A DNA stretch of 64,000 bases from Bacteroidota bacterium (GTDB taxonomy: Bacteria; Bacteroidota; Bacteroidia; NS11-12g; UBA9320), in the NCBI GenBank assembly GCA_016124755.1, contig WGNA01000027.1, forward strand, positions 1 through 64,000, given 5' to 3'. Of the stretch, positions 1 to 64,000 are shown one piece after another. Each line of letters starts with the position of its first letter. Within the stretch, counting starts at the first letter, position 1. A program made the translations under genes and the position numbers. Below the pieces are notes generated by a model. The model was not told the origin of the DNA, ran no database searches, and worked only from the letters and a program-made list of their open reading frames with translations.

Positions 1-109
1 GTAATACCAGTATAAAATCGGTTACGAGACTCAGAGAACAAAATGTAACAACAAGACATATTCAGGATAAGGGATAGTTTGGCCAAGTAGAAATCTACCT
101 TAATAAATG

Positions 110-183
110 TGGGCCCACCTGGGCTCGAACCAGGGACCACCTGATTATGAGTCAGGTGCTCTAACCAACTGAGCTATAGGCCC
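110..183 (-). tRNA. tRNA with CAT anticodon (Ile2 or elongator Met)
   Basis: Read on the minus strand this forms a complete cloverleaf: a 7-bp acceptor stem (GGGCCTA with TGGGCCC), a D arm containing AGCTCAGTTGGTTAGAGC, an anticodon stem CCTGA/TCAGG around the loop CTCATAA, and a T arm with GGTTCGAGCC. The anticodon is CAT. It lacks initiator features. The ACTCATAATC context and T arm resemble bacterial tRNA-Ile2, whose C34 is modified to lysidine by TilS, but an elongator tRNA-Met cannot be excluded by eye. The discriminator is A and the 3' CCA is not encoded (ACA follows). Confidence 0.93.
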
Positions 184-259
184 GGAAAGAGAAAAACAAA
201 AAATAACTACCGGCTGCCCGGAAATGCACTTTTTGAGTGCGCAAAGTTATCTAAAGTAA

Positions 260-682
260 TTATGCGAAACGTTCCAGTGAACTGAAAAAGAAATTGCCTT
301 CTATTTCTGCGTTTTCATCACTGTCGCTTCCATGAACTGCATTTGCATCGATCGATTTTGCATACTTAGCACGGATTGTTCCTTCGGCAGCTTCAGCCGG
401 ATTTGTTGCACCAATGAGTGTTCGGAAATCTGCCACTGCGTTATCCTTCTCCAGAATCGCAGCTACGATCGCACCTGAACTCATAAATTCAACCAGGTCT
501 TTATAAAATGGTCGTTCCTTGTGAACTGCATAAAATTGACCTGCAGTTTCCGCATTGAGATGAGTGTACTTCATTGCGATTATTTTGAAACCTCCATCGT
601 TAATGTCTTTCAAAATGTTTCCGATGTGGCCGTTTTTAACCGCATCGGGTTTAATCATAGTAAAGGTTCTGTTAGTTGCCAT
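260..682 (-). CDS. ndk: nucleoside diphosphate kinase
   Basis: This 140-residue protein has the normal length of bacterial Ndk, which moves the gamma phosphate of ATP onto nucleoside diphosphates through a phospho-histidine. The N-terminal [10 protein letters not shown] strand and the active-site block NAVHGSDS with catalytic His117 are intact. It is monocistronic on the minus strand, between the tRNA and the divergent nrnA operon. A TATTTTTG -7 element lies 33 bp upstream of the ATG. Nothing about the gene is unusual. Confidence 0.97.
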
Positions 683-715
683 TCTAGCTTTGTGTTGTCG
701 TTCTTAAAATCGCGG

Positions 716-723
716 CAAAAATA
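716..723 (-). promoter_or_regulatory. -7 element TATTTTTG upstream of ndk
   Basis: The minus strand reads TATTTTTG, an exact match to the Bacteroidota -7 consensus TAnnTTTG, 33 bp before the ndk ATG. No convincing -33 TTG was fixed. The assignment rests on the motif and its position. Confidence 0.5.
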
Positions 724-765
724 GCTTGGTTGGTTGAATTTGACGAGTTTTGTCCGAAATTGTAA

Positions 766-1791
766 ATGAATCATTTGGAGGATAATCTTGATGGCATTTC
801 CGACTGTTTTACCGGCAGGGCTAAGTTCGAAATCGTAATCACCACTCATCACAAACCGGATGCTGACGCTTTGGGGTCAACATTAGGTCTATATCACTTT
901 TTAAAAAGCCTCGGTCACAGGGTTTCACCTGTTTCTCCAACCGATTATGCTACATTTTTACAATGGATGCCGGGAAATGAGGATGTAATCAACTTTGAAG
1001 AATCCGAGGAGGTTTGTTCAGAATTGGTGGAGACCGCAGACTTAATTTTTTGTCTGGATTTTAATGATCTGTCGAGAATTAACAAACTTGGAGAGTATGT
1101 TAAAGCGTCTAATGCGGTTAAGGTAATGATCGACCATCATCGCGAACCAAGCGGCTTTGATGATTATCGATATTGGACTATCAATACCAGCTCTACGGCA
1201 GAATTGATATACGATGCAATTCTTAAATACGGTAGTCTCGATTCCATTGATCAGAAAATTGCGACATGCCTTTATTCAGGAATAATGACTGATACGGGTT
1301 CATTCCGTTTTGATTCTACCAGCAGCAATACGCACAGGGCTATTGCCAATCTGATTGATAAGGGAGCAGATTCAGCCGAAATTCACAGAAGACTGTTTGA
1401 TAATTTCACGTTGAATCGATTCAGATTTATGGGCTATGTGCTTTATCAAAAATTGGAAATTATACCGGAATACAATACCGCCTTGGTTTATATCACGAGA
1501 GAAGAACTAAAAATGTTTGAAGCTCAAACTGGAGATACCGAAGGTTTTGTGAATTTTGGATTAAGCGTTAAAGATGTTGTGTTCTCAGCTTTAATCGTTG
1601 ACAGAACTGTGCTAGTAAAAATGTCTTTCAGATCAAGTGGTGATTTCCCGTGTAATGAATTTGCCTCTGAATATTTTTCTGGTGGAGGACATAAAAATGC
1701 GGCAGGTGGATCTAGCAAAGACTCGTTGGACTTAACCGTTCAAAAATTCCGGAAGTTATTACCACAATACAGTAAATACCTGAAAAGTTAA
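766..1791 (+). CDS. nrnA: DHH-family oligoribonuclease / pAp phosphatase (NrnA-like)
   Basis: A 341-residue DHH/DHHA1 protein. Motif I is HHKPDADALGS (residues 28-38), motif II CLDFND (96-101), motif III DHHREP (123-128), and the C-terminal DHHA1 domain has the substrate-binding GGGHKNAAGG. This is the NrnA architecture: degradation of nanoRNAs to mononucleotides and dephosphorylation of pAp, with Mn ions held by the His/Asp motifs. Length is typical. It opens a plus-strand run, with the FKBP lipoprotein gene starting 6 bp after its stop. Motif I has PDAD instead of the commoner PDGD, a conservative difference. Confidence 0.93.
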   Translation: MNHLEDNLDGISDCFTGRAKFEIVITTHHKPDADALGSTLGLYHFLKSLGHRVSPVSPTDYATFLQWMPGNEDVINFEESEEVCSELVETADLIFCLDFNDLSRINKLGEYVKASNAVKVMIDHHREPSGFDDYRYWTINTSSTAELIYDAILKYGSLDSIDQKIATCLYSGIMTDTGSFRFDSTSSNTHRAIANLIDKGADSAEIHRRLFDNFTLNRFRFMGYVLYQKLEIIPEYNTALVYITREELKMFEAQTGDTEGFVNFGLSVKDVVFSALIVDRTVLVKMSFRSSGDFPCNEFASEYFSGGGHKNAAGGSSKDSLDLTVQKFRKLLPQYSKYLKS

Positions 1792-1797
1792 ACCGGC

Positions 1798-2643
1798 ATG
1801 CGAAACATAATTTTATTTCTGGTTGCATTGAACTTACTGTCTGCCTGTTCGGGTAAAAAGGAATACCATAAAACCGCATCCGGTCTCAGTTATCGGTTTA
1901 TAACAGAAAATCCTGTGGCTAAAGCAGGGAAGGTGGGAGATTTTTATTTTGTTAATCTCACACTAACGACTCTGGAAAATGAAAAACTGATGCAGGACAT
2001 CACTTACTTCGAAAGACACGAACCGGTTTACCCGGGAGATGTTCATGAAGGATTATCGTTGCTTCATGTGGGTGATAGTGTTGAGTTTTTGTTGAACGCC
2101 GATTCTTTCTTTCGCAATCATGGTCTCATGCACCTGAAACCGAAGGCTCTTACGAATCCGGATGACAAAATAAAATTGTACATCGGGGTTCTTAACATAT
2201 TAAACCCATATGAACATTTTGTGGTGAAATGCGAAGAAGAAGTTAAGATCATGGAGGAATTTGTGAAGCGCAAGGATTGGAAAACCACACTTGACTCAAC
2301 CGGAATTATGTATGAATTTGTCCAGTTGAATCCTTCGGGTGTTGAAGTTATCACAGGTGATTCCGTGGAAATTTCATACATCTATTACCCGATTAATGAG
2401 AACGGTGTTACCCGAACTAAGCCAGGAGAAACATGGAAATATCTGGTCGGTGATGATAAATTCAGGGTGAGTGGATTGAATCGGTTATTAGAGATGATGC
2501 ATGCAGATGAAAAAATTCGAGCGGTAATTCCTTTTTCTGAAGCTTTTGGTGAAGAGGGATTCGAACCGATGATTCCACCTTACACTGCTCTGATCATGGA
2601 GTTGGAAGTTAAAAAGGTTATCAAGCCGGTGAGTTTTAAATAG
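1798..2643 (+). CDS. FKBP-type peptidyl-prolyl isomerase-like lipoprotein
   Basis: A 281-residue envelope protein with a lipoprotein signal (LLSAC, lipidated Cys17). Two FKBP-like halves are visible: residues about 25-130 (SGLSYRF, HVGDSVEFLLNADSFF) and about 160-275 (GIMYEFVQLNPSG, PFSEAFGEEGF, PPYTALIMELEV). The second half keeps the family's closing strand. Such lipoproteins are predicted periplasmic folding factors; GldI of gliding flavobacteria belongs to the broader family, but I cannot assign that role. It sits 6 bp after nrnA and 16 bp before rfbB, so it is probably co-transcribed. Whether both halves are catalytic is unknown. Confidence 0.82.
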   Translation: MRNIILFLVALNLLSACSGKKEYHKTASGLSYRFITENPVAKAGKVGDFYFVNLTLTTLENEKLMQDITYFERHEPVYPGDVHEGLSLLHVGDSVEFLLNADSFFRNHGLMHLKPKALTNPDDKIKLYIGVLNILNPYEHFVVKCEEEVKIMEEFVKRKDWKTTLDSTGIMYEFVQLNPSGVEVITGDSVEISYIYYPINENGVTRTKPGETWKYLVGDDKFRVSGLNRLLEMMHADEKIRAVIPFSEAFGEEGFEPMIPPYTALIMELEVKKVIKPVSFK

Positions 2644-2659
2644 CTATTCAATAATTGAA

Positions 2660-3703
2660 ATGAAAATACTTGTTACCGGAGGCGCAGGATTTATCGGATC
2701 TCATGTGGTGAGGCGTCTGGTTAATGGATATCCTGATCATCAAATCTACAATCTGGATAAGCTAACATACGCAGGTAACCTTGAGAACCTGAAGGATATT
2801 GAATCGAAACAGAACTATCATTTTGTTAAAGGTGACATTTGCGACGAAGCTTTTATCGTCTCTTTATTTGAAGAGAACAAGTTTGATTCAGTAGTTCATC
2901 TGGCGGCAGAATCGCATGTTGACAGAAGTATTTCGGGACCTAAAGCTTTTCTTCAAACAAACATATTGGGTACCGCTAATTTGTTAGATGCCTACAGATT
3001 ATACGGCAATATTTCGGTTGGTAAATTTTATCACATTAGTACAGATGAAGTTTACGGAGAACTGGGTGAAACAGGAAAATTCACCGAAACAACATGCTAC
3101 AAACCGAACTCTCCTTATTCTGCCTCAAAAGCTTCTTCTGATCATTTGGTTCGCGCATGGCACAAGACCTTTAATCTTCCGGTAGTAATTTCAAATTGCT
3201 CTAATAATTACGGATCAAATCATTTTCCGGAGAAACTCATTCCGCTGGTAATAAAAAATGTAATAGAAAGAAAACCGATTCCGGTTTATGGTGAAGGTAA
3301 AAATGTAAGGGATTGGTTGTTCGTAGAAGACCATGCCGCTGCTATTGATTTGATTTTACATCACGGCAGAGTTGGGGAAACCTATAATATTGGCGGTGAA
3401 AATGAGTGGCAGAATATTGAGATCGTAAAATTGATTTGCAGAATTCTCGATGAAAAACTGAATCGTCGAATCGGAGAAAGTTCAGAGTTGATAACCTTTG
3501 TTAAGGATCGGGCCGGTCACGATTTTAGGTACGCCATTGATGCATCGAAATTAAAAATGGAATTGGGCTGGAAACCGGAAGTAACCTTTGAAGAAGGAAT
3601 TGAAAAAACGATAGACTGGTATTTGAAAAATCAGGATTGGGTTCAAAGAGTTTCGTCCGGAGAATATCAACATTATTACGAACAGCAATACAGTCAACGA
3701 TAG
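2660..3703 (+). CDS. rfbB: dTDP-glucose 4,6-dehydratase
   Basis: A 347-residue extended SDR enzyme. It has the NAD-binding TGGAGFIGSH near the N terminus, STDEVYGE carrying the Asp-Glu pair of 4,6-dehydratases (residues 129-130), and the catalytic YSASK (Tyr153, Lys157). It converts dTDP-glucose to dTDP-4-keto-6-deoxyglucose, the second step of the dTDP-rhamnose and related deoxysugar routes. rfbA follows 6 bp downstream. The later genes rfbC and rfbD are not in this window, so the final sugar cannot be stated. Confidence 0.97.
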   Translation: MKILVTGGAGFIGSHVVRRLVNGYPDHQIYNLDKLTYAGNLENLKDIESKQNYHFVKGDICDEAFIVSLFEENKFDSVVHLAAESHVDRSISGPKAFLQTNILGTANLLDAYRLYGNISVGKFYHISTDEVYGELGETGKFTETTCYKPNSPYSASKASSDHLVRAWHKTFNLPVVISNCSNNYGSNHFPEKLIPLVIKNVIERKPIPVYGEGKNVRDWLFVEDHAAAIDLILHHGRVGETYNIGGENEWQNIEIVKLICRILDEKLNRRIGESSELITFVKDRAGHDFRYAIDASKLKMELGWKPEVTFEEGIEKTIDWYLKNQDWVQRVSSGEYQHYYEQQYSQR

Positions 3704-3709
3704 AATAGA

Positions 3710-4570
3710 ATGAAAGGAATAATCCTGGCAGGAGGCGCCGGTACAAGACTGCATCCCTTAACTCTGGCGATGAGTAAACAATTGATGCCGGTTTACGATA
3801 AACCCATGATTTATTATCCGTTGTCGACATTAATGATGGCGGGTATCAGGGAAATACTCATAATAAGTACTCCTCAGGATCTTCCTCATTTCCGCAGATT
3901 ACTGGGTAATGGTGAAAATCTTGGTTGCAGGTTTCAATACATGGTTCAGGAAGTTCCGAATGGTCTTGCTCAGGCTTTTGTGTTGGGTGCTGAATTTATT
4001 GGTAATGATAAAGTAGCTCTGATATTGGGTGACAATATTTTCTTTGGTGCCTCCCTCAGAGAAATGTTGAAATCCCATAACGATCCGGAAGGAGGTGTGA
4101 TCTTCGCATATCATGTTTCAGATCCCGAAAGATATGGAGTTGTGGAATTTGATTCGGATATGAAAGCCATTTCGATAGAAGAGAAACCGGCAACTCCCAA
4201 ATCTAATTACGCTGTTCCGGGATTGTATTTTTACGACAACTCAGTTGTACAAATTGCCAAAGATTTGAAACCATCTGCCCGGGGTGAATACGAAATCACA
4301 GATGTAAATAAAGAATATCTCAATCGAAATAATTTACAAGTTGGCGTAATGGATCGGGGAACCGCCTGGCTGGATACCGGAACGTTTGCTTCACTTATGC
4401 AGGCCGGACAATTCGTTCAGGTAATTGAAGATCGTCAGGGTTTGAAAATCGGTTGTATTGAAGAAGTTGCCTTTCAGGAAGGATATATCAGTTCAGGTCA
4501 ATTAAAAGAACTCGCAAACAGGCTCACGAAAAGTGGGTATGGAGATTATCTGCTAAACTTGCTTAAATGA
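3710..4570 (+). CDS. rfbA: glucose-1-phosphate thymidylyltransferase
   Basis: A 286-residue nucleotidyltransferase beginning with [16 protein letters not shown] and followed by [18 protein letters not shown], the diagnostic nucleotide-binding and sugar-binding blocks of RfbA/RmlA. It makes dTDP-glucose from dTTP and glucose-1-phosphate, the substrate of the preceding rfbB product. Length is normal for the family. The stop overlaps the start of the ABC transporter in an ATGA junction, which implies translational coupling with the exporter. Confidence 0.97.
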
Positions 4571-6285
4571 AACCGGAAACCGCTTCGGTACTGAGTGGTT
4601 ACAAAATTTTAATCGATCTCATTGGACATCAGAATCGCGGAACACTTGCAAAAATGTTTCTGCTTTCTCTGATTGCTCTTTTTCTGGAAGTGCTCGGTGT
4701 TTTTCTGTTATTTCTGATTGTAGTGCTGATACTTGACCCGGATCAGTATGATTATTACATCAACCATATTTTTAAACTCCAAGTCAATTTAACCGGTTCA
4801 ACAAATCTCCGGGTTCAGAATATTGTCGGAATTCTTGTGCTGTTTCTTTTAAAGATATTCTTCGCATACAGACTAAATTTAGGTTCTGTAAAACTGGCGT
4901 TTGAAATTGCCGAAAAGGTAACAGAAGATAAATATGAAAAACGGTTGCGGGAGAAGATTTACTTCACCGACGAAAGCAATGTCTCAAAATGGATTAATGA
5001 ATTGTATTCGGTCACGGAAACTTTTCCGTTGCATCTCATCTTTTCCATGGTGACTTTCTTTTCAGAGTTACTTTTCTTGTTCTTATGTGTTATTATTTTG
5101 AGTTGGTATTCTTTTCAACTCGTTGTTCTCTTTCTGTTTTCACTAATTCCTGTTGTGTTAGTAACGTTATTGCTCAGACAAAAAAAACTAAGAGAACTCG
5201 GGAAAAGAGATCACTCGTCTATGAATCTATTCTTTCAAAAGGTGATCAATACTGCCCATAATTTTGTTGATATCACTTTGTCCGGGAAACAAAATTATTT
5301 CAAGGAACAACTCATAAACTCCCGTAATGATTTATATGCAAACCGAAAGCAGATGTATACGTACAGGAATCTTGTGCATATCAGGCTCGTTGAATTGGGG
5401 TCGATTCTTAGTGTGGTTGCATTGGCGTTATATACCCTAAAACAAGGTACAACTCAAGGCGTTACATCCTTCGCGTTGTTCTCATCTTTTGCTTTTCGAA
5501 TGATTCCGTCTATTAACCGGCTTGCCAACTCATATTCAATTTTCAATTCTTTCAGCTACTTAATTAGACCGGAAAAGGAACTATCTGAAATCGAGAAAAG
5601 TCGAATTGGTGCCGTCCCTATTCATTTCAATAATCAAATTCAATTCGTACGTGTTTCATTTACCTATCCCGGTGTAAGAAAGGTTCTGGACTCATGCAAC
5701 TTTTCAATTTTAAAAGGTAGTTGGACTGGAATTTCCGGGAAATCAGGAAATGGAAAAACAACCTTAGCAAAGCTTTTAACAGGCTTGTTGGAACCCGACT
5801 CCGGGGAAATTCTGATTGACAACAATGATCTTCGAACGGTCAGAAAATCCTGGCAGAATATCATTGCTTATGTTGGTCAGGAACCTCAGCTATTAATGGA
5901 CACGGTAATGAGGAATGTTGCTTTTGGGGAAAATGATCCTAACGAGGAACGTGTTGTTACTGCTCTTAAAAAGGTCGATTTGTACGATTGGGTATTGCAA
6001 CAATCGAATGCACTTAATCATGTGTTGATTGAACGGGGCGGGAATTTATCCGGAGGACAACGACAGCGGCTGTCAATTGCCAGAGCGCTCTATGCGGAGG
6101 CAGAGGTGTTCATTTTTGACGAGACTACAAACTCATTGGACGAGCAATCGAAAGGTGATATTTTAGATTTGATTTTGCGTCTTAAGAATGATGAAAAAAC
6201 CATTATCACAATTTCACACGACGCATCGGTATTAGCGCATTGCGATTCTATATTGTATGTCGAAAATGGTAAAGTTTCTTTTTAG
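4567..6285 (+). CDS. ABC transporter, fused membrane and ATPase domains
   Basis: A 572-residue half-transporter. The first 320 residues hold several hydrophobic helices (type IV exporter fold). The C-terminal ATPase has Walker [10 protein letters not shown], signature LSGGQRQR, Walker [13 protein letters not shown] and an H-loop ISHD. Half-transporters of this type dimerise and export lipids, glycolipids or peptides. Coupling to rfbA by an ATGA overlap suggests a glycan or glycolipid substrate, but this is inference from context. The signature and both Walker motifs look intact. The 3' end overlaps the next gene by 29 bp. Confidence 0.88.
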
Positions 6286-7147
6286 ATGGGTTAAAAAAAT
6301 TGGTATTCTCACCGTATTCTTTTTACTCATTTTAAAATTTTCGGGTTGTGTCAGGCTCCGGGATTCCCCCCGAAAAATCAGATCCAAATTTGAAGACAAA
6401 GGTTTCGATGTTAAACTAACGACTTTAACAGTTGACAATAAATCATTGCACTTTGTCAGCACATCAAGAGACAGCCTCAAACCGTACGTTGTCTTTGTTC
6501 ATGGTTCGCCGGGTTCTCTCAATAATTATTATAACAGTATGTTTGATTCAACCCTTCGGTCTGATTTTGAAATGATTAGTATAGATCGACCCGGGTTCGG
6601 ATTCTCCGATTTTGGCAGGTCGGTTCCTTCTTTAAGTGAGCAGGCCCGAATTATTAAACCTCTTTTGGATTCTCTTAAATCATCAGGTAGAAAGGTAATT
6701 CTTGTCGGTCACAGTTATGGAGGGCCGTTGGTGGGACAAATCACGGTAATGTATCCTGAAATAATCGATGCTTTGGTTATAGTTGCCGGGTCGATTGATC
6801 CGGATCTTGAGCCCAAAGAATGGTGGAGAAAACCTGCGAATAGTATTTGGGTTCGATGGATTCTTCCGCAGGTAATGGTAACATCAAATCAGGAAATTCT
6901 TGCACTCAAAAATGATTTGGAAAACCTGAAATCTTCGTGGAAAGAAATCAAGAAACCGGTTTTGGTAATTCAGGGAGAAAAGGATATTTTGGTTGATCCG
7001 GCGAATGCAGATTTTGCTGAAAAGGAAATTACCTCGTCACGATATTTCAGGGTGATCAGGGTGCCAGGTGTTAATCACTTTATTCCCTTTCAACAAGACT
7101 CGCTAATCACTCAGGCACTAACAGAAATCCGGAAACAACTCAACTGA
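6257..7147 (+). CDS. membrane-anchored alpha/beta hydrolase
   Basis: A 296-residue protein with an N-terminal hydrophobic segment (residues 15-30) ending in SGC, possibly a lipoprotein signal, then an alpha/beta hydrolase domain. HGSPGS (82-87) is the oxyanion-hole loop, GHSYGG gives nucleophile Ser153, GEKD the likely acid, and GVNHF the catalytic His. The substrate is unknown. It overlaps the ABC gene by 29 bp in another frame; an alternative ATG lies three codons in (6266). Its 3' end overlaps the convergent ACMSD gene by 8 bp. An envelope location is likely. Confidence 0.82.
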   Translation: MSKMVKFLFRWVKKIGILTVFFLLILKFSGCVRLRDSPRKIRSKFEDKGFDVKLTTLTVDNKSLHFVSTSRDSLKPYVVFVHGSPGSLNNYYNSMFDSTLRSDFEMISIDRPGFGFSDFGRSVPSLSEQARIIKPLLDSLKSSGRKVILVGHSYGGPLVGQITVMYPEIIDALVIVAGSIDPDLEPKEWWRKPANSIWVRWILPQVMVTSNQEILALKNDLENLKSSWKEIKKPVLVIQGEKDILVDPANADFAEKEITSSRYFRVIRVPGVNHFIPFQQDSLITQALTEIRKQLN

Positions 7148-8168
7148 GTTTCACTTTGAGGCCGAGAAAATCAAACGCATTTTTATAAAATAATTTGTTT
7201 TTGGTACTCTGTGTTAAGTCATTCATTTCCTGAATAAATTTCCCGTGCTGCAAATCGCCTAACGGAAAAGGGTAATCAGTTCCATAGGAAATTCGGTCTT
7301 CTCCGATAACCTGAATCAGATACCGCAGTGCATCTTTATCGTGAGTAATACCATCAACCCAGAATTTGCCACGATAATCATAAGGATCGGATACGTCATT
7401 AATGTTAACCAAATCCGGACGGCAATGCCAGCCATGAGAAATTCTGCCAAGTGTATGGGCAAAGGAACCTCCGCCATGAGCAAACATCACTTTTAGTTTG
7501 GGAAACTTATCAAATACGCCCCCGAATAGCATACTGCAAATTGCCCGACATGTTTCTGCAGGCATTCCAACCAACCAAGGCAACCAATATTTCTGCATAT
7601 CTCCCTGTCCCATCATTTCCCATGGATGAACAAAAACAGCCATTTCGAGATCCTGAGCAGCCTCCCAAAAGGCAAAAAAATCTTCGTGATCGAGATTTTT
7701 ATCCTCGATGTGAGAACCGATTTCAATCCCGGGTAAGCCCAGTTGTTTACATCGTTCAAGTTCCTGGATTGCCAGATCGATATTTTGCATTGGTAGTGTA
7801 CCAAGGCCAACAAAGCGAGTGGGATATTTTTCCTGAATTTCAGTAAAGAAATCGTTCAGGAACATACTCCAGTTTAAGGTATGTTCTGGTTTTGCCCAGT
7901 AATAAAAAAGAACGGGGATATTGCATAACGCCATGATATTTACACCATTGGCATTCATGTCTTCAATGATGGCTTCCGGGTCATAGCAATTTCTGTCAAC
8001 TCTTCTAAAGAAAACACCATCGTCCCGCATCATTCTTTTTGAATCAGATTGAGGCTCGTTTTCAAGCCTGATAAATCCACCGTAGCCGAATTTTTCTTTC
8101 AGATCAGGCCAGCTCGCAGGCATAATGTGAGCGTGTATATCGAATTTGAATTGATTCGAATCAGACAT
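7140..8168 (-). CDS. 2-amino-3-carboxymuconate-6-semialdehyde decarboxylase (ACMSD)
   Basis: A 342-residue amidohydrolase-fold protein closely resembling known ACMSD, including animal forms: DIHAHIMPASWPDL, then KYWLPWLVGMPAET, FPKLKVMFAHGGGSF, GRISHGWHCRPDL and GTDYPFPLGDLQHGK. Metal ligands are visible as His12/His14, the His of VHPW and the Asp of GTDYPF. ACMSD decarboxylates the unstable product of 3-hydroxyanthranilate dioxygenase to 2-aminomuconate semialdehyde, pulling carbon away from quinolinate and NAD synthesis. The upstream gene of the pair is that dioxygenase, 28 bp away, which strongly supports the assignment. Confidence 0.95.
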   Translation of the reverse strand: MSDSNQFKFDIHAHIMPASWPDLKEKFGYGGFIRLENEPQSDSKRMMRDDGVFFRRVDRNCYDPEAIIEDMNANGVNIMALCNIPVLFYYWAKPEHTLNWSMFLNDFFTEIQEKYPTRFVGLGTLPMQNIDLAIQELERCKQLGLPGIEIGSHIEDKNLDHEDFFAFWEAAQDLEMAVFVHPWEMMGQGDMQKYWLPWLVGMPAETCRAICSMLFGGVFDKFPKLKVMFAHGGGSFAHTLGRISHGWHCRPDLVNINDVSDPYDYRGKFWVDGITHDKDALRYLIQVIGEDRISYGTDYPFPLGDLQHGKFIQEMNDLTQSTKNKLFYKNAFDFLGLKVKLS

Positions 8169-8196
8169 TAATTAAATTCAGTTGAATGTGATTTGA

Positions 8197-8718
8197 TTAT
8201 ACGAAGCGTTCGTCAGCTTCCATTACGTGTCCGCATTCCGGACAAGTTCTCATCTCGATTGAACCGTAAAACTCTTTAAACCTCGGTATAAAATCCTTTT
8301 CAATATCCTCAAGTGTGAAATATGTCTCATGCAGTTTATGATTGCAGTTTTCACAAAACCAAAGCAAACCATCTGTGGTATCGGGTCTTTTGAGTTCGAC
8401 AACCAGGCCGATACTTCCTTCCGATCGAACCGGACTATGAGGAACCTTGCCCGGTAATAAGAACATATCTCCGGCAGACAGATTTATATCTACCGCATTT
8501 CCATCCTCCTGAATTCTAACCGTGATGTCGCCCTCCAATTGGTAAAACAGTTCTTCAGTTTCATTATAATGATAATCCTTTCGGGCATTCGGTCCGGCAA
8601 CAATCATTACGATATAATCTCCGGCTTCCTTGTACAGATTCCTGTTTCCAACCGGAGGCTTTAGTTCATGGCGATTTTCTTCAATCCATTTATTAAGGTT
8701 AAAAGGTCTTCTGATCAT
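8197..8718 (-). CDS. 3-hydroxyanthranilate 3,4-dioxygenase
   Basis: A 173-residue cupin with HAAO features. Candidate Fe(II) ligands are His50 (KDYHYNETEE), Glu56 and His94 (PHSPVR). The C-terminal bacterial-type rubredoxin-like metal site has CENC and CPECGH. It opens the ring of 3-hydroxyanthranilate to 2-amino-3-carboxymuconate semialdehyde, the ACMSD substrate. It is first in a two-gene minus-strand operon. No kynureninase, kynurenine monooxygenase or 2-aminomuconate dehydrogenase gene is in the window, so the rest of the route must lie elsewhere. Confidence 0.95.
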   Translation of the reverse strand: MIRRPFNLNKWIEENRHELKPPVGNRNLYKEAGDYIVMIVAGPNARKDYHYNETEELFYQLEGDITVRIQEDGNAVDINLSAGDMFLLPGKVPHSPVRSEGSIGLVVELKRPDTTDGLLWFCENCNHKLHETYFTLEDIEKDFIPRFKEFYGSIEMRTCPECGHVMEADERFV

Positions 8719-8951
8719 AATCCTAAGCTTTGGCCGAAATTACGGTTTCACGGTCAAATGAAAGTGATGGGGATTTGCTCATTTCGAATTTAGGAATTGC
8801 CCTTATCCGGTATTTATCCCGACTCCGGAAAGCACATTGAACCGCGCCGAAGCGAATGCGCATTTCCTCGAAATTATAATTCCGTGTAATTCAACTCTTT
8901 AATAATGAATTCTGATCCGTGAGCTAAATCCTTATTCTCTGCCAAAAAACC

Positions 8952-8959
8952 TAACTTTG
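8952..8959 (+). promoter_or_regulatory. -7 element TAACTTTG upstream of tatA
   Basis: An exact TAnnTTTG match ends 16 bp before the tatA ATG, in the 257-bp space (8719-8975) between the divergent HAAO and tatA genes. The rest of that space shows no gene or strong hairpin. Confidence 0.5.
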
Positions 8960-8975
8960 AGCCAAATTTTTTATC

Positions 8976-9191
8976 ATGACAAGTTTGTCAATCTTATTAG
9001 TATTCGGTTTCCCGGAGTGGGGTCTGATACTGCTTGCAGTTGTGTTGTTATTCGGCGGAAGAAAAATTCCGGAATTAATGCGTGGTTTGGGTCAGGGGAT
9101 CAGAGAATTTAACAATGCCAAAAATGATGTTAAAAAACACATTGAAGATGGCATGAGAGAAGATTCCAAGTCTGGAAAGGAAGACAAGTAA
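8976..9191 (+). CDS. tatA: Sec-independent translocase component TatA/E
   Basis: A 71-residue protein with one N-terminal membrane helix ([12 protein letters not shown]), the hinge [14 protein letters not shown], then an amphipathic helix and a charged tail ([19 protein letters not shown]). This is the TatA/TatE layout; TatA oligomers form the passage for folded twin-arginine substrates. tatC is not in the window. gatA follows 7 bp later, so the genes are probably co-transcribed. Confidence 0.93.
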
Positions 9192-9198
9192 TCCGGGG

Positions 9199-10626
9199 TT
9201 GAAACCGAAGACGATTAAACAATACCAGTCAGAAATCAGAGCTGGTTCTACTTCTTGTGTTAAGCTCGTTGAGCACTTCCTCAACAAAATTGAGGAAAAC
9301 CGTCATCTGAATGCATTTCTTGAAGTTTACGGTGAAGAGGCTTTAGACAGAGCCGAACAAATTGATGCCGACTTCAAATCGGGTTCTGAAGGAAAGTTAG
9401 CGGGTTTGGTTATTGGCCTGAAAGACAATATTTCTTACAAAGGCCACGCGGTTTCTGCTTCTTCAAAAATTCTTGAAGGTTTCAAAGCTCTCTATAATGC
9501 TACTGTAACAGAACGGTTGCTTGCAGAAGGCGCTATCATTATCGGCAGATTAAATTGTGATGAATTTGCCATGGGTGCCAGTAATGAAAACAGTGCCTAT
9601 GGTCCGGTTCTGAATGCCGCGGATAACACCAGAGTTCCGGGTGGCTCATCCGGTGGTTCTGCCGTTTCTGTACAGGCAGGTTTGTGCATGGCAGCACTAG
9701 GTTCCGATACAGGAGGTTCAGTGCGTCAACCGGCATCTTTCACAGGAACTTTTGGAATGAAGCCCACATACGGAAGGGTTTCGCGTTGGGGTCTTTTAGC
9801 ATACGCATCATCTTTTGATCAGATCGGTCCTATAACCAATTCGATTGAAGATATGGCCTTGATTCTTGAAGTGATTTCCGGTAGCGATGAATTTGATGCA
9901 ACCGCATCCAGACGTGAGGTGGATTCGTATTCAGAAAATCTGGAAGTTAACGGAACGAGAAAATTTGCTTACATACAGGATTGTCTGGATCATCCCGGAA
10001 TCTCTGAAGAGGTTAAAGCACATCTTGAATTGGTGATTAGCAAGATAAGAAATGACGGGCATCTTGTTGAACCCGTTTCTTTTCCTTTTCTAAAATACAT
10101 GGTTCCGTGTTATTACGTTCTGACTACGGCTGAAGCATCTTCTAACTTATCCAGATATTCAGGTTTGATGTACGGATACAGAAGTAAAGATTCTTTCGAT
10201 CTGGAATCAACTTTTAAAAAGAGCAGAAGCGAAGGCTTCGGTTCCGAAGTACAGCGACGGATTATGACGGGAACTTTTGTGCTCGGTTCTGATCATTATG
10301 ATGCATATTATACCAAGGGTCAGAAAGTAAGAAAGGTAATACAGCAGGAGACACAAAAAATTCTGGACAATTTTGATTTTGTCCTTTTACCAACTACCCC
10401 GGGAGCGGCATTCAGTCTTGGAGATAAATCGGGAGATCCAATCGCAATGTATCTGGCGGATATTTTTACGGTTCAGGCACCATTAGCCGGTATTCCTGCG
10501 ATTTCAATACCTACTGGAATTGACAATCAAGGTTTACCATTTGGTATTCAATTAATGAATCATCACTATGGTGAAACCGATTTATTAGCCGTATCTGAAT
10601 ATTTGTATAATTTGGTAAGCCATTGA
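9199..10626 (+). CDS. gatA: aspartyl/glutamyl-tRNA amidotransferase subunit A
   Basis: A 475-residue amidase-signature protein. The catalytic Lys lies in VIGLKDNI, and the Ser-rich signature reads VPGGSSGGSAVSVQAG followed by GSDTGGSVRQPA, giving the Lys-cis-Ser-Ser triad. GatA supplies ammonia from glutamine so that mischarged Glu-tRNA(Gln) or Asp-tRNA(Asn) can be amidated with GatB and GatC, which are not in this window. The start is TTG at 9199, 7 bp after the tatA stop, with CCGGGG just upstream. The stop overlaps the next gene's TTG in a TTGA junction. Confidence 0.94.
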   Translation: MKPKTIKQYQSEIRAGSTSCVKLVEHFLNKIEENRHLNAFLEVYGEEALDRAEQIDADFKSGSEGKLAGLVIGLKDNISYKGHAVSASSKILEGFKALYNATVTERLLAEGAIIIGRLNCDEFAMGASNENSAYGPVLNAADNTRVPGGSSGGSAVSVQAGLCMAALGSDTGGSVRQPASFTGTFGMKPTYGRVSRWGLLAYASSFDQIGPITNSIEDMALILEVISGSDEFDATASRREVDSYSENLEVNGTRKFAYIQDCLDHPGISEEVKAHLELVISKIRNDGHLVEPVSFPFLKYMVPCYYVLTTAEASSNLSRYSGLMYGYRSKDSFDLESTFKKSRSEGFGSEVQRRIMTGTFVLGSDHYDAYYTKGQKVRKVIQQETQKILDNFDFVLLPTTPGAAFSLGDKSGDPIAMYLADIFTVQAPLAGIPAISIPTGIDNQGLPFGIQLMNHHYGETDLLAVSEYLYNLVSH

Positions 10627-11834
10627 AGAAGTTTCTGATTTTTATCTTTCTGGGAAATTTCGCGTTCCTAAGTTTTTCTCAAACAGGAGTAGTCGCAAAA
10701 AGACTCGATAAAATTACCCAATCGATTCCATTAACGTATAATGCGTATGTTGAGGAGGCGATCAACACATTGCTTTTAAATGATCAGAACAAAACTTCCG
10801 AAATATTGGGTAAATCCGGTCTTTATGTAAGGGAACTTGAAGATAGCCTGAGAGTTCATCATTTACCGGTTGAACTTAAATATCTGCCTGCATCACTCAG
10901 TAGTTATAATAATTGGCTTGTTTCTGACGACGGTGGATCCGGCTACTGGCAACTTAGATACTTAACAGCTAAAAGGTATGCTATCAATATCAGCAGTTAT
11001 GTCGATGAGCGAAGAGACTTCAAAATGGCGACTCAGGTAGCGATTAATTATCTGAGTGATTTACATAAAATATATCAGGATTGGCTTTTAACCATAGCTG
11101 CCTTTTATGGAGACGAAACAGAAGTAAACAAAGCCATCCGACTTGCTGGTGGATCAAAGAATTACTGGGATATCCACCGTTTTCTTCCGGCTCGTTTTCA
11201 AGCCACCGTTCCGAATTACATTGCTTCGGTCTACATTCATTCGTATTATCAGTTGCACAATCTCACTCCTGTAAAATACAACCCTCCGGGTTTAGAGAAA
11301 GTGCCAATTCTTCAATGGACCACAATTTACCAATTGAGTAAAGCACTTGAAATCGATTTTGATACCCTTAAAGACCTGAATGCTATCTATAAAAAACAGG
11401 TAATTCCCCATACACAGAAGACTTATTATCTGTTGTTGCCATTTGATAAAGTTGGTCGGTTCTATCAGTTGGGAGATTCGGTTTATTCCTACGGGGAGAT
11501 TACCGAAAAGGATACCGTTGAGGAACCGGAAGAGGCACCGGTTGTTCAGAGGCCAGAAGTTCAGGAACCTGAGTTATCCGCATCTAACAAGCACACAGCC
11601 TCATCAACGAAACTGCTTTATTACACAGTAAAAAAAGGAGATTATTTGGGAAAGATCGCCGATCTCTACGATGTGAATATTTCGGATATCAGGAGGTGGA
11701 ATGAAATCAAAGGGGATAAAATTAATGTGAATCAACGCCTGAAAATCTATGTGCCGGCTGCCAAATATGATCAGTACTCTGGAATAAACGCTATGAGTTC
11801 TTATCAGAAACAACAGATCATCAATAAAGATTGA
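10623..11834 (+). CDS. LysM protein with a degenerate lytic transglycosylase domain
   Basis: A 403-residue exported protein (signal peptide ending FLSFSQ) with a transglycosylase-like region (about 80-200) and a C-terminal LysM domain (about 330-380: YYTVKKGDYLGKIADLYDV). The fold markers LKYLP and SGYWQL are present, but the catalytic ES of the family is absent: the position reads ASLSSY with Leu92, and the AYN motif reads FYG. An intact relative lies at 23302-24243. It is probably a peptidoglycan-binding protein without lytic activity. It starts with TTG in a TTGA overlap with gatA and is 3 bp from the SGNH gene. Confidence 0.83.
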   Translation: MKKFLIFIFLGNFAFLSFSQTGVVAKRLDKITQSIPLTYNAYVEEAINTLLLNDQNKTSEILGKSGLYVRELEDSLRVHHLPVELKYLPASLSSYNNWLVSDDGGSGYWQLRYLTAKRYAINISSYVDERRDFKMATQVAINYLSDLHKIYQDWLLTIAAFYGDETEVNKAIRLAGGSKNYWDIHRFLPARFQATVPNYIASVYIHSYYQLHNLTPVKYNPPGLEKVPILQWTTIYQLSKALEIDFDTLKDLNAIYKKQVIPHTQKTYYLLLPFDKVGRFYQLGDSVYSYGEITEKDTVEEPEEAPVVQRPEVQEPELSASNKHTASSTKLLYYTVKKGDYLGKIADLYDVNISDIRRWNEIKGDKINVNQRLKIYVPAAKYDQYSGINAMSSYQKQQIINKD

Positions 11835-11837
11835 AAG

Positions 11838-13532
11838 GTGCAACTCGACAGCGAGAAATATCACAGGGAACAACCGGTAAAACCCCTGAGCATCGTATGG
11901 ATGCTGCTACTTCTTAATTTTTTACTCGCACTTATTGTCTTTCTTTTTCCTGACGGAGAACGTGGTTTAGCAAAAAATTTCACGCTTCAGTTTGTATCCG
12001 CCTCTGATCTGTTTAATCCAAGAATGAAAGCACCGGATCTTGATACCATCTTGCAGGGGATTGCGAATCTATCGGATACATCTTCATTCGATCTGGAAAC
12101 TACCATGAAGGCCGATTCTCTGGTAAAAAAACCGGATCTGATCAAAAGGATTCAATACCCTTCAAAAGACCAACGGGCTCTAAACGATTTCTTTCAATCG
12201 CTACTGGCCCTGGAGAAAGGTGATAATACGGTGTACAGAATTATCCATTACGGGGATTCTCAACTTGAAGGAGATCGCATTTCAGATTATTTAAGAAACC
12301 AACTACAATTGAGGTTTGGAGGTAACGGCCCTGGCGTGGTTCTTCCTATTGATGTTAGTCGTTCGAGGGTTTCTGTACTACAATCGGAAAGCAAGGATTG
12401 GAAAAAATATGCGATTTACGGAACATCACACAGAGACGATGGTATTTATGGCATTGGGGCATCATCTTATGTGTACACAGGTGCTGTTCCGGTAGTTGTG
12501 GGAAAGGATACCATTATTCGCAAGGCCTACGATTCACTTATCTCGAAAAAACTTGAAAAGAAAATAAAGGTGAAGGATACTACCGGAACCTTTCCTACCG
12601 GAGTTGATTCGGTTTACTATGTTGAAATTAAAGTACCGCAAGATTCTTCGAAATTTCATTATGATACCATCTATAAAAACATATTCGGAACCGCAAAATC
12701 CGGAAGTAGTTGGCTTCGATTTCGATGTGCTTCTCAGTCATACCCTCTGGTAAGATCATTCAATCGAGTAGAACTGATTTATCAATCTGAAGACACTTGC
12801 AGACTTACTGTTCAAGTTGATGGCAAGCCTGTAACCCTAAAACTGAAACCTTCTCCTGAAGCTAAAAAAGTTTCACTTTATGAAGGCGAAGTGTCTGATG
12901 AGGTGATGATTAATTTTTCGGGTCCTTCCCCAGTTGTTTTTGGAGTTTTGTTGGATGGCCATAAAGGAATTGCAGTTGATAATTTTCCGATGCGGGGAAG
13001 TAGTGGAACCGGCTATACCACGATTCGAAGGTCTTTGCTGTCAAAACAATATGCGTTGTGTAATGTGAAGTTGATCATTTTACAATATGGGATAAATGTG
13101 GTTCCTCATCCGAGAAAGAATTATGATTTCTATGAAAGGATGTTTCTGGCGGAACTACAGGCTATTAAGGAGGCGGCTCCGGGAGTGAGTGTTCTGGTTA
13201 TCGGTCCCAGCGATATGAGTATGAAATCAGGAGGTGAATACACTTCCTATCCCAATGTTCCTTTAATTCGAAACGCAATGCGAAATGCTGCATTTAAAAC
13301 GGGTTGCGCATTTTGGGATTTGTATTCTGCCATGGGTGGACCCAATTCTATGGTGAGTTGGGTTAATGCTAATCCGTCTCTGGCCTCAAAAGACTATACG
13401 CATTTCAATGCAAGAGGGGCGAGGTATGTCGGAGAAATGCTTTACGATGCATTACTCAGTGAGTACATTGATTGGAAAAAGGAACTGATCAATTCAGCTT
13501 CCGAAAAAAAGGTCACAAAAGAAAACGACTAA
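11838..13532 (+). CDS. membrane-anchored SGNH/GDSL-family protein
   Basis: A 564-residue protein with one N-terminal membrane helix (residues 20-37) and a large periplasmic part. The SGNH blocks are recognisable: HYGDSQLEGD (nucleophile Ser141), FGGNGPG, LQYGINVVP at the block III position, and a C-terminal DYTHFNARG with the Asp-His pair. SGNH proteins of this kind are O-acetylesterases or O-acyltransferases acting on cell-wall or exported glycans. It starts with GTG, 3 bp after the LysM protein, so the two probably act together on peptidoglycan; that is inference. Its end overlaps convergent rlmN by 4 bp. Confidence 0.8.
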   Translation: MQLDSEKYHREQPVKPLSIVWMLLLLNFLLALIVFLFPDGERGLAKNFTLQFVSASDLFNPRMKAPDLDTILQGIANLSDTSSFDLETTMKADSLVKKPDLIKRIQYPSKDQRALNDFFQSLLALEKGDNTVYRIIHYGDSQLEGDRISDYLRNQLQLRFGGNGPGVVLPIDVSRSRVSVLQSESKDWKKYAIYGTSHRDDGIYGIGASSYVYTGAVPVVVGKDTIIRKAYDSLISKKLEKKIKVKDTTGTFPTGVDSVYYVEIKVPQDSSKFHYDTIYKNIFGTAKSGSSWLRFRCASQSYPLVRSFNRVELIYQSEDTCRLTVQVDGKPVTLKLKPSPEAKKVSLYEGEVSDEVMINFSGPSPVVFGVLLDGHKGIAVDNFPMRGSSGTGYTTIRRSLLSKQYALCNVKLIILQYGINVVPHPRKNYDFYERMFLAELQAIKEAAPGVSVLVIGPSDMSMKSGGEYTSYPNVPLIRNAMRNAAFKTGCAFWDLYSAMGGPNSMVSWVNANPSLASKDYTHFNARGARYVGEMLYDALLSEYIDWKKELINSASEKKVTKEND

Positions 13533-14557
13533 TGCTTGTTGGCTAACTGACCGCATGCTGCATCGATATCCTTTCCCCTGCTTCTTCTGAGATTTACGAT
13601 AATGTTATTCTGCTCAAGGTGTTTGGCAAATCGTTCGGTTCTGTTGCCTGAAGATCGTTCATAATCAGCCATGTCGATTGGATTGTACTCAATCAGATTT
13701 ACCTTACATGTTACTTGTTTAGCAAAAGCAATAAGTTCTTCTGCATCTTCTAATAAGTCGTTTACATGATTTATCACACAATATTCGAGTGTGATACGGT
13801 TTCCGGTTTTGGAGTAGAAATACTGCAGGGCCTCCATCAAAACTTCCAAAGGATTTGAATCATTAATAGGCATTATGGTCGAACGTTTTGTATTGGTGGC
13901 CGCATGAAGCGAAATAGCGAGATTAAATCGAACATCTTCATCCGCCATTTTTCGGATCATTTTTGCGATACCGGCTGTGCTCACAGTAATACGTTGGGGA
14001 GACATTCCTAAACCGTTCGGGCTGGTTATAAAATCAATAGATTTCATTACCTCAGAATAATTCAGAAGTGGCTCACCCATTCCCATGAAAACAATGTTTG
14101 TGAGTTTTTTGCCGTATTCTTTTTGGGCGATGTCGTTCAATCTGGCAACCTGATCAAAGATTTCATAGTATTTAAGATTGCGCTTCCTTTTGAGATAACC
14201 GGTTGCGCAGAAAGTACAACTCAGACTACAGCCGACCTGACTTGATACACAAGCGGTCATTCGATCCTCAGTTGGTATTAGTACGCCTTCAATAAAGTGA
14301 TCGTCGTGTAATCGAAAACCAATTTTAAAAGTCCCGTCTGAACTTCTTTGTGTTACATCCGGCTTAATGGTGTTAAAGGTAAAATGCTCAGAGAGTCTGG
14401 TCCTGAGATCTCGGGATATGTTGCTCATCTCATCAAAGGATGAGGCTTGCTTTTGCCACAGCCACTCAAGAATTTGTTTTATTCTAAAAGACTTTTCACC
14501 CCAGGATTCCAGAATATTGGTGAGCTCCTCTGTGCTTATTTCGCGTATATCCTGCAT
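13529..14557 (-). CDS. rlmN: 23S rRNA (adenine2503-C2) methyltransferase
   Basis: A 342-residue radical SAM enzyme. The cluster motif CSLSCTFC is followed by ATGYLKRKRNL, with VFMGMGEPLLNY for SAM binding and the late Cys in DAACGQL that forms the methyl-transfer adduct with the earlier Cys. RlmN methylates C2 of A2503 in 23S rRNA and A37 in some tRNAs. It is monocistronic, with its own -7 element only 7 bp from the ATG and the previous gene's terminator immediately upstream. Confidence 0.97.
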   Translation of the reverse strand: MQDIREISTEELTNILESWGEKSFRIKQILEWLWQKQASSFDEMSNISRDLRTRLSEHFTFNTIKPDVTQRSSDGTFKIGFRLHDDHFIEGVLIPTEDRMTACVSSQVGCSLSCTFCATGYLKRKRNLKYYEIFDQVARLNDIAQKEYGKKLTNIVFMGMGEPLLNYSEVMKSIDFITSPNGLGMSPQRITVSTAGIAKMIRKMADEDVRFNLAISLHAATNTKRSTIMPINDSNPLEVLMEALQYFYSKTGNRITLEYCVINHVNDLLEDAEELIAFAKQVTCKVNLIEYNPIDMADYERSSGNRTERFAKHLEQNNIIVNLRRSRGKDIDAACGQLANKH

Positions 14558-14564
14558 TTGTATG

Positions 14565-14572
14565 CAAAAGTA
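14565..14572 (-). promoter_or_regulatory. -7 element TACTTTTG upstream of rlmN
   Basis: An exact TAnnTTTG match on the minus strand ends 7 bp before the rlmN ATG, so the mRNA would have almost no leader. The -33 region would fall inside the terminator hairpin at 14574-14613. Confidence 0.5.
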
Positions 14573-14573
14573 T

Positions 14574-14613
14574 AAAATGAAAAAACCTCCGACACCGGAG
14601 GTTTTTTCATTTT
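14574..14613 (-). terminator. intrinsic terminator after the Omp28-like gene
   Basis: A perfect inverted repeat with 18-bp arms (14574-14591 and 14596-14613) and a 4-nt loop. The core is CCTCCG/CGGAGG flanked by A/T tracts, so it can work in either direction. It ends minus-strand transcription from 14668-15459. Confidence 0.88.
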
Positions 14614-14667
14614 ATTTAAAAGTCCTTCACAAGTGGTGATGGGCTTTTGTTCATTGAATTAAAATTC

Positions 14668-15459
14668 TTATTTGAATGCTGAGTTCACTAACAAATAATT
14701 ATTGCCGCTCTTTTTCCAGAGAACTGCAACAATGTGTACGTTTGATTCAACCCAAGACGAATCCAGAAAATCGCCGAGGATGGTTGTTACGACATCGCCG
14801 GCGGCTTTGGCACCAGACTTTAGCGCGTCACCTTTTACGTCGGCAGACATTCTTTTTCTAAGAACATTGTTGTGTTCAAAGTTGCTCAAAGTGCCGGAAG
14901 AAATTGTCTGATCCTGTTTGAGGTTGCTTTCCACCAGATAAACAGAAAGCGTATATTCATCAGAAGTGGCTTCGATAAATTTGGTATTGATAGTCGTACT
15001 GATAGCACCATCTTCAATGTCATTGATAATGCTCAGGGTCGCAGTAGGTTTGAGCGCTTTGTAAGTCTGAATGATGCTGTCTGCAATGTGTTCAAAATTC
15101 ACATTATTCGACATGGCTATAAGCGCCTTTGAATTACCACCAAATATGAGGGTTGGTATCTGATTGTTGTTAAACAGGGTTTGAAACTCATCTCCGTATG
15201 AATTGGCGAAAGGATCTGTACCTGATCCGTTGCCGTGAATTCCAATGTAAGCGAAATCGTTCGGGTATTTGGTTCCTAAATTCTTGACCGCGGGAACCGC
15301 ATAATCACCGCACTCTTTGGCCCATGTTCCCGTAAAGAAAAATCCGGTGGCTACCTGTTTATCACTCGCTGTTGAACTAACCTTAGGAGTTACCTCATCA
15401 TCCTTGCACGAACTGATAATCAACGCCGCACTTAGTATTAAAAGAAAATTGTATTTCAT
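14668..15459 (-). CDS. Omp28-related outer membrane lipoprotein
   Basis: A 263-residue lipoprotein (LIISSC, Cys18). The mature part starts with a thioredoxin-like stretch: FFFTGTWAKECGDYAVPA, then FAYIGIHGNG and QIPTLIFGG, where the Pro after Ile fits the thioredoxin cis-Pro. This matches the Bacteroidota Omp28 family. Only one Cys stands where related thioredoxins have CxxC, so redox activity is doubtful. A second, beta-rich domain fills the C-terminal half. Function is unknown; a surface or outer-membrane location is expected. It is monocistronic with a strong terminator. Confidence 0.78.
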   Translation of the reverse strand: MKYNFLLILSAALIISSCKDDEVTPKVSSTASDKQVATGFFFTGTWAKECGDYAVPAVKNLGTKYPNDFAYIGIHGNGSGTDPFANSYGDEFQTLFNNNQIPTLIFGGNSKALIAMSNNVNFEHIADSIIQTYKALKPTATLSIINDIEDGAISTTINTKFIEATSDEYTLSVYLVESNLKQDQTISSGTLSNFEHNNVLRKRMSADVKGDALKSGAKAAGDVVTTILGDFLDSSWVESNVHIVAVLWKKSGNNYLLVNSAFK

Positions 15460-15496
15460 AACATCACAAACTTTAATTGATCGAATATAGAATGAT

Positions 15497-16663
15497 TCAT
15501 TTCATATCCCATCGGTGTGTTATGGAATTATTACTCACCTCTAACTTCCTGCCGTCAGATTTTTCACAAAATCCAACTATACCTGCATCGATTCCGAATG
15601 AATGTGCAATTTCAATAATCTCCGAAGCTCTTTCCGGCTCAACATAAAACTCCAGACGAGTCCCCATATTAAACACTTCCATCATTTCTTTCGGTGAGCT
15701 TCCAGATTCCTTGGCGATGTAATTAAACAGAGGTGGTATGGGAAGAAGATTGTCCTTAACAACGAGTAAATTTTCAATGAATCGTATTACCTTGGTTTGC
15801 CCGCCTCCGGTATTATGTATCATGCCGTGAATTTCTCCGGAAAGATTTTTTAAAACTTCTCTTACAACCGGGGCAAAGGTTCGGGTTGGTGACAATACGG
15901 CTTTTCCCATTGTAACCGGCATGTCTTCCACAATATCTGTGAGCTTATAAGAACCGGAATAAACCAATTCTTTGTCAACCATTGGGTCGTAGCTTTCCGG
16001 ATATTTATCGCGGTACACTGAAGAGAATATGTCGTGTCTTGCCGAAGTTAATCCGTTGCTACCCATACCCGCATTGTATTCCGATTCATATTTCGACTGT
16101 CCGTATGAAGCCAGTCCAACGATTACATCACCGGGTTTTATGCGGTTTTCAATAATATCGGAGCGTCGGGCTCTGGAGCTCATTGTACTGTCAACAATCA
16201 CTGTTCTTACAAGATCCCCGACATCAGCAGTTTCACCACCGGTAGAAATGATATTCACTCCGTAGTCGCGCATGTTGGAAATAAATTCCTCCGTACCTTC
16301 AATTATTGCTGAAATTACCTCACCGGGAATAAGATTTTTATTTCTTCCAATTGTTGAACTCAAAAGAAAATTATCAGTTAAACCCAAACAAAGCATGTCG
16401 TCTGTGTTCATTACGATAGCGTCCTGCGCGATACCTTTCCAGACATTAAGATCTCCGGTTTCTTTCCAATATATATAGGCTAATGATGATTTCGTTCCTG
16501 CTCCGTCGGCATGTACCACATTGCAGAAATCGTCATCCCCTCCCATGATATCCGGAACTACTTTACAAAAAGCGTTGGGAAATATTCCTTTATCCAGTTT
16601 TGAAATTGCTTTGTGAACGTCGGTCTTGTCCGAACTCACTCCTCGTTTTGCGTACTTATTCAT
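15497..16663 (-). CDS. purM: phosphoribosylformylglycinamidine cyclo-ligase (AIR synthetase)
   Basis: A 388-residue PurM. It has the N-terminal YAKRGVSSDKTDVHKA, the ATP-binding DGAGTKSSLA, NTDDMLCLG, ISTGGETADVGD, and the C-terminal GMIHNTGGGQTK. It closes the imidazole ring in purine synthesis, using ATP on FGAM. I chose the ATG at 16663 over an upstream in-frame start at 16723 because a TATTTTTG promoter lies between them and the family begins at this Met. Monocistronic. Somewhat longer than the E. coli enzyme (345), as in the Bacteroidota group. Confidence 0.93.
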   Translation of the reverse strand: MNKYAKRGVSSDKTDVHKAISKLDKGIFPNAFCKVVPDIMGGDDDFCNVVHADGAGTKSSLAYIYWKETGDLNVWKGIAQDAIVMNTDDMLCLGLTDNFLLSSTIGRNKNLIPGEVISAIIEGTEEFISNMRDYGVNIISTGGETADVGDLVRTVIVDSTMSSRARRSDIIENRIKPGDVIVGLASYGQSKYESEYNAGMGSNGLTSARHDIFSSVYRDKYPESYDPMVDKELVYSGSYKLTDIVEDMPVTMGKAVLSPTRTFAPVVREVLKNLSGEIHGMIHNTGGGQTKVIRFIENLLVVKDNLLPIPPLFNYIAKESGSSPKEMMEVFNMGTRLEFYVEPERASEIIEIAHSFGIDAGIVGFCEKSDGRKLEVSNNSITHRWDMK

Positions 16664-16675
16664 TCTTGTGCCGTG

Positions 16676-16683
16676 CAAAAATA
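16676..16683 (-). promoter_or_regulatory. -7 element TATTTTTG upstream of purM
   Basis: An exact TAnnTTTG match on the minus strand, ending 12 bp before the ATG at 16663. It lies inside the longer reading frame and so favours the shorter start. Confidence 0.55.
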
Positions 16684-16711
16684 CGGTTGAACAGCCAAGG
16701 CATATAAAACA

Positions 16712-16743
16712 GAAACGCCCCATCTGTTGAGATGAGGCGTTTC
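16712..16743 (-). terminator. intrinsic terminator after the PorE-like gene
   Basis: A 14-bp stem (GAAACGCC core) around a 4-nt loop. The one imperfect pair becomes a G-U pair on the minus strand, and a T-rich run (TGTTTTATATG) follows on that strand. It lies 20 bp after the stop of the OmpA-family gene. Confidence 0.82.
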
Positions 16744-16762
16744 ACAATAATTGGATTCTTTA

Positions 16763-19345
16763 TTAATCTTCTTCCTCTTCTTCTTTTTTGAGGTAGAGTT
16801 TGTTGTCTTTAATTTCAATGTCGATGTAGTTCTGGAAAACTCCGGCACCGATAGTTGCTTTCTTGTCGTCATTCACCATTTTACAACGAACCTTATACAG
16901 GGTTAATCCATCCAGCACAAGTGAATCTAAGCGGAAAGAAGTTGAAGTGAGTTTCGTGCCATCCGGCAACTTGATTTTATCGTTGCCATCGGTGAAGTTT
17001 TCTACTTTCAAATCGCCTGATCTAAACAACTGTTCAACAGTTGACTGCGGGATTTCTACTCGTGATCCGTCCGGATCGTATTGAAGTTTAACCCGCTTAC
17101 GACCAACACTGGCATTAACAAAATATATGTCGCGGGATTTGGTGAGATTAACAATGTCGTACATCTTGGCGAGTTTGATCCGCTCGGCTTCTTCTTCCTG
17201 ACGACGTTTCTCTTCTTCAATCTTTTTAATCTCTTTCTCGTATTCACTTCCGTGATTCTTGATATAATCCTTTCTCGCAGCGATAATAACTTTACTGTAT
17301 ACCGGCCCACCCTCAATGGCAACATTGTTTGTGTCCTGCACTTCGGGGTTACTCCATTGGAATTCGTATTTACAGTTTACAACCTTAACAGTGGTTCTAC
17401 GATTGGCCTGATGTTCCTCCTCAGTACACGGAACAACTTTTCCTCCTTCACAGGCACATTTGTTTGTTAATTGAGACTCTCCATATCCTCTTGCTTCCAA
17501 ACGATATGGGTTAATACCGGCTTGCAGAATATATTGAACCGCGGAGTCGGCGCGCCTTTGAGAGAGATCAATGTTGTACTCATAAGAAGAACGACAGTCT
17601 GTGTGAGAACCCAACTCAATACTCATTTTAGGGTATTTCTTCAGCGTTGCAATGAGATCGTCAAGCACCTTCTTACTTTCCGGTCGCAAGTTCGCCTTGT
17701 CGAGATCGTAATAAATGGGTAGTACAAAAACATCGTCGCATTGATTTTCCAAACAGAAATCCTTTACGTATTCCGCACTTTGTTCAACACCAACTGTGCT
17801 CACAGATTTTGGTTTGGCATCGTAGTAATAATCTTCACGTTTTGAAACGGAGATTTCATAATTTACCTCAGGACGAAGAGGGGCTTCGTAATATCCTTTC
17901 TCATCAGTGTACAGTCTGATCTTGGTCGAATCTTTATCATTAGAGATTTCAACCAATGCACCTTTAATAGGAAGAGTTGATTGACAGTCTGTGATAGTTC
18001 CTTTGAGAATCAGAATTAAAGGAGTCATGCTGAACTCGTAAATATCATCATCTCCACGATCGCGGTTTGATGTAAAGAAACCATGTTCTTTATCGGTGTC
18101 GACGATAATACCAAAGTCGTCTTCCTGAGAATTAATCGGGCAACCCATATTCACGGGTTTTTCCCAATCAGTAGGACTTTCACTTAAGGGTTTAGAATAC
18201 AAAATATCCAAACCTCCGAGAGTTACGTGTCCGTCTGATGAGAAATACAAGGTTCCATCCTCGTGAACGTAAGGGAATAATTCATTTCCCGGAGTGTTGA
18301 TGGTGGGCCCGAGGTTTATCGGAGTGCTCCAGGTTTTACCCCGGCGAACATAGTTCACCACATAAATATCTTTGGTTCTTTCCTTCGGTTCTTTGTCATC
18401 CTGCATACTGCCCGGCATATCGCTCACGAAATACAGTTGCTTGCCATCCGCAGAAAGAGCGGGATGACCGCAATTAAAATCATCGCTACAGAACGGGAGT
18501 GGAACCGGGTTAACCTCCCAGGTTTTTCCTCTTTTTTTGGCTTCGTAAATCTTACAGGTGGAATCTTTTCCGTCGAGGCCGTTGCATTGGGTGAAGTACA
18601 TGGTTGAATACCGTTCATCAAAGGTTACAACTCCTTCGTTATAATCTCCGAAGCCTTCAACTAAAACAGGCTTCTGCCATTTTTCACGACCGCGTCTGCC
18701 TGCTAATTCTGTTATCCAGAGATCTTCGAATTTTCTACCTGTCCATTTGAACTGAGATTTGCTTTCTCCTTCGTCCCGATCTGAAGTGAACATGATAGAT
18801 TCGTGTTTTCGGTCGGCGTATCTTGGAACCCGGTCATCAACTTTGCTCATGTTGGCGGGTTTAAACGATTCTACAATGTAACGGGTTTTTTTATCGGCAC
18901 ACTTTAATGCAAGCTCACATCCTTCAATCAGCCTGTCGACATCCGGATCACCCGGGTTGTTCTTTTTATATTCTTTTAAAATGGTAAGAGCCTGAACATA
19001 CTGACCCTGTTCCATCAGCATTTCCGCCTGTCTGTAATAAATGATTGCATCCTTTCTACCATAGGTAATGGCTTTGGAATACATCTTTAAAGCTTTCTTG
19101 CTGTCGTGGTTTAATCGATATGATTCCCCGGCTTTGAATGCGATTTCTTGTCTTTGGATTTTGTCTAACTCTTTTCCTTCCTTGCTCGAAAGAATCTGAT
19201 CATACATGTCGGCAGCTAAACCATACTGATGTAATCCATAATTTTTGTTGGCTTCCTGAAGGGAAACCTTACATCCTTCGCCAAGCACAAAAACGATGGA
19301 GAGAAGAGTTAGAACGAGAAGAGCTGTTTTACGATGTTTAATCAT
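16763..19345 (-). CDS. PorE-like OmpA lipoprotein with a C-terminal retropepsin-like domain
   Basis: An 860-residue envelope protein. In order: signal peptide with a possible lipid Cys25, TPR-like helices (about 30-130), a WD40/PD40-like propeller (about 160-460, repeats such as SADGKQLYFVSD), a carboxypeptidase regulatory-like domain (about 465-540), an OmpA peptidoglycan-binding domain with NIDLSQRRA (about 555-670), a charged coiled coil, and a final domain of about 120 residues. The first four match PorE, the T9SS-linked periplasmic lipoprotein of Porphyromonas. The tail resembles clan AA aspartic proteases but its DTGA site reads DPDGS. The ATG at 19345 was preferred to a TTG at 19375 because it starts the signal peptide. 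Confidence 0.85.
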   Translation of the reverse strand: MIKHRKTALLVLTLLSIVFVLGEGCKVSLQEANKNYGLHQYGLAADMYDQILSSKEGKELDKIQRQEIAFKAGESYRLNHDSKKALKMYSKAITYGRKDAIIYYRQAEMLMEQGQYVQALTILKEYKKNNPGDPDVDRLIEGCELALKCADKKTRYIVESFKPANMSKVDDRVPRYADRKHESIMFTSDRDEGESKSQFKWTGRKFEDLWITELAGRRGREKWQKPVLVEGFGDYNEGVVTFDERYSTMYFTQCNGLDGKDSTCKIYEAKKRGKTWEVNPVPLPFCSDDFNCGHPALSADGKQLYFVSDMPGSMQDDKEPKERTKDIYVVNYVRRGKTWSTPINLGPTINTPGNELFPYVHEDGTLYFSSDGHVTLGGLDILYSKPLSESPTDWEKPVNMGCPINSQEDDFGIIVDTDKEHGFFTSNRDRGDDDIYEFSMTPLILILKGTITDCQSTLPIKGALVEISNDKDSTKIRLYTDEKGYYEAPLRPEVNYEISVSKREDYYYDAKPKSVSTVGVEQSAEYVKDFCLENQCDDVFVLPIYYDLDKANLRPESKKVLDDLIATLKKYPKMSIELGSHTDCRSSYEYNIDLSQRRADSAVQYILQAGINPYRLEARGYGESQLTNKCACEGGKVVPCTEEEHQANRRTTVKVVNCKYEFQWSNPEVQDTNNVAIEGGPVYSKVIIAARKDYIKNHGSEYEKEIKKIEEEKRRQEEEAERIKLAKMYDIVNLTKSRDIYFVNASVGRKRVKLQYDPDGSRVEIPQSTVEQLFRSGDLKVENFTDGNDKIKLPDGTKLTSTSFRLDSLVLDGLTLYKVRCKMVNDDKKATIGAGVFQNYIDIEIKDNKLYLKKEEEEED

Positions 19346-19496
19346 GCCAAAATCCCTGTTGTAGAGTTGTTCCAAACGCCAAAAATCAACAAAATACCAT
19401 CTAATTCCAAATATTTTTTAGTGGTGGAAATGAATGAGATAGAGTCGATTCATGGCGGGTTATCGATACTCTGACGACGGTGCAGGAAAAAGGGTT

Positions 19497-19514
19497 GGCA
19501 GATCAAAGCCTGCC
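19497..19514 (-). terminator. weak terminator candidate after glnN
   Basis: A 5-bp GGCAG/CTGCC stem with an 8-nt loop, followed on the minus strand by AACCC and a T run. It stands 12 bp beyond the glnN stop. The short stem makes this tentative. Confidence 0.35.
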
Positions 19515-19526
19515 TATACAATTTTA

Positions 19527-21701
19527 TTATTTGATGTACAGAAGCTCCCTGTATTTAGGGAGTTCCCATAATTTATCATCTATTATCCGCTCAAGTTTAT
19601 CCGCGTGAGATCTTATCTGATCGAAGTGAATCCGAACCTCATTGCAATAAGCATTTGCCTTATTTTCAATATTTTCAATGGCGTTCGCTTTCTTTCTGGC
19701 TTCGATCATTTCATCCGTAATTTTTTTCAATGCCGTAAGATTTTGCGATACTTCTTTCAGAACTTCTGTTTGTGCAGAAATATCCGCCTTGGTCATTCCG
19801 GCTTCTTTTAATGCAATCACCGTATCGGCAAGAATCTTCTGATATTTGGTTGCAACCGGAAGAATACTGGTATAAACCATTTCATCTATTAACCGCCCTT
19901 CAATCTGAATTTTCTTTACATAATCTTCGAGTTCAATGTGATATCTGGCATGAAGTTCTTCTTTGGTGAGAACATCGTGAGCCGTCATTATCTCAACTGT
20001 TTTATCTGAGATATAGGCTTTCAATGCTTCCGGAGTATCCTGAATGTTATTAAGTCCCCGCTTTGCCGCTTCTTTTACCCACTCGTCGCTGTATCCGTTT
20101 CCTTCGAATAAAATTCGTTTTGAATCTTTAAGATATCCGGCTAAAATCTGAAGAATCGCCTCATTCTTTTTAAGAGATTTCTTTTTGATTAACGCATCCA
20201 CATCATTCTTAAATCGCGTTAGCTGGTCTGCCATTGCGGTATTGAGAACCGTCATTGGAGAGGAGCTGTTTTTAGAAGAACCAACCGCACGCAACTCAAA
20301 CTTATTTCCGGTAAATGCAAATGGAGAAGTTCTGTTTCGATCTGTATTATCAACCAGAATTTCCGGAATCTGAGCAATGTTGATTGTCTTTTCACCCTCC
20401 TTATTCTTGTCGGTCTTTTTACCACTCAAAATATTTTCCATTAAGTTGGAAAGGGTGGATCCGATGAAAATGGAAATTATCGCCGGAGGAGCTTCATTGG
20501 CACCAAGTCGGTGATCGTTAGAAGCTGATGCAATACTTGCTCTGATTAAATCAGCATTGTCATGAACAGCTTTTATCGTATTAACAAAGAAGGTAAGGAA
20601 ACTAAGACTTGATTCTGGTTTGCTACCCGGTGAAAGCAAGTTGATTCCTGTATCTGTTATCAGCGACCAGTTGTTGTGCTTACCACTTCCGTTAATTCCG
20701 GCGAATGGTTTTTCGTGCAGAAGAACTTTGAATCCATGCTTGTTTGCGACCTCATCCATCAAATCCATGAGTAGCTGATTGTGGTCAACGGCAAGGTTAA
20801 TTTCCTCGAACTGCGGAGCACATTCGTATTGACCGGGAGCCACTTCGTTGTGTCGTGTTCTCAATGGAATACCCAGTTTTAATGCTTCTATTTCGAAGTC
20901 GTACATGTAGTTAAAAACACGATCCGGAATAGAACCAAAATAATGATCTTCCATCTGCTGATTCTTCGCCGCCATGTAGCCAAATAGTGTTCTGCCACAC
21001 TGTATTAAATCCGGTCTTTGGTTGTACAACACCTTGTCAACCAGAAAATATTCCTGTTCAATGCCAAGAGATGCGCTAACCTTTTTTACATCCGAATAAA
21101 AGTATTTGCAAACTGCGGAAGCTGCTTTGTCCAAAGCCTGAAGAGACTTCAAAAGAGGAGCCTTATAATCCAGCGCCTGACCATTGTATGAAACAAAAAC
21201 GGTTGGGATACAAAGGGTTTTTCCAGAAGTGTTTTCGTAAATAAAAGCCGGAGAAGAAGGATCCCAGGCTGTATAGCCCCGGGCTTCGAATGTATTTCTC
21301 AAACCTCCGCTTGGCAGGCTTGAAGCATCCGGCTCCTGCTGAACCAAAGAATCACCGCTGAATTTTGCGACCGCTCTTCCATCCTGTGGTTCAAAGAACG
21401 AATCGTGCTTTTCCGCAGTTGTTCCTGTCAGAGGCTGAAACCAGTGTGTGTAATGCGTTACCCCGCGTTCCATGGCCCAGGCTTTCATACCTGCTGCAAT
21501 GTGTGAAGCTACTTCCCGGTTAATTTTTGAACCGTTGCGAATTGCATTTTTAATTGCCTTGTAGCTCTCTTTGTCGAGATACTTCTGCATTGCCTCGTCG
21601 TTGAACACGTTTGAAGCATACAATTCCTGAACGGATTTTTCCTGTTTAACGGGTTGAAAGGGTTGTCTTGACTGGGCGATTTCGAGAGCCTTGAATCTCA
21701 T
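19527..21701 (-). CDS. glnN: glutamine synthetase type III
   Basis: A 724-residue GSIII, about 250 residues longer than GlnA. Diagnostic stretches include THYTHWFQPLTG near the N terminus, the Glu-rich metal site GIEQEYFLVD, GIPLRTRHNEVAPGQYE, NGSGKHNNWS, and NDHRLGANEAPPAI. It makes glutamine from glutamate, ammonia and ATP and is the typical Bacteroidota glutamine synthetase. A TATCTTTG -7 element stands 50 bp upstream of the ATG, leaving a leader longer than most promoters here. A glutamate dehydrogenase gene lies at the other end of the window. Monocistronic. Confidence 0.96.
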   Translation of the reverse strand: MRFKALEIAQSRQPFQPVKQEKSVQELYASNVFNDEAMQKYLDKESYKAIKNAIRNGSKINREVASHIAAGMKAWAMERGVTHYTHWFQPLTGTTAEKHDSFFEPQDGRAVAKFSGDSLVQQEPDASSLPSGGLRNTFEARGYTAWDPSSPAFIYENTSGKTLCIPTVFVSYNGQALDYKAPLLKSLQALDKAASAVCKYFYSDVKKVSASLGIEQEYFLVDKVLYNQRPDLIQCGRTLFGYMAAKNQQMEDHYFGSIPDRVFNYMYDFEIEALKLGIPLRTRHNEVAPGQYECAPQFEEINLAVDHNQLLMDLMDEVANKHGFKVLLHEKPFAGINGSGKHNNWSLITDTGINLLSPGSKPESSLSFLTFFVNTIKAVHDNADLIRASIASASNDHRLGANEAPPAIISIFIGSTLSNLMENILSGKKTDKNKEGEKTINIAQIPEILVDNTDRNRTSPFAFTGNKFELRAVGSSKNSSSPMTVLNTAMADQLTRFKNDVDALIKKKSLKKNEAILQILAGYLKDSKRILFEGNGYSDEWVKEAAKRGLNNIQDTPEALKAYISDKTVEIMTAHDVLTKEELHARYHIELEDYVKKIQIEGRLIDEMVYTSILPVATKYQKILADTVIALKEAGMTKADISAQTEVLKEVSQNLTALKKITDEMIEARKKANAIENIENKANAYCNEVRIHFDQIRSHADKLERIIDDKLWELPKYRELLYIK

Positions 21702-21751
21702 GACGACGGGATTTTTTAAGTGGGCGAAATAGAGATTTATTTACCAAATGG

Positions 21752-21759
21752 CAAAGATA
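21752..21759 (-). promoter_or_regulatory. -7 element TATCTTTG upstream of glnN
   Basis: An exact TAnnTTTG match on the minus strand, 50 bp before the ATG. The predicted leader of about 45 nt has no obvious strong fold. Confidence 0.45.
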
Positions 21760-21826
21760 AATCGGGGCGCAAATTGGGTGCGGCGTCAATCGTTTTAAAA
21801 CGAACAACTTATAAACAGAAAACGAA

Positions 21827-22900
21827 TTAATCCAAGCCGCCGGCTTTGAGTTTTTCGGTGTTTTCAGCCATTTTTAACTGATCAATAATCTCCTGAATCT
21901 GTCCGTTCATCACTTCCGGTAGATTATACATTGTTAAATTGATCCGGTGATCCGTTACTCTGCTCTGAGGAAAATTATACGTTCTGATTTTTGCAGACCG
22001 GTCACCTGTCGAAACCAAAGACTTTCTTTCAGCAGCTATGGCTTTCTGGTGTGCCTCTAATTCCCGTTCGTATATACGGGTCCTTAAAACCATCAATGCC
22101 TTTTCGTAATTCTGATGCTGAGATCTTCCATCCTGACATTCAACCACAATACCTGTAGGAAGGTGAGTTAGTCGTATAGCTGATTCGGTTTTATTAACGT
22201 GCTGGCCTCCTGCTCCGGAACTTCGGAATGTATCTCGTCGAACATCCGACATATCGAGTTTCACGTCTACCTCGTCTGCCTCCGGTAAAACTGCAACTGT
22301 TGCGGCACTGGTGTGAACACGACCCTGACTTTCCGTATCCGGTACCCGCTGAACCCGATGCACACCGCTTTCGAATTTGAGTGTTCCGTAAACATCGTTG
22401 CCACTTATTTCAAATACGATTTTATTAAATCCACCAACCGAACCTTCCATCATTTCGACCAGCTCCGTTTTCCAACCTTTTTCAGCACAATATCGCTGGT
22501 ACATCCGGTATAAATCGCCCGCAAACAAACTGGCTTCGTCACCTCCGGTTCCGGAACGAATTTCCATGATGGCATTTTTATTATCGTCGGGATCTTTCGG
22601 AATTAACAACCACTTAATTTCCTCTTCTAATTTTTCTTTTCGTTCAGAAAGCTCATCAATTTCCTCTTTTGCGAATGCCTTCATGTCATCATCTTTTTCT
22701 GTGCGCAGTAACTCTTTAGCCCCGGCTAAATCGGTTACAACTTTTTTATACCGATGATATACATCAACAAGATCTTTCAGCTCCCCGTATTCTTTGTTGA
22801 GCTGGTTAAATTTCTTCACATCCGACAAAACATCCGGATCGCTGAGTTGTAATTCAACCTGAAGATATCGTTGATAAATGGCTTCTAATTTTTCGAGCAT
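21827..22900 (-). CDS. prfA: peptide chain release factor 1
   Basis: A 357-residue RF1. It has the N-terminal helical domain (MLEKLEAIYQRYLQVE), the EIRSGTGGDEASLFA block, and the peptidyl-tRNA hydrolysis loop SSGAGGQHVNKTESA containing GGQ. RF1 recognises UAA and UAG. The start is the ATG at 22900: a TAATTTTG promoter element sits just upstream, inside a longer TTG-started frame that reaches 22924, and RF1 proteins begin at this Met. prmC is not adjacent. Confidence 0.96.
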   Translation of the reverse strand: MLEKLEAIYQRYLQVELQLSDPDVLSDVKKFNQLNKEYGELKDLVDVYHRYKKVVTDLAGAKELLRTEKDDDMKAFAKEEIDELSERKEKLEEEIKWLLIPKDPDDNKNAIMEIRSGTGGDEASLFAGDLYRMYQRYCAEKGWKTELVEMMEGSVGGFNKIVFEISGNDVYGTLKFESGVHRVQRVPDTESQGRVHTSAATVAVLPEADEVDVKLDMSDVRRDTFRSSGAGGQHVNKTESAIRLTHLPTGIVVECQDGRSQHQNYEKALMVLRTRIYERELEAHQKAIAAERKSLVSTGDRSAKIRTYNFPQSRVTDHRINLTMYNLPEVMNGQIQEIIDQLKMAENTEKLKAGGLD

Positions 22901-22911
22901 GACAAGACCGG

Positions 22912-22919
22912 CAAAATTA
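22912..22919 (-). promoter_or_regulatory. -7 element TAATTTTG upstream of prfA
   Basis: An exact TAnnTTTG match on the minus strand, ending 11 bp before the ATG at 22900. It predicts a leader of under 10 nt. Confidence 0.55.
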
Positions 22920-22960
22920 GCCAATTGGCTACATCGTGATTTGAGTAGAAATTTGCGCCT

Positions 22961-23305
22961 ATGGAAGAGGTAAATAATTCGTGGAAGAAAGTGGTTGAGT
23001 TTTTAAATGACCGCTTTCAAAAACGAATGGATATGAATGCAATTCTCATGATGATCGGAATTCGGGAATTGGGGCAGGTTCGTGATAAATTCACCAAAGA
23101 GGAAAAAGTACGCCTTATGCATATCGCGATTTGCCGGATCTTCAGCCCATCAGGTTATTACGAATTAAAAGGAGTAAACCACAAAGGCTGGCCGCAATGG
23201 GAAAAAGTAAAAGATCTTCCGTTCGGCGACGTCTTTGACCAGGAAGGGCTTCTTCGCCAACACATCGTGGAGTATTTTTCGGAAGAAGGATTAATTGAAT
23301 TTTAG
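22961..23305 (+). CDS. conserved hypothetical protein, 114 aa
   Basis: A small soluble protein with no signal or membrane segment. It has an N-terminal helix (WKKVVEFLNDRF), a middle stretch MNAILMMIGIRELGQ and a C-terminal HIVEYFSEEGLI. I do not recognise a named domain; its composition is that of an ordinary cytoplasmic protein. It stands alone on the plus strand, divergent from prfA by 60 bp, and its stop overlaps that of the convergent transglycosylase gene by 4 bp. The ATG fits the gene spacing. Confidence 0.72.
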   Translation: MEEVNNSWKKVVEFLNDRFQKRMDMNAILMMIGIRELGQVRDKFTKEEKVRLMHIAICRIFSPSGYYELKGVNHKGWPQWEKVKDLPFGDVFDQEGLLRQHIVEYFSEEGLIEF

Positions 23306-24243
23306 TCCTGCGATGAGGATGAAAGAATTTCCGGAAGTGAAATGATTACGCTATCTCCCGATCGAATGGTAAGGTGATCGTCCCGAATCCACGGATTGAG
23401 CAGTTTTATATCCCGGTACGTGGTTTTGTTTTTTAGAGCAAATTCAGCCAGATCAAAAATTGTTGTGTCGATTTTTACCTCGTATACCTGAACCGGCTTG
23501 TAAAAATCTTTAGTATTTATTTCAAATCCATATTCATGCGGATGTTCCGAAATGAGTTTTAGTGCTAAAATCCGGAACACATATCTGCTCGTTTCGGTAT
23601 TGAGATATAAGTCGTAATAATTCGAAACTTTTTGACTGCTCACATCTCTTTTTATTCCGCTCAAACCTCGGTTATATGCGGCTGCGGCGAGTGTCCAGGT
23701 TCCAAGATCCGACTTGGCTTTTTTAAGATATTTACAGGCAGCTCTTGTGGATTTTACCAGATCGTAGCGTTCGTCGATTTCCGTACTAACTTTCAACCCG
23801 TAGCTGTCGGCAGTTCCATCCATAAACTGCCAGATGCCTTTGGCTCCGGAAGATGAAACCGTATTGGTTAAACCGCTTTCGGCTAATGCGAGATATTTAA
23901 AATCATCCGGTACACCTTCCTCTTTCAGCACTTTTTCAATTTGCGGAAAATATCTTCCTGTGCGCTTCAACATTAATAATGTATTCGATTGCCAATACGC
24001 ATTTACGGAGAGTTCTTTATCGAGTCGTTCTAAAACATTCCAGTCTGCCAGCGGAACCGATTCGTCTGCAAAAGACAATTTCTCGGGAATTCGGGTTGAC
24101 CGGATCATATACGAATCAGCGGAAATCTGATTTGATTTTTCTTCTGAACTACCGGTGCTTAAAGAAATAAGCAGAAAGGCGGTTGACACTAAAATCAAAA
24201 TCGAAGGAAGTGTGGAACCCGTAATTTTTTTAAGTGTTTTCAT
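23302..24243 (-). CDS. MltD-type lytic transglycosylase
   Basis: A 313-residue exported protein with one N-terminal hydrophobic segment (residues 13-30). The SLT domain is intact: LALAESGLTN with catalytic Glu122-Ser123, GAKGIWQFM, and AAAAYNRGLSG. A C-terminal LysM-like stretch (YEVKIDTTIFDLAEF, then LLNPWI) probably binds glycan. It cleaves the MurNAc-GlcNAc bond to give anhydro ends. It is last in a likely operon hscA, beta-barrel gene, this gene; its ATG shares one base with the previous stop. It is a useful intact comparison for 10623-11834. Confidence 0.88.
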   Translation of the reverse strand: MKTLKKITGSTLPSILILVSTAFLLISLSTGSSEEKSNQISADSYMIRSTRIPEKLSFADESVPLADWNVLERLDKELSVNAYWQSNTLLMLKRTGRYFPQIEKVLKEEGVPDDFKYLALAESGLTNTVSSSGAKGIWQFMDGTADSYGLKVSTEIDERYDLVKSTRAACKYLKKAKSDLGTWTLAAAAYNRGLSGIKRDVSSQKVSNYYDLYLNTETSRYVFRILALKLISEHPHEYGFEINTKDFYKPVQVYEVKIDTTIFDLAEFALKNKTTYRDIKLLNPWIRDDHLTIRSGDSVIISLPEILSSSSQD

Positions 24244-24884
24244 CAGAAAAAGACTTTAATATCAAAGGTGAAATTCCGGATCGTTTGCATTTTACCTGTT
24301 GCCGGATAAACATTTGGTAAATTCAGGTTGTCATTAATGTTCAGGAGTCCGAACTTAAATTCCGGTTGTATTCCGAGATAATAAAAATCAAAGTGATAAC
24401 CGACACATCCCGACATATCGAATCGTTTGAATCCGATGTTTCGATATGTTGCCACAAAATCAGGATTTACATAAATTTCGGATTGAAGCAAATAAGCGGG
24501 TTCTACACCCAAAACCAAATGCTGATCTTTTTCTTTTCCACTGGTATTAATGAAGAGGTTCACCGGAAAATCCATGTAAACAAACTTGACCCGACTGTAA
24601 AACGATTCCTGTGAATGCTTAAAATTGGAACCCCGCAGTGAGAATGCAACCTCCGTGAGTAATTGAAAATTATCTCCGAGTTGCTGGCGGTAATACGCAC
24701 CAATTACACTACCCATTTTAATGGAAGGATCTTCCAGTTCTTTCCCGTTGATTCGGGTAATGTTCAGGCCGAAGTCAACTCCCAGATGAAACTTTTCCTT
24801 GTCCTTAAAATACTGAGAATAGCCGGGAACAGCCTGTATCGCCAGAAAGAAAAGTATTAGAATTCCTTTGTTGATTCTGTTCAT
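24243..24884 (-). CDS. outer membrane beta-barrel protein (PorT-like/OMP_b-brl_2 type)
   Basis: A 213-residue protein with a signal peptide ending GYSQ. The mature part alternates hydrophobic and polar residues in short strands (FHLGVDFGLNITRI, LLTEVAFSLRGSN, YLGIQPEFKFGLL) and ends in an aromatic residue (KVFF), as outer membrane barrels do. It resembles the small beta-barrel family common in Bacteroidota. Function is unknown. It lies 20 bp after hscA, and its TGA overlaps the transglycosylase start by one base. Confidence 0.72.
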   Translation of the reverse strand: MNRINKGILILFFLAIQAVPGYSQYFKDKEKFHLGVDFGLNITRINGKELEDPSIKMGSVIGAYYRQQLGDNFQLLTEVAFSLRGSNFKHSQESFYSRVKFVYMDFPVNLFINTSGKEKDQHLVLGVEPAYLLQSEIYVNPDFVATYRNIGFKRFDMSGCVGYHFDFYYLGIQPEFKFGLLNINDNLNLPNVYPATGKMQTIRNFTFDIKVFF

Positions 24885-24904
24885 CTGTTACAATGTTAAG
24901 TACG

Positions 24905-26764
24905 TCAGATGGTTTTTCCTTTCAGAGCTTTGCTAATCGTTTCGTCCATCATCTTTTCAGCAAACGGTTTTGTATAGTTGCTGAGTTGTTCGTGAAGACT
25001 CAGAATTTCATCCTTTTTATTTTCACTCATGGTGGTTTTGAGTCTGGCTATTAATTCTTGTGTGGTATTTAATTCCTCTTCGGAAATTTCTGAGCTGTGA
25101 TTTTTCAAAAATTTCTCTGTGTTCAGAATAAGGTATTTCGATTCGTTAATGGCTTCGGTTAAGGAACGAAAAGCCACATCATCATTGGCAAATTGAAGAG
25201 AAGCATTCAACATATTCTCAACCTCCTGATCTGTTAATCCATATTTCGGCTGCACTTCAATTTCCTGTTCTACGCCCGACCGGTGTTCGATGGCTTTCAC
25301 TTTTAAAATTCCATCGGCATCGAGCATAAATATGATTTCTATTTTGGGAAGGCCGGCCGGCATTGCCGGAATGTTATGCAATACAAATTCTGCAAGTTGG
25401 CGATTTTGAGAAACCTGATCCCGCTCTCCCTGATAAACACTTACTTTGAGATTTACCTGTCCGTCGACCGAGGTTGTGTAATTTCTGCCAACGGCCGTCG
25501 GAACCTTGCTGTTTCTCGGAATAATTACATCCATTAATCCTCCAACGGTTTCAATTCCCAATGAAAGTGGTGTTACATCAAGAAGTAACATATCCCGGCG
25601 ATTGCCCGCCAAAATATCGGCTTCAACTGCTGCACCGAGGGCGACAACTTCATCCGGATTTAATTGATCATTAATATGTGAATGAGAAAAAAATTCGGTT
25701 ACTGCCTGTTTTATAAACGGTGATCGTGTGGATCCGCCAACCAGAACTACTTCATTAATTTCTGATTTCTGAAGTCCTGCATCTTTCATCGATTGTGAAC
25801 AGCTTTCGAGGGTTTTCCGAATTAACGGATCCATAAGGTTCCGGAGTTCCGATGCCGAAAGTGACAGATTGATTTCTCTGAATCTGATCTCCGCAGAATC
25901 CAGACTGCTCAACATTTGTTTTACCTCTTCCGCTATTAACCGAAGTTCACTTTTTACCTTTTGATCGTTGTAGAGTTGATTTAATTCCGGATGATGTTTT
26001 AACCAGTAATCGATAACAGACCGGTCGATGTCGTCGCCACCCAGATACGTATCGCCATGAGTCGATAATACTTCAAAAACACCTTCTTCAATTCTCAAGA
26101 TGGAAATATCGAAGGTTCCGCCGCCGAGATCGTAAACTGCAATATTCCGGGCTTCGTCTGATTCGAGATTTAATCCGTACGCCAGACTCGCAGCTGTGGG
26201 TTCATTTACAATTCGGAGAACTTCAAGTCCTGCCAGTTTTCCGGCGTCGCGTGTTGCTTGTCTTTGCGAATCGTTGAAATATGCCGGAACTGTTATTACT
26301 GCTTTTGAAACCTCATGACCCAATGCGGTTTCGGCTTTGTGTTTTAATTCTTTTAAAATTTCTGCGGACAATTCCACCGGAGTAAAGAAGCGATCACCCA
26401 GCTGAATTTTCACCATCCGCTCATCATCTTCATCAATAATTTTATATCCGAAATAATGCGAGTGACCGGCAACATCGGAGTATGATTTTCCGAGAAGTCT
26501 TTTAACCGAATAAACCGTTTGGCCGGGATCGGTGCTCAGTAATTTTCGTGCGGATGTGCCGACTGTAAATCCTTTTTCTCCATCAAAATGAACTAATGAA
26601 GGAGTGATAATATGTCCGCCATCTCCTCCCCGCAACACAATAGGTTCGTTGTGTTTTTTGTCGTAAACGGCCACCAAAGAATTGGTTGTCCCGAGATCAA
26701 TGCCAACCACAGTGCTGGTTTTTTTTACCTCTCCGGTGGCGATGTCAATTGATATTTTGGCCAT
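24905..26764 (-). CDS. hscA: Hsp70-family chaperone, HscA-like
   Basis: A 619-residue Hsp70. The ATPase part has GIDLGTTNSLVAVYD, AVITVPAYFNDSQRQATRDAG, VYDLGGGTFDISIL and VLVGGSTRSP. The substrate domain carries DVTPLSLGIETVGG, and the lid is short, as in HscA, the chaperone that delivers [Fe-S] clusters from IscU. The N terminus MAKISIDIATGE also fits HscA better than DnaK. No isc genes are nearby, so the assignment rests on sequence alone. A TACCTTTG -7 element ends only 4 bp before the ATG. Confidence 0.85.
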   Translation of the reverse strand: MAKISIDIATGEVKKTSTVVGIDLGTTNSLVAVYDKKHNEPIVLRGGDGGHIITPSLVHFDGEKGFTVGTSARKLLSTDPGQTVYSVKRLLGKSYSDVAGHSHYFGYKIIDEDDERMVKIQLGDRFFTPVELSAEILKELKHKAETALGHEVSKAVITVPAYFNDSQRQATRDAGKLAGLEVLRIVNEPTAASLAYGLNLESDEARNIAVYDLGGGTFDISILRIEEGVFEVLSTHGDTYLGGDDIDRSVIDYWLKHHPELNQLYNDQKVKSELRLIAEEVKQMLSSLDSAEIRFREINLSLSASELRNLMDPLIRKTLESCSQSMKDAGLQKSEINEVVLVGGSTRSPFIKQAVTEFFSHSHINDQLNPDEVVALGAAVEADILAGNRRDMLLLDVTPLSLGIETVGGLMDVIIPRNSKVPTAVGRNYTTSVDGQVNLKVSVYQGERDQVSQNRQLAEFVLHNIPAMPAGLPKIEIIFMLDADGILKVKAIEHRSGVEQEIEVQPKYGLTDQEVENMLNASLQFANDDVAFRSLTEAINESKYLILNTEKFLKNHSSEISEEELNTTQELIARLKTTMSENKKDEILSLHEQLSNYTKPFAEKMMDETISKALKGKTI

Positions 26765-26768
26765 GGCG

Positions 26769-26776
26769 CAAAGGTA
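26769..26776 (-). promoter_or_regulatory. -7 element TACCTTTG upstream of hscA
   Basis: An exact TAnnTTTG match on the minus strand, ending 4 bp before the ATG, which predicts an essentially leaderless mRNA. Confidence 0.5.
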
Positions 26777-26817
26777 ACGTTCAGGTTAGAACAACTGTTT
26801 GGATGAATCCGATGCAA

Positions 26818-27177
26818 TCAGATTCTTGGCAATTCTTTTTTGGTAAGATGATTTTCAGTATTGCCGGTGTTAAGTGTTTCCGCCGGTTCAAACAGCATCA
26901 CACAAACTTCTTCCTCAGCAACCGGTTTATGCTCTACACCTCTTGGAACGACTATTATTTCTCCCGGATTTGCGGTGAGAATTTTATCCCGAAATTCAAT
27001 TTTAAGCACACCACTGATTACCATAAAAAGTTCGTCTTCATGTTCATGGTGATGCCACACAAATTCGCCTTTGAGTTTCGCTAGCTTTACATGTTGGCCA
27101 TTGAGTTCTGCAATTATGTGCGGCGACCAGTGTTCTGAAAACCCGGATAGTTTGTCGGCTATATTGATTACTTCCAT
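26818..27177 (-). CDS. cupin-domain protein
   Basis: A 119-residue single-cupin protein. Motif 1 reads WHHHEHEDELFMVISG and supplies the His and Glu metal ligands; motif 2 is PGEIIVVPRGVEHKP with the last His ligand. The reaction is unknown; similar proteins include sugar isomerases and small-molecule sensors. It is the last gene of the minus-strand run from YbaB, 14 bp after the UDG gene. No signal peptide. Confidence 0.83.
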   Translation of the reverse strand: MEVINIADKLSGFSEHWSPHIIAELNGQHVKLAKLKGEFVWHHHEHEDELFMVISGVLKIEFRDKILTANPGEIIVVPRGVEHKPVAEEEVCVMLFEPAETLNTGNTENHLTKKELPRI

Positions 27178-27191
27178 TTTCTTACGTTAGA

Positions 27192-27785
27192 CTAAATGCT
27201 GATATGTCTTCGAATTTCAGTTCTTAAAACCGGAATCAACTCGTCTTCAAACCAAGGATTTTTTCTCAACCAAAGTCGGTTGCGCGGAGAAGGATGCGGT
27301 AAGGGAAAATATCGGGGCAGGTATTTTTCATAATTCCTTACCGTTTCGGTGAGTGTTTTTTCCTTTTGATTTCCGAGATAAAAATTTTGCGCGTACTGAC
27401 CAATCAACAACAGCAATTTCACATTTGGTAAAAATTCAAATAGTGTGGATTGCCAGTGCGATGAACATTCCGGTCGGGGAGGCAGATCACCGGATTTTCC
27501 TTTGCCCGGATAACAAAATCCCATCGGCGTGATAGCAAATCGCGAGTTATCGTAGAAAGTTTCAGGCGTAACGTCCAACCAGATTCTTAACAATTCTCCG
27601 CTTTTGTCGTTCCACGGAATTCCCGATTCATGCACTTTTGTTCCCGGAGCCTGACCAATAATCGCGATTCCCGCATGCACAGATGCCGAGAGCACCGGCC
27701 TTGGTTCAAACGGCAGATGCGCTTCACAAATCCGGCAACTGCGAATCTGTATTAATAATTCTTCAAGTGAGTTAGCTTCTTTCAA
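27192..27785 (-). CDS. uracil-DNA glycosylase family 4-like protein
   Basis: A 197-residue protein. Cys17, Cys20, Cys91 and Cys107 have close to the spacing of the [4Fe-4S] ligands of family 4 UDGs. Motif A is IGQAPGTKVHESGIPWNDKS and the C-terminal loop is LPHPSPRN, with the His expected in the active site. It should remove uracil or a related base from DNA, but motif A diverges from classical members (WND where PFVG is usual), so specificity is open. It starts with TTG in a TTGA overlap with the beta-lactamase gene. Confidence 0.8.
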   Translation of the reverse strand: MKEANSLEELLIQIRSCRICEAHLPFEPRPVLSASVHAGIAIIGQAPGTKVHESGIPWNDKSGELLRIWLDVTPETFYDNSRFAITPMGFCYPGKGKSGDLPPRPECSSHWQSTLFEFLPNVKLLLLIGQYAQNFYLGNQKEKTLTETVRNYEKYLPRYFPLPHPSPRNRLWLRKNPWFEDELIPVLRTEIRRHISI

Positions 27786-28666
27786 TTAACCTCCGGATAC
27801 AAACCGAGTTCTGAAAATGCCTTTAGCGTAACTTCACTTCTGATTTTCGGAAACAGATTCATATTAAAATCTTCTTCAGGCTGAACACGGGTGGCGAAAT
27901 ACCAGAAACCCGATTTGTTTTTTAATGCACCAACAAACCATCCGGTATTTTCTCCGTTGCGGATGGCCCAGCCTGTTTTGCCGAAAAATGTGAGCGAATC
28001 ATTTTGTTCTAATGTCATTACGCTCATCATTCTGGAATGCGTTCTCTCGCTGATGGGCAATCGCTTTTCAAACAATTTCTGAAGCAATTGCAACTGATCA
28101 AACGGGCTCACCTGTGCTTCTCCCTCCAGCCAGAAATTTGTGAGGTTGGAATCCGTAACGGAGATTTTTCCGTACTGAAAAGTATCGATAAAGTGCTGCA
28201 TTCGTTCCACTCCGATTCTCGTTGCGAGTTCCTGATAACAAGGCACGCAGGAAACCTTATAGGCTTTGGGCAAAGTCATGTCTTCTTCCCACTGCGGCAG
28301 TCTTCTAGGCTTTCCGTCCCATTTAAAAATATAAGATGTGTCGGGGATGGCGCCGGCTTCTAATCCGATAATGGAATTTACAATCTTGTAGGTTGATGCC
28401 GGAAGTGTTCCATGTTGCCAACCTGTTGAATCGTTGGTAAAGTACATTTGGTTGGCAGGATTATAAATCAGAATAATTCCCTTCATATCCGAATGCATTA
28501 GAATGCTGTCAAAAGCGGGAATAAATGTCCAGCCGGGTTTCGCGATTTCAGTTTTTACATCCGTTGATTTTACTTCGGAATTCTGAGATCCCGGTTTGTT
28601 GCAGGCACTTACAACTGAAAAAAGGAGAGCAACAGAAATTGTTGTTTGGATTATAGAATTATTCAT
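27782..28666 (-). CDS. class D (OXA-type) beta-lactamase lipoprotein
   Basis: A 294-residue protein with a lipoprotein signal (VVSAC, Cys22). All class D motifs are present: LPASTYK with nucleophile Ser91 and the Lys94 that is carbamylated in OXA enzymes, SCV (139-141) followed by PCYQELA, FWLEG, and KTG at 230-232 followed by W. It should hydrolyse penicillin-type lactams; the spectrum cannot be read from sequence. Lipid anchoring suggests it works at a membrane face. It lies inside a housekeeping-like operon between PhzF (8-bp overlap) and UDG, without mobile-element signs. Confidence 0.9.
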   Translation of the reverse strand: MNNSIIQTTISVALLFSVVSACNKPGSQNSEVKSTDVKTEIAKPGWTFIPAFDSILMHSDMKGIILIYNPANQMYFTNDSTGWQHGTLPASTYKIVNSIIGLEAGAIPDTSYIFKWDGKPRRLPQWEEDMTLPKAYKVSCVPCYQELATRIGVERMQHFIDTFQYGKISVTDSNLTNFWLEGEAQVSPFDQLQLLQKLFEKRLPISERTHSRMMSVMTLEQNDSLTFFGKTGWAIRNGENTGWFVGALKNKSGFWYFATRVQPEEDFNMNLFPKIRSEVTLKAFSELGLYPEVN

Positions 28667-29459
28667 ATTGAAATACGCCGGTTATTACAGTAATAGCTTT
28701 CCCGGTTATCAGAACGCGATCACCCGATAAAGAGCACTCGAGTTTGCCACCTCGTTCTGATAATTGTTCAGCTTTGAGATGTTGAAGATTTAATTTGTCT
28801 GACCAATACGGAGTTAATAAGGTATGCGCAGATCCGGTTACAGGATCTTCATCAATTCCGGAACCCGGCGCAAAAAATCGGGAAACAAAATGCGAATTAT
28901 TCCCCGGAGCACTCACAATGATTCCACGAACATCCAATTTTTTTAATTCGTGATGAGCCGGATTAATTTTCCGAATTACTTCTTCACCTTCATAAATCAA
29001 CAAATAATCAGTGGAACCTTTCCATGTTTCGGTTGGTTCGGTTCCGATTCCACGATTCAGGATTTCATTGTTTTCAACTTTTTGAATTGTATCCAATGGA
29101 AAATTCAACTGATAGGCATCTCCGAATTTCCGAACACTGACCTCGCCTCGTGTTCGGGTTTGAAATTTCACCTCGTCCCGATTTTCAAGCCATTGGGAAT
29201 AATGATTCATTATAATGTGAGCGGCTGCAATGGATCCATGACCACAAAGAGCAATTTCCACCGTTGGCGAAAACCATCGAATCTCAATATTCCCATTATT
29301 TAAAAACACAAAAGCCGTTTCCGATAGGTTGTTTTCTGCGGCAATTTTTAGCATTAAATCGTCATCCGGTTTATCAATAAAAATACAAACCGCAGCCGGG
29401 TTACCGGAAAAGACGGTGTCTGTAAACGCATCTACCTGATAAAATGGAATCTTATTCAT
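28659..29459 (-). CDS. PhzF-family isomerase/epimerase-like protein
   Basis: A 266-residue protein of the PhzF (diaminopimelate epimerase-like) fold. It has the N-terminal QVDAFTDTVFSGNPAAV, ENNLSETAFV with the catalytic Glu region, ALCGHGSIAAAH, and the C-terminal GIDEDPVTGSAH. No phenazine genes are near, so the PhzF name marks only the family; most members have unknown substrates. It overlaps the DUF3089 gene by ATGA upstream and the beta-lactamase gene by 8 bp downstream, so the three are translated together. Confidence 0.88.
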   Translation of the reverse strand: MNKIPFYQVDAFTDTVFSGNPAAVCIFIDKPDDDLMLKIAAENNLSETAFVFLNNGNIEIRWFSPTVEIALCGHGSIAAAHIIMNHYSQWLENRDEVKFQTRTRGEVSVRKFGDAYQLNFPLDTIQKVENNEILNRGIGTEPTETWKGSTDYLLIYEGEEVIRKINPAHHELKKLDVRGIIVSAPGNNSHFVSRFFAPGSGIDEDPVTGSAHTLLTPYWSDKLNLQHLKAEQLSERGGKLECSLSGDRVLITGKAITVITGVFQYE

Positions 29460-30490
29460 GGTTTGGCTTGATAAAAGTTTTCAATTCTAAGTATCGCATT
29501 AGCCCGGATTAGCGAATAAAAGAGATTGTAATCGTATCGGTACAGAAAGTCCGCAATACCATTATAAATCTGTTTATCAATTCCGTAAAGAAACAGGGCG
29601 TTGTCGCGAATGGTCGCACGTCCATCGTATTCCACAGTCTTTAATGGAATGCGGCGGTTTCTTGAAGGACGCAGAGCTAAAATATTATTTACTGGAATCG
29701 TATCCGAAATATTACTCCTCCAATTGAACGGATTGGTAACCATAAACGAATCGTGGTGAATGATGGAATAACCGGTATCCCGCCAAACATAGAGTGGTGT
29801 CGGGTAGTCAAGAGCACCCCATTTTCCGTATGTGTTCCAGGTAACCGCACATCCTGTTGAAGTGGAATCCCTGCAATATTTAATTGAAGAAAGTTCGTCT
29901 TCATGCAGCAATCGAAAACCGGGGACGTAAGCAACAATGAGTTTATCTTTTAATATGTTGGAACTGAATTCGGAAATCAGTCGCTGAATGTGCAGACTTC
30001 CCTGTCCGTGGCCGGCAAGAATAACCGGTTGACCATTGTTCCAGTTTGCCATATAATATAGAAATGCAGTGCGTACATCTTCGTACGCCAGATTAAGTGA
30101 TCCGATACAGTTCGCGGAATCTGTGTTTCTTTTATTCCTGAAATAGAGTCTTAACCGGGTTTGGCGATAAGCCGGAGCATAAATATTCGCAATTCCGTGA
30201 AAAACTGTTGCCTGATTCATCAACGACAAATTTGTTTTTCGGATAACCGATTGCGAATGCAACGGACCATTACATTTGGTTCCGTTGATATAGGTTGTGG
30301 AATGAACAAAGAATACATCTGCCCGTATCGAATCCTCTGATTTAAGCAACGGGCATTTATCGGTAAGATCCTTTTTATCCGGATGTGCGTACCAGAATCC
30401 GAGGTTGGAATAATCCGGTATTTTCTGAGCGAAGCCAATGGAACAGCTCAAAATCATTAGAATAAATAATAATAAGGGCTGACGTTTCAC
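29456..30490 (-). CDS. DUF3089-type alpha/beta hydrolase lacking its nucleophile
   Basis: A 344-residue exported protein (signal peptide ending GFAQ). It resembles DUF3089: ADVFFVHSTTY, IYAPAYRQTRL, AYEDVRTAFLYY, then the elbow LAGHGQGSLH. In an active hydrolase the elbow would be GHSQG; here the central residue (162) is Gly, encoded GGA, so the usual Ser is missing. It may be a non-catalytic binding protein, or a nearby Ser may serve. I chose the GTG at 30490, one base after the YbaB stop, over an ATG at 30574 inside ybaB because it starts a clean signal peptide. Confidence 0.8.
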   Translation of the reverse strand: MKRQPLLLFILMILSCSIGFAQKIPDYSNLGFWYAHPDKKDLTDKCPLLKSEDSIRADVFFVHSTTYINGTKCNGPLHSQSVIRKTNLSLMNQATVFHGIANIYAPAYRQTRLRLYFRNKRNTDSANCIGSLNLAYEDVRTAFLYYMANWNNGQPVILAGHGQGSLHIQRLISEFSSNILKDKLIVAYVPGFRLLHEDELSSIKYCRDSTSTGCAVTWNTYGKWGALDYPTPLYVWRDTGYSIIHHDSFMVTNPFNWRSNISDTIPVNNILALRPSRNRRIPLKTVEYDGRATIRDNALFLYGIDKQIYNGIADFLYRYDYNLFYSLIRANAILRIENFYQAKP

Positions 30491-30491
30491 G

Positions 30492-30788
30492 CTATAAACC
30501 GAGGCCGGGAATGTTCGGCATAATGGCGCGCATTTCCGATTCCATAATTTTATCAGCTTCGTGAAGAGCTGCATTAGTTGCTTCGAGAATTAATTTTTCC
30601 ATCTGGTCTTTATCGGCAGTACGAAACACGCGTTCATCAATTTCTACTGCGCTGATTTTTCGGTTTCCGGTACAGGTTACTTTCACAAGTTTGTTCCCGG
30701 CATATCCGTCGACTTCAATTTTCTCTAATCTGGCTTTTGTCTCCTCCGCATTCTTTCGGAGATCTTTGAACTTATCTAATCCGAACAT
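30492..30788 (-). CDS. ybaB: YbaB/EbfC-family nucleoid-associated protein
   Basis: A 98-residue protein with the YbaB pattern: an N-terminal charged helix (KDLRKNAEETKARLEKIEVDG), a central sheet (NKLVKVTCTGNRKISAVEID) and a C-terminal helix (LILEATNAALHEADK). YbaB binds DNA as a dimer and is often next to dnaX and recR; neither is here. It is the first gene of a minus-strand run DUF3089, PhzF, beta-lactamase, UDG, cupin. Length is typical. Confidence 0.92.
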   Translation of the reverse strand: MFGLDKFKDLRKNAEETKARLEKIEVDGYAGNKLVKVTCTGNRKISAVEIDERVFRTADKDQMEKLILEATNAALHEADKIMESEMRAIMPNIPGLGL

Positions 30789-30918
30789 CTTTCAATAATT
30801 ATAAAGCGGCAAGTTAATGGAATGCAGGAATCGATGAGCTTGTGAAATATGCCGGAGAGTATAATTTGGATTCGATCAATAATTCGTGAATTTTGACCTC
30901 CTTCAATTTATATCTGAA

Positions 30919-32568
30919 ATGAAAAACCAAAATTATTTTCTGCTGACCTTTTTGGCTCTGATGAGTTTAGGTTCCTGCAAACAAAAACCAAAAGAAGAAC
31001 CGCCCCAGGAAGAACCCAAGCCATCGATGGCAGAAGTGGGATTGTCGAAATATGTTTCCGTTAAGCTTACAACAGATATTTCCAAACTTTCAGAATCAGA
31101 AAGAAAAATGATTCCTTTCCTGATAAAAGCGGCAAAGGTGATGGACGAACTATTCTGGATGCAAGCCTATGGTGATAAGAGTTCGCTGATGAGTGATCTG
31201 CAGGATGAATCTGAAAAACTTTTTGCCGATCTCAATTACGGTCCTTGGGATCGTTTGGAAAACAATCAGCCATTTATTGAAGGTGTCGGCGAAAAACCCA
31301 AAGGTGCAAATCTGTATCCTCAGGATGTTACCCAGGAGGAACTTGATTCTGCCGGGCCGGCTATAAAAGATCAGTATTCCATGGTTCGCCGTGATGATTC
31401 CGGTAAACTCAAAACGATTCCTTACCACGAATTTTTTGCCGATAAACTGAAAGAAGCTTCCGGATATTTATTGGAAGCGGCAAAACTTTGTGAATCTCCG
31501 GAACTAAAGAAATATCTCGAACTTCGGGCTGCGGCTTTGCTCAGCGATCAGTTTCTGGAAAGCGATAAAGCATGGATCGCCATGAAGGATAATGCCATCG
31601 ATATCATCATTGGTCCGATTGAAAATTATGAAGACCATTGGTACAGCGCAAAAACATCTTACGAAGCGTATGTTCTGGTAAAAGACAAAGAGTGGAGTGA
31701 AAGATTAAAGAAGTATGTCGCTCTTCTTCCCGAACTTCAAAAGTCTTTACCGGTTGATGAAAAATATAAAAAGGAAAGTCCCGGTTCATCTTCTCAACTG
31801 AATGCCTACGATGTAATTTATTATGCCGGAGACTGCAACGCCGGCAGTAAAACCATCGCGGTTAATTTGCCCAACGACGAAATTTTCCAGACAACTCTCG
31901 GCACCAGAAGATCGCAACTGAAGAATGCGATGCGGGCAAAATTTGATAGAATCATGCTTCCCATTTCAGATGTTCTGATCGATGAAAGTCAACGAAAGCA
32001 CGTGACTTTCAACGCGTTTTTTGAAAACACAATGTTCCACGAAGTAGCGCACGGACTGGGAATAAAAAATACCCTGAACGGCGGAACGGTTCGGGATGCT
32101 TTGGGTGCGGAATCGTCTGCTTTGGAAGAGGGAAAAGCAGACATCCTCGGTTTGTACATGGTAACATATCTGCGGGATAAAGGCATTCTTACGGATGGTG
32201 AACTCATGGATAACTATGTAACTTTTCTGGCCGGAATTTTCAGAAGCGTTCGTTTCGGGGCTGCCAGTGCTCATGGAAAAGCAAACATGGTTCGTTTTAA
32301 TTTCTTCAAAGAAAAAGGGGCATTTGTTCGAAACGAAAACGGAACGTATTCGGTTGACATGGAAAAAATGCGGACGGCAATGAATGACCTTTCTGCACTA
32401 ATAATCACACTTCAGGGAAATGGCGATAAAGCCGGAGTGGAAAAACTCACAACAGAAAAAGGCATGATTGATATGGGACTTCAAAGCGATCTCGACCGGT
32501 TGGCAACCGCCGGTATTCCCGTTGATGTTTTCTTTGAGCAGGGAGTTGAGGTTTTGGGTTTGAACTAA
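30919..32568 (+). CDS. M49-like (dipeptidyl-peptidase III family) zinc peptidase lipoprotein
   Basis: A 549-residue lipoprotein (LGSC, Cys20) followed by a charged linker. The zinc site reads FHEVAHGLG, with EEGKADILG later, where the Glu and Asp fit the EECRAD motif of DPP III. Canonical M49 has HExxxH (six residues); here the spacing is HExxH, as in a family branch found in Bacteroidota. It probably removes dipeptides or acts on small peptides in the envelope. The ATG at 30919 is chosen over a GTG at 30886 because it starts the lipoprotein signal; a near-consensus GAATTTTG stands upstream. Monocistronic. Confidence 0.83.
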   Translation: MKNQNYFLLTFLALMSLGSCKQKPKEEPPQEEPKPSMAEVGLSKYVSVKLTTDISKLSESERKMIPFLIKAAKVMDELFWMQAYGDKSSLMSDLQDESEKLFADLNYGPWDRLENNQPFIEGVGEKPKGANLYPQDVTQEELDSAGPAIKDQYSMVRRDDSGKLKTIPYHEFFADKLKEASGYLLEAAKLCESPELKKYLELRAAALLSDQFLESDKAWIAMKDNAIDIIIGPIENYEDHWYSAKTSYEAYVLVKDKEWSERLKKYVALLPELQKSLPVDEKYKKESPGSSSQLNAYDVIYYAGDCNAGSKTIAVNLPNDEIFQTTLGTRRSQLKNAMRAKFDRIMLPISDVLIDESQRKHVTFNAFFENTMFHEVAHGLGIKNTLNGGTVRDALGAESSALEEGKADILGLYMVTYLRDKGILTDGELMDNYVTFLAGIFRSVRFGAASAHGKANMVRFNFFKEKGAFVRNENGTYSVDMEKMRTAMNDLSALIITLQGNGDKAGVEKLTTEKGMIDMGLQSDLDRLATAGIPVDVFFEQGVEVLGLN

Positions 32569-32576
32569 AAAAGGAA

Positions 32577-32888
32577 TCACTTCCACATGGAATAAAGGGA
32601 TCTGGATTTTAAATAATTCAGATCCTTTTCATTTTGATAGGCTTCTTTCTCAAAGGAAATAGACTTATACGCTTCATCCCAATTGTGCAGCTGAAGATAG
32701 CGGATCAGAAACTCTAAAATGTAAATCAGATAAAAGAATATCAGCAGTAACTCTTTTTGCTGTTGATGATGAATTTTTTCGTGATTGAGAATTGCCGGAT
32801 TTGAAGCGATATCAATATCTCTTACCAAAACAAATGGAAACAATGCCATCGCCCGATATTTCTTTCCGGGAAGTAGTTTAAAAAGCAA
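32577..32888 (-). CDS. small membrane protein with an HExxH motif
   Basis: A 103-residue protein. The zinc-type motif NHEKIHHQQQ (His36, Glu37, His40) is followed by one hydrophobic segment LLLIFFYLIYILEFLI (about 47-62) and a conserved-looking tail FEKEAYQNEKDLNYL that could supply a third metal ligand. It resembles a very small relative of M56/BlaR1 peptidases; activity is unproven. It lies 32 bp downstream of the anti-sigma-like gene and is probably the third gene of the ECF operon. It is convergent with, and 8 bp from, the M49-like gene. Confidence 0.75.
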   Translation of the reverse strand: MLFKLLPGKKYRAMALFPFVLVRDIDIASNPAILNHEKIHHQQQKELLLIFFYLIYILEFLIRYLQLHNWDEAYKSISFEKEAYQNEKDLNYLKSRSLYSMWK

Positions 32889-32920
32889 AGGGGTTTTTAG
32901 AATAAACAGAACAGGTCGAA

Positions 32921-33562
32921 TTATTCTTCCGGTGGAAGTGAATCTTTCTTTCGGGCATCAATTTCCGCATCAACGTTTTGCTGAATTGCCGGAAGCAAAT
33001 TTCCATCATCCGATTTCAGATGAACCGTTTTCCCATCGTATTCAAGTTCATAAACATATTCCCCGTTCTCAGAAGATAGCAACTTGCCTTTATAAGTTTC
33101 AGGGTTTTCTATGTTGATCTTTAGTTCTGGAGGAGCACTGTCACCCTCGTTTTTCATCCGGAAATAATCCAGGGTTTCCACGTTGGTTGCCGGAGTCTGT
33201 TCTTCAACAGGTGTGGTTTTTTTCTTATCATCCGGCGGACTAACTATTCGGAAAATGGCATAGCTGATTCCCAAAACCATCGCCGGAATTAAAATACGCA
33301 ACAAAATCCGGCTCATATCAACTGAGGGCGTGTATGACTTATGGCCACCAGCTTTCCAATCGGGAAGTTGTGCTTCAATCGAATTCATGAACTTAACAGA
33401 CTCGTAAGTTTTTATGGCCTTGATGGCGTTGATCTGTTTTCGCACTTCTTTGGAAAATTCAAGATCATCACGAACTCTTTTTTCGAATTTGATCTTTTCA
33501 ATCGGGTCGAGTTCTTCATTAATGAAGTGGTCGATGAGCGTTATGTCGTCGATGGTAATCAC
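32921..33562 (-). CDS. putative membrane anti-sigma factor
   Basis: A 213-residue protein with one central membrane helix (ILIPAMVLGISYAIFRIV, about 88-105). The cytoplasmic N-terminal part is charged (DHFINEELDPIEKIKFEKRV), and the periplasmic C-terminal part is acidic. This is the shape of anti-sigma proteins that hold an ECF sigma factor at the membrane. It starts 2 bp after the sigma gene. I do not see a clear zinc anti-sigma motif (HxxxCxxC), so the role is inferred mainly from position. Confidence 0.72.
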   Translation of the reverse strand: MITIDDITLIDHFINEELDPIEKIKFEKRVRDDLEFSKEVRKQINAIKAIKTYESVKFMNSIEAQLPDWKAGGHKSYTPSVDMSRILLRILIPAMVLGISYAIFRIVSPPDDKKKTTPVEEQTPATNVETLDYFRMKNEGDSAPPELKINIENPETYKGKLLSSENGEYVYELEYDGKTVHLKSDDGNLLPAIQQNVDAEIDARKKDSLPPEE

Positions 33563-33564
33563 GA

Positions 33565-34122
33565 TCAGATCATTCGTTTAAGGTTTTGAATGCAACGGTA
33601 TTTTTGGTTTTTGGCATTATCGGCATTGGTATAATCCAACAACGTGGCAATTTCCTCCATACTTTTCCGGTGGAAATAAAACATGCCTAAAATTTTCTGA
33701 CAGTTTTCTCCGAGAACTTTAAATGCCTTCTCGATTTTTGAAAATGCCTCTTCGCGTGCCTGAACAAGGTGACCGTGAGAACTCATATCAACTTTTAAAT
33801 ACCGCTCGTACGATTTTATTCGGGTAGCTCTGTTTCCTCTTTTTCGGAGTTCTGTAATCCAAAGATTTCGGGCAATGGAATAAATCAGCGTTTTGAGTTT
33901 TGCCGACATTGAGAAATCCGGTTTTAAAACCAGATTGTAGAGTACGTAAATGGTTTCCTGAAAAATATCTTCGGCGTCCTGCTCATTACCCTGATTTTTA
34001 GTGATGAAATATTTCACCATTCCAAAATGATGGTAATAGACGGCCTTGAATGCATCTGCATTACCGGATTTTAGTTTATCAACAAGTTCAGAATCGGATA
34101 TAGATGAGATTGAATTTGCCAC
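33565..34122 (-). CDS. ECF-type RNA polymerase sigma factor
   Basis: A 185-residue sigma-70 family protein. Region 2 includes GNEQDAEDIFQETIYVLYNL and the following FSMSAKLKTLIYSIARNLWITELRKRG; region 4 has CQKILGMFYFHRKSMEEIATLL and the recognition helix NAKNQKYRCIQNLKRM. It has no region 1.1 or 3, as expected for ECF factors. It is first in a three-gene minus-strand module with an anti-sigma-like membrane protein and an HExxH protein. The regulon is unknown. Confidence 0.92.
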   Translation of the reverse strand: MANSISSISDSELVDKLKSGNADAFKAVYYHHFGMVKYFITKNQGNEQDAEDIFQETIYVLYNLVLKPDFSMSAKLKTLIYSIARNLWITELRKRGNRATRIKSYERYLKVDMSSHGHLVQAREEAFSKIEKAFKVLGENCQKILGMFYFHRKSMEEIATLLDYTNADNAKNQKYRCIQNLKRMI

Positions 34123-34234
34123 GAGAAATGCCGGTTTCCGGGGTTGAAATTAGATGTTTTAGTTGACTTCACAAGCAGATCAAAACAACCGGGATGTAAA
34201 ATTCTGATTCAGAACTCCATACAATAATATGACA

Positions 34235-34729
34235 TTACTCGGGCTTGGTTAAGACGAGCACTTTGTTTTGTTGATTCAGATTTTTTTTAGAGACATCTAC
34301 GATGAAATGGTTTTTCAAAAACCGTCTGCCGAGTAAAACCGGATATCGCATATCGGGTCGGCTGGAAAGATTAAATGATGCCTTGAATTGCTTTCCGAAA
34401 ATTTTAACCGTAAGTTTCACCTGAAACCGATCGGCGAGATTGCCGAAACTGCTTCGAACTTTCTTCTCTTTAAAGTTGGTGACTGCGATTTCTTTTCCGG
34501 TGTATAGCGGATGATCTTTGTCGAGGAGTTTAAAAATCAAGTGGTCTTTCCCATCAATCTTTTTAACCATCACTTCATCACAATGAATAGCTGAAGAATC
34601 TGCCCCGGTGTCTACTTTACACGGAAGATTTGTGATTCCATAATCCGGCAAATCAACTACATCGGTTGTGCCGATCACAATCAGTTTCTTGACTTTCTTA
34701 ACCCTTGTCTTCTTGGTTGTATCCGACAT
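34235..34729 (-). CDS. retropepsin-like (RimB / ATP-dependent zinc protease family) protein
   Basis: A 164-residue protein of the PF05618 type. Key features are the strand KLIVIGTTDVVDLPDYGI, the site VDTGADSSAIHC with Asp in the DTGA motif of retropepsins, and a closing RYPVLLGRRFLKNHFIVDV. Relatives such as RimB often partner with RimK ATP-grasp ligases; no rimK is here. I chose the ATG at 34729, which overlaps the mscS gene by 32 bp, over an upstream frame start at 34819 lying deep in mscS. Protease activity has not been shown for most members. Confidence 0.83.
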   Translation of the reverse strand: MSDTTKKTRVKKVKKLIVIGTTDVVDLPDYGITNLPCKVDTGADSSAIHCDEVMVKKIDGKDHLIFKLLDKDHPLYTGKEIAVTNFKEKKVRSSFGNLADRFQVKLTVKIFGKQFKASFNLSSRPDMRYPVLLGRRFLKNHFIVDVSKKNLNQQNKVLVLTKPE

Positions 34730-35630
34730 TATGATTTTGTGAAATCTGTTGTTTCTGAAGATCCGACTTATATACGATGGTTCGATATGGGAATGGAATT
34801 TCAATTCCTTCTTTATCAAAAGCCTTCTTTACACTTTCCAATAAATCCAATTTCAGATCATAACCTTTATCGTAATTCTCTGTCCACACAAAGGCTCTGA
34901 GATTAACAGAGAAGTCGGCAAGTGAAATAACACGAACCTTTACCACAGGCTGGTTATTCTGAATTTCCTCATCGGTTCGGTTATCGTAGCAATTCGGGTG
35001 GGCGATGGCTTCCCGTTTGATGATTTCTCTTGCCTTATCAATGTCTGCGTCATAAGCAATTCCGAATTCAATGAAATTACAAACCTTATCGTCGATGATC
35101 GAGCTGTTGATAATCGTTTCTGTATTAACAATGGAATTTGGGATGATAATTCTCCGGTTTTCAAAACTCCGGATTACGGTATGACGGATGGTAACATCTT
35201 CAACAATTCCCACATAAGTATCGGCAATGCGTACAAAATCTCCCACCCGAAAGGGTTTAAAAATCACAATGAAAACGCCGCCAATAATATTTGAAATGGC
35301 TGCCTGAGATGCGAAACCAACAATGGCTGCCAAAATTCCGGCACTTGCAAAAAGCGATAGCCCGACTTTACGCAGCGGTGGAATGTTATAAACCACGATC
35401 ATTATTCCAATTGAATAAATAACAAAGGCGGTGATGTTTCCAATAAATTTAAGGCTGGTTATTCTTTCCTCATCCCGAAGACTTATGCGCCGGTAATATC
35501 TGCTCAGGAAGTGGCGGAGAGATCGAACCAAGACATAGCAAAGAATTAATGTGATGCCAATAACCAGAAAGTCGTAAAGCGACATCTGGAAGAATAATTC
35601 TTTCTTCAATTCTATTTCACCTATTACCAT
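34698..35630 (-). CDS. MscS-family mechanosensitive channel
   Basis: A 310-residue small-conductance channel. Three N-terminal helices end in a pore-lining stretch (LFASAGILAAIVGFASQAAISNIIGGVF), followed by the beta-domain (KPFRVGDFVRIADTYVGIVEDVTIRHTVIR) and a C-terminal alpha/beta region. The channel opens under membrane tension to release osmolytes. The ATG at 35630 overlaps the fabH stop by 7 bp; a longer in-frame start at 35681 would sit inside fabH. The downstream retropepsin-like gene overlaps by 32 bp. Confidence 0.93.
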   Translation of the reverse strand: MVIGEIELKKELFFQMSLYDFLVIGITLILCYVLVRSLRHFLSRYYRRISLRDEERITSLKFIGNITAFVIYSIGIMIVVYNIPPLRKVGLSLFASAGILAAIVGFASQAAISNIIGGVFIVIFKPFRVGDFVRIADTYVGIVEDVTIRHTVIRSFENRRIIIPNSIVNTETIINSSIIDDKVCNFIEFGIAYDADIDKAREIIKREAIAHPNCYDNRTDEEIQNNQPVVKVRVISLADFSVNLRAFVWTENYDKGYDLKLDLLESVKKAFDKEGIEIPFPYRTIVYKSDLQKQQISQNHNVGYNQEDKG

Positions 35631-36628
35631 CTGATTAGCGCACTGGCCCAGGTAAAACCACTGCCGAAAGCTGCAAGGCAAACAATATCTCCTTCTTTAA
35701 CGCGACCGTTTTCGAGTGCTTCTGTAAGAGCAATCGGTACAGACGCAGCAGTAGTGTTGCCGTATTTCATGATGTTGTTGTAAACCTGATCATCACGCAG
35801 CTTCATGGTTTTCTGTATGAATTGTGAGATCCGCAAATTGGCCTGGTGTGGAACCAGAAGACTTATATCTTCCGGTTTTAACCGGTTTTGATTAAGTGCT
35901 TCCATGATCACTTCCGGAAAGCGGGTTACGGCATTTTTAAAGACAAAGTTGCCATTCATATACGGATAATAACTCAGGTCTTTCTCATCGTGTTCCGCCA
36001 TAATCTGATCGACCCATCGTGAAGTTGCCGGGCCAATAAGAGCAAGTTCTTTCGCATTCTTGCCTTCGCTGTGTAAATGCGTTGAAAGTATTCCCCGGTT
36101 CGGATCGTCTGAAGCGGTTACGACTGCAGCCCCGGCACCGTCGCCAAAAATTACGGTAACTCCTCTTCCGCGTGTGGTTTTATCCAAACCTCCACTGTGT
36201 AGTTCAGAACCAATAACCAGGATGTTGTTGTACATACCTGTTTTAATATATTGATCGGCAACGCTGAGAGCATATACGAATCCTGAGCATTGATTGCGCA
36301 CATCAAGTGCACCAATGGTATCGATACCTAATGCTTCCTGAACCTGAACACCCGGCCCAGGGAAATAGTAGTCGGGACTTAAGGTCGCGAAAATGATAAA
36401 GTCAATATCGTTCGGCTTTAAACCGGCTTTTTCGATTGCTATCCGGGCAGCTTTAACGCCCATGCCGGACGTAGAATCTTCTCCGGGAATAACCCACCGT
36501 CTCTGCTCAATGCCGGTTCGTTCGCGAATCCATTCATCAGAGGTATCCATCAACTTCGACAGATCGTCGTTCGTAACCACATTCTCTGGGACATAAAATC
36601 CCATTCCCGAAATCCGCGCTGTTCTCAT
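35624..36628 (-). CDS. fabH: 3-oxoacyl-[ACP] synthase III
   Basis: A 334-residue KAS III. The Cys-His-Asn triad is complete: NQCSGFVYA with Cys114, PHQANLRI and YGNTTAASVP. GSGFTWASALIRW closes the protein. FabH condenses acetyl-CoA with malonyl-ACP to start fatty acid synthesis. It opens a minus-strand run with mscS and the retropepsin-like gene, 100 bp after the infB stop. No other fab genes are nearby, so this may be one of several paralogues. Confidence 0.95.
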   Translation of the reverse strand: MRTARISGMGFYVPENVVTNDDLSKLMDTSDEWIRERTGIEQRRWVIPGEDSTSGMGVKAARIAIEKAGLKPNDIDFIIFATLSPDYYFPGPGVQVQEALGIDTIGALDVRNQCSGFVYALSVADQYIKTGMYNNILVIGSELHSGGLDKTTRGRGVTVIFGDGAGAAVVTASDDPNRGILSTHLHSEGKNAKELALIGPATSRWVDQIMAEHDEKDLSYYPYMNGNFVFKNAVTRFPEVIMEALNQNRLKPEDISLLVPHQANLRISQFIQKTMKLRDDQVYNNIMKYGNTTAASVPIALTEALENGRVKEGDIVCLAAFGSGFTWASALIRW

Positions 36629-36728
36629 CTTTTTACTGGCTTGACTTCACGCAATTTACTACAAAATCACTTTTGCATTTTTGGGACAGACAGGAACTGA
36701 TGAAGCTTTTAGTTCGATCCCGATCGAA

Positions 36729-39659
36729 TTATTTCAGCTTTCTCTTAACCTCGATTTGTTCGTAGCATTCAATGATATCGCCTTCACGGATATCGTTGTA
36801 GTTTTTGATCTGAATACCACATTCAAAACCTCGGTTCACTTCCTTAACATCATCCTTAAAGCGTTTAAGTGACGACATCTCTCCGGAATAAACCACAACA
36901 CCGTCCCGAATCAAACGAACTTTATTATCTCTGGCGATCTTGCCATCGGTTATCATACAACCGGCAACAGCACCAACTTTAGAAATTTTAAATACTTCTC
37001 TGATTTCGGCATTACCGGTAATCTTTTCTTCAAACTCAGGAGCAAGCATTCCTTCCATTGCTGCTTTAATCTCATCGATTGCCTGATAGATTACAGAATA
37101 CAATCGTATATCGATCTCTTCCTGTTCAGCGAGTTTCTTCGCTGAAGCGGCAGGTCGAACCTGGAAGCCGATGATAATGGCATCTGACGCGGAAGCCAGC
37201 AATACGTCGGATTCTGTGATCTGTCCCACTGATTTGTGAATCACATTTACCTGTATCTCCTCCGTAGAAAGTTTGATCAACGAATCGGAAAGTGCCTCTG
37301 AAGAACCGTCCACATCTGCTTTAACGATAACTTTAAGTTCTTTAAAGTTTCCGATTGCCAGACGTCGTCCGATGTCGTCGAGTGTAAGATGTTTAGTTGC
37401 CCGAATACCTTGTTCACGTTGTAATTGAGCTCTTCGGTTCGCGATGTCTTTAGCATCTTGCTCTGAGGCAAAAACCTGGAATATATCACCAGCGGTCGGA
37501 GCCGAAGTGAATCCGAGAATATTCACCGGAGTTGATGGTCCGGCAACTTTAACAGGCTGCATCCTTTCGTTGAACATCGCTCTCACACGGCAGAAATGAT
37601 GACCGGCAACGAGAGCATCTCCAACACTTAGGGTTCCTTCCTGAACTAATATAGACGCGAGAACACCCCGACCTTTATCAAGCTGAGCCTCCATCACGGT
37701 TCCTTTTGCGCGTTTGTTCGGGTTAGCCTTCAACTCGAGCATTTCTGCTTCCAGAAGAACTTTATCCAACAAGTCATCGATACCGGTTCCTTTTTTAGCG
37801 GAGATTTCCTGTGCCTGATATTTTCCACCCCATTCTTCAACGAGGATATTCATGGCAGAAAGTTCTTCCCTGATTTTATCCGGGTTCGCATTTTCACGGT
37901 CGATTTTGTTAATCGCGAAAACGATCGGAACGTTTGCAGCCTGAGCGTGGCTGATTGCTTCCTTGGTTTGAGGCATCACATTGTCGTCGGCAGCAATTAC
38001 AATAATTGCAACGTCGGTAACTTTGGCTCCCCGTGCACGCATCGCGGTAAATGCTTCGTGACCCGGTGTATCCACAAATGTGATTTTCTTATTGTTCTTG
38101 AGTTGAACTTCGTAAGCCGCAACGTGTTGGGTAATTCCTCCAGCTTCACCGGCAATTACGTTTGCGTTACGGATATAATCGAGTAAGGAGGTTTTACCGT
38201 GGTCGACGTGACCCATAACGGTAACAATCGGCCAACGTTCCTGAAGATCTTTCGGGTCATCCGCTTCTTCTTCAAATTCTACCTGCTCTTCTGCATCAAC
38301 AAATTCTACGGTATAGCCGAATTCTTCCGCAACAATCTGAATGGTTTCCGCATCTAAACGCTGGTTGATTGAAACCATCATACCGAGAGAGAAGCAAGCG
38401 GTGATAATTTCGTTTACGGTTGCGTTCATCAACACCGCGAGTTCATTTGCGGTAACAAACTCGGTAACACGAAGGATCTTGCTTTCAAGTTCCTTCTGCA
38501 TTTGTTCTTCTTCACGAGTGGTTCTGTGGTCGTCTCTTCGTTGTTTTCGAAGTTTCTGACGTACGTTCGACGACTTGCCACCGCCTTTTTGTCCACCGAG
38601 TTTGGCAAGAGTTGCCTTGATTTTATCCTGAATTTCTTTTTCAGTGATTTCGTCTTTGGCTTCCTCTTTCTGATGACCCGGACCAGCTCCCCTACGATTG
38701 TTATTTCTTCTGTCGTCCTGTGGTAACGGAGCTCCGGTTTTGCTCTTTCTCTTTCGTTTTTTGCGTTGAGATTCGTCGGGTTTTCCCTCACTGCTCGCAA
38801 CCGGCTTTTTCTTTTTAGGAGGTTCAGGAAGAGTGATTTTTCCTTTAATGGTAAGCCCGTCCAGTTTTTCATATTGAGGACGTATTACCGTATCTTCCGG
38901 TTTTACCGGTTGTTCAACCGGTTTTTCTGCGACGGGTTCTTCAGCTTTCTTTTCTTCCGCAACAGGAGGAACTTCAGAAACCGGTTTTTCGGGTTCTTTC
39001 ACCTCAGGTTGAGGTGCAGGTTTTTCTTCTGCTTTTGGCTTTTCCGGCTTTTTATTGAGATCAATTTTGCCGAGAACCTTAATTCCGGGTAGTTCTTTTT
39101 TGCCGGTAATTTCAGGGGTTTCCGGTTTTTCGGGTTCTTTAACCTCTACCGGTTTTTCCGGTTCTTTTTCTACTACCAGTTCAACAACTTCCGGAGTTTC
39201 GGGTACAACCGGTTTTTCGGGTTTTTCGGGTTCCGGAACCTTCTCCTCAACTTTCTCTTCTTTTACAACCGGTGGCTGAGGTGTGGGTGCCGGAGGCGCA
39301 GGAGCAGTAGGAGTAGCAGGAGGTGCCGGTGCATCATGAGATTTAATGGATAAACCGGTGTCCTTAATGAGTACTACATCATTAGATGATTCCTTCTTCT
39401 TTTTCTTTGGGGATTTTCGGTCGGCAACAAGGGTTTCATCTTGTCTTCGAACATGAATTTCCAAAGCCTGAGATTCCTCTTTGGCTTGTTTGTCGGAACG
39501 GAATTTTTTTTCCAGAACATCATACATATCCTGGCCAATCTTAGCCGTGGGCTTTGCTTCGACATCAAATCCGTTAGCACTGAGATGTTCAATCAAACTC
39601 TTCCAGCTAACGTTGAGTTCTGCCGCTACTTTTGATATTCTGTGTGTTTTATCAGCCAT
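36729..39659 (-). CDS. infB: translation initiation factor IF-2
   Basis: A 976-residue IF-2. The N terminus has the short IF2_N domain ([21 protein letters not shown]), then a long Pro/Glu/Lys-rich linker of EKP-like units (about 38.8-39.3 kb), a second N domain ([17 protein letters not shown]), and the GTPase with [16 protein letters not shown] and NKID. Domains II-IV follow. It brings fMet-tRNA to the 30S subunit. The start is the ATG at 39659; the frame extends to 39698 from a TTG but the conserved domain begins here. Third in the rimP-nusA-infB operon. Confidence 0.97.
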
Positions 39660-39801
39660 GTAATTTTTTACATTTTTGAGGAATAGCACATCGAGCAAAA
39701 GCTAACACGAACCGGCCTTATGTATGCTTGTCCTGTTAGTTCATATCTTCGGATCGATTTTCCAATTCCGCATAATCAAAAATTATAGGAAGCTGAATTC
39801 A

Positions 39802-41037
39802 TTATTCGAATTCAGCTTCAAAAATCTTTTTAATTTCAATTACGGTCTCTTCTTCCAGATCTGTTCTGCGCACTAAATCTTCAGTGCTGGTTTCCAGAAC
39901 ACTCTTAGCAGTATCAAGACCGATACTCTTGAGTTCATCGATGATCCACTCATCAATTTCATCAGTGAATTCATCCAGATCCACGTCAAGATCTTCATCA
40001 TCCACATTTTCCCGGTACACGTCAATATTATAACCTACCAGTTTTCCGGCAAGTTTGATGTTGTATCCACCCTTGCCTATGGCGAGAGAAACCTGATCGC
40101 TCGGCAAATATACATCTGCACGTTTTTCCTCCTCATTGATTTGAATCGAGGAAACTTTAGCCGGACTAAGTGCCCGCTGAATATAAAGCGGAGTGTTGGT
40201 GGTGTAATTAATTACATCGATGTTCTCGTTTCTCAACTCACGAACAATTCCGTGAATCCGTGAACCTTTCATTCCCACACAAGCACCAACCGGATCAATC
40301 CTGTCATCGTAACTTTCAACAGCAACCTTAGCTCTTTCGCCTGGTTCTCTTACCACATTTTTAATGGTAATAAGACCATCGAGAATTTCCGGAACCTCCA
40401 GTTCAAACAATCTTTCGAGGAAGATCGGGGCAGTTCTGGACAATATAATTCTCGGATTATTATTCTGCATTTCAACCCGCAAAACAACGGCTCTTATGCT
40501 GTCTCCTTTTTTAAAGAAGTCGCGACCGATCATCTCAGATTTGGGCAGAATTAATTCATTGCCTTCATCGTCGAGAATCATCAGTTCCCGTTTCCATATC
40601 TGATAAACTTCCCCAACGATTATCTCACCTACACGGTCTTTATATTTTCTGAAGAGCTCGTCTTTTTCGAGTTCGAGAATTCGGGAAAGCAAAGTTTGAC
40701 GCGCTGCAAGAATTGCTCTTCTTCCGAAGTCGAGCATTTTTACTTCCTCGATTGCATCTTCTCCGATTTCGTAATCCTCTTCCAGATTTTTTGCTTCAGC
40801 AATGGATATTTCCTGATTTTCATCTTCCACTTCATCCACATCAACAATTTTACGGTTCCTGAAAATTTCAAGATCACCATGTTCTGTGTTAATAATGATG
40901 TCGAAGTTGGAGTCATCGCCGTATTTACGTCGAAGCATACTTCGGAAAACATCTTCCATCACACGCATCATCGTTGCGCGGTCAATGTTTTTGAATTCCT
41001 TGAATTCGGAGAACGATTCTACAAGTCCTAAACTCAT
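39802..41037 (-). CDS. nusA: transcription termination/antitermination factor NusA
   Basis: A 411-residue NusA. The N-terminal RNA polymerase-binding domain (LVESFSEFKEFKNIDRATMM), an S1 domain (VGEVYQIWKRELMILD), two KH domains (DPVGACVGMKGSRI and LAIGKGGYNIKLAGKLVG) and a single C-terminal helix-hairpin-helix (DTAKSVLETSTEDLVRRTDL) are visible. It modulates pausing, termination and antitermination. It lies 6 bp after rimP and about 140 bp before infB. It lacks the two acidic repeats of E. coli NusA, as is usual outside Proteobacteria. Confidence 0.97.
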   Translation of the reverse strand: MSLGLVESFSEFKEFKNIDRATMMRVMEDVFRSMLRRKYGDDSNFDIIINTEHGDLEIFRNRKIVDVDEVEDENQEISIAEAKNLEEDYEIGEDAIEEVKMLDFGRRAILAARQTLLSRILELEKDELFRKYKDRVGEIIVGEVYQIWKRELMILDDEGNELILPKSEMIGRDFFKKGDSIRAVVLRVEMQNNNPRIILSRTAPIFLERLFELEVPEILDGLITIKNVVREPGERAKVAVESYDDRIDPVGACVGMKGSRIHGIVRELRNENIDVINYTTNTPLYIQRALSPAKVSSIQINEEEKRADVYLPSDQVSLAIGKGGYNIKLAGKLVGYNIDVYRENVDDEDLDVDLDEFTDEIDEWIIDELKSIGLDTAKSVLETSTEDLVRRTDLEEETVIEIKKIFEAEFE

Positions 41038-41043
41038 ATCCGG

Positions 41044-41547
41044 TTATTTAAATGACAGCGTTACCGTTGATTCTAAAATTCCATCGAATGGCAGAATTGT
41101 ATCTTCAACGACTTCGGCTATTCCTTCACTTATGTTTCGTTTCGAAACGTTGTTCTTTTTATTTCTTTTAACATTTGTGGCTGCCAGCGTAATTGCATTT
41201 GAGGAAACTTCCTTCAGAATTCCGCTTAATTTTCTTTCGTCTTTCAGAGCGACAACCAGTTCTCGTCCGACGTGTTTGTTGTATTGTCTCGGATCCAACA
41301 AAGGCCGGTCTGCACCCGGACTTGATATCTCCAGAACAAAGGCATCTGCTTCAAATGAATCTTCATCGATAATCCTTGAAACACTGCGGCTCACTTTAGC
41401 ACAAGTGTCGATTGAGATACCGTTCAAACCATCGAGCAATACGCAGATCTTGTGATTTTTCTCGCTTCCGGTGACCTCAACAATGAAGTAATCGGTACCC
41501 TCAAGTTCCGCATCAACCAGTTCCTTCACACGATCATTCAGACTCAT
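41044..41547 (-). CDS. rimP: ribosome maturation factor RimP
   Basis: A 167-residue RimP with the N-terminal alpha/beta domain (YFIVEVTGSEKNHKICVLLDG, DTCAKVSRSVSRII) and the motif ALEISSPGADRPL, here VLEISSPGADRPL, followed by a C-terminal SH3-like domain. RimP is needed for 30S subunit maturation. It is the first gene of rimP-nusA-infB, a near-universal bacterial arrangement. An intrinsic terminator for the upstream gene lies 23 bp before its ATG. Confidence 0.95.
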   Translation of the reverse strand: MSLNDRVKELVDAELEGTDYFIVEVTGSEKNHKICVLLDGLNGISIDTCAKVSRSVSRIIDEDSFEADAFVLEISSPGADRPLLDPRQYNKHVGRELVVALKDERKLSGILKEVSSNAITLAATNVKRNKKNNVSKRNISEGIAEVVEDTILPFDGILESTVTLSFK

Positions 41548-41569
41548 ATCAAATTCGCAAGCAATAAAA

Positions 41570-41590
41570 AGGGGGAATCAAATTCCCCCT
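41570..41590 (-). terminator. intrinsic terminator after the DUF5686 gene
   Basis: A perfect 9-bp stem AGGGGGAAT/ATTCCCCCT with a 3-nt loop, followed on the minus strand by TTTTATTG. It separates the DUF5686 gene from rimP. Confidence 0.85.
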
Positions 41591-41651
41591 GATCACGCTC
41601 TTGCAGGCCGCGAATTTAGTAATAATTTGAATCGGTGCAAATCCTTACGAA

Positions 41652-44129
41652 TCAGAATGACCAGGTGTTTTTAGTTCGGTTATAAAATTCGAACGAAACT
41701 TTAAACATACTCCGGAAACCGAAATGATTGCTTTGTGCCACTACATAGTGAACGCCCAACCGAAGTCGTTCTTTCCCGATTTTTAAAACGCGGTTTGCTC
41801 CGCAAAACAATTCGGAGTACTGATAATTTCTTTCCGGAGCGTAAAGAAATCCGCCGCCAACCATTGTTTTAATCTGAGTCTTTTTGAGCAGCGGAACCCG
41901 ATTCATAATAAACCCATTGAACTGATGTGTATAATGCCCTTCAATAAAAAAGCGGAAGGTAGGAAAGGTGCTGTCGAGTAACTGGTATGTGTACATCGAT
42001 GGAGTAAAGAAAAATGGGTCTCCTGCTCGTTGATATTTGTAATCCATCACCCGAAGCGATGTCGTATCCAGGAATTTTCCCATGTTAATTCGGTAATGAC
42101 TTACGCCAAAAATGCCGACATTAAATTTCTGTTCAATATCAAATTCAACAAATGAATATTTTACGATCGAGTTAAAAATGTTGTTCCAGGCTTTGGTCCA
42201 ACTCAGTGAAAAGGTTGGGTATTTAGAACCTAAAACAATTTTCTCATAAGGCTCCTGTAGGTAAAGTTGTTTTGGCGTAAACTCTATATAGATGTCGTGG
42301 ATAGCAGCATTGTGTTCTACAAAATCAACCGGTAGGTTGTTCTGAAATAAGGTGTCGCCAATTGCAGCGAACTGGAAATTAGCAAGACTGTTCCGGTGAC
42401 TCACTTCGAAGTCGGTTCCTATGTATAACCCATTAATGAGTTCTGTACGATGCGCAATACCTACATAGGTTGTTTCAAAAAAATTATTCCGTCTTATAAT
42501 GCTTCTCAAGGACGCATAGGGATTTACGAAATCGAAGTATTTGCCCGTTCTGAAACTTAGAAAACTCAACTTTTTAGGGTTGTATAAAAAGTTGATGTAT
42601 AAGCTGCCTTTCGGGTCGTGGTTTTTAAAACCATAATTAAAAAAGGGCGAAACATAAATGCTCTTGCGGTTCTTGAATCTTCGGTAATACGAAAGGTTGT
42701 ACCGCACCCTCCAACCCCCGATTGCAACCGGATCCAACATGGAAACAAGTGGAGAAAATTCAATATTTTCTTTCTTTTCCCGATTGATGTAGCCTTGTCC
42801 GTGCCACACCAGATTTAAAAAAGTAATCCGGTTGTAGAGCGAGTCGATCGAATCCAGATAATGCTTCGAAGTGCGAATCATACGGAGACTGTCCTGGTAG
42901 CGAACGAATACCTGTTCTTTCTGTGTTAACGGTTCAGGGCGGATGTTTGACCAAAAGGCTGAGTCCTTTTCATAAGCAGATTTCTCTGTAATTCTCAGTT
43001 CGGCGTTGAAAAACTTTTTAGCATACAGTGTATCGAAAACTTCATTACTGTATCGGGCGATGCAGGTTCCATCAGTTTTTTGATGATTGGTTTTAAGACT
43101 CCAGTTGAAGACTTGTTTTACCACTATGTGCTTACCATTAACATCTCCGTATTCCTGATAAAATGAAAACTCATCATAAAGAACTAAGGCGGTTTTGGGC
43201 ACACTTAAGCTGGCGGATTTTAGAACCCATTCTCCGGCATAAATTTCAACCTCGCCTTTGAATAAGGCATTTCCGAGTTTGCGGGGAATAACTTTTATCA
43301 CATAAACCTTTTTGCCTAAGCTGTCCTGATAAATGTTTTCCATCTTAAATTTATATGCAATGAAGGCTGTATTGCTAAAGGGAGAAGTGAGTGCATTCTG
43401 ACCCAAGGACCGAATGTATATCAGGTTGTCGTAGAGGTCGAAATCACCTTCGGTAGTGCTGGTATAAAACAAACTGCTCTGATCTCCGAATTTTTTAACG
43501 GCCAGCCGCTCTTCTTTTAAATCACCGGGCTTTTTAAAATGTCTTACGATCTGCGCTTCATACAAATTGAGATTTGCGATTTTAGCTGAAGAATCTGATT
43601 CCGGATTTGCGTTGTTCTCAAACTTATCGAAGTTGGCATTCCCGTCTTCGTCGGAATCCTTTTTCTTTTCCCGGTTAATGGTGTTTTCTACCGACTTGAT
43701 GTAGACATTACACTTTCTTGTCTGATAAAGGTTGTCCAGAGAATCGCGATGATCGATTACGTGTTTGATGATGAGGTTTGAAATATCATTTTTCTTTCGG
43801 TTGATCTCTACTGTGTTGATGAGATTTTCATCGGGTTGTAGCCAGACATTCTGAACCTGATCTTTTGAAACAACCACATCAATGGTTTGAGATTTATAAC
43901 CCATGTAGGAAAAAACGAGACGGTTGAGTCCTTTTTCTAATCTCAGTTCATATTGTCCGTTCTCATTGGTGATGGTGCCGAGGCCGGTGTTTTTCACCCG
44001 GATTTCCACGCCAGGTAATTCAACATTATTCTCATCGTATACATAACCCCGAACGGTGTGGTAATCCTGCCCCTGCCCAAAAGTTAACAATACAGAAAGC
44101 GCTAAAGCAAGGGTTAGGATAAATTTCAC
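41652..44129 (-). CDS. DUF5686 and carboxypeptidase-regulatory-like outer membrane protein
   Basis: An 825-residue protein with a signal peptide ending TFGQG. An N-terminal carboxypeptidase regulatory-like domain (VRGYVYDENNVELPGVEI, TNENGQYELRL, about 25-105) is followed by a long DUF5686 region and C-terminal beta-rich stretches ending in a Phe (TKNTWSF), the sign of an outer membrane barrel. These Bacteroidota proteins resemble TonB-dependent receptors but lack the clear plug and TonB-box pattern. The transported or bound substrate is unknown. Monocistronic, with a terminator at 41570-41590. Confidence 0.85.
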   Translation of the reverse strand: MKFILTLALALSVLLTFGQGQDYHTVRGYVYDENNVELPGVEIRVKNTGLGTITNENGQYELRLEKGLNRLVFSYMGYKSQTIDVVVSKDQVQNVWLQPDENLINTVEINRKKNDISNLIIKHVIDHRDSLDNLYQTRKCNVYIKSVENTINREKKKDSDEDGNANFDKFENNANPESDSSAKIANLNLYEAQIVRHFKKPGDLKEERLAVKKFGDQSSLFYTSTTEGDFDLYDNLIYIRSLGQNALTSPFSNTAFIAYKFKMENIYQDSLGKKVYVIKVIPRKLGNALFKGEVEIYAGEWVLKSASLSVPKTALVLYDEFSFYQEYGDVNGKHIVVKQVFNWSLKTNHQKTDGTCIARYSNEVFDTLYAKKFFNAELRITEKSAYEKDSAFWSNIRPEPLTQKEQVFVRYQDSLRMIRTSKHYLDSIDSLYNRITFLNLVWHGQGYINREKKENIEFSPLVSMLDPVAIGGWRVRYNLSYYRRFKNRKSIYVSPFFNYGFKNHDPKGSLYINFLYNPKKLSFLSFRTGKYFDFVNPYASLRSIIRRNNFFETTYVGIAHRTELINGLYIGTDFEVSHRNSLANFQFAAIGDTLFQNNLPVDFVEHNAAIHDIYIEFTPKQLYLQEPYEKIVLGSKYPTFSLSWTKAWNNIFNSIVKYSFVEFDIEQKFNVGIFGVSHYRINMGKFLDTTSLRVMDYKYQRAGDPFFFTPSMYTYQLLDSTFPTFRFFIEGHYTHQFNGFIMNRVPLLKKTQIKTMVGGGFLYAPERNYQYSELFCGANRVLKIGKERLRLGVHYVVAQSNHFGFRSMFKVSFEFYNRTKNTWSF

Positions 44130-44209
44130 GATGCTACAACGATAGTACGTTCAAGAAGTTGCGAATTATTTGACGGTTGTGATTTCTGCGAAAAGAGGAA
44201 TAAATCCAA

Positions 44210-44665
44210 TCAGTTTCGAACGGTAAGCAAACTGCCGTTTCGCGAAACGCTGTATAATTTTAATGCATAGGTTGATGGCCCCTGAATCACATTTCCATCA
44301 AACGAGTATTGACTTCCGCAACATTCCTCGAATCCGCTTTTAGAATACAAACCGCACCGAAGCTGAATCTTTGTGGTATCGACCTGAATCACGCTGCAAG
44401 AATCATCCGGTTGATACGTGCAGGTTCTTTCAACCGCATAAAATTGGTCATCGAAATTGTGAACCAAAAAGATTCCCCGGTGGCCGCCATCCAGCAATGT
44501 GTATGCACCCGGCGTTTGTAATTGATAGTAATTCGGCAATTCAAGGTTAATTGTAATGCTTACCGGAACATTCGGAATGAATGGATAATTATTTTGTTTG
44601 GTGTTGTCTTTACAGGCGGGGAGTCCGAAAATCAGCAGCAGTAAAAAAATTGAAAGGGATTTCAT
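44210..44665 (-). CDS. Rieske-like lipoprotein lacking standard ligands
   Basis: A 151-residue lipoprotein (LPAC, Cys18). The rest has the outline of a small Rieske-like domain: FYAVERTCTYQPDDSC where CxH is expected, then ECCGSQYSFDGNVIQGPSTYALKLY where CxxH is expected. Neither histidine ligand is present, so it should not hold a Rieske [2Fe-2S] cluster; the Cys residues (82, 90, 104, 115, 116) may form disulfides. Its function is unknown. It is the last gene of a minus-strand run and overlaps the dehydrogenase stop by ATGA. Confidence 0.75.
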   Translation of the reverse strand: MKSLSIFLLLLIFGLPACKDNTKQNNYPFIPNVPVSITINLELPNYYQLQTPGAYTLLDGGHRGIFLVHNFDDQFYAVERTCTYQPDDSCSVIQVDTTKIQLRCGLYSKSGFEECCGSQYSFDGNVIQGPSTYALKLYSVSRNGSLLTVRN

Positions 44666-45504
44666 GATGAATAGTCGTAAAAGCCTTTTCCGGTTTTTCT
44701 TCCGAAATGTCCGGCGTCCACTTTTTGTTTTTGAATTCTGCTAGGACGAAATTTTTCATCCTGATAGAAGAGGTTGTACATTGATTCGGTTACAGAAAAA
44801 TTGGTTTCTACACCTATGAGATCCATTAATCTGAACGGGCCCATTTTAAATCCTGAGCTTTCCAGAAGCTTGTCGATTGTTTCGTGATCGGCGACATTTT
44901 CCTCCAGGGCTTTCAGGCTTTCCACATAATAATGCCGTGCAACGCGGTTAACAATGAATCCCGGTGCATCTTTAGCCATAATCGGAGTTTTACCTGTTTC
45001 CTTAATTAAGTCGTAGCATCTTTGAGCAATCATAGGATCGGTGTGTGCTCCGCTAACGATTTCAACAAGCTTCATTATGTGAGCAGGATTAAAAAAATGC
45101 ACTCCTATAACTCTTTCGGGATTGGGAACGCCCGCAGCAATCTGGGTGATGGGGATAGATGAAGTGTTCGTTGCAAGAATGGTATCAGGCGAGTTACTTT
45201 CAGCTAATTTTCGGAACAATTCGATTTTAACTTCCAGTTTTTCAACTACCGCTTCGATAATAAGGTCGGCTTTAATTTCTGAAATCTGGTCAGTTGATGA
45301 AATTCTGGAAAGGCACAGATCGCGATCTTCTTCTGAAAGTTTACCCAATTCAATTCCCTTGTTGAGATTTGAAGTGATCCGTTGAATAGCTTTTTGGGTA
45401 ACGTTGGGATTAACGTCAAAAATTAAAACCGAATGTCCGGCTTGTGCAAAAACCTGAGCAATTCCGGACCCCATTACACCTGCACCGATTACACTTGTTT
45501 TCAT
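44662..45504 (-). CDS. 3-hydroxyacyl-CoA (3-hydroxybutyryl-CoA) dehydrogenase
   Basis: A 280-residue enzyme with the NAD-binding motif GAGVMGSGIAQVFAQAGH, the catalytic region IGVHFFNPAHIMKLVEI containing the His, KDAPGFIVNR and the C-terminal dimerisation domain ending GRKTGKGFYDY. It interconverts 3-hydroxybutyryl-CoA and acetoacetyl-CoA and serves fatty acid or aromatic degradation; which pathway is not evident here. The ATG is typical. Its stop overlaps the Rieske-like gene; the PorV-like gene lies 41 bp upstream. Confidence 0.92.
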   Translation of the reverse strand: MKTSVIGAGVMGSGIAQVFAQAGHSVLIFDVNPNVTQKAIQRITSNLNKGIELGKLSEEDRDLCLSRISSTDQISEIKADLIIEAVVEKLEVKIELFRKLAESNSPDTILATNTSSIPITQIAAGVPNPERVIGVHFFNPAHIMKLVEIVSGAHTDPMIAQRCYDLIKETGKTPIMAKDAPGFIVNRVARHYYVESLKALEENVADHETIDKLLESSGFKMGPFRLMDLIGVETNFSVTESMYNLFYQDEKFRPSRIQKQKVDAGHFGRKTGKGFYDYSS

Positions 45505-45545
45505 AATTCTGTTACCGGCGCAAAGTAAGTAAATGCATCAGATGA

Positions 45546-46643
45546 TTATTGAGAACTGGTTTGGGAGTTAATCTTAAAATTAATAGAAAAGATATGGCTC
45601 GGGTTTATGGTTCCAACATTTCCCACGTTTGCCATTGCGTAATCCAGACTAAATTTTTCCATATCGAGCCCGACACCAATATTGGGCTGGAATGTCCAAC
45701 TGCTCTGAACCCCGTTTTTATCGGTGAGTGTTTTAATGTTCTGCCAGTTGCCCATACCGGCACGCAGATAAACTACTTTCATATAGCCGAGTTGAACGCC
45801 GAAATGCGGATCAATGCTTATAAAATTCGTTTGAATCGGAACGTTCCTGCGACCATCGGTATTCAAGTCAAAATTGGCTTCAGCATCTAATGAGATTTTA
45901 TCAAAATCGAAATGTTTTGCAGCCCCGAGAATAATTTTAGGTAAAGTAATTTCCAAAGAGTTTTTAGGAATCTGGTTTCCCGTTGTTGTGAGAACTTCTT
46001 TTTCAGAATCGGTAAACGAAAAATTCCATGCATTAAAAGTACTGGTAATATCTCGTGCCATTACTGCGAATTTCAGGTTTGATTTGGTTTTATACTGAAG
46101 ACCTGCATCGATACCGAATCCCCAGGCTTCTGCAAATTTTCCGGCTTTCCGGTGAACTATTTTGGCACTGCCTCCGAGTGTTAAACCTTCTCTCAATGTC
46201 TTTTGGCTGTAACTGAAAAGGAATGCATAATCCACCGCCGAGAAAGAACTGAGATTGTCGTAATCGAGAGTTCCGTTTTTAAAGAGGTCTAAAGTGTAGG
46301 GAATTCCATCGACACCCATTCGCACAAACGAAACACCCATTGCACTGTTATCTCCGGTTTTAAAAGCAAGAGCACCGTAATCGTAATTGGCGATTCCACC
46401 AAAGTAATTCGTATGCATATAAGATAACTGAAAATTGTCTTTCAGATAGACCAATCCGGCAGGGTTCCAGTATCCGGCAGAAACATCGTCAACAGAAGCA
46501 ACAACTGATTGAGCCATCCCAAAGGCCTTGGCGCTAACACCAACCGAAAGAAATTCGTTTGAGTATTTCGGGGTACTTTGTGCGAACAAATCAGCACAAA
46601 GTAGAAGGGTAAAAATCAAAAATAGCAGCTTCTTAAAAGTCAT
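45546..46643 (-). CDS. PorV/PorQ-family outer membrane protein
   Basis: A 365-residue barrel protein with a signal peptide ending LFAQ. The N-terminal block FLSVGVSAKAFGMAQSV, then DDVSAGYWNPAGL, is the family signature, as in PorV and PorQ of the type IX secretion system. PorV is an outer membrane shuttle protein and PorQ helps attach cargo; which one this is cannot be decided by eye. It overlaps the AcpH-like gene by ATGA. No T9SS core gene lies in this window, apart from the PorE-like protein at 16.8 kb. Confidence 0.88.
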   Translation of the reverse strand: MTFKKLLFLIFTLLLCADLFAQSTPKYSNEFLSVGVSAKAFGMAQSVVASVDDVSAGYWNPAGLVYLKDNFQLSYMHTNYFGGIANYDYGALAFKTGDNSAMGVSFVRMGVDGIPYTLDLFKNGTLDYDNLSSFSAVDYAFLFSYSQKTLREGLTLGGSAKIVHRKAGKFAEAWGFGIDAGLQYKTKSNLKFAVMARDITSTFNAWNFSFTDSEKEVLTTTGNQIPKNSLEITLPKIILGAAKHFDFDKISLDAEANFDLNTDGRRNVPIQTNFISIDPHFGVQLGYMKVVYLRAGMGNWQNIKTLTDKNGVQSSWTFQPNIGVGLDMEKFSLDYAMANVGNVGTINPSHIFSINFKINSQTSSQ

Positions 46644-47290
46644 TGCAGTTCTCTCTTCAATTTAATTATTTGATCCGACATCTGATTCAGAAGAACATCA
46701 ACAACGATTTGCAAAGATGTTTTCTGTCGATCGGTAAACGGGTCGAGTCCTACTTTAGTGCAAATACGGTCAAGAGCATAAAGAATACTTTCGGTCTTTA
46801 CATAACTCTCAAGGTATCGCACTTCCATAAAGTGTTTCCAACCCTTTTCAAAAGATTCGAAGTTATTGATTTCGAGGTGTGCGAGAAATCCGAGAATCAC
46901 TTCAATATCCAATGATTCGAAATCGGTGTATAATTCAATGGCCAAAGAAGGATGCTTTCTCAATAACCACTGGTCTATGACAAGTTCGACTAAAATATGT
47001 GAAACAAACCAGTCGCGTTTGATGGATATTCCGGAAGACCTCATTTGCTCTGTAGACAGATCCATCAGGTTCAAAAAACCCGACCAGGAATGAAAGACTT
47101 TATCACTTTGAATATGTTGAAGGCAACCCAAAGAGATTTGCTTTTCAACCGGATTTTGCAGATAGGTTGACTCGGGTTTCAATCTGGCCCCTTTGATAAA
47201 ATTTCGGGTTAGATCCGGCAGAAGTAAGCCGAGATTATAATATGGCTCTCCCGTTTTTTTGTCGAAATAGTAGTGTGCTAAAAAATTCAA
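46640..47290 (-). CDS. ACP phosphodiesterase-like (AcpH/DUF479) protein
   Basis: A 216-residue helical protein starting MNFLAHYYFD and containing YYNLGLLLPDL and a His/Asp-rich middle (FHSWSG, HILVELVIDQWLL). These features match the AcpH family, whose E. coli member removes the phosphopantetheine arm from acyl carrier protein. Metal ligands are plausible at the N-terminal His and later Asp and His residues. The real role in Bacteroidota is unproven. First in a four-gene minus-strand run. Confidence 0.77.
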   Translation of the reverse strand: MNFLAHYYFDKKTGEPYYNLGLLLPDLTRNFIKGARLKPESTYLQNPVEKQISLGCLQHIQSDKVFHSWSGFLNLMDLSTEQMRSSGISIKRDWFVSHILVELVIDQWLLRKHPSLAIELYTDFESLDIEVILGFLAHLEINNFESFEKGWKHFMEVRYLESYVKTESILYALDRICTKVGLDPFTDRQKTSLQIVVDVLLNQMSDQIIKLKRELQ

Positions 47291-47396
47291 TTCGTCCTTT
47301 AAAACTTCGAAAATCCGTGATGAAATTAACTTCTCTTTTACCTGAAGGGGAATTTGACAATTGAATTGGATATTTTGCGTGAGATAATTTGAAAGT

Positions 47397-47948
47397 ATGA
47401 AAACAACCTATAAAGTAATGACAGTCTTACTGGTGATGATATTGGTTTCGTTCACCAATGGCAGCAATCAGATTTCGACCGATCCCGACACCGGACTTGC
47501 GATGTACAAGGAAGTCATCAGTGTTCCGGGTTTAAAAGCCGGAGATCTGTATGATCGCGGAATTAAATGGGTGAACAAATTCTATGTTAATCCGACCGGA
47601 GTTTTGCAAAAACAAGATAAGGAGGGCGGCTTGATTGATGGCAAAGCAAGATTCAAATTAAAAGTGCCTGATAAAAAGGGAAATCTTCAGAATACCGGTG
47701 GGTTTGTTGCGTATCAGATTGCTATGGAATTTAAGGATGAGAAATTCCGGTACATTGTTGATCACATTCGTTGGGAACAAAACTCATATTACGATGTAAC
47801 CAAATGGTCTGATTCAACTCAAACCAATTACGACAAACTGGTTTTTAATTCTTATATCGATCAGACGGCCGAGTATTTTGAGAAGTTGACTTCTGAACTT
47901 GCAACTTACATGAAAGTTGGTGAACCGGTTAAAAAAGATGATTGGTAA
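47397..47948 (+). CDS. DUF4468-type exported protein
   Basis: A 183-residue protein with a signal peptide (VMILVSFTNGS). The mature part begins YKEVISVPGLKAGDLYDRGIKW and continues with LIDGKARFKLKV and KFRYIVDHIRW, the pattern of DUF4468, a TBP-like fold common in Bacteroidota envelopes. Function is unknown. It is monocistronic; the next gene, a small zinc ribbon, is convergent 8 bp away. Confidence 0.82.
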   Translation: MKTTYKVMTVLLVMILVSFTNGSNQISTDPDTGLAMYKEVISVPGLKAGDLYDRGIKWVNKFYVNPTGVLQKQDKEGGLIDGKARFKLKVPDKKGNLQNTGGFVAYQIAMEFKDEKFRYIVDHIRWEQNSYYDVTKWSDSTQTNYDKLVFNSYIDQTAEYFEKLTSELATYMKVGEPVKKDDW

Positions 47949-47956
47949 GAACCGAA

Positions 47957-48133
47957 TCAGGCTCTCCAGTAATACTTGCAGGTTTTACAGCGCATCAAAA
48001 TGTTGCTGAACCAACGTGCGGGCAATCCCACAAAGACTAAAATTTTTTCAATCCGGTCAAGTGCTTTGTTTCCGGTAACAGCCTTGATTTCGAACTTGTG
48101 ATGGTGGCAATTGGGACAGGCAATGTGTAACAT
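47957..48133 (-). CDS. small zinc-ribbon protein, 58 aa
   Basis: A 58-residue protein with two Cys pairs, CPNC near the N terminus and CKTC near the C terminus, with HHH between the pairs. The spacing fits a zinc ribbon. Function is unknown. The ATG at 48133 is chosen because the longer frame to 48214 adds a tail with no domain features. It lies in the 48-kb gap between the DUF4468 and VWA genes. Confidence 0.6.
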   Translation of the reverse strand: MLHIACPNCHHHKFEIKAVTGNKALDRIEKILVFVGLPARWFSNILMRCKTCKYYWRA

Positions 48134-48331
48134 GGTATGTAAGTAATTAAGTATTTGGAATTGCTTCGTGAATGTAAAACAGAAACATCTGATTATGTAT
48201 GGGTTACAATGCATTTTACAGATTGATTACAACTTGTTATTTAAAAACACAATTCAGATCATGTTTTTGAAGAATATGAATTTTTAAAATCCCTCTGAAC
48301 ATTTGATTAATTTTCAAGTTCTAATTCTAAC

Positions 48332-49420
48332 ATGAAAGGTTTCCGGTTTGAGGCTTTTGTTCCGGGTGAGGAAAAACCGCTCTTCGATCAGTTATTCGAT
48401 TTATTGAAAGAGCTTCTGATATACACTAATGGAGATGTAGAAGAAGCAATCCATTGGATGAATGAGCTCGATAGGCAATATCAGATTACCAACGCCGAAT
48501 ACGGCATGGGTGACTTTATTCGGGATCTTGAAGAAAGAGGCTTTCTGAAAGATCGGCAAGATGGAGTGAAGGAAATTACTTCCAAAATGGAACAGGTAAT
48601 TCGCAAAGGAGCGCTGGAGGAGTTATTCGGAAAAATAAAAAAGGGGAACTCCGGAAATCATTCGACTATGCAAGCCGGATCCGGAGATGAAAATTTGTCG
48701 GAATTCAGACCTTATCGTTTTGGTGATTCTATGGATAAAATTGCCCTTACGGAAAGTCTATACAATGCAACGGTAAGATCTGCCGGAACTTCCTTATCCT
48801 TTTCTGAAGAAGATTTGGTAATGCGGGAAACTGAATATCAGACACAGACGAGTACGGTGCTCATGATCGATATCAGCCACAGTATGATTTTGTATGGTGA
48901 AGACAGAATCACCCCGGCGAAAAAGGTAGCTATGGCATTGTCAGAATACATTACAACCCGCTTCCCGAAGGACACGTTGGATATTATAGTTTTTGGAAAT
49001 GATGCCTGGGAAGTGAGTATTAAAGATCTCCCGTATCTGCAAGTTGGTCCATTTCACACAAACACAGTTGCGGGTTTGCAACTCGCCCGGGAAATACTGA
49101 GAAGAAAGAAAAATCCGAATAAACAGATTCTGATGATTACCGATGGAAAACCAAGCTGTTTGAAAGAGCCTGGAGGCTATTATAAAAACAGTTTCGGACT
49201 TGACCGGAAGATCGTAAACAAAACCCTGAATGAGGCCGCGGGGTGCAGAAGACAAAAGATAAATATCACAACCTTTATGATTGCGAGTGACTCGTATTTA
49301 AGGGAGTTTATTGCAGAATTTACGGAGGCAGCAAATGGAAAAGCTTTTTACAGCGGTCTTGATAAACTCGGAAGTTTTGTACTTCACGATTACCTGAACA
49401 ACAAGAAAAAGAACGTATAA
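48332..49420 (+). CDS. VWA-domain protein (MoxR partner)
   Basis: A 362-residue protein. The N-terminal half is helical and charged (residues 1-140); the C-terminal VWA domain has the MIDAS DISHS (Asp180, Ser182, Ser184) and later ITDGKP. No signal peptide or membrane helix is seen, so it is cytoplasmic. The MoxR-like AAA+ gene starts 2 bp after its stop, which is the arrangement of VWA-MoxR chaperone pairs such as ViaA-RavA and the CoxE-CoxD type. The client protein is unknown. Confidence 0.87.
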   Translation: MKGFRFEAFVPGEEKPLFDQLFDLLKELLIYTNGDVEEAIHWMNELDRQYQITNAEYGMGDFIRDLEERGFLKDRQDGVKEITSKMEQVIRKGALEELFGKIKKGNSGNHSTMQAGSGDENLSEFRPYRFGDSMDKIALTESLYNATVRSAGTSLSFSEEDLVMRETEYQTQTSTVLMIDISHSMILYGEDRITPAKKVAMALSEYITTRFPKDTLDIIVFGNDAWEVSIKDLPYLQVGPFHTNTVAGLQLAREILRRKKNPNKQILMITDGKPSCLKEPGGYYKNSFGLDRKIVNKTLNEAAGCRRQKINITTFMIASDSYLREFIAEFTEAANGKAFYSGLDKLGSFVLHDYLNNKKKNV

Positions 49421-49422
49421 AT

Positions 49423-50883
49423 ATGACGCAAAACCAAAGTCTTCATCACTTGAAAACTTTAGGCGAATTAAAAAGAGCCGGATATCAGTCGCGAATGGTG
49501 AAAGACGAATTAAGATCGAATCTTATTCGGTTGATGACGGAAAAAAAGAATCCGTTTAAAGGAGTTTGGGGTTATGAACACACGGTAATTCCCGATCTTG
49601 AAAGAGCAATTTTAAGTCGTCATAATATTAATCTTCTTGGGTTACGAGGGCAGGCGAAAACCCGACTTGCGAGGTTAATGGTGAACTTGCTCGATGAGTA
49701 CATTCCGGTAGTGGAGGGTTCAGAAGTGAACGATGATCCGTTTAATCCAATAAGCAAATTTGCCAGAGATTTGGGGGCAGAACTGGGAGATGAAACTCCG
49801 GTTAGCTGGCTTCATCGAACTCACAGATATGTTGAAAAACTTGCGACTCCGGATGTTTCTGTGGCAGACCTTATTGGCGATCTTGACCCGATACGGGCAG
49901 TAAATGAAAAACTTCAATACAACGATGAAAGAGTAATTCATTTTGGGATAATACCTCGTGCGAACCGATGCATTTTTGTGATAAATGAAATGCCTGATTT
50001 ACAACCAAGAATTCAGGTGGCTCTCTTTAATTTGCTACAGGAAGGAGATGTTCAGATAAGAGGTTTTAAGTTTCGGATTCCGCTTGATGTTCAATTTATC
50101 TTTACCGCAAATCCTGAAGATTACACAAATCGTGGAAGCATAGTAACTCCATTAAAAGATCGCATCGGGAGTCAGATTCTAACGCATTATCCAAAGGAAA
50201 TTTCAATCGCTAAACAAATTACCAGGCAGGAAGTAAATCTTACAAGTGATCAGAGAGCATTGGTTGAAGTACCGGAACTAATTCACGACATCATTGAACA
50301 AATGGTGATGGAAGCCAGAACAAATGAATATGTCGATCACAAAAGTGGTGTCTCCGCAAGATTGAGTATAACTGCCTATGAAAACATGGTTAGTGCCGCA
50401 GAGAGAAGAGCCATACTTAATAATGAGAAAAAGACCAGTGCCCGAATTAGTGACGTCTTTGGAATAATACCCAGCATTACAGGAAAAATCGAAATGGTTT
50501 ATGAAGGCGAGCAGGAAGGCCCTTATAATGTTGCTATTATTTTAATTGGAAAAGCAATCAGGGCCCTTTTTGAAAAACATTTTCCTAAACAGAATGATAA
50601 AAACCCGTATTCAAGAATTACCGACTGGTTTGAGAACGGACACAATCTGAATCTTGAATTTGATTTAAAGGACAGTGCGTATGCGAGAGCCTTAAATTCG
50701 GTTGACGGATTAGCAGAATTGGTGGACCGGTATGTATCTGATTCCGGAAAAATGGAGAAATACCTTTGGATGGAATTTGTACTTCACGGTTTGGCAGAAC
50801 ATTCCCGTCTGAGCAGAAAGACTTTTGAGAATCAGGCTGTGTTCAGCGATTTGCTGGGTAGTATGTTGGGAGAATACGAATAA
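49423..50883 (+). CDS. MoxR/ChlI-like AAA+ ATPase
   Basis: A 486-residue AAA+ protein. Walker A reads GLRGQAKT (73-80), with Ala where Gly is usual. Walker B reads CIFVINE, with Asn188-Glu189 where Asp-Glu is usual. FIFTANPEDYTNRGSIVTPLKDR carries sensor I and an Arg-rich region. The layout resembles the magnesium chelatase I/MoxR branch. It probably remodels a client with the VWA protein encoded 2 bp upstream. The Walker B change may weaken or tune hydrolysis. Confidence 0.86.
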   Translation: MTQNQSLHHLKTLGELKRAGYQSRMVKDELRSNLIRLMTEKKNPFKGVWGYEHTVIPDLERAILSRHNINLLGLRGQAKTRLARLMVNLLDEYIPVVEGSEVNDDPFNPISKFARDLGAELGDETPVSWLHRTHRYVEKLATPDVSVADLIGDLDPIRAVNEKLQYNDERVIHFGIIPRANRCIFVINEMPDLQPRIQVALFNLLQEGDVQIRGFKFRIPLDVQFIFTANPEDYTNRGSIVTPLKDRIGSQILTHYPKEISIAKQITRQEVNLTSDQRALVEVPELIHDIIEQMVMEARTNEYVDHKSGVSARLSITAYENMVSAAERRAILNNEKKTSARISDVFGIIPSITGKIEMVYEGEQEGPYNVAIILIGKAIRALFEKHFPKQNDKNPYSRITDWFENGHNLNLEFDLKDSAYARALNSVDGLAELVDRYVSDSGKMEKYLWMEFVLHGLAEHSRLSRKTFENQAVFSDLLGSMLGEYE

Positions 50884-50899
50884 AACAGGGAGGATTAAC

Positions 50900-52063
50900 T
50901 TAGTTCTTAAACGGATCTGAAAACTTCGAATCATTGATAATGCTCTGATCCGTTAGGGTGCTTAAAAATGCAACCAGGGCATTTATCTGGTCCTGATCGA
51001 GATTAAGTCTTAAAATATTTCCCTGATTTCTCAGGCGATTGTCTAATGCAGGACCTGGTTGAACCGCATTATTATAATGTGCTACAACTCCGGGTAAATC
51101 CTTGATACTTCCATCGTGCATATATGGACCAGTAAGAGCAACATTTTTTAGTGACGGTGCTTTGAAGATAGTGGTTTCTCCCTGAGTAAGTCCATTGCTT
51201 TTGGAAGCTGAATCCAGAGCAAATGTGGGAGGAACATGACAACCTGCACACCCGGCGCCGTTTGGAAAAGGAACCAAAAAGATTGCCTTTCCTTGATTTT
51301 CCTGTTGAGTGAAATTCGCAAAAGGACGAATGATATCGCCGTTGGGTTGAGCCGGATTATAAACACCGGCAAATCCCTCATCGAACTTACTATTTACCGA
51401 AACCATACTTCTTACGAATTGTGCTAAAGCTTGCTGAACCCGCTCTTCATCAATCAATGTATCACCAAATGCTCTTTTAAAGAGTACCTTATAATACGGC
51501 AATTCGTTGAGTTTCTCCACTACTGCTTCGAAGCCGCCATGGTCCGAGTCAAACCCCATTTCTGTTTGATCCTGTATTGGTTTGGTTGACTGATCTTCAA
51601 TAGAAGTTGCCCTTTTATTCCAGAACATCGATTTACCGGAATAGAATTTAGCGTTGGCAAGCCTCATGGAATGTGCGCCTGTTTGTCCGCCTTCGAAACC
51701 CAGACTCAGCTGAGCTTCATCCACAAAACCATTGGATTGTTTGTGACAACTTGCGCAAGCAATGGTGTTGTTGCGGCTGAGATTTTTATCGTAAAACAAA
51801 ACTCTGCCGAGAGTAGCACCGATGTCTGTTACCGGATTGTTCGATGGTGTGTTATCAGCCGACAGAACATTGTTGTCGTAGTGAACCGGAAAAGTAACAG
51901 ATGCATAATTGAACAGGTTTGAAAGATCGATATTCAGGTATTTATCAATAATTTCCTGATCATCTACAGGCGTACTTTCCAATTTTTTATCATCATCTAC
52001 ACACGATACCCAAACAATGGTAATAGCGATAAAAAGCAGAAATATTTTGATCTGATTTTTCAT
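50900..52063 (-). CDS. di-heme cytochrome c peroxidase/MauG-like lipoprotein
   Basis: A 387-residue lipoprotein (WVSC, Cys21). Two c-type heme sites, CASCHK and CAGCHV, stand about 165 residues apart, as in bacterial cytochrome c peroxidases and MauG relatives. GRVLFYDKNLSRNNTIAC leads into the first site, and TGPYMHDGSIKDL carries the late Met/His region. It probably reduces peroxide in the periplasm or oxidises a protein substrate. ATG at 52063 is preferred over a TTG three codons upstream. Convergent with the MoxR gene. Confidence 0.9.
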   Translation of the reverse strand: MKNQIKIFLLFIAITIVWVSCVDDDKKLESTPVDDQEIIDKYLNIDLSNLFNYASVTFPVHYDNNVLSADNTPSNNPVTDIGATLGRVLFYDKNLSRNNTIACASCHKQSNGFVDEAQLSLGFEGGQTGAHSMRLANAKFYSGKSMFWNKRATSIEDQSTKPIQDQTEMGFDSDHGGFEAVVEKLNELPYYKVLFKRAFGDTLIDEERVQQALAQFVRSMVSVNSKFDEGFAGVYNPAQPNGDIIRPFANFTQQENQGKAIFLVPFPNGAGCAGCHVPPTFALDSASKSNGLTQGETTIFKAPSLKNVALTGPYMHDGSIKDLPGVVAHYNNAVQPGPALDNRLRNQGNILRLNLDQDQINALVAFLSTLTDQSIINDSKFSDPFKN

Positions 52064-52126
52064 AACATTCAAATAGGATTCTTTAGATAGACAAAAGCAT
52101 TCAAGAAATTATTCCCCATCTCCGTA

Positions 52127-52495
52127 TCAATTAATTTTTAGTTCAGTCGCCGGATCCCAAAACACATCGTTAAAAAATTGAACCTGATTATCCTTGATAA
52201 AAACTCCTTCTTCAACAAGTTTCTGTTCCATCGATTCAGGAGGTTTAAAATGAGCCCGACCGCTTAGCAAACCATTCCGATTTACAACCCGGTGTGCAGG
52301 TATTTCCGGTAGAACGGTATGGGCATTATTCATTGCCCAACCAACCATTCTTGCTGATCTTCCTGTGCCGAGATAACGTGCAATTGCACCGTATGAAGTA
52401 ACTCGTCCGGCTGGAATTAATCGCACAATCTGATAAACCAAATCAAAGAACGAAACGTCTTTATCATGTGCTTGCAACGAATTCATCAGGGGCAT
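52127..52495 (-). CDS. alkyltransferase-like (ATL) DNA-binding protein
   Basis: A 122-residue MGMT-family protein. It keeps the winged-helix part (IPAGRVTSYGAIARYLG, ARMVGWAM) and the loop IPAHRVVNRNG, but the alkyl-accepting Cys of PCHR is Ala (residue 67). This is the hallmark of ATL proteins, which bind O6-alkylguanine and pass the lesion to nucleotide excision repair. I chose the ATG at 52495 because a TATGTTTG -7 element overlaps the upstream ATG at 52513; a third ATG is at 52486. Confidence 0.85.
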   Translation of the reverse strand: MPLMNSLQAHDKDVSFFDLVYQIVRLIPAGRVTSYGAIARYLGTGRSARMVGWAMNNAHTVLPEIPAHRVVNRNGLLSGRAHFKPPESMEQKLVEEGVFIKDNQVQFFNDVFWDPATELKIN

Positions 52496-52506
52496 GCTCT
52501 TTGTAA

Positions 52507-52514
52507 CAAACATA
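52507..52514 (-). promoter_or_regulatory. -7 element TATGTTTG upstream of the ATL gene
   Basis: An exact TAnnTTTG match on the minus strand, overlapping an in-frame ATG at 52513. It implies the shorter start at 52495, 11 bp downstream. Confidence 0.45.
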
Positions 52515-52529
52515 AAACTTTTGCACCCT

Positions 52530-52537
52530 TATTTTTG
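52530..52537 (+). promoter_or_regulatory. -7 element TATTTTTG upstream of the redoxin gene
   Basis: An exact TAnnTTTG match on the plus strand, 31 bp before the ATG at 52569. It is 15 bp from the divergent ATL -7 element. Confidence 0.5.
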
Positions 52538-52568
52538 TAGACATCTCAACGGAAAAAATTTGATTTAA

Positions 52569-53984
52569 ATGAAATACGCTATCGCAATTTTGGGCTTTCT
52601 CTTTTCAACGGTACATGTGTTTGCCCAGCACAATCTCGAGTTTAACGTAAAAGGACTCAACCGTGGTGATCAGTGTATTCTTGCACACTACTACGCAGAC
52701 CAAAATAAAATAGTCGACACCTCAGAAGCCACTGCAACCGGCAAAGTGGTTTTTAAGGGAAAAGATAAATTGCTCAACGGTGTGTACATTCTGGTTCTTC
52801 CAAAACACACATATCTTGAATTTGTGGTGCCCAATGGCGATCAGGATTTTGTTATCAATTTCGACACAACCCTCAACCCTTTAGCTGTAACTGCAAGTGG
52901 TTCTGAAGACAATGAAGCATTTTTCGAATTCAACCATTTCACAGCAACAAAAGGAACCGTGATGAAGGATCTCCGAAAGAAATATGATGAAACTTCCGAT
53001 GAAAAAGAGAAAGAGAATCTGAAAAAGCAAATGACCAATATCGACAAAGAAGTCGACAAAAAACGAAGGGATATTATCTCTCAACATCCTCTAACATTTA
53101 CCGCCAAACTATTCCGAACTGTTTTAGATATTGAATTTCCCGACAACATTAAGAATGATACCACCGGAAAGAAATTCGACTACTACCGAGAGCATTATTG
53201 GGATCATTACGATCTCACCGACGATGGAATTCTTAGAACACCGGTCTACAAAAACAAACTCGAATATTATTTCACTAAGCTTTTTGTTCAAACACCCGAC
53301 AGCATTATCCCTGCAATAGATGATATGGCCAACATGCTGGAGAAAAACGGAGCGTCCGAATTATACAAATACACTGTTTGGTGGTGTACAAATCACTATG
53401 AAGATTCAAAATTGATGTGCATGGATAAAGTTCTTCACCACATGGCCAAAAATTATTACTGTGCTGGTAGATGCTTTTGGGCAGACTCGGCATTAGTTGC
53501 CAAGATGTGTGAACATGCAGCCAAGATTGGTCCGACTCTTTGCGGAGAAATTGCTCCTGATATGGTGTTGGAAGACACTACTTTTATTAGAAGATATCAA
53601 TTACACAAGATCACAGCTCCGGTCACTATCGTTGTTTTTTGGGATCACCAATGCGGTCATTGTAAAAAGGAAATTCCGGTTTTAAAACAGATGTACGATT
53701 CGTTAAAAGGCCGGGGAGTTGAAGTTTATGCTGTATACACACAAGGAGATTGGAAGGGTTGGAAGAAATACATTATCGATAACAAACTCAACTGGATTAA
53801 TGTGATGGATGCCACTAACTCTGCTACATTTAGAAAGGATTACAACATCTTTTCAACTCCGCAGGTTTTGCTATTAGATGAAAACAAAAAGATCTTGTAC
53901 AAGAATCCACCGGCTGAGAATGTTGGCATCATTGCAGACATTATGCTGAAGGAATATGAAGAAAAGCACAGCGCACCAAAGTAA
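52569..53984 (+). CDS. TlpA-like thiol-disulfide oxidoreductase with N-terminal DUF4369-like domain
   Basis: A 471-residue exported protein (signal peptide ending HVFAQ). The N-terminal part (25-120) resembles DUF4369, the middle has helices and several Cys residues (CTNHYEDSKLMC and YYCAGRC), and the C-terminal thioredoxin-like domain has the redox pair CGHC in WDHQCGHCKKE followed by FSTPQVLLLD with the cis-Pro. It probably reduces or reshuffles disulfides in the periplasm. The extra Cys residues in the middle are unusual. Monocistronic; its 3' end lies inside the terminator. Confidence 0.87.
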   Translation: MKYAIAILGFLFSTVHVFAQHNLEFNVKGLNRGDQCILAHYYADQNKIVDTSEATATGKVVFKGKDKLLNGVYILVLPKHTYLEFVVPNGDQDFVINFDTTLNPLAVTASGSEDNEAFFEFNHFTATKGTVMKDLRKKYDETSDEKEKENLKKQMTNIDKEVDKKRRDIISQHPLTFTAKLFRTVLDIEFPDNIKNDTTGKKFDYYREHYWDHYDLTDDGILRTPVYKNKLEYYFTKLFVQTPDSIIPAIDDMANMLEKNGASELYKYTVWWCTNHYEDSKLMCMDKVLHHMAKNYYCAGRCFWADSALVAKMCEHAAKIGPTLCGEIAPDMVLEDTTFIRRYQLHKITAPVTIVVFWDHQCGHCKKEIPVLKQMYDSLKGRGVEVYAVYTQGDWKGWKKYIIDNKLNWINVMDATNSATFRKDYNIFSTPQVLLLDENKKILYKNPPAENVGIIADIMLKEYEEKHSAPK

Positions 53985-54007
53985 TTCAGGTGTCCTGTGC
54001 TTTTTTT
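53965..54007 (+). terminator. intrinsic terminator overlapping the redoxin gene end
   Basis: A 13-bp stem (AGCACAG outer arm, one C-C mismatch and one G-U pair) followed by seven T on the plus strand. The left arm is within the last codons of the redoxin gene and the right arm overlaps the 3' end of the convergent gene. Confidence 0.8.
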
Positions 54008-54639
54008 ATGACTTGTTGAATTCTCTTAATGATGGGTTTGGGAAATATTGTCAACCCCAAAGTATAATAAGGTCCGCTGAATTGTCGGAATCCGTTCCCG
54101 ATCACAATGCGATTTCCCAATCCTCCTTTTAAACCCAGCCAATCTGTAATATAATAGGTTGATGTAATTCCGAACTCAATTGGAATAACAGGGTTAGAAT
54201 TCAAAATAGGTTTCGGGGTGTTATGCAAAATCTCGGTTCTCTCCCTGATCCCAATTCCGATAAGAAGCGGAATTGAAAATTTCCATTTTTTCGTATGCCT
54301 GAAAACATAGTCGGTCGAGAGATTAAAATAACTGATTCTTGATTTGATGATATCGGTGTCGTTTCCTCCGGAATGATTTTCTATTCTGATTTCACGAACT
54401 TCTTTGGGCATCCAATTGTAGCCAAATCCTATTTTGAGTATGTTGTTGAAGTCCATGCCAATCAGCACTCCGTTAATAATGAGTGGTTGACCTGAAGCCA
54501 GTGCATACCGGTTATTTAATCCGGCGATGAATTTTGGCTTTTGTTTGAGTGAATACCGAACGGTATCCCAATTATGGTTTTGGGCATTAGCAGAAGTAAG
54601 AGCAAAAAATATTAGTAAAATGCCAAGAAGACAGCGCAT
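53986..54639 (-). CDS. hypothetical outer membrane protein, 217 aa
   Basis: An exported protein with a signal peptide (LLIFFALTSANAQ) and a body of alternating strands (YFNLSTDYVFRHT, FSIPLLIGIGIRER, IPIEFGITSTYYITD), so a small beta-barrel is likely. I do not recognise a named family. It stands alone on the minus strand, convergent with the redoxin gene and divergent from the MBOAT gene. The ATG at 54639 begins the signal peptide; a longer frame to 54663 would overlap the divergent promoter. Confidence 0.68.
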   Translation of the reverse strand: MRCLLGILLIFFALTSANAQNHNWDTVRYSLKQKPKFIAGLNNRYALASGQPLIINGVLIGMDFNNILKIGFGYNWMPKEVREIRIENHSGGNDTDIIKSRISYFNLSTDYVFRHTKKWKFSIPLLIGIGIRERTEILHNTPKPILNSNPVIPIEFGITSTYYITDWLGLKGGLGNRIVIGNGFRQFSGPYYTLGLTIFPKPIIKRIQQVIKKAQDT

Positions 54640-54652
54640 TAAAGGTATTGGA

Positions 54653-54660
54653 TATTTTTG
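54653..54660 (+). promoter_or_regulatory. -7 element TATTTTTG upstream of the MBOAT gene
   Basis: An exact TAnnTTTG match on the plus strand. It overlaps a longer TTG-started frame (54648), supporting the TTG at 54684 as the true start. Confidence 0.5.
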
Positions 54661-54683
54661 CAAAGTACCTCAAAATACAACGC

Positions 54684-56099
54684 TTGCTATTCAACTCGGT
54701 TGCTTTCCTGATTTTCCTTCCCTGCGTGGTGATTCTGTTTTATTTACTGCCTCACAGATTCCGATGGATTTTACTGCTGGCTTCAAGTTATTTGTTTTAC
54801 GGTTGGTGGAAAGTTGAGTTTCTTGCTCTAATAATTTTTTCGACGGTTTTAGACTATGTGGTTGCCAGACTCATTTATTTCTCCCGCTTTAGAATTATCA
54901 GAATCGGTCTTTTACTGATAAGTCTCGGAGCGAATCTGGGTTTACTGTTTCTGTTCAAGTACTACATCATGTTTTCGGCAAAACCGGAGGACGACATGTT
55001 GTTCACGATTTATATGGTGGACTTTCCCTTTAAAGCATTAGTTCTTTACGGAATTTATTACGCCATTCCGGTGGGAATATCCTTTTATACGTTTCAAACT
55101 CTAAGCTATACGCTGGATGTTTTTAACCGGAAAGCGGAGCCGGAAAAACATCTCGGTAAGTTCGCACTTTTTGTGAGTTTCTTCCCTCAGTTGGTAGCCG
55201 GTCCGATCGAAAGGTTCACCCATTTAATGCCGCAGCTTAAGAAAAAAGTTGAGCCCCTGTATGAAAATTTTTCAAATGCTTTCCGCTTAATGCTATTTGG
55301 CTTTTTTGTGAAGATATGTGTGGCAGATAATCTTTCACTGTTAGTGGATCAGGTATATGCCAATCCTGATGCATATAATTTGTTTTCAAGATGGTTTGGT
55401 ACAATTGGTTTTGGATTTCAGATTTATGCCGACTTCGCCGGTTACTCTCTAATTGCACAGGGAGCAGCTCTTTGTTTAGGAGTAAATCTGATGGATAATT
55501 TTAAAACACCGTATTTGTCTGTTACAATTACTGAATTCTGGAAACGATGGCATATATCTCTTTCCACATGGTTTCGCGATTATCTCTACATCCCGTTGGG
55601 AGGAAACCGGGTTAATGTTTTCCGTTGGGCTTTTAACATACTTCTCGTTTTTGCAATCAGCGGTATGTGGCATGGCGCAAACAAAACTTTTCTGATCTGG
55701 GGTTTAATTCACGGTGGATTGTATCTGGTTGAACGTTTCATCTTCGGGAACAAAACAGGTGAATCAAAATTTCTGAAGGCATCAAGTGCTTTGGTTACTT
55801 TTTTAGGAGTTCAGTTAGCCTGGGTTTTTTTTCGATCGAAAAGCACTCAATCTTCTATTCACCAATTGGCATCGCTTTTTGATTCCGGCGGAAATGAAAG
55901 TCTGATCATAAAGGGTTCAGTAATACTCATTCTCATAATTTTTATTTTGAGTGACTTGGTGTTATATAATCGGCGTATTGACAGTTATCTCGGGACACTT
56001 TCCAAACCGGTTCGCTGGTCGGTTTATACTTTTTTTCTCTGGTCAATAACAGCATGGGGAGGAACTACTGATCATCCGTTTATCTATTTTCAGTTTTGA
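54684..56099 (+). CDS. MBOAT-family O-acyltransferase
   Basis: A 471-residue membrane protein with many hydrophobic helices. MBOAT signatures are clear: GPIERFTHLMPQL, FWKRWHISLSTWFRDYLYIPLGG, and MWHGANKTFLIWGLIHG with the catalytic His. AlgI, DltB and PatA belong here and move acyl groups across the membrane. The start is TTG at 54684, giving the family N terminus MLFNSVAFLIFLP; the frame also opens at 54648, inside the promoter. The SGNH-like gene follows in a TTGA overlap, pointing to a two-component acylation system. Confidence 0.9.
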   Translation: MLFNSVAFLIFLPCVVILFYLLPHRFRWILLLASSYLFYGWWKVEFLALIIFSTVLDYVVARLIYFSRFRIIRIGLLLISLGANLGLLFLFKYYIMFSAKPEDDMLFTIYMVDFPFKALVLYGIYYAIPVGISFYTFQTLSYTLDVFNRKAEPEKHLGKFALFVSFFPQLVAGPIERFTHLMPQLKKKVEPLYENFSNAFRLMLFGFFVKICVADNLSLLVDQVYANPDAYNLFSRWFGTIGFGFQIYADFAGYSLIAQGAALCLGVNLMDNFKTPYLSVTITEFWKRWHISLSTWFRDYLYIPLGGNRVNVFRWAFNILLVFAISGMWHGANKTFLIWGLIHGGLYLVERFIFGNKTGESKFLKASSALVTFLGVQLAWVFFRSKSTQSSIHQLASLFDSGGNESLIIKGSVILILIIFILSDLVLYNRRIDSYLGTLSKPVRWSVYTFFLWSITAWGGTTDHPFIYFQF

Positions 56100-57154
56100 C
56101 ATCAAACATCAGAAATATCATCAATCGTGTTGGGGGACGAGTCGCTTTACTGGCTTTAATATGTTTGGTTCTTAATTTTATTTACACCCGATTTTTCTGG
56201 ATTGATGATTTGGAGCAGTATGCACCTATGTTAAGCGAGCTCATTTCTGTCAAAGATTCTGCAGAGGTGCTGTATTTTGGAGAATCCTCGAATTTCTCCA
56301 CACATCCTGATGATTCGTTGAAGGAGCCAATCAGTAAATTTATTTCATACCATTTTCCGGATTCAAGATTTGCAACGATTAACAATAGTGCCTATCACGC
56401 CGGACTCTATTTGCAACTTATCCGGCAGATTGACAAAGGCAGCAAAGTTCAGATGGTAATTGTTACACTGAACATGAGAACGTTTGATCAGGCTGCGATA
56501 AATTCTAAACTGGAAAGTGCACTGCAAAAATCCAATACTATGTATCATCCGCGTCCACCACTGATGAACCGGTTTTTAATGTCACTCAATTTTTATGATA
56601 ACCGGGATTCCATGCAAAGGGACTTGCAAACCTGGAAATCGTGGACGTACGACACACTTAAATCTGATGACCCCAAAATAAAATTTGATCCGAATACTAT
56701 TCGACGCTGGTGTGAGACTATAAAGTTTCCGGATTCAAACGGAATAGAGAATATGCCACTCAGATTAATGGCAGATCACAACATCAAAGCGTTTGCGTTT
56801 CAGATCAATGATCAGAATCCTAGAGTAAGAGATTTTGATGAAATCGTAAGGGTTTGTCGGGATAAAAATCTCAGATTAGTGCTAAACCTGATGGCGGAAA
56901 ATGTGGAATACGCAGACAGTTTTGTCGGAGAAAATCTGGTTTGGCTAATGCGACAAAACAGGAACTATCTTATTAATCGATACCAGTCTGGTAATGTGCT
57001 GGTGGTAGACAATCTGGAATCGGTTCACGGTAAACATTATCGCGATCAGGATTGGACAACCGAACATTATGATCAGATCGGCCGGCAAATCATTGCCAAG
57101 AATGTTACGGACAGTATCATCAGAAGAAAATGGTTGAATGGGTCAACTTATTAA
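56096..57154 (+). CDS. membrane-anchored SGNH/DltD-like partner of MBOAT
   Basis: A 352-residue protein with one N-terminal membrane helix (VALLALICLVLNFIYTRFF) and a periplasmic body. YFGESSNFSTHPDD stands at the SGNH block I position, and DWTTEHYDQIGRQ near the C terminus offers the Asp-His pair. The lack of a GDS box makes it closer to DltD and AlgJ-type acyl-transfer partners. It starts with TTG inside the MBOAT stop (TTGA), so both are made together. The acyl acceptor is unknown. Confidence 0.77.
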   Translation: MTSNIRNIINRVGGRVALLALICLVLNFIYTRFFWIDDLEQYAPMLSELISVKDSAEVLYFGESSNFSTHPDDSLKEPISKFISYHFPDSRFATINNSAYHAGLYLQLIRQIDKGSKVQMVIVTLNMRTFDQAAINSKLESALQKSNTMYHPRPPLMNRFLMSLNFYDNRDSMQRDLQTWKSWTYDTLKSDDPKIKFDPNTIRRWCETIKFPDSNGIENMPLRLMADHNIKAFAFQINDQNPRVRDFDEIVRVCRDKNLRLVLNLMAENVEYADSFVGENLVWLMRQNRNYLINRYQSGNVLVVDNLESVHGKHYRDQDWTTEHYDQIGRQIIAKNVTDSIIRRKWLNGSTY

Positions 57155-57585
57155 TCCGCCGTTTCATCTTTCGGAGGAGGAGGTGTGTCTCCCTTTTCAT
57201 CATCAAATGCATCCCGAACTTTGTTGGCGATTCTCTTCCCAACTTCTTTGGCTTTTTCAACGGCCTTTTCTGTTGCTTCCTGAGCATCTTCAATAATATC
57301 GGCAGCATCATCAGCCAGATCTGCTGCTTCCTTTCTAAGTTCAGAACCGTATTCATGTGATTTTTGAGAGATCTTTTCTCCCATTTCTTTCGCTTCATTT
57401 TTTACCTTGGCACCTAATTCTTTTGCGTCTTCAGCGAGTTCCCTGCCTTTTTCTTTTGCTTTATTTCTAAAATCGGCGGTCTGTTCTGCTGCATCCGATG
57501 CAAATTTTTCTGCTTTCTCGCCGAGATCATCAACCGTTGTTTTGGTTTGATTGAACAACTTATTAAAGAATGATTTTACTCCCAT
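57151..57585 (-). CDS. coiled-coil, LEA/YtxH-like protein
   Basis: A 144-residue protein made mostly of charged helical repeats rich in Ala, Lys and Glu (for example KAKEKGRELAEDAKELGAKV), ending in an acidic Pro-rich tail (TPPPPKDETAD). It resembles late-embryogenesis-abundant or YtxH-like stress proteins. No signal peptide. The ATG at 57585 is chosen because a TAAATTTG -7 element lies upstream within the longer frame (to 57615). The 3' end overlaps the SGNH gene by 4 bp. Confidence 0.77.
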   Translation of the reverse strand: MGVKSFFNKLFNQTKTTVDDLGEKAEKFASDAAEQTADFRNKAKEKGRELAEDAKELGAKVKNEAKEMGEKISQKSHEYGSELRKEAADLADDAADIIEDAQEATEKAVEKAKEVGKRIANKVRDAFDDEKGDTPPPPKDETAD

Positions 57586-57603
57586 CGTTGTAATGATTTC
57601 ACA

Positions 57604-57611
57604 CAAATTTA
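57604..57611 (-). promoter_or_regulatory. -7 element TAAATTTG upstream of the coiled-coil gene
   Basis: An exact TAnnTTTG match on the minus strand, 18 bp before the ATG at 57585. Confidence 0.45.
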
Positions 57612-57676
57612 TCATGCGGATTCTAAGTTGAGCAACCTTTATCTTCGCAGCCCTTAACTATTAATGATAGTGTAAC

Positions 57677-58702
57677 ATGAAATTGCATAATTACATTAAT
57701 GGGGAAGAATTAAAAGAGAGAATCCGCAACAGTTCTGAGAAGCGGAAAACCATCTCCTTTTATACCTATGCAGCTATAGGCAATCCCCAGATTTTCAGAG
57801 ATCATCTTTATTTAAAATGGAATTCTATAGGTGTGTTGGGAAGAGTGTACGTAGCCACTGAGGGAATCAACGCACAGATTTCGGTTCCTGAAAATGAACA
57901 CGATTCGTTTTTAGAAACGCTTGATGAAATTGATTTTCTGAAAGGGATTCGCCTCAATTATGCGGTAGAAGATGATGGAAAATCTTTTTTCAAATTAGCG
58001 ATTAAGGTTCGCAATAAGATTGTAGCAGACGGCCTTGAAGAAGACATCTTCAGTTTTGCCAAACCTGCACCTTATCTCGATGTCGCCGCATTTAATAAAA
58101 TAACTGAAAATCCCGACACCATCGTAATTGATATGCGCAACCATTACGAAAGTGAAGTCGGGCATTTTCAAAATGCCTGGTGTCCTGATGTAGATACCTT
58201 CCGCGAACAACTTCCTCTTGTGGTGGATGAACTTCAATACCAAAAGGAAAAAACAATTGTGATGTACTGCACCGGAGGTATACGCTGTGAAAAAGCTTCC
58301 GCATTTTTACAGCACAATGGTTTTAAGGATGTATATCACCTCGAAGGTGGCATTATTAAATACAGCAGGGACGCCAAAGAGCAAGGTCTTCCCAACAAAT
58401 TCATCGGAAAGAATTTCGTGTTCGATGAGCGATTACACGAACGCATTACAGATGATATTATCGCTCATTGTCACCAATGTGGAGAGCCATTCGACGATCA
58501 CGTAAACTGCAAAAACAAAGCGTGTAATCTTCTCTTTATTCAATGTCCGAAATGTGCCGAAAAATTCGAAGGTTGCTGTTCTGAGGAATGTATGGAAATA
58601 ACCCATCTGCCGGAGGCAGAACAGAAAGAACTCAGAAAAGGTAAAGACAACGGAGTTAGAATCTTTAGCAAAGGCAGATTCAGAAAACTGTCATCCGTAT
58701 AA
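57677..58702 (+). CDS. trhO: tRNA uridine(34) hydroxylase, rhodanese family
   Basis: A 341-residue protein. An acylphosphatase-like N-terminal domain (VYVATEGINAQISVP) is followed by a rhodanese domain with the active-site loop YCTGGIRCEKASA and a Cys-rich C-terminal zinc-type region (HCHQCGEPFDDHVNC, CPKCAEKFEGCC). This is the TrhO (YceA) layout; TrhO makes 5-hydroxyuridine at tRNA position 34. It lies 24 bp before the GH3 gene and may be co-transcribed. Length is typical. Confidence 0.92.
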   Translation: MKLHNYINGEELKERIRNSSEKRKTISFYTYAAIGNPQIFRDHLYLKWNSIGVLGRVYVATEGINAQISVPENEHDSFLETLDEIDFLKGIRLNYAVEDDGKSFFKLAIKVRNKIVADGLEEDIFSFAKPAPYLDVAAFNKITENPDTIVIDMRNHYESEVGHFQNAWCPDVDTFREQLPLVVDELQYQKEKTIVMYCTGGIRCEKASAFLQHNGFKDVYHLEGGIIKYSRDAKEQGLPNKFIGKNFVFDERLHERITDDIIAHCHQCGEPFDDHVNCKNKACNLLFIQCPKCAEKFEGCCSEECMEITHLPEAEQKELRKGKDNGVRIFSKGRFRKLSSV

Positions 58703-58726
58703 TTCTATTCTGCCTATCTTGCACCC

Positions 58727-60295
58727 ATGTCGGTAAAAGATCCAGTTCTGAAAAAAATAATTTCTTCAGCGCGATATCTGACGTTTAATATTTCAGGTAA
58801 TACCGCAAGAGAATATCAACTCAGAACGCTGAGAAAATTACTCATAAAAGCTGAACATACCGAGTTTGGTCGTGAATATGGCTTCACTCAAATTCTGGAA
58901 TCACCCAATATGTACGAAGAGTTCAAAAAACGAATTCCCATGGGTGATTATCTCAATATGCTCAAATGGTGGGAACGGGCAAGAGAAGGAGTGAAGGATG
59001 TTTGCTGGCCCGGTAAAATTGATCACTTTGCATTGAGTTCCGGCACTTCGGATGGCGCGAGTAAATACATTCCGGTCTCCGATGAAATGGTTCGTATGAT
59101 ACGCAGAGCCAGTATGCGGCAGGTTTTTGCAATTATCCGTTCTGATGTTCCGAAGGATCACATCACGAAACACTGGTTAATGATTGGCGGAAGTACTTCT
59201 CTAAATTACAATGGAATTTATTATTCGGGTGATTTGAGCGGTATTACAACCTCACGTATTCCTCCAATTTTTCAACGGGTTTCAAAACCAGAACCCGAAA
59301 TAATGTCGAGTGTTAACTGGCAGGAAAAAATAAAACGAATTACCGAGGAAGCTCCTAACTGGAACGTTGGTATGGTGGCCGGTGTTCCCGCATGGATTCA
59401 ACTTTTGTTCGAAAACATTATCCGCAAATACGGACTCAAAAACATCCATGATATCTGGCCAAATCTCGAAGTCTATATTCATGGAGGGGTTTCCATTAAG
59501 CCGTATCAGAAAAGTATTAATGCATTGTTGGGAAGACCGATAAAGTATTACGAAACCTATCTGGCTTCTGAAGGCTTTATTGCATTTCAAACCCGGGAAG
59601 ATGCCGATGGCGGAATGCGCCTCATGCTCCGTAACGGAATCTTTCACGAATTCATTCCCTTTGATGATGATAACTTCGACTCCGAGGGAAAGCTTTTACC
59701 CAATGCCCGTGCAATTCCGATCTGGGAAGCGGAGGAAAATGTGGACTATGCACTGCTTATTTCCACCTGTTCCGGTGCCTGGAGATATCTCATTGGTGAT
59801 ACGGTTCGCTTTGTAAATCTCAAAAAGAAAGAAATCATTATTACAGGCAGAACCAAACACTTCATCAGTTTGGTTGGTGAGCATCTTTCTGTCGACAATA
59901 TGACCCGGGCGGTTGATTTAACTGCGGCCGATCTCAAGCTCGAAATAAATGAATTTACCATGGCAGGTGTCAGAAATTCAGAAGGGTTCGGGCATCGATG
60001 GTATCTGGGTGTTAAGGGAAATAACTTTGATTCTATCGACGAAATAAGGGTAGCCGAAATTCTCGACAAACACTTGTGTGTGTTAAATGATGATTATGCG
60101 GTTGAAAGAAGTCATGCCCTCAAAGGTGTTGAGGTAGATATTCTCCCGATTGAATATTTTCTAGAGTGGATGCGCGAGAACGGGAAAGAAGGCTCCCAGC
60201 ATAAATTTCCCCGGGTGATGAAAGGAAAAATGTTCGACAGTTGGCAGAATTTTCTTTTGAAAAAAGGACTTAAGAAATCAACTGCGGCTATTTAA
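58727..60295 (+). CDS. GH3-family acyl-adenylate/amidosynthetase-like protein
   Basis: A 522-residue protein of the GH3 family. It contains LSSGTSDGASKYIPVSDEM (ATP-binding), YETYLASEGFIAFQ, LISTCSGAWRYLIGDTVRF and a C-terminal IITGRTKHFISLVGEHL, the adenylating-enzyme core. Plant GH3 enzymes join amino acids to hormones; bacterial substrates are largely unknown. No signal peptide. It ends one base before the convergent dusB stop. Confidence 0.9.
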   Translation: MSVKDPVLKKIISSARYLTFNISGNTAREYQLRTLRKLLIKAEHTEFGREYGFTQILESPNMYEEFKKRIPMGDYLNMLKWWERAREGVKDVCWPGKIDHFALSSGTSDGASKYIPVSDEMVRMIRRASMRQVFAIIRSDVPKDHITKHWLMIGGSTSLNYNGIYYSGDLSGITTSRIPPIFQRVSKPEPEIMSSVNWQEKIKRITEEAPNWNVGMVAGVPAWIQLLFENIIRKYGLKNIHDIWPNLEVYIHGGVSIKPYQKSINALLGRPIKYYETYLASEGFIAFQTREDADGGMRLMLRNGIFHEFIPFDDDNFDSEGKLLPNARAIPIWEAEENVDYALLISTCSGAWRYLIGDTVRFVNLKKKEIIITGRTKHFISLVGEHLSVDNMTRAVDLTAADLKLEINEFTMAGVRNSEGFGHRWYLGVKGNNFDSIDEIRVAEILDKHLCVLNDDYAVERSHALKGVEVDILPIEYFLEWMRENGKEGSQHKFPRVMKGKMFDSWQNFLLKKGLKKSTAAI

Positions 60296-61285
60296 TCAAA
60301 CCAATTCTAAGGTTAGTTTTTCTTCCAGTTCTTCAAATACTCCGCGAATATCATCCGACTGATCGAGTGAAACCAGTTGGGTTCTGAATGGTTTGAAATT
60401 GGGAATGCTTTTAAAATAATTAGCATAATGCCGGCGCATCTCAAAAACACCCTGACGCTCTCCCTTCCATTTTATTCCTTCCTCGAAATGAAACCTGCAG
60501 GTTGAAATTCTTTCTGAAATGGTGGGAGGTTCCAATTCATTTCCGGTCTCGAGAAAATGTTTAATCTCTCTGAAAATCCAGGGATTTCCAATGGTCGCTC
60601 TGCCGATCATTACTCCCTGAACACCGTACCTGGATTTCATCTCCGCTGCTTTTCGGGCAGAACTCACATCACCGTTACCAAAAATGGGTATGTGAATTTT
60701 CGGATCATTTGCAACTTCTCCGATCAATGTCCAGTCTGCTTCACCTTTATACATCTGAACCCGCGTTCTGCCATGAATGCTTAAAGCCTGAATCCCGATA
60801 TCCTGCAGACGTCGGGCAACTTCAACAATAAATTTCGAATTGTTGTCCCAACCCAAACGGGTTTTAACCGTAACCGGAAGATGTGTGCTTTTCACAATCT
60901 CTTCCGTCATCTTCACCATTTTCGGAATATCCTGAAGCAGCGCGGCACCGGCTCCTTTGCATGCAACTGCTTTAACCGGACAACCATAATTGATATCGAT
61001 AAGGTCGGGTTTGGCTTCCGTGGCAATCTCGGTTGCTTCTTTCATTACGTCGATGTCGCTTCCGAAAATCTGAATACCGATAGGTCTTTCATATTCGAAG
61101 ATGTCGAGTTTCTGCGTGCTTTTCGCTGCATCGCGAATCAGTCCTTCAGAAGAGATAAATTCGGTGTACATCAGATCTGCACCGTTTTGTTTGCAAACTG
61201 CTCTGAACGGCGGATCGCTTACATCTTCCATTGGAGCCAGCAACAACGGGAATTCACCCAATTCTATATCACCGATTTTTATCAC
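60296..61285 (-). CDS. dusB: tRNA-dihydrouridine synthase, DusB-like
   Basis: A 329-residue FMN enzyme. It starts IKIGDIELGEFPLLLAPMEDVSDPPFR and carries the active-site Cys in INYGCPVKAVACKGAGAALL, VKTRLGWD and GVMIGRATIGNPWIF. It reduces uridines in the D loop of tRNA. I chose the GTG at 61285 over an ATG at 61336 because that longer frame would overlap the divergent gene, the family starts at this residue, and a TATCTTTG promoter sits 5 bp upstream. Confidence 0.92.
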   Translation of the reverse strand: MIKIGDIELGEFPLLLAPMEDVSDPPFRAVCKQNGADLMYTEFISSEGLIRDAAKSTQKLDIFEYERPIGIQIFGSDIDVMKEATEIATEAKPDLIDINYGCPVKAVACKGAGAALLQDIPKMVKMTEEIVKSTHLPVTVKTRLGWDNNSKFIVEVARRLQDIGIQALSIHGRTRVQMYKGEADWTLIGEVANDPKIHIPIFGNGDVSSARKAAEMKSRYGVQGVMIGRATIGNPWIFREIKHFLETGNELEPPTISERISTCRFHFEEGIKWKGERQGVFEMRRHYANYFKSIPNFKPFRTQLVSLDQSDDIRGVFEELEEKLTLELV

Positions 61286-61290
61286 CTTTG

Positions 61291-61298
61291 CAAAGATA
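61291..61298 (-). promoter_or_regulatory. -7 element TATCTTTG upstream of dusB
   Basis: An exact TAnnTTTG match on the minus strand, 5 bp before the GTG start. The adjacent 8 bases, 61283-61290, read CACCTTTG on the plus strand, a one-mismatch candidate for the divergent CPBP gene. Confidence 0.5.
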
Positions 61299-61306
61299 GT
61301 TGAAGC

Positions 61307-62302
61307 ATGATAATTGAGGGCGAGCGGCCAATTCACTACGTTGCAAGGATTTTTATCTGTGTAGGAATTTTTATTCTCACTGTATTTTTTGCAGACTTCT
61401 TTGCACGAAAATTAGTCTGGCTTTTCTTTCATCTCGATACTCAGATTCTTCAGGTAAAACCGGCAGATGAGTTTTCTCGAAGCGAGGCGATTGCCATTAA
61501 AGTTCATCAGACTTTTATCGCACTTGGAATTTTATTCTCAGCAGTTTTAACCGCACTGGTTGCCGGACTACAGCTGAAGCCATTTGCCAGATTAAATGTT
61601 CCGGTGAAAGCGATTCAGATTCCGTTTTTAATTCTGGCGTTCGCAGCATCGGTTCCGGTGGTTGGGTATTTACTTACATGGAATCAGTCGTGGAATTTAC
61701 CGAAAGATCTTGCTGATGAATTTCAAAAGTTTGAGGAAATGAGCAACAATCTTTACAGTGCCTTCCTTAAATTAAACGACGGTGGTTTTCTGTTTTTCAA
61801 CCTCTTTTTTATGGCGCTTCTTCCGGCGATTGGTGAAGAACTCGTCTTTCGTGGTTTGTTGTTAAATTTCTTCCGGGGTTTCTTCAATTCATTTCAGGCA
61901 CGTTTTGATACATCACAGGAAGTAATACCCGACGATACGGTTCCGGTGGAAGTTAAACCGCGCAATTCTGTGTTCTCACTTCACCTTGCTGTATTAATGA
62001 GTGCGGTGATGTTTACGCTGATTCACGCACAACCGTACAAACTTTTTCCTATGATGACACTGGCTCTGGTGTTGGGCTACCTTTATGTTTATAGTGGTTC
62101 TCTCTGGATATCCATCATTTTTCACTTTCTCAACAACAGTGTTTTTGTTTTGCTAACCTGGGCAGAAAATCACGGATTGGAAGTGGATTGGTTACAAGAA
62201 GATTTTCAATTTACAGGAGGTACAACCCTCGTCGCTTTTTTTGTTCTAATTATCACGATCTGGTTCATCAGAAAAATTTCAAAACCAATTGGCGATTACT
62301 AA
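61307..62302 (+). CDS. CPBP-family intramembrane glutamic metalloprotease
   Basis: A 331-residue protein with about seven membrane helices. The CPBP/Abi motifs are present: GEELVFRGLL (EExxxR), LIHAQPYK and HFLNNSVF, which together give the glutamate and His active site of CAAX-type proteases. The substrate is unknown; bacterial members process peptides or act in immunity. It overlaps cdsA by 14 bp. The ATG at 61307 sits 21 bp from the dusB start on the other strand. Confidence 0.88.
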   Translation: MIIEGERPIHYVARIFICVGIFILTVFFADFFARKLVWLFFHLDTQILQVKPADEFSRSEAIAIKVHQTFIALGILFSAVLTALVAGLQLKPFARLNVPVKAIQIPFLILAFAASVPVVGYLLTWNQSWNLPKDLADEFQKFEEMSNNLYSAFLKLNDGGFLFFNLFFMALLPAIGEELVFRGLLLNFFRGFFNSFQARFDTSQEVIPDDTVPVEVKPRNSVFSLHLAVLMSAVMFTLIHAQPYKLFPMMTLALVLGYLYVYSGSLWISIIFHFLNNSVFVLLTWAENHGLEVDWLQEDFQFTGGTTLVAFFVLIITIWFIRKISKPIGDY

Positions 62303-63131
62303 TTTTCAATCCCGCGCACTTGTTGGGGCCCTGTATGTAATTATTACCGTTTTGTCTTTACAGTTCGGACAAACAAGCGCGGCATTATACATCGGTTTGA
62401 TTCAGATTTTCTGTCTTTACGAATTTTATCGCCTCACAACCAAGGCAAAATCAGGAATAAAAATAATCCCGGTAATCTGCGGTTCAGTGGTGTTCATGAT
62501 GTTTTTCGCAAATCAGGATGCTGTAATTAATATAGGTAGTTATCAGTATCTGATGATTCCGTTCTTATTAATTGCAGGCGTGATGGCCGTTTATTATAAA
62601 GGCGATTCTTTTATTAAAGACGTATCATCTTTTGTTTTTGGCTGGCTATATATCAGCATTCCTCTGGCGCTTTTACTCCGTATTGGCAATCTGTCTTTTG
62701 ACCATTCAGGGGAACTTTTTCCATATCATGGAAGTCAGATACTGGTTGTTTTTATTCTAATCTGGTTAAGCGATACCTGTGCTTATCTGGTTGGAAGATG
62801 GCTTGGCAAAACACCGCTTGCTCCAACCATTTCTCCGAAAAAAACCATTGAGGGTTTTATAGGAGGAGCTATTTTAACCATTGCTGTTTCTTATCTTCTT
62901 TATTTAGTTTTTCCTTTTCTGCCGTTTTTCCATTTCGCAATTCTGGCAATAATCGTGGTGGTTTTCGGAACATTCGGAGATCTCTTCGAATCTAAATTGA
63001 AAAGAACATTAGGCGTTAAAGACAGCGGTACTGCACTCGGAGGCCACGGAGGTTTTCTCGACAGGTTTGATTCTATTCTCTTTGCTGCACCTGCCGCATA
63101 TTATTATTTAACTCACTTCGCGGTCATGTAA
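62289..63131 (+). CDS. cdsA: phosphatidate cytidylyltransferase
   Basis: A 280-residue membrane enzyme with about eight hydrophobic segments. The signature WLSDTCAYLVGRWLGKTP, then APTISPKKTIEG, and the C-terminal SKLKRTLGVKDSGTALGGHGG followed by DRFDS are typical. It makes CDP-diacylglycerol from phosphatidate and CTP, the entry to phospholipid head-group synthesis. It starts with TTG, overlapping the CPBP gene by 14 bp. Confidence 0.94.
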   Translation: MAITNFQSRALVGALYVIITVLSLQFGQTSAALYIGLIQIFCLYEFYRLTTKAKSGIKIIPVICGSVVFMMFFANQDAVINIGSYQYLMIPFLLIAGVMAVYYKGDSFIKDVSSFVFGWLYISIPLALLLRIGNLSFDHSGELFPYHGSQILVVFILIWLSDTCAYLVGRWLGKTPLAPTISPKKTIEGFIGGAILTIAVSYLLYLVFPFLPFFHFAILAIIVVVFGTFGDLFESKLKRTLGVKDSGTALGGHGGFLDRFDSILFAAPAAYYYLTHFAVM

Positions 63132-63139
63132 ACAGAACG

Positions 63140-63156
63140 TTACGAAATATTCGTAA
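63140..63156. repeat. 17-bp palindrome upstream of gdhA
   Basis: TTACGAA-ATA-TTCGTAA is a perfect inverted repeat with 7-bp arms and a 3-bp centre, 9 bp after the cdsA stop and 30 bp before the gdhA -7 element. It could be an operator or a weak end-of-transcript hairpin for cdsA; no T run follows it. Confidence 0.4.
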
Positions 63157-63185
63157 TTACTTGTGTTCAGCGTTGGTTTATTGGA

Positions 63186-63193
63186 TAAGTTTG
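63186..63193 (+). promoter_or_regulatory. -7 element TAAGTTTG upstream of gdhA
   Basis: An exact TAnnTTTG match on the plus strand, 33 bp before the gdhA ATG. A TTG at 63161 may serve as the upstream element, at a slightly long spacing of 22 bp. Confidence 0.45.
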
Positions 63194-63226
63194 CGCCCAA
63201 ATTTATAAAGGCACAGATCATCCAGC

Positions 63227-64000
63227 ATGGCACGGTACAAAGAACCCGCCCCGATCAAAGACCATCTGAATCCGTTGGATTCGATGATGGAAAGATTCTC
63301 AGAAGCAGCCCAAAAGTTGGGACTTGACGAATCAATGTATAACGCTCTTAAATCCCCTGAAAAAACGGTTGCGGTTTCCCTTCCGGTTACCATGGACGAT
63401 GGAAAAATCCACGTTTTTGAAGGATATAGGGTGGTTCATTCTGCGAATCTCGGACCTTCAAAAGGCGGTATCCGGTATTCCATGTCGGTAACACTCGATG
63501 AGGTGAAAGCTCTCGCTGCCTGGATGACATGGAAATGTGCGGTTGTCGGTATTCCATACGGCGGCGCAAAAGGTGGTATCAAGTGCGAACCCCGTAATAT
63601 GAGTGCCGGAGAACTCGAACGACTCACCAGAGCCTACACATGTGCAATGGCAGATGTTTTTGGCCCGGAGAAAGATATTCCGGCTCCCGACATGGGAACC
63701 AACCAGCAAACCATGGCCTGGATCATGGATGAATACTCCAAAATAAAAGGTGTGTCAAGTCCGGCTGTTGTTACCGGAAAACCACTTGTTTTAGGAGGTT
63801 CACTCGGTAGAATTGAAGCTACCGGCCGGGGTGTAATGGTATCTGCCCGTTCTGCAATGGGAAAACTTAAAATGAACCCAAGCAAGGTGAGTGCAGCCGT
63901 TCAGGGATTTGGCAATGTGGGTTCAATCAGTGCTAAATTACTCGAACAACAAGGTGTGAAAATCGTTGCGATTTCTGATATCAGTGGCGGTTATTACAAC
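63227..64000 (+). CDS. gdhA: Glu/Leu/Phe/Val dehydrogenase, 5' part (runs off the window)
   Basis: The first 258 residues of a glutamate dehydrogenase-type enzyme; the frame is open to the window edge. It begins MARYKEPAPIKDHLNPLDSM. GPSKGGIRY and PYGGAKGGIKC supply the catalytic Lys region, PAPDMGTN the dicarboxylate loop, and QGFGNVGS the start of the NAD(P)-binding fold. It probably converts glutamate and 2-oxoglutarate with ammonia; exact substrate specificity needs the missing half. The ATG is preceded by a TAAGTTTG promoter. Confidence 0.93.
   Translation, partial: MARYKEPAPIKDHLNPLDSMMERFSEAAQKLGLDESMYNALKSPEKTVAVSLPVTMDDGKIHVFEGYRVVHSANLGPSKGGIRYSMSVTLDEVKALAAWMTWKCAVVGIPYGGAKGGIKCEPRNMSAGELERLTRAYTCAMADVFGPEKDIPAPDMGTNQQTMAWIMDEYSKIKGVSSPAVVTGKPLVLGGSLGRIEATGRGVMVSARSAMGKLKMNPSKVSAAVQGFGNVGSISAKLLEQQGVKIVAISDISGGYYN

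Follow-up and report, generated by a model that had tools for sequence, protein, structure and literature searches.

A predicted retropepsin-like domain without the catalytic motif at the C-terminus of PorE-type proteins in an order of Bacteroidota

The PorE-type gene and its neighbourhood

The window, i.e. the whole 64,000-nucleotide stretch analysed here, contains at 16763-19345 an open reading frame with an ATG start that encodes a PorE-type protein of 860 residues; the gene and all features of the protein described below lie on the (-) strand. The N-terminus is composed of a predicted signal peptide with a probable lipobox reaching to Cys25 (VLGEGC-KVS; 19271..19345), in which the cysteine is preceded by a hydrophobic stretch and conforms to CKxS, the consensus among 19 PorE relatives. 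The mature N-terminus after Cys25 is similar to that of P. gingivalis PorE (PMC7192894). It is followed by a TPR domain at residues 29-151 (18893..19261), recognized by Pfam TPR families and as helices in the full-length AlphaFold2 model, and by a PD40/WD40-like β-propeller at residues 156-440 (18026..18880; PF07676, E = 7e-15) and a carboxypeptidase-regulatory-like domain (CRD) at residues 445-534 (17744..18013; PF13620, E = 2.7e-7), both of which appear as strands in the model. The PF13620 (CarboxypepD_reg) score of 31.3 bits is slightly below the Pfam cut-off of 32.3.

The OmpA_C-like peptidoglycan-binding domain occupies residues 541-657 (17375..17725; PF00691, E = 4e-16), and its top match among PDB sequences is P. 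gingivalis PorE (6TOP, E = 4e-18). Residues D583, N591 and R598 align with D576, N584 and R591 of the P. gingivalis protein, which contact the peptidoglycan stem peptide in 6TOP, and all three are invariant across 19 relatives. The succession of TPR, PD40, regulatory-like and OmpA domains in the PorE order, which had been proposed in a sequence-only reading of this DNA, is therefore borne out by Pfam and by the full-length model. Beyond the OmpA domain, the protein continues with a disordered linker at residues 661-684 (17294..17365), where the pLDDT of the AlphaFold2 model is low at 662-680, a single long charged helix of 44 residues predicted at 685-728 (17162..17293), a domain of about 125 residues at 729-853 (16787..17161), hereafter referred to as the tail, and an acidic C-terminal end, EEEEEED, with the stop codon (16763..16786).

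Among the NCBIfam families, the window protein scores highest with T9SS_PorE (NF052230), at 437 bits, below the curated cut-off of 600, and second highest with CHU_0125 OmpA (NF053607), at 383 bits, below the curated cut-off of 620. The NCBIfam model of the latter, an OmpA-like protein of Cytophaga hutchinsonii from the same multi-domain family as PorE, stops at the OmpA domain, and CHU_0125 itself has a role in outer-membrane integrity (PMC5891637). The window protein is the top PorE match in its own genome, the runner-up (312 bits) coming from a distant paralogue clade. The same genome, of 4.05 Mb, encodes the T9SS components SprA (2395 bits) and GldM (299 bits), together with at least 150 matches to Por_Secre_tail, the C-terminal signal of T9SS. 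Because the NF052230 score is 437 rather than 600, we label the protein PorE-type and not PorE sensu stricto; its role in T9SS is assigned from architecture and homology.

The gene order GSIII-PorE-PurM is common to the window and its closest relatives. At seven tail-less Bacteroidota loci, two tandem PorE paralogues of about 690 and 650 aa are located downstream of GSIII, and at one of these (L047) PurM comes next after the pair. The first paralogue, PorE-a, clusters with the window PorE (support 98), and the second, PorE-b, forms a separate clade; a search of the window's genome yielded no PorE-b-like match. The window lineage carries a single tailed PorE where its relatives have two tail-less ones.

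Two other features of the neighbourhood were recorded. An Omp28-family gene is found at 14668-15459, between PurM and RlmN; since RlmN begins about 1.2 kb past the PurM start in five relatives, this gene seems to be an addition in the window lineage. At 23302-24884, a lytic transglycosylase (SLT) gene shares a one-base overlap with an outer-membrane β-barrel gene and adjoins DnaK.

Fold of the tail and its former active site

When the tail was folded by AlphaFold2 with nine homologues, the resulting model (pLDDT 89.9, pTM 0.80) resembled retropepsins. In a Foldseek search against the PDB, nine chains of the Rickettsia retropepsin APRc lead, with E-values from 5e-8 (5C9F) to 1e-5, and the next ranks are taken by a B. 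fragilis endopeptidase, Ddi1, HIV protease and pepsins. VIA-align superposes the tail on 5C9B with a Z-score of 10.7 over 115 residues (rmsd 3.9, 15% identity). APRc is also on top in a profile search of PDB sequences, with a weak E-value of 0.012.

At the level of sequence families, the window tail by itself has no relevant match in Pfam or NCBIfam, whereas the tails of its relatives do. The Asp_protease_2 model (PF13650), run on relatives, finds three PorE tails at E-values of 2e-4 to 5e-4, slightly below its curated cut-off. Among 19 tails scanned alone, 10 match gag-asp_proteas (PF13975), with a best E-value of 1.2e-5, and 9 match Asp_protease_2. Comparison of the tails with canonical domains from related genomes by hhalign gives a probability of 95 and a score of 52.8, against at most 24.5 for 30 column-shuffled controls and 12.3 for the reversed one; one free-standing DSGAS protein from the same genome family is matched at a probability of 97. 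The E-values of such comparisons refer to a single pair and not to a database.

The missing family match of the window tail could be taken to mean that it is some other small β fold merely resembling clan AA. We consider this very improbable because the structural comparisons (Foldseek and VIA-align) and the sequence comparisons (Pfam for the relatives, hhalign and the profile search of the PDB) agree on retropepsins. The clan AA assignment made in the sequence-only reading thus holds, and structure prediction and profile comparison both lead to the pepsin-retropepsin families. Judging from the predicted model and these profile matches, the tail is a retropepsin-fold domain homologous to clan AA, and we describe it as a pseudo-retropepsin.

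The two strings on which the earlier assignment relied, YDPDGSRVEIP and TIGAGVFQNYIDIEI, are both present in the window protein. In our alignment of 96 distinct tails with 18 canonical domains, the position of the DTGAS active site is taken in the window tail by DPDGS, at residues 757-761 (17063..17077). The D[TS]G triplet is found in 0/96 tails vs 16/18 free-standing homologues, the window tail reading DPD. The first position of the triplet is Asp in 68/96 tails and N, T, E, V or I in the other 28; Gly is found at the third position in 0/96, and the fifth position of the former site is Arg or Lys in 76/96. A psi-loop-like element, T831-I832-G833 (16847..16855), is aligned at the hydrophobic-hydrophobic-Gly position. 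Its Gly is retained in 93 of the 96 tails, and its first residue is often polar (TLG or TIG, the latter in the window).

An Asp757 at the catalytic position of the window tail, and an Asp in 68 of the 96, might suggest that the tail is still a protease working through an unusual active site. We find this hardly credible, as no tail has retained the Gly of the D[TS]G triplet and the Asp itself has been replaced in 28. The description of the tail as a degenerate aspartic protease was correct in this respect, and the alignment places it with the non-peptidase homologues of clan AA and not with the active retropepsins.

The closest solved fold over the whole window tail is that of APRc/RC1339 of Rickettsia conorii (5C9B, 5C9D, 5C9F). 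APRc differs in that it is enzymatically active, has a DTGA site and is predicted to contain three transmembrane segments, whereas the tail is joined to PorE and reads DPDGS at this site. The RloA retropepsins of Pseudomonas are a secreted or periplasmic bacterial form of the fold, but they act as DTGA-containing dimers and cut sequences rich in glutamate (PMC12239564). The closest sequence relatives of the tails outside PorE are free-standing retropepsin-like proteases of Bacteroidota (TIGR02281-like, PF13975/PF13650), with which they share the helix, the D-F motif, the D-G turn of the flap and the Gly of the hydrophobic-hydrophobic-Gly element. These proteases differ from the tails in having DTGAS or DSGAS, and they occur either by themselves or in fusion with TPR or FKBP-like sequences, none having been found on a PorE.

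Distribution, selection and descent

A search with a profile of 19 tails found the tail in 94/108 genomes of the order, including 60/64 of high quality, and in 23/24 genera. The reading frames that carry it nearly always measure about 850-1090 residues, with most of the shorter ones lying near contig ends. Among 395 genomes sampled across the class, 15 belong to the order, and all 15 have the tail. Of the matches outside the order in this sample, all but the two weakest were read, and none of these is on a PorE; each is either a separate protein or joined to TPR or FKBP-like sequences, and nearly all have DTGAS-type sites. The tail is carried by PorE homologues across the order, and we found no PorE with it elsewhere in the class.

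P. gingivalis PorE (PG1058/PGN_1296) has the same order of TPR, propeller, CRD and OmpA domains without the retropepsin-like tail, ending at residue 672 directly after OmpA (PMC7192894). Tail-less relatives stop 23-66 residues past the reference point at the OmpA end, compared with about 200 or more in proteins with the tail. It had been right, then, to regard the tail as an extra to an ordinary PorE. A literature search on PorE in combination with retropepsins or aspartic proteases, which mostly did not extend to subscription papers, returned nothing relevant.

The dN/dS values of the tail in close pairs are 0.01-0.20, mostly < 0.1, and somewhat above those of the other PorE domains, indicating that the fold is maintained under purifying selection. 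In quick tree searches, the tails form one group apart from the free-standing proteases (SH-aLRT 98), divided by the two families. A tree computed from the PorE part can be reconciled with one clade of tailed PorEs, but at a weak support of 33. Because the tails group together and are split by family, the data fit one fusion followed by vertical descent.

These observations also bear on whether the tail is a passive relic or spacer, i.e. a domain that is tolerated and stays folded merely to prevent aggregation. Such a status would be compatible with its faster evolution relative to the other domains and with the variable residue (D, N, T, E, V or I) at the first position of the former triplet. 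It is difficult to reconcile with retention in nearly all high-quality genomes and genera, with the low dN/dS, with the presence of tail-specific conserved residues and with one duplication, and we regard it as improbable. The absence of the tail from 14 genomes of the order is not accepted as loss: among the two negatives examined closely, the PorE of one (G046) overruns the available stretch and is incomplete, and the best PorE-type match of the other (G052) is another paralogue.

Possible role of the tail

The conserved residues specific to the tails are concentrated around the putative flap. This segment, K792-F804 (KLPDGTKLTSTSF; 16934..16972), is identified as the flap from the alignment. 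K798 and F804 are tail-specific, being at least 89% conserved in both tail families where free-standing proteases mostly have I, V or L, and F784 and K792 are likewise highly conserved in tails. Dimerisation or binding, the role suggested for the tail in the sequence-only reading, is in keeping with the purifying selection and with these conserved flap residues. We favour the view that the flap and cleft serve in binding because this conservation is specific to the tail, the domain is under purifying selection and catalysis has been lost. Several points count against it: the hydrophobic residues F784 and F804, although conserved, could serve the fold alone, the dN/dS of the tail exceeds that of the other PorE domains, the NF052230 score falls short of its cut-off, and the support for a clade of tailed PorEs is 33.

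By homology to P. gingivalis PorE, the OmpA domain of the putative lipoprotein would hold peptidoglycan, and the TPR domain and propeller would face T9SS components. In P. gingivalis, PorE is co-purified with the Sov translocon (PMC8754138); according to PMC7192894, its interaction with T9SS components is still to be tested. A retropepsin-like protease domain may have been joined to the PorE C-terminus in the common ancestor of the order, the catalytic DTG being lost before the two families diverged and the fold being retained by selection. The tail, presumably located in the periplasm, would then serve for docking, without catalysis, at the end of PorE that is bound to the wall. Its reshaped flap and cleft, comprising K792, K798, F804, F784 and, in most members, a basic residue at 761, could grip a peptide segment of a partner and so connect PorE to another T9SS or envelope protein. 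What was once an enzyme now probably serves the secretion machine as a binding component, and the whole account, a DTG-less retropepsin-like domain fused to PorE as a docking module, is the one we lean towards with guarded confidence.

The main alternative is that the tail is a homodimeriser, with two PorEs paired in the manner of retropepsins. Bacterial retropepsins are dimers (PMC12239564, PMC4140852). Tandem tails can also be read in this way: in part of family f2 (six members), PorE is about 1000 aa long and extends about 340 residues past OmpA. The two copies there are the usual tail, which comes last, and an upstream one that matches the tail profile with a score of 45.5 vs at most 17.5 for shuffled controls, so that the latter is probably a second, more diverged tail copy. 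The two would constitute an intramolecular pair as in pepsins. The locus offers a further argument, in that a homodimer could stand in for a heterodimer where relatives have GSIII-PorE-a-PorE-b vs GSIII-PorE-PurM in the window lineage. However, the DTG loop, which is at the dimer interface of the active enzymes, has disappeared from every tail, and the upstream copies matched neither clan AA in the PDB profile search nor, in direct profile comparison, the canonical proteases. The coiled coil described before the tail in the sequence-only reading corresponds in the window to the charged helix 685-728, but this is confined to the window's closer relatives, the long charged run being absent in family f2 and genus g4. 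A conserved coiled coil as a general dimeriser is thereby ruled out, and we consider self-pairing through the tail a possible but rather unlikely role.

One may speculate further that the order swapped the two-paralogue system of PorE-a and PorE-b for just one PorE, in which a domesticated dead retropepsin mediates self-pairing or the grip on a partner; in one sub-lineage this domain would have been duplicated to an intramolecular pair. This scenario seems to us quite unlikely; if true, the replacement of PorE-a/b would represent a lineage-specific rebuilding of the attachment of T9SS to the cell wall.

The host order consists mostly of uncultured Bacteroidota, and PorE presumably ties T9SS to the cell wall. 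An extra domain that is conserved across the order and removable provides a handle on the contacts of PorE, since one could delete it on its own or employ it as bait. It would also be a clear example of a retropepsin-like protease that has lost its catalytic motif and is retained as a structural element within a protein of a secretion system.

Retropepsin-like domains with altered sites were also observed outside PorE. A TPR protein of another family (L125, reading frame from position 808) contains two of them, the first with a degenerate DFGCD and the second with DTGAA, and is possibly another pair of a dead and a live retropepsin. In a further TPR protein (L127), the retropepsin-like domain has DTVAS in place of DTGAS and is perhaps inactive.
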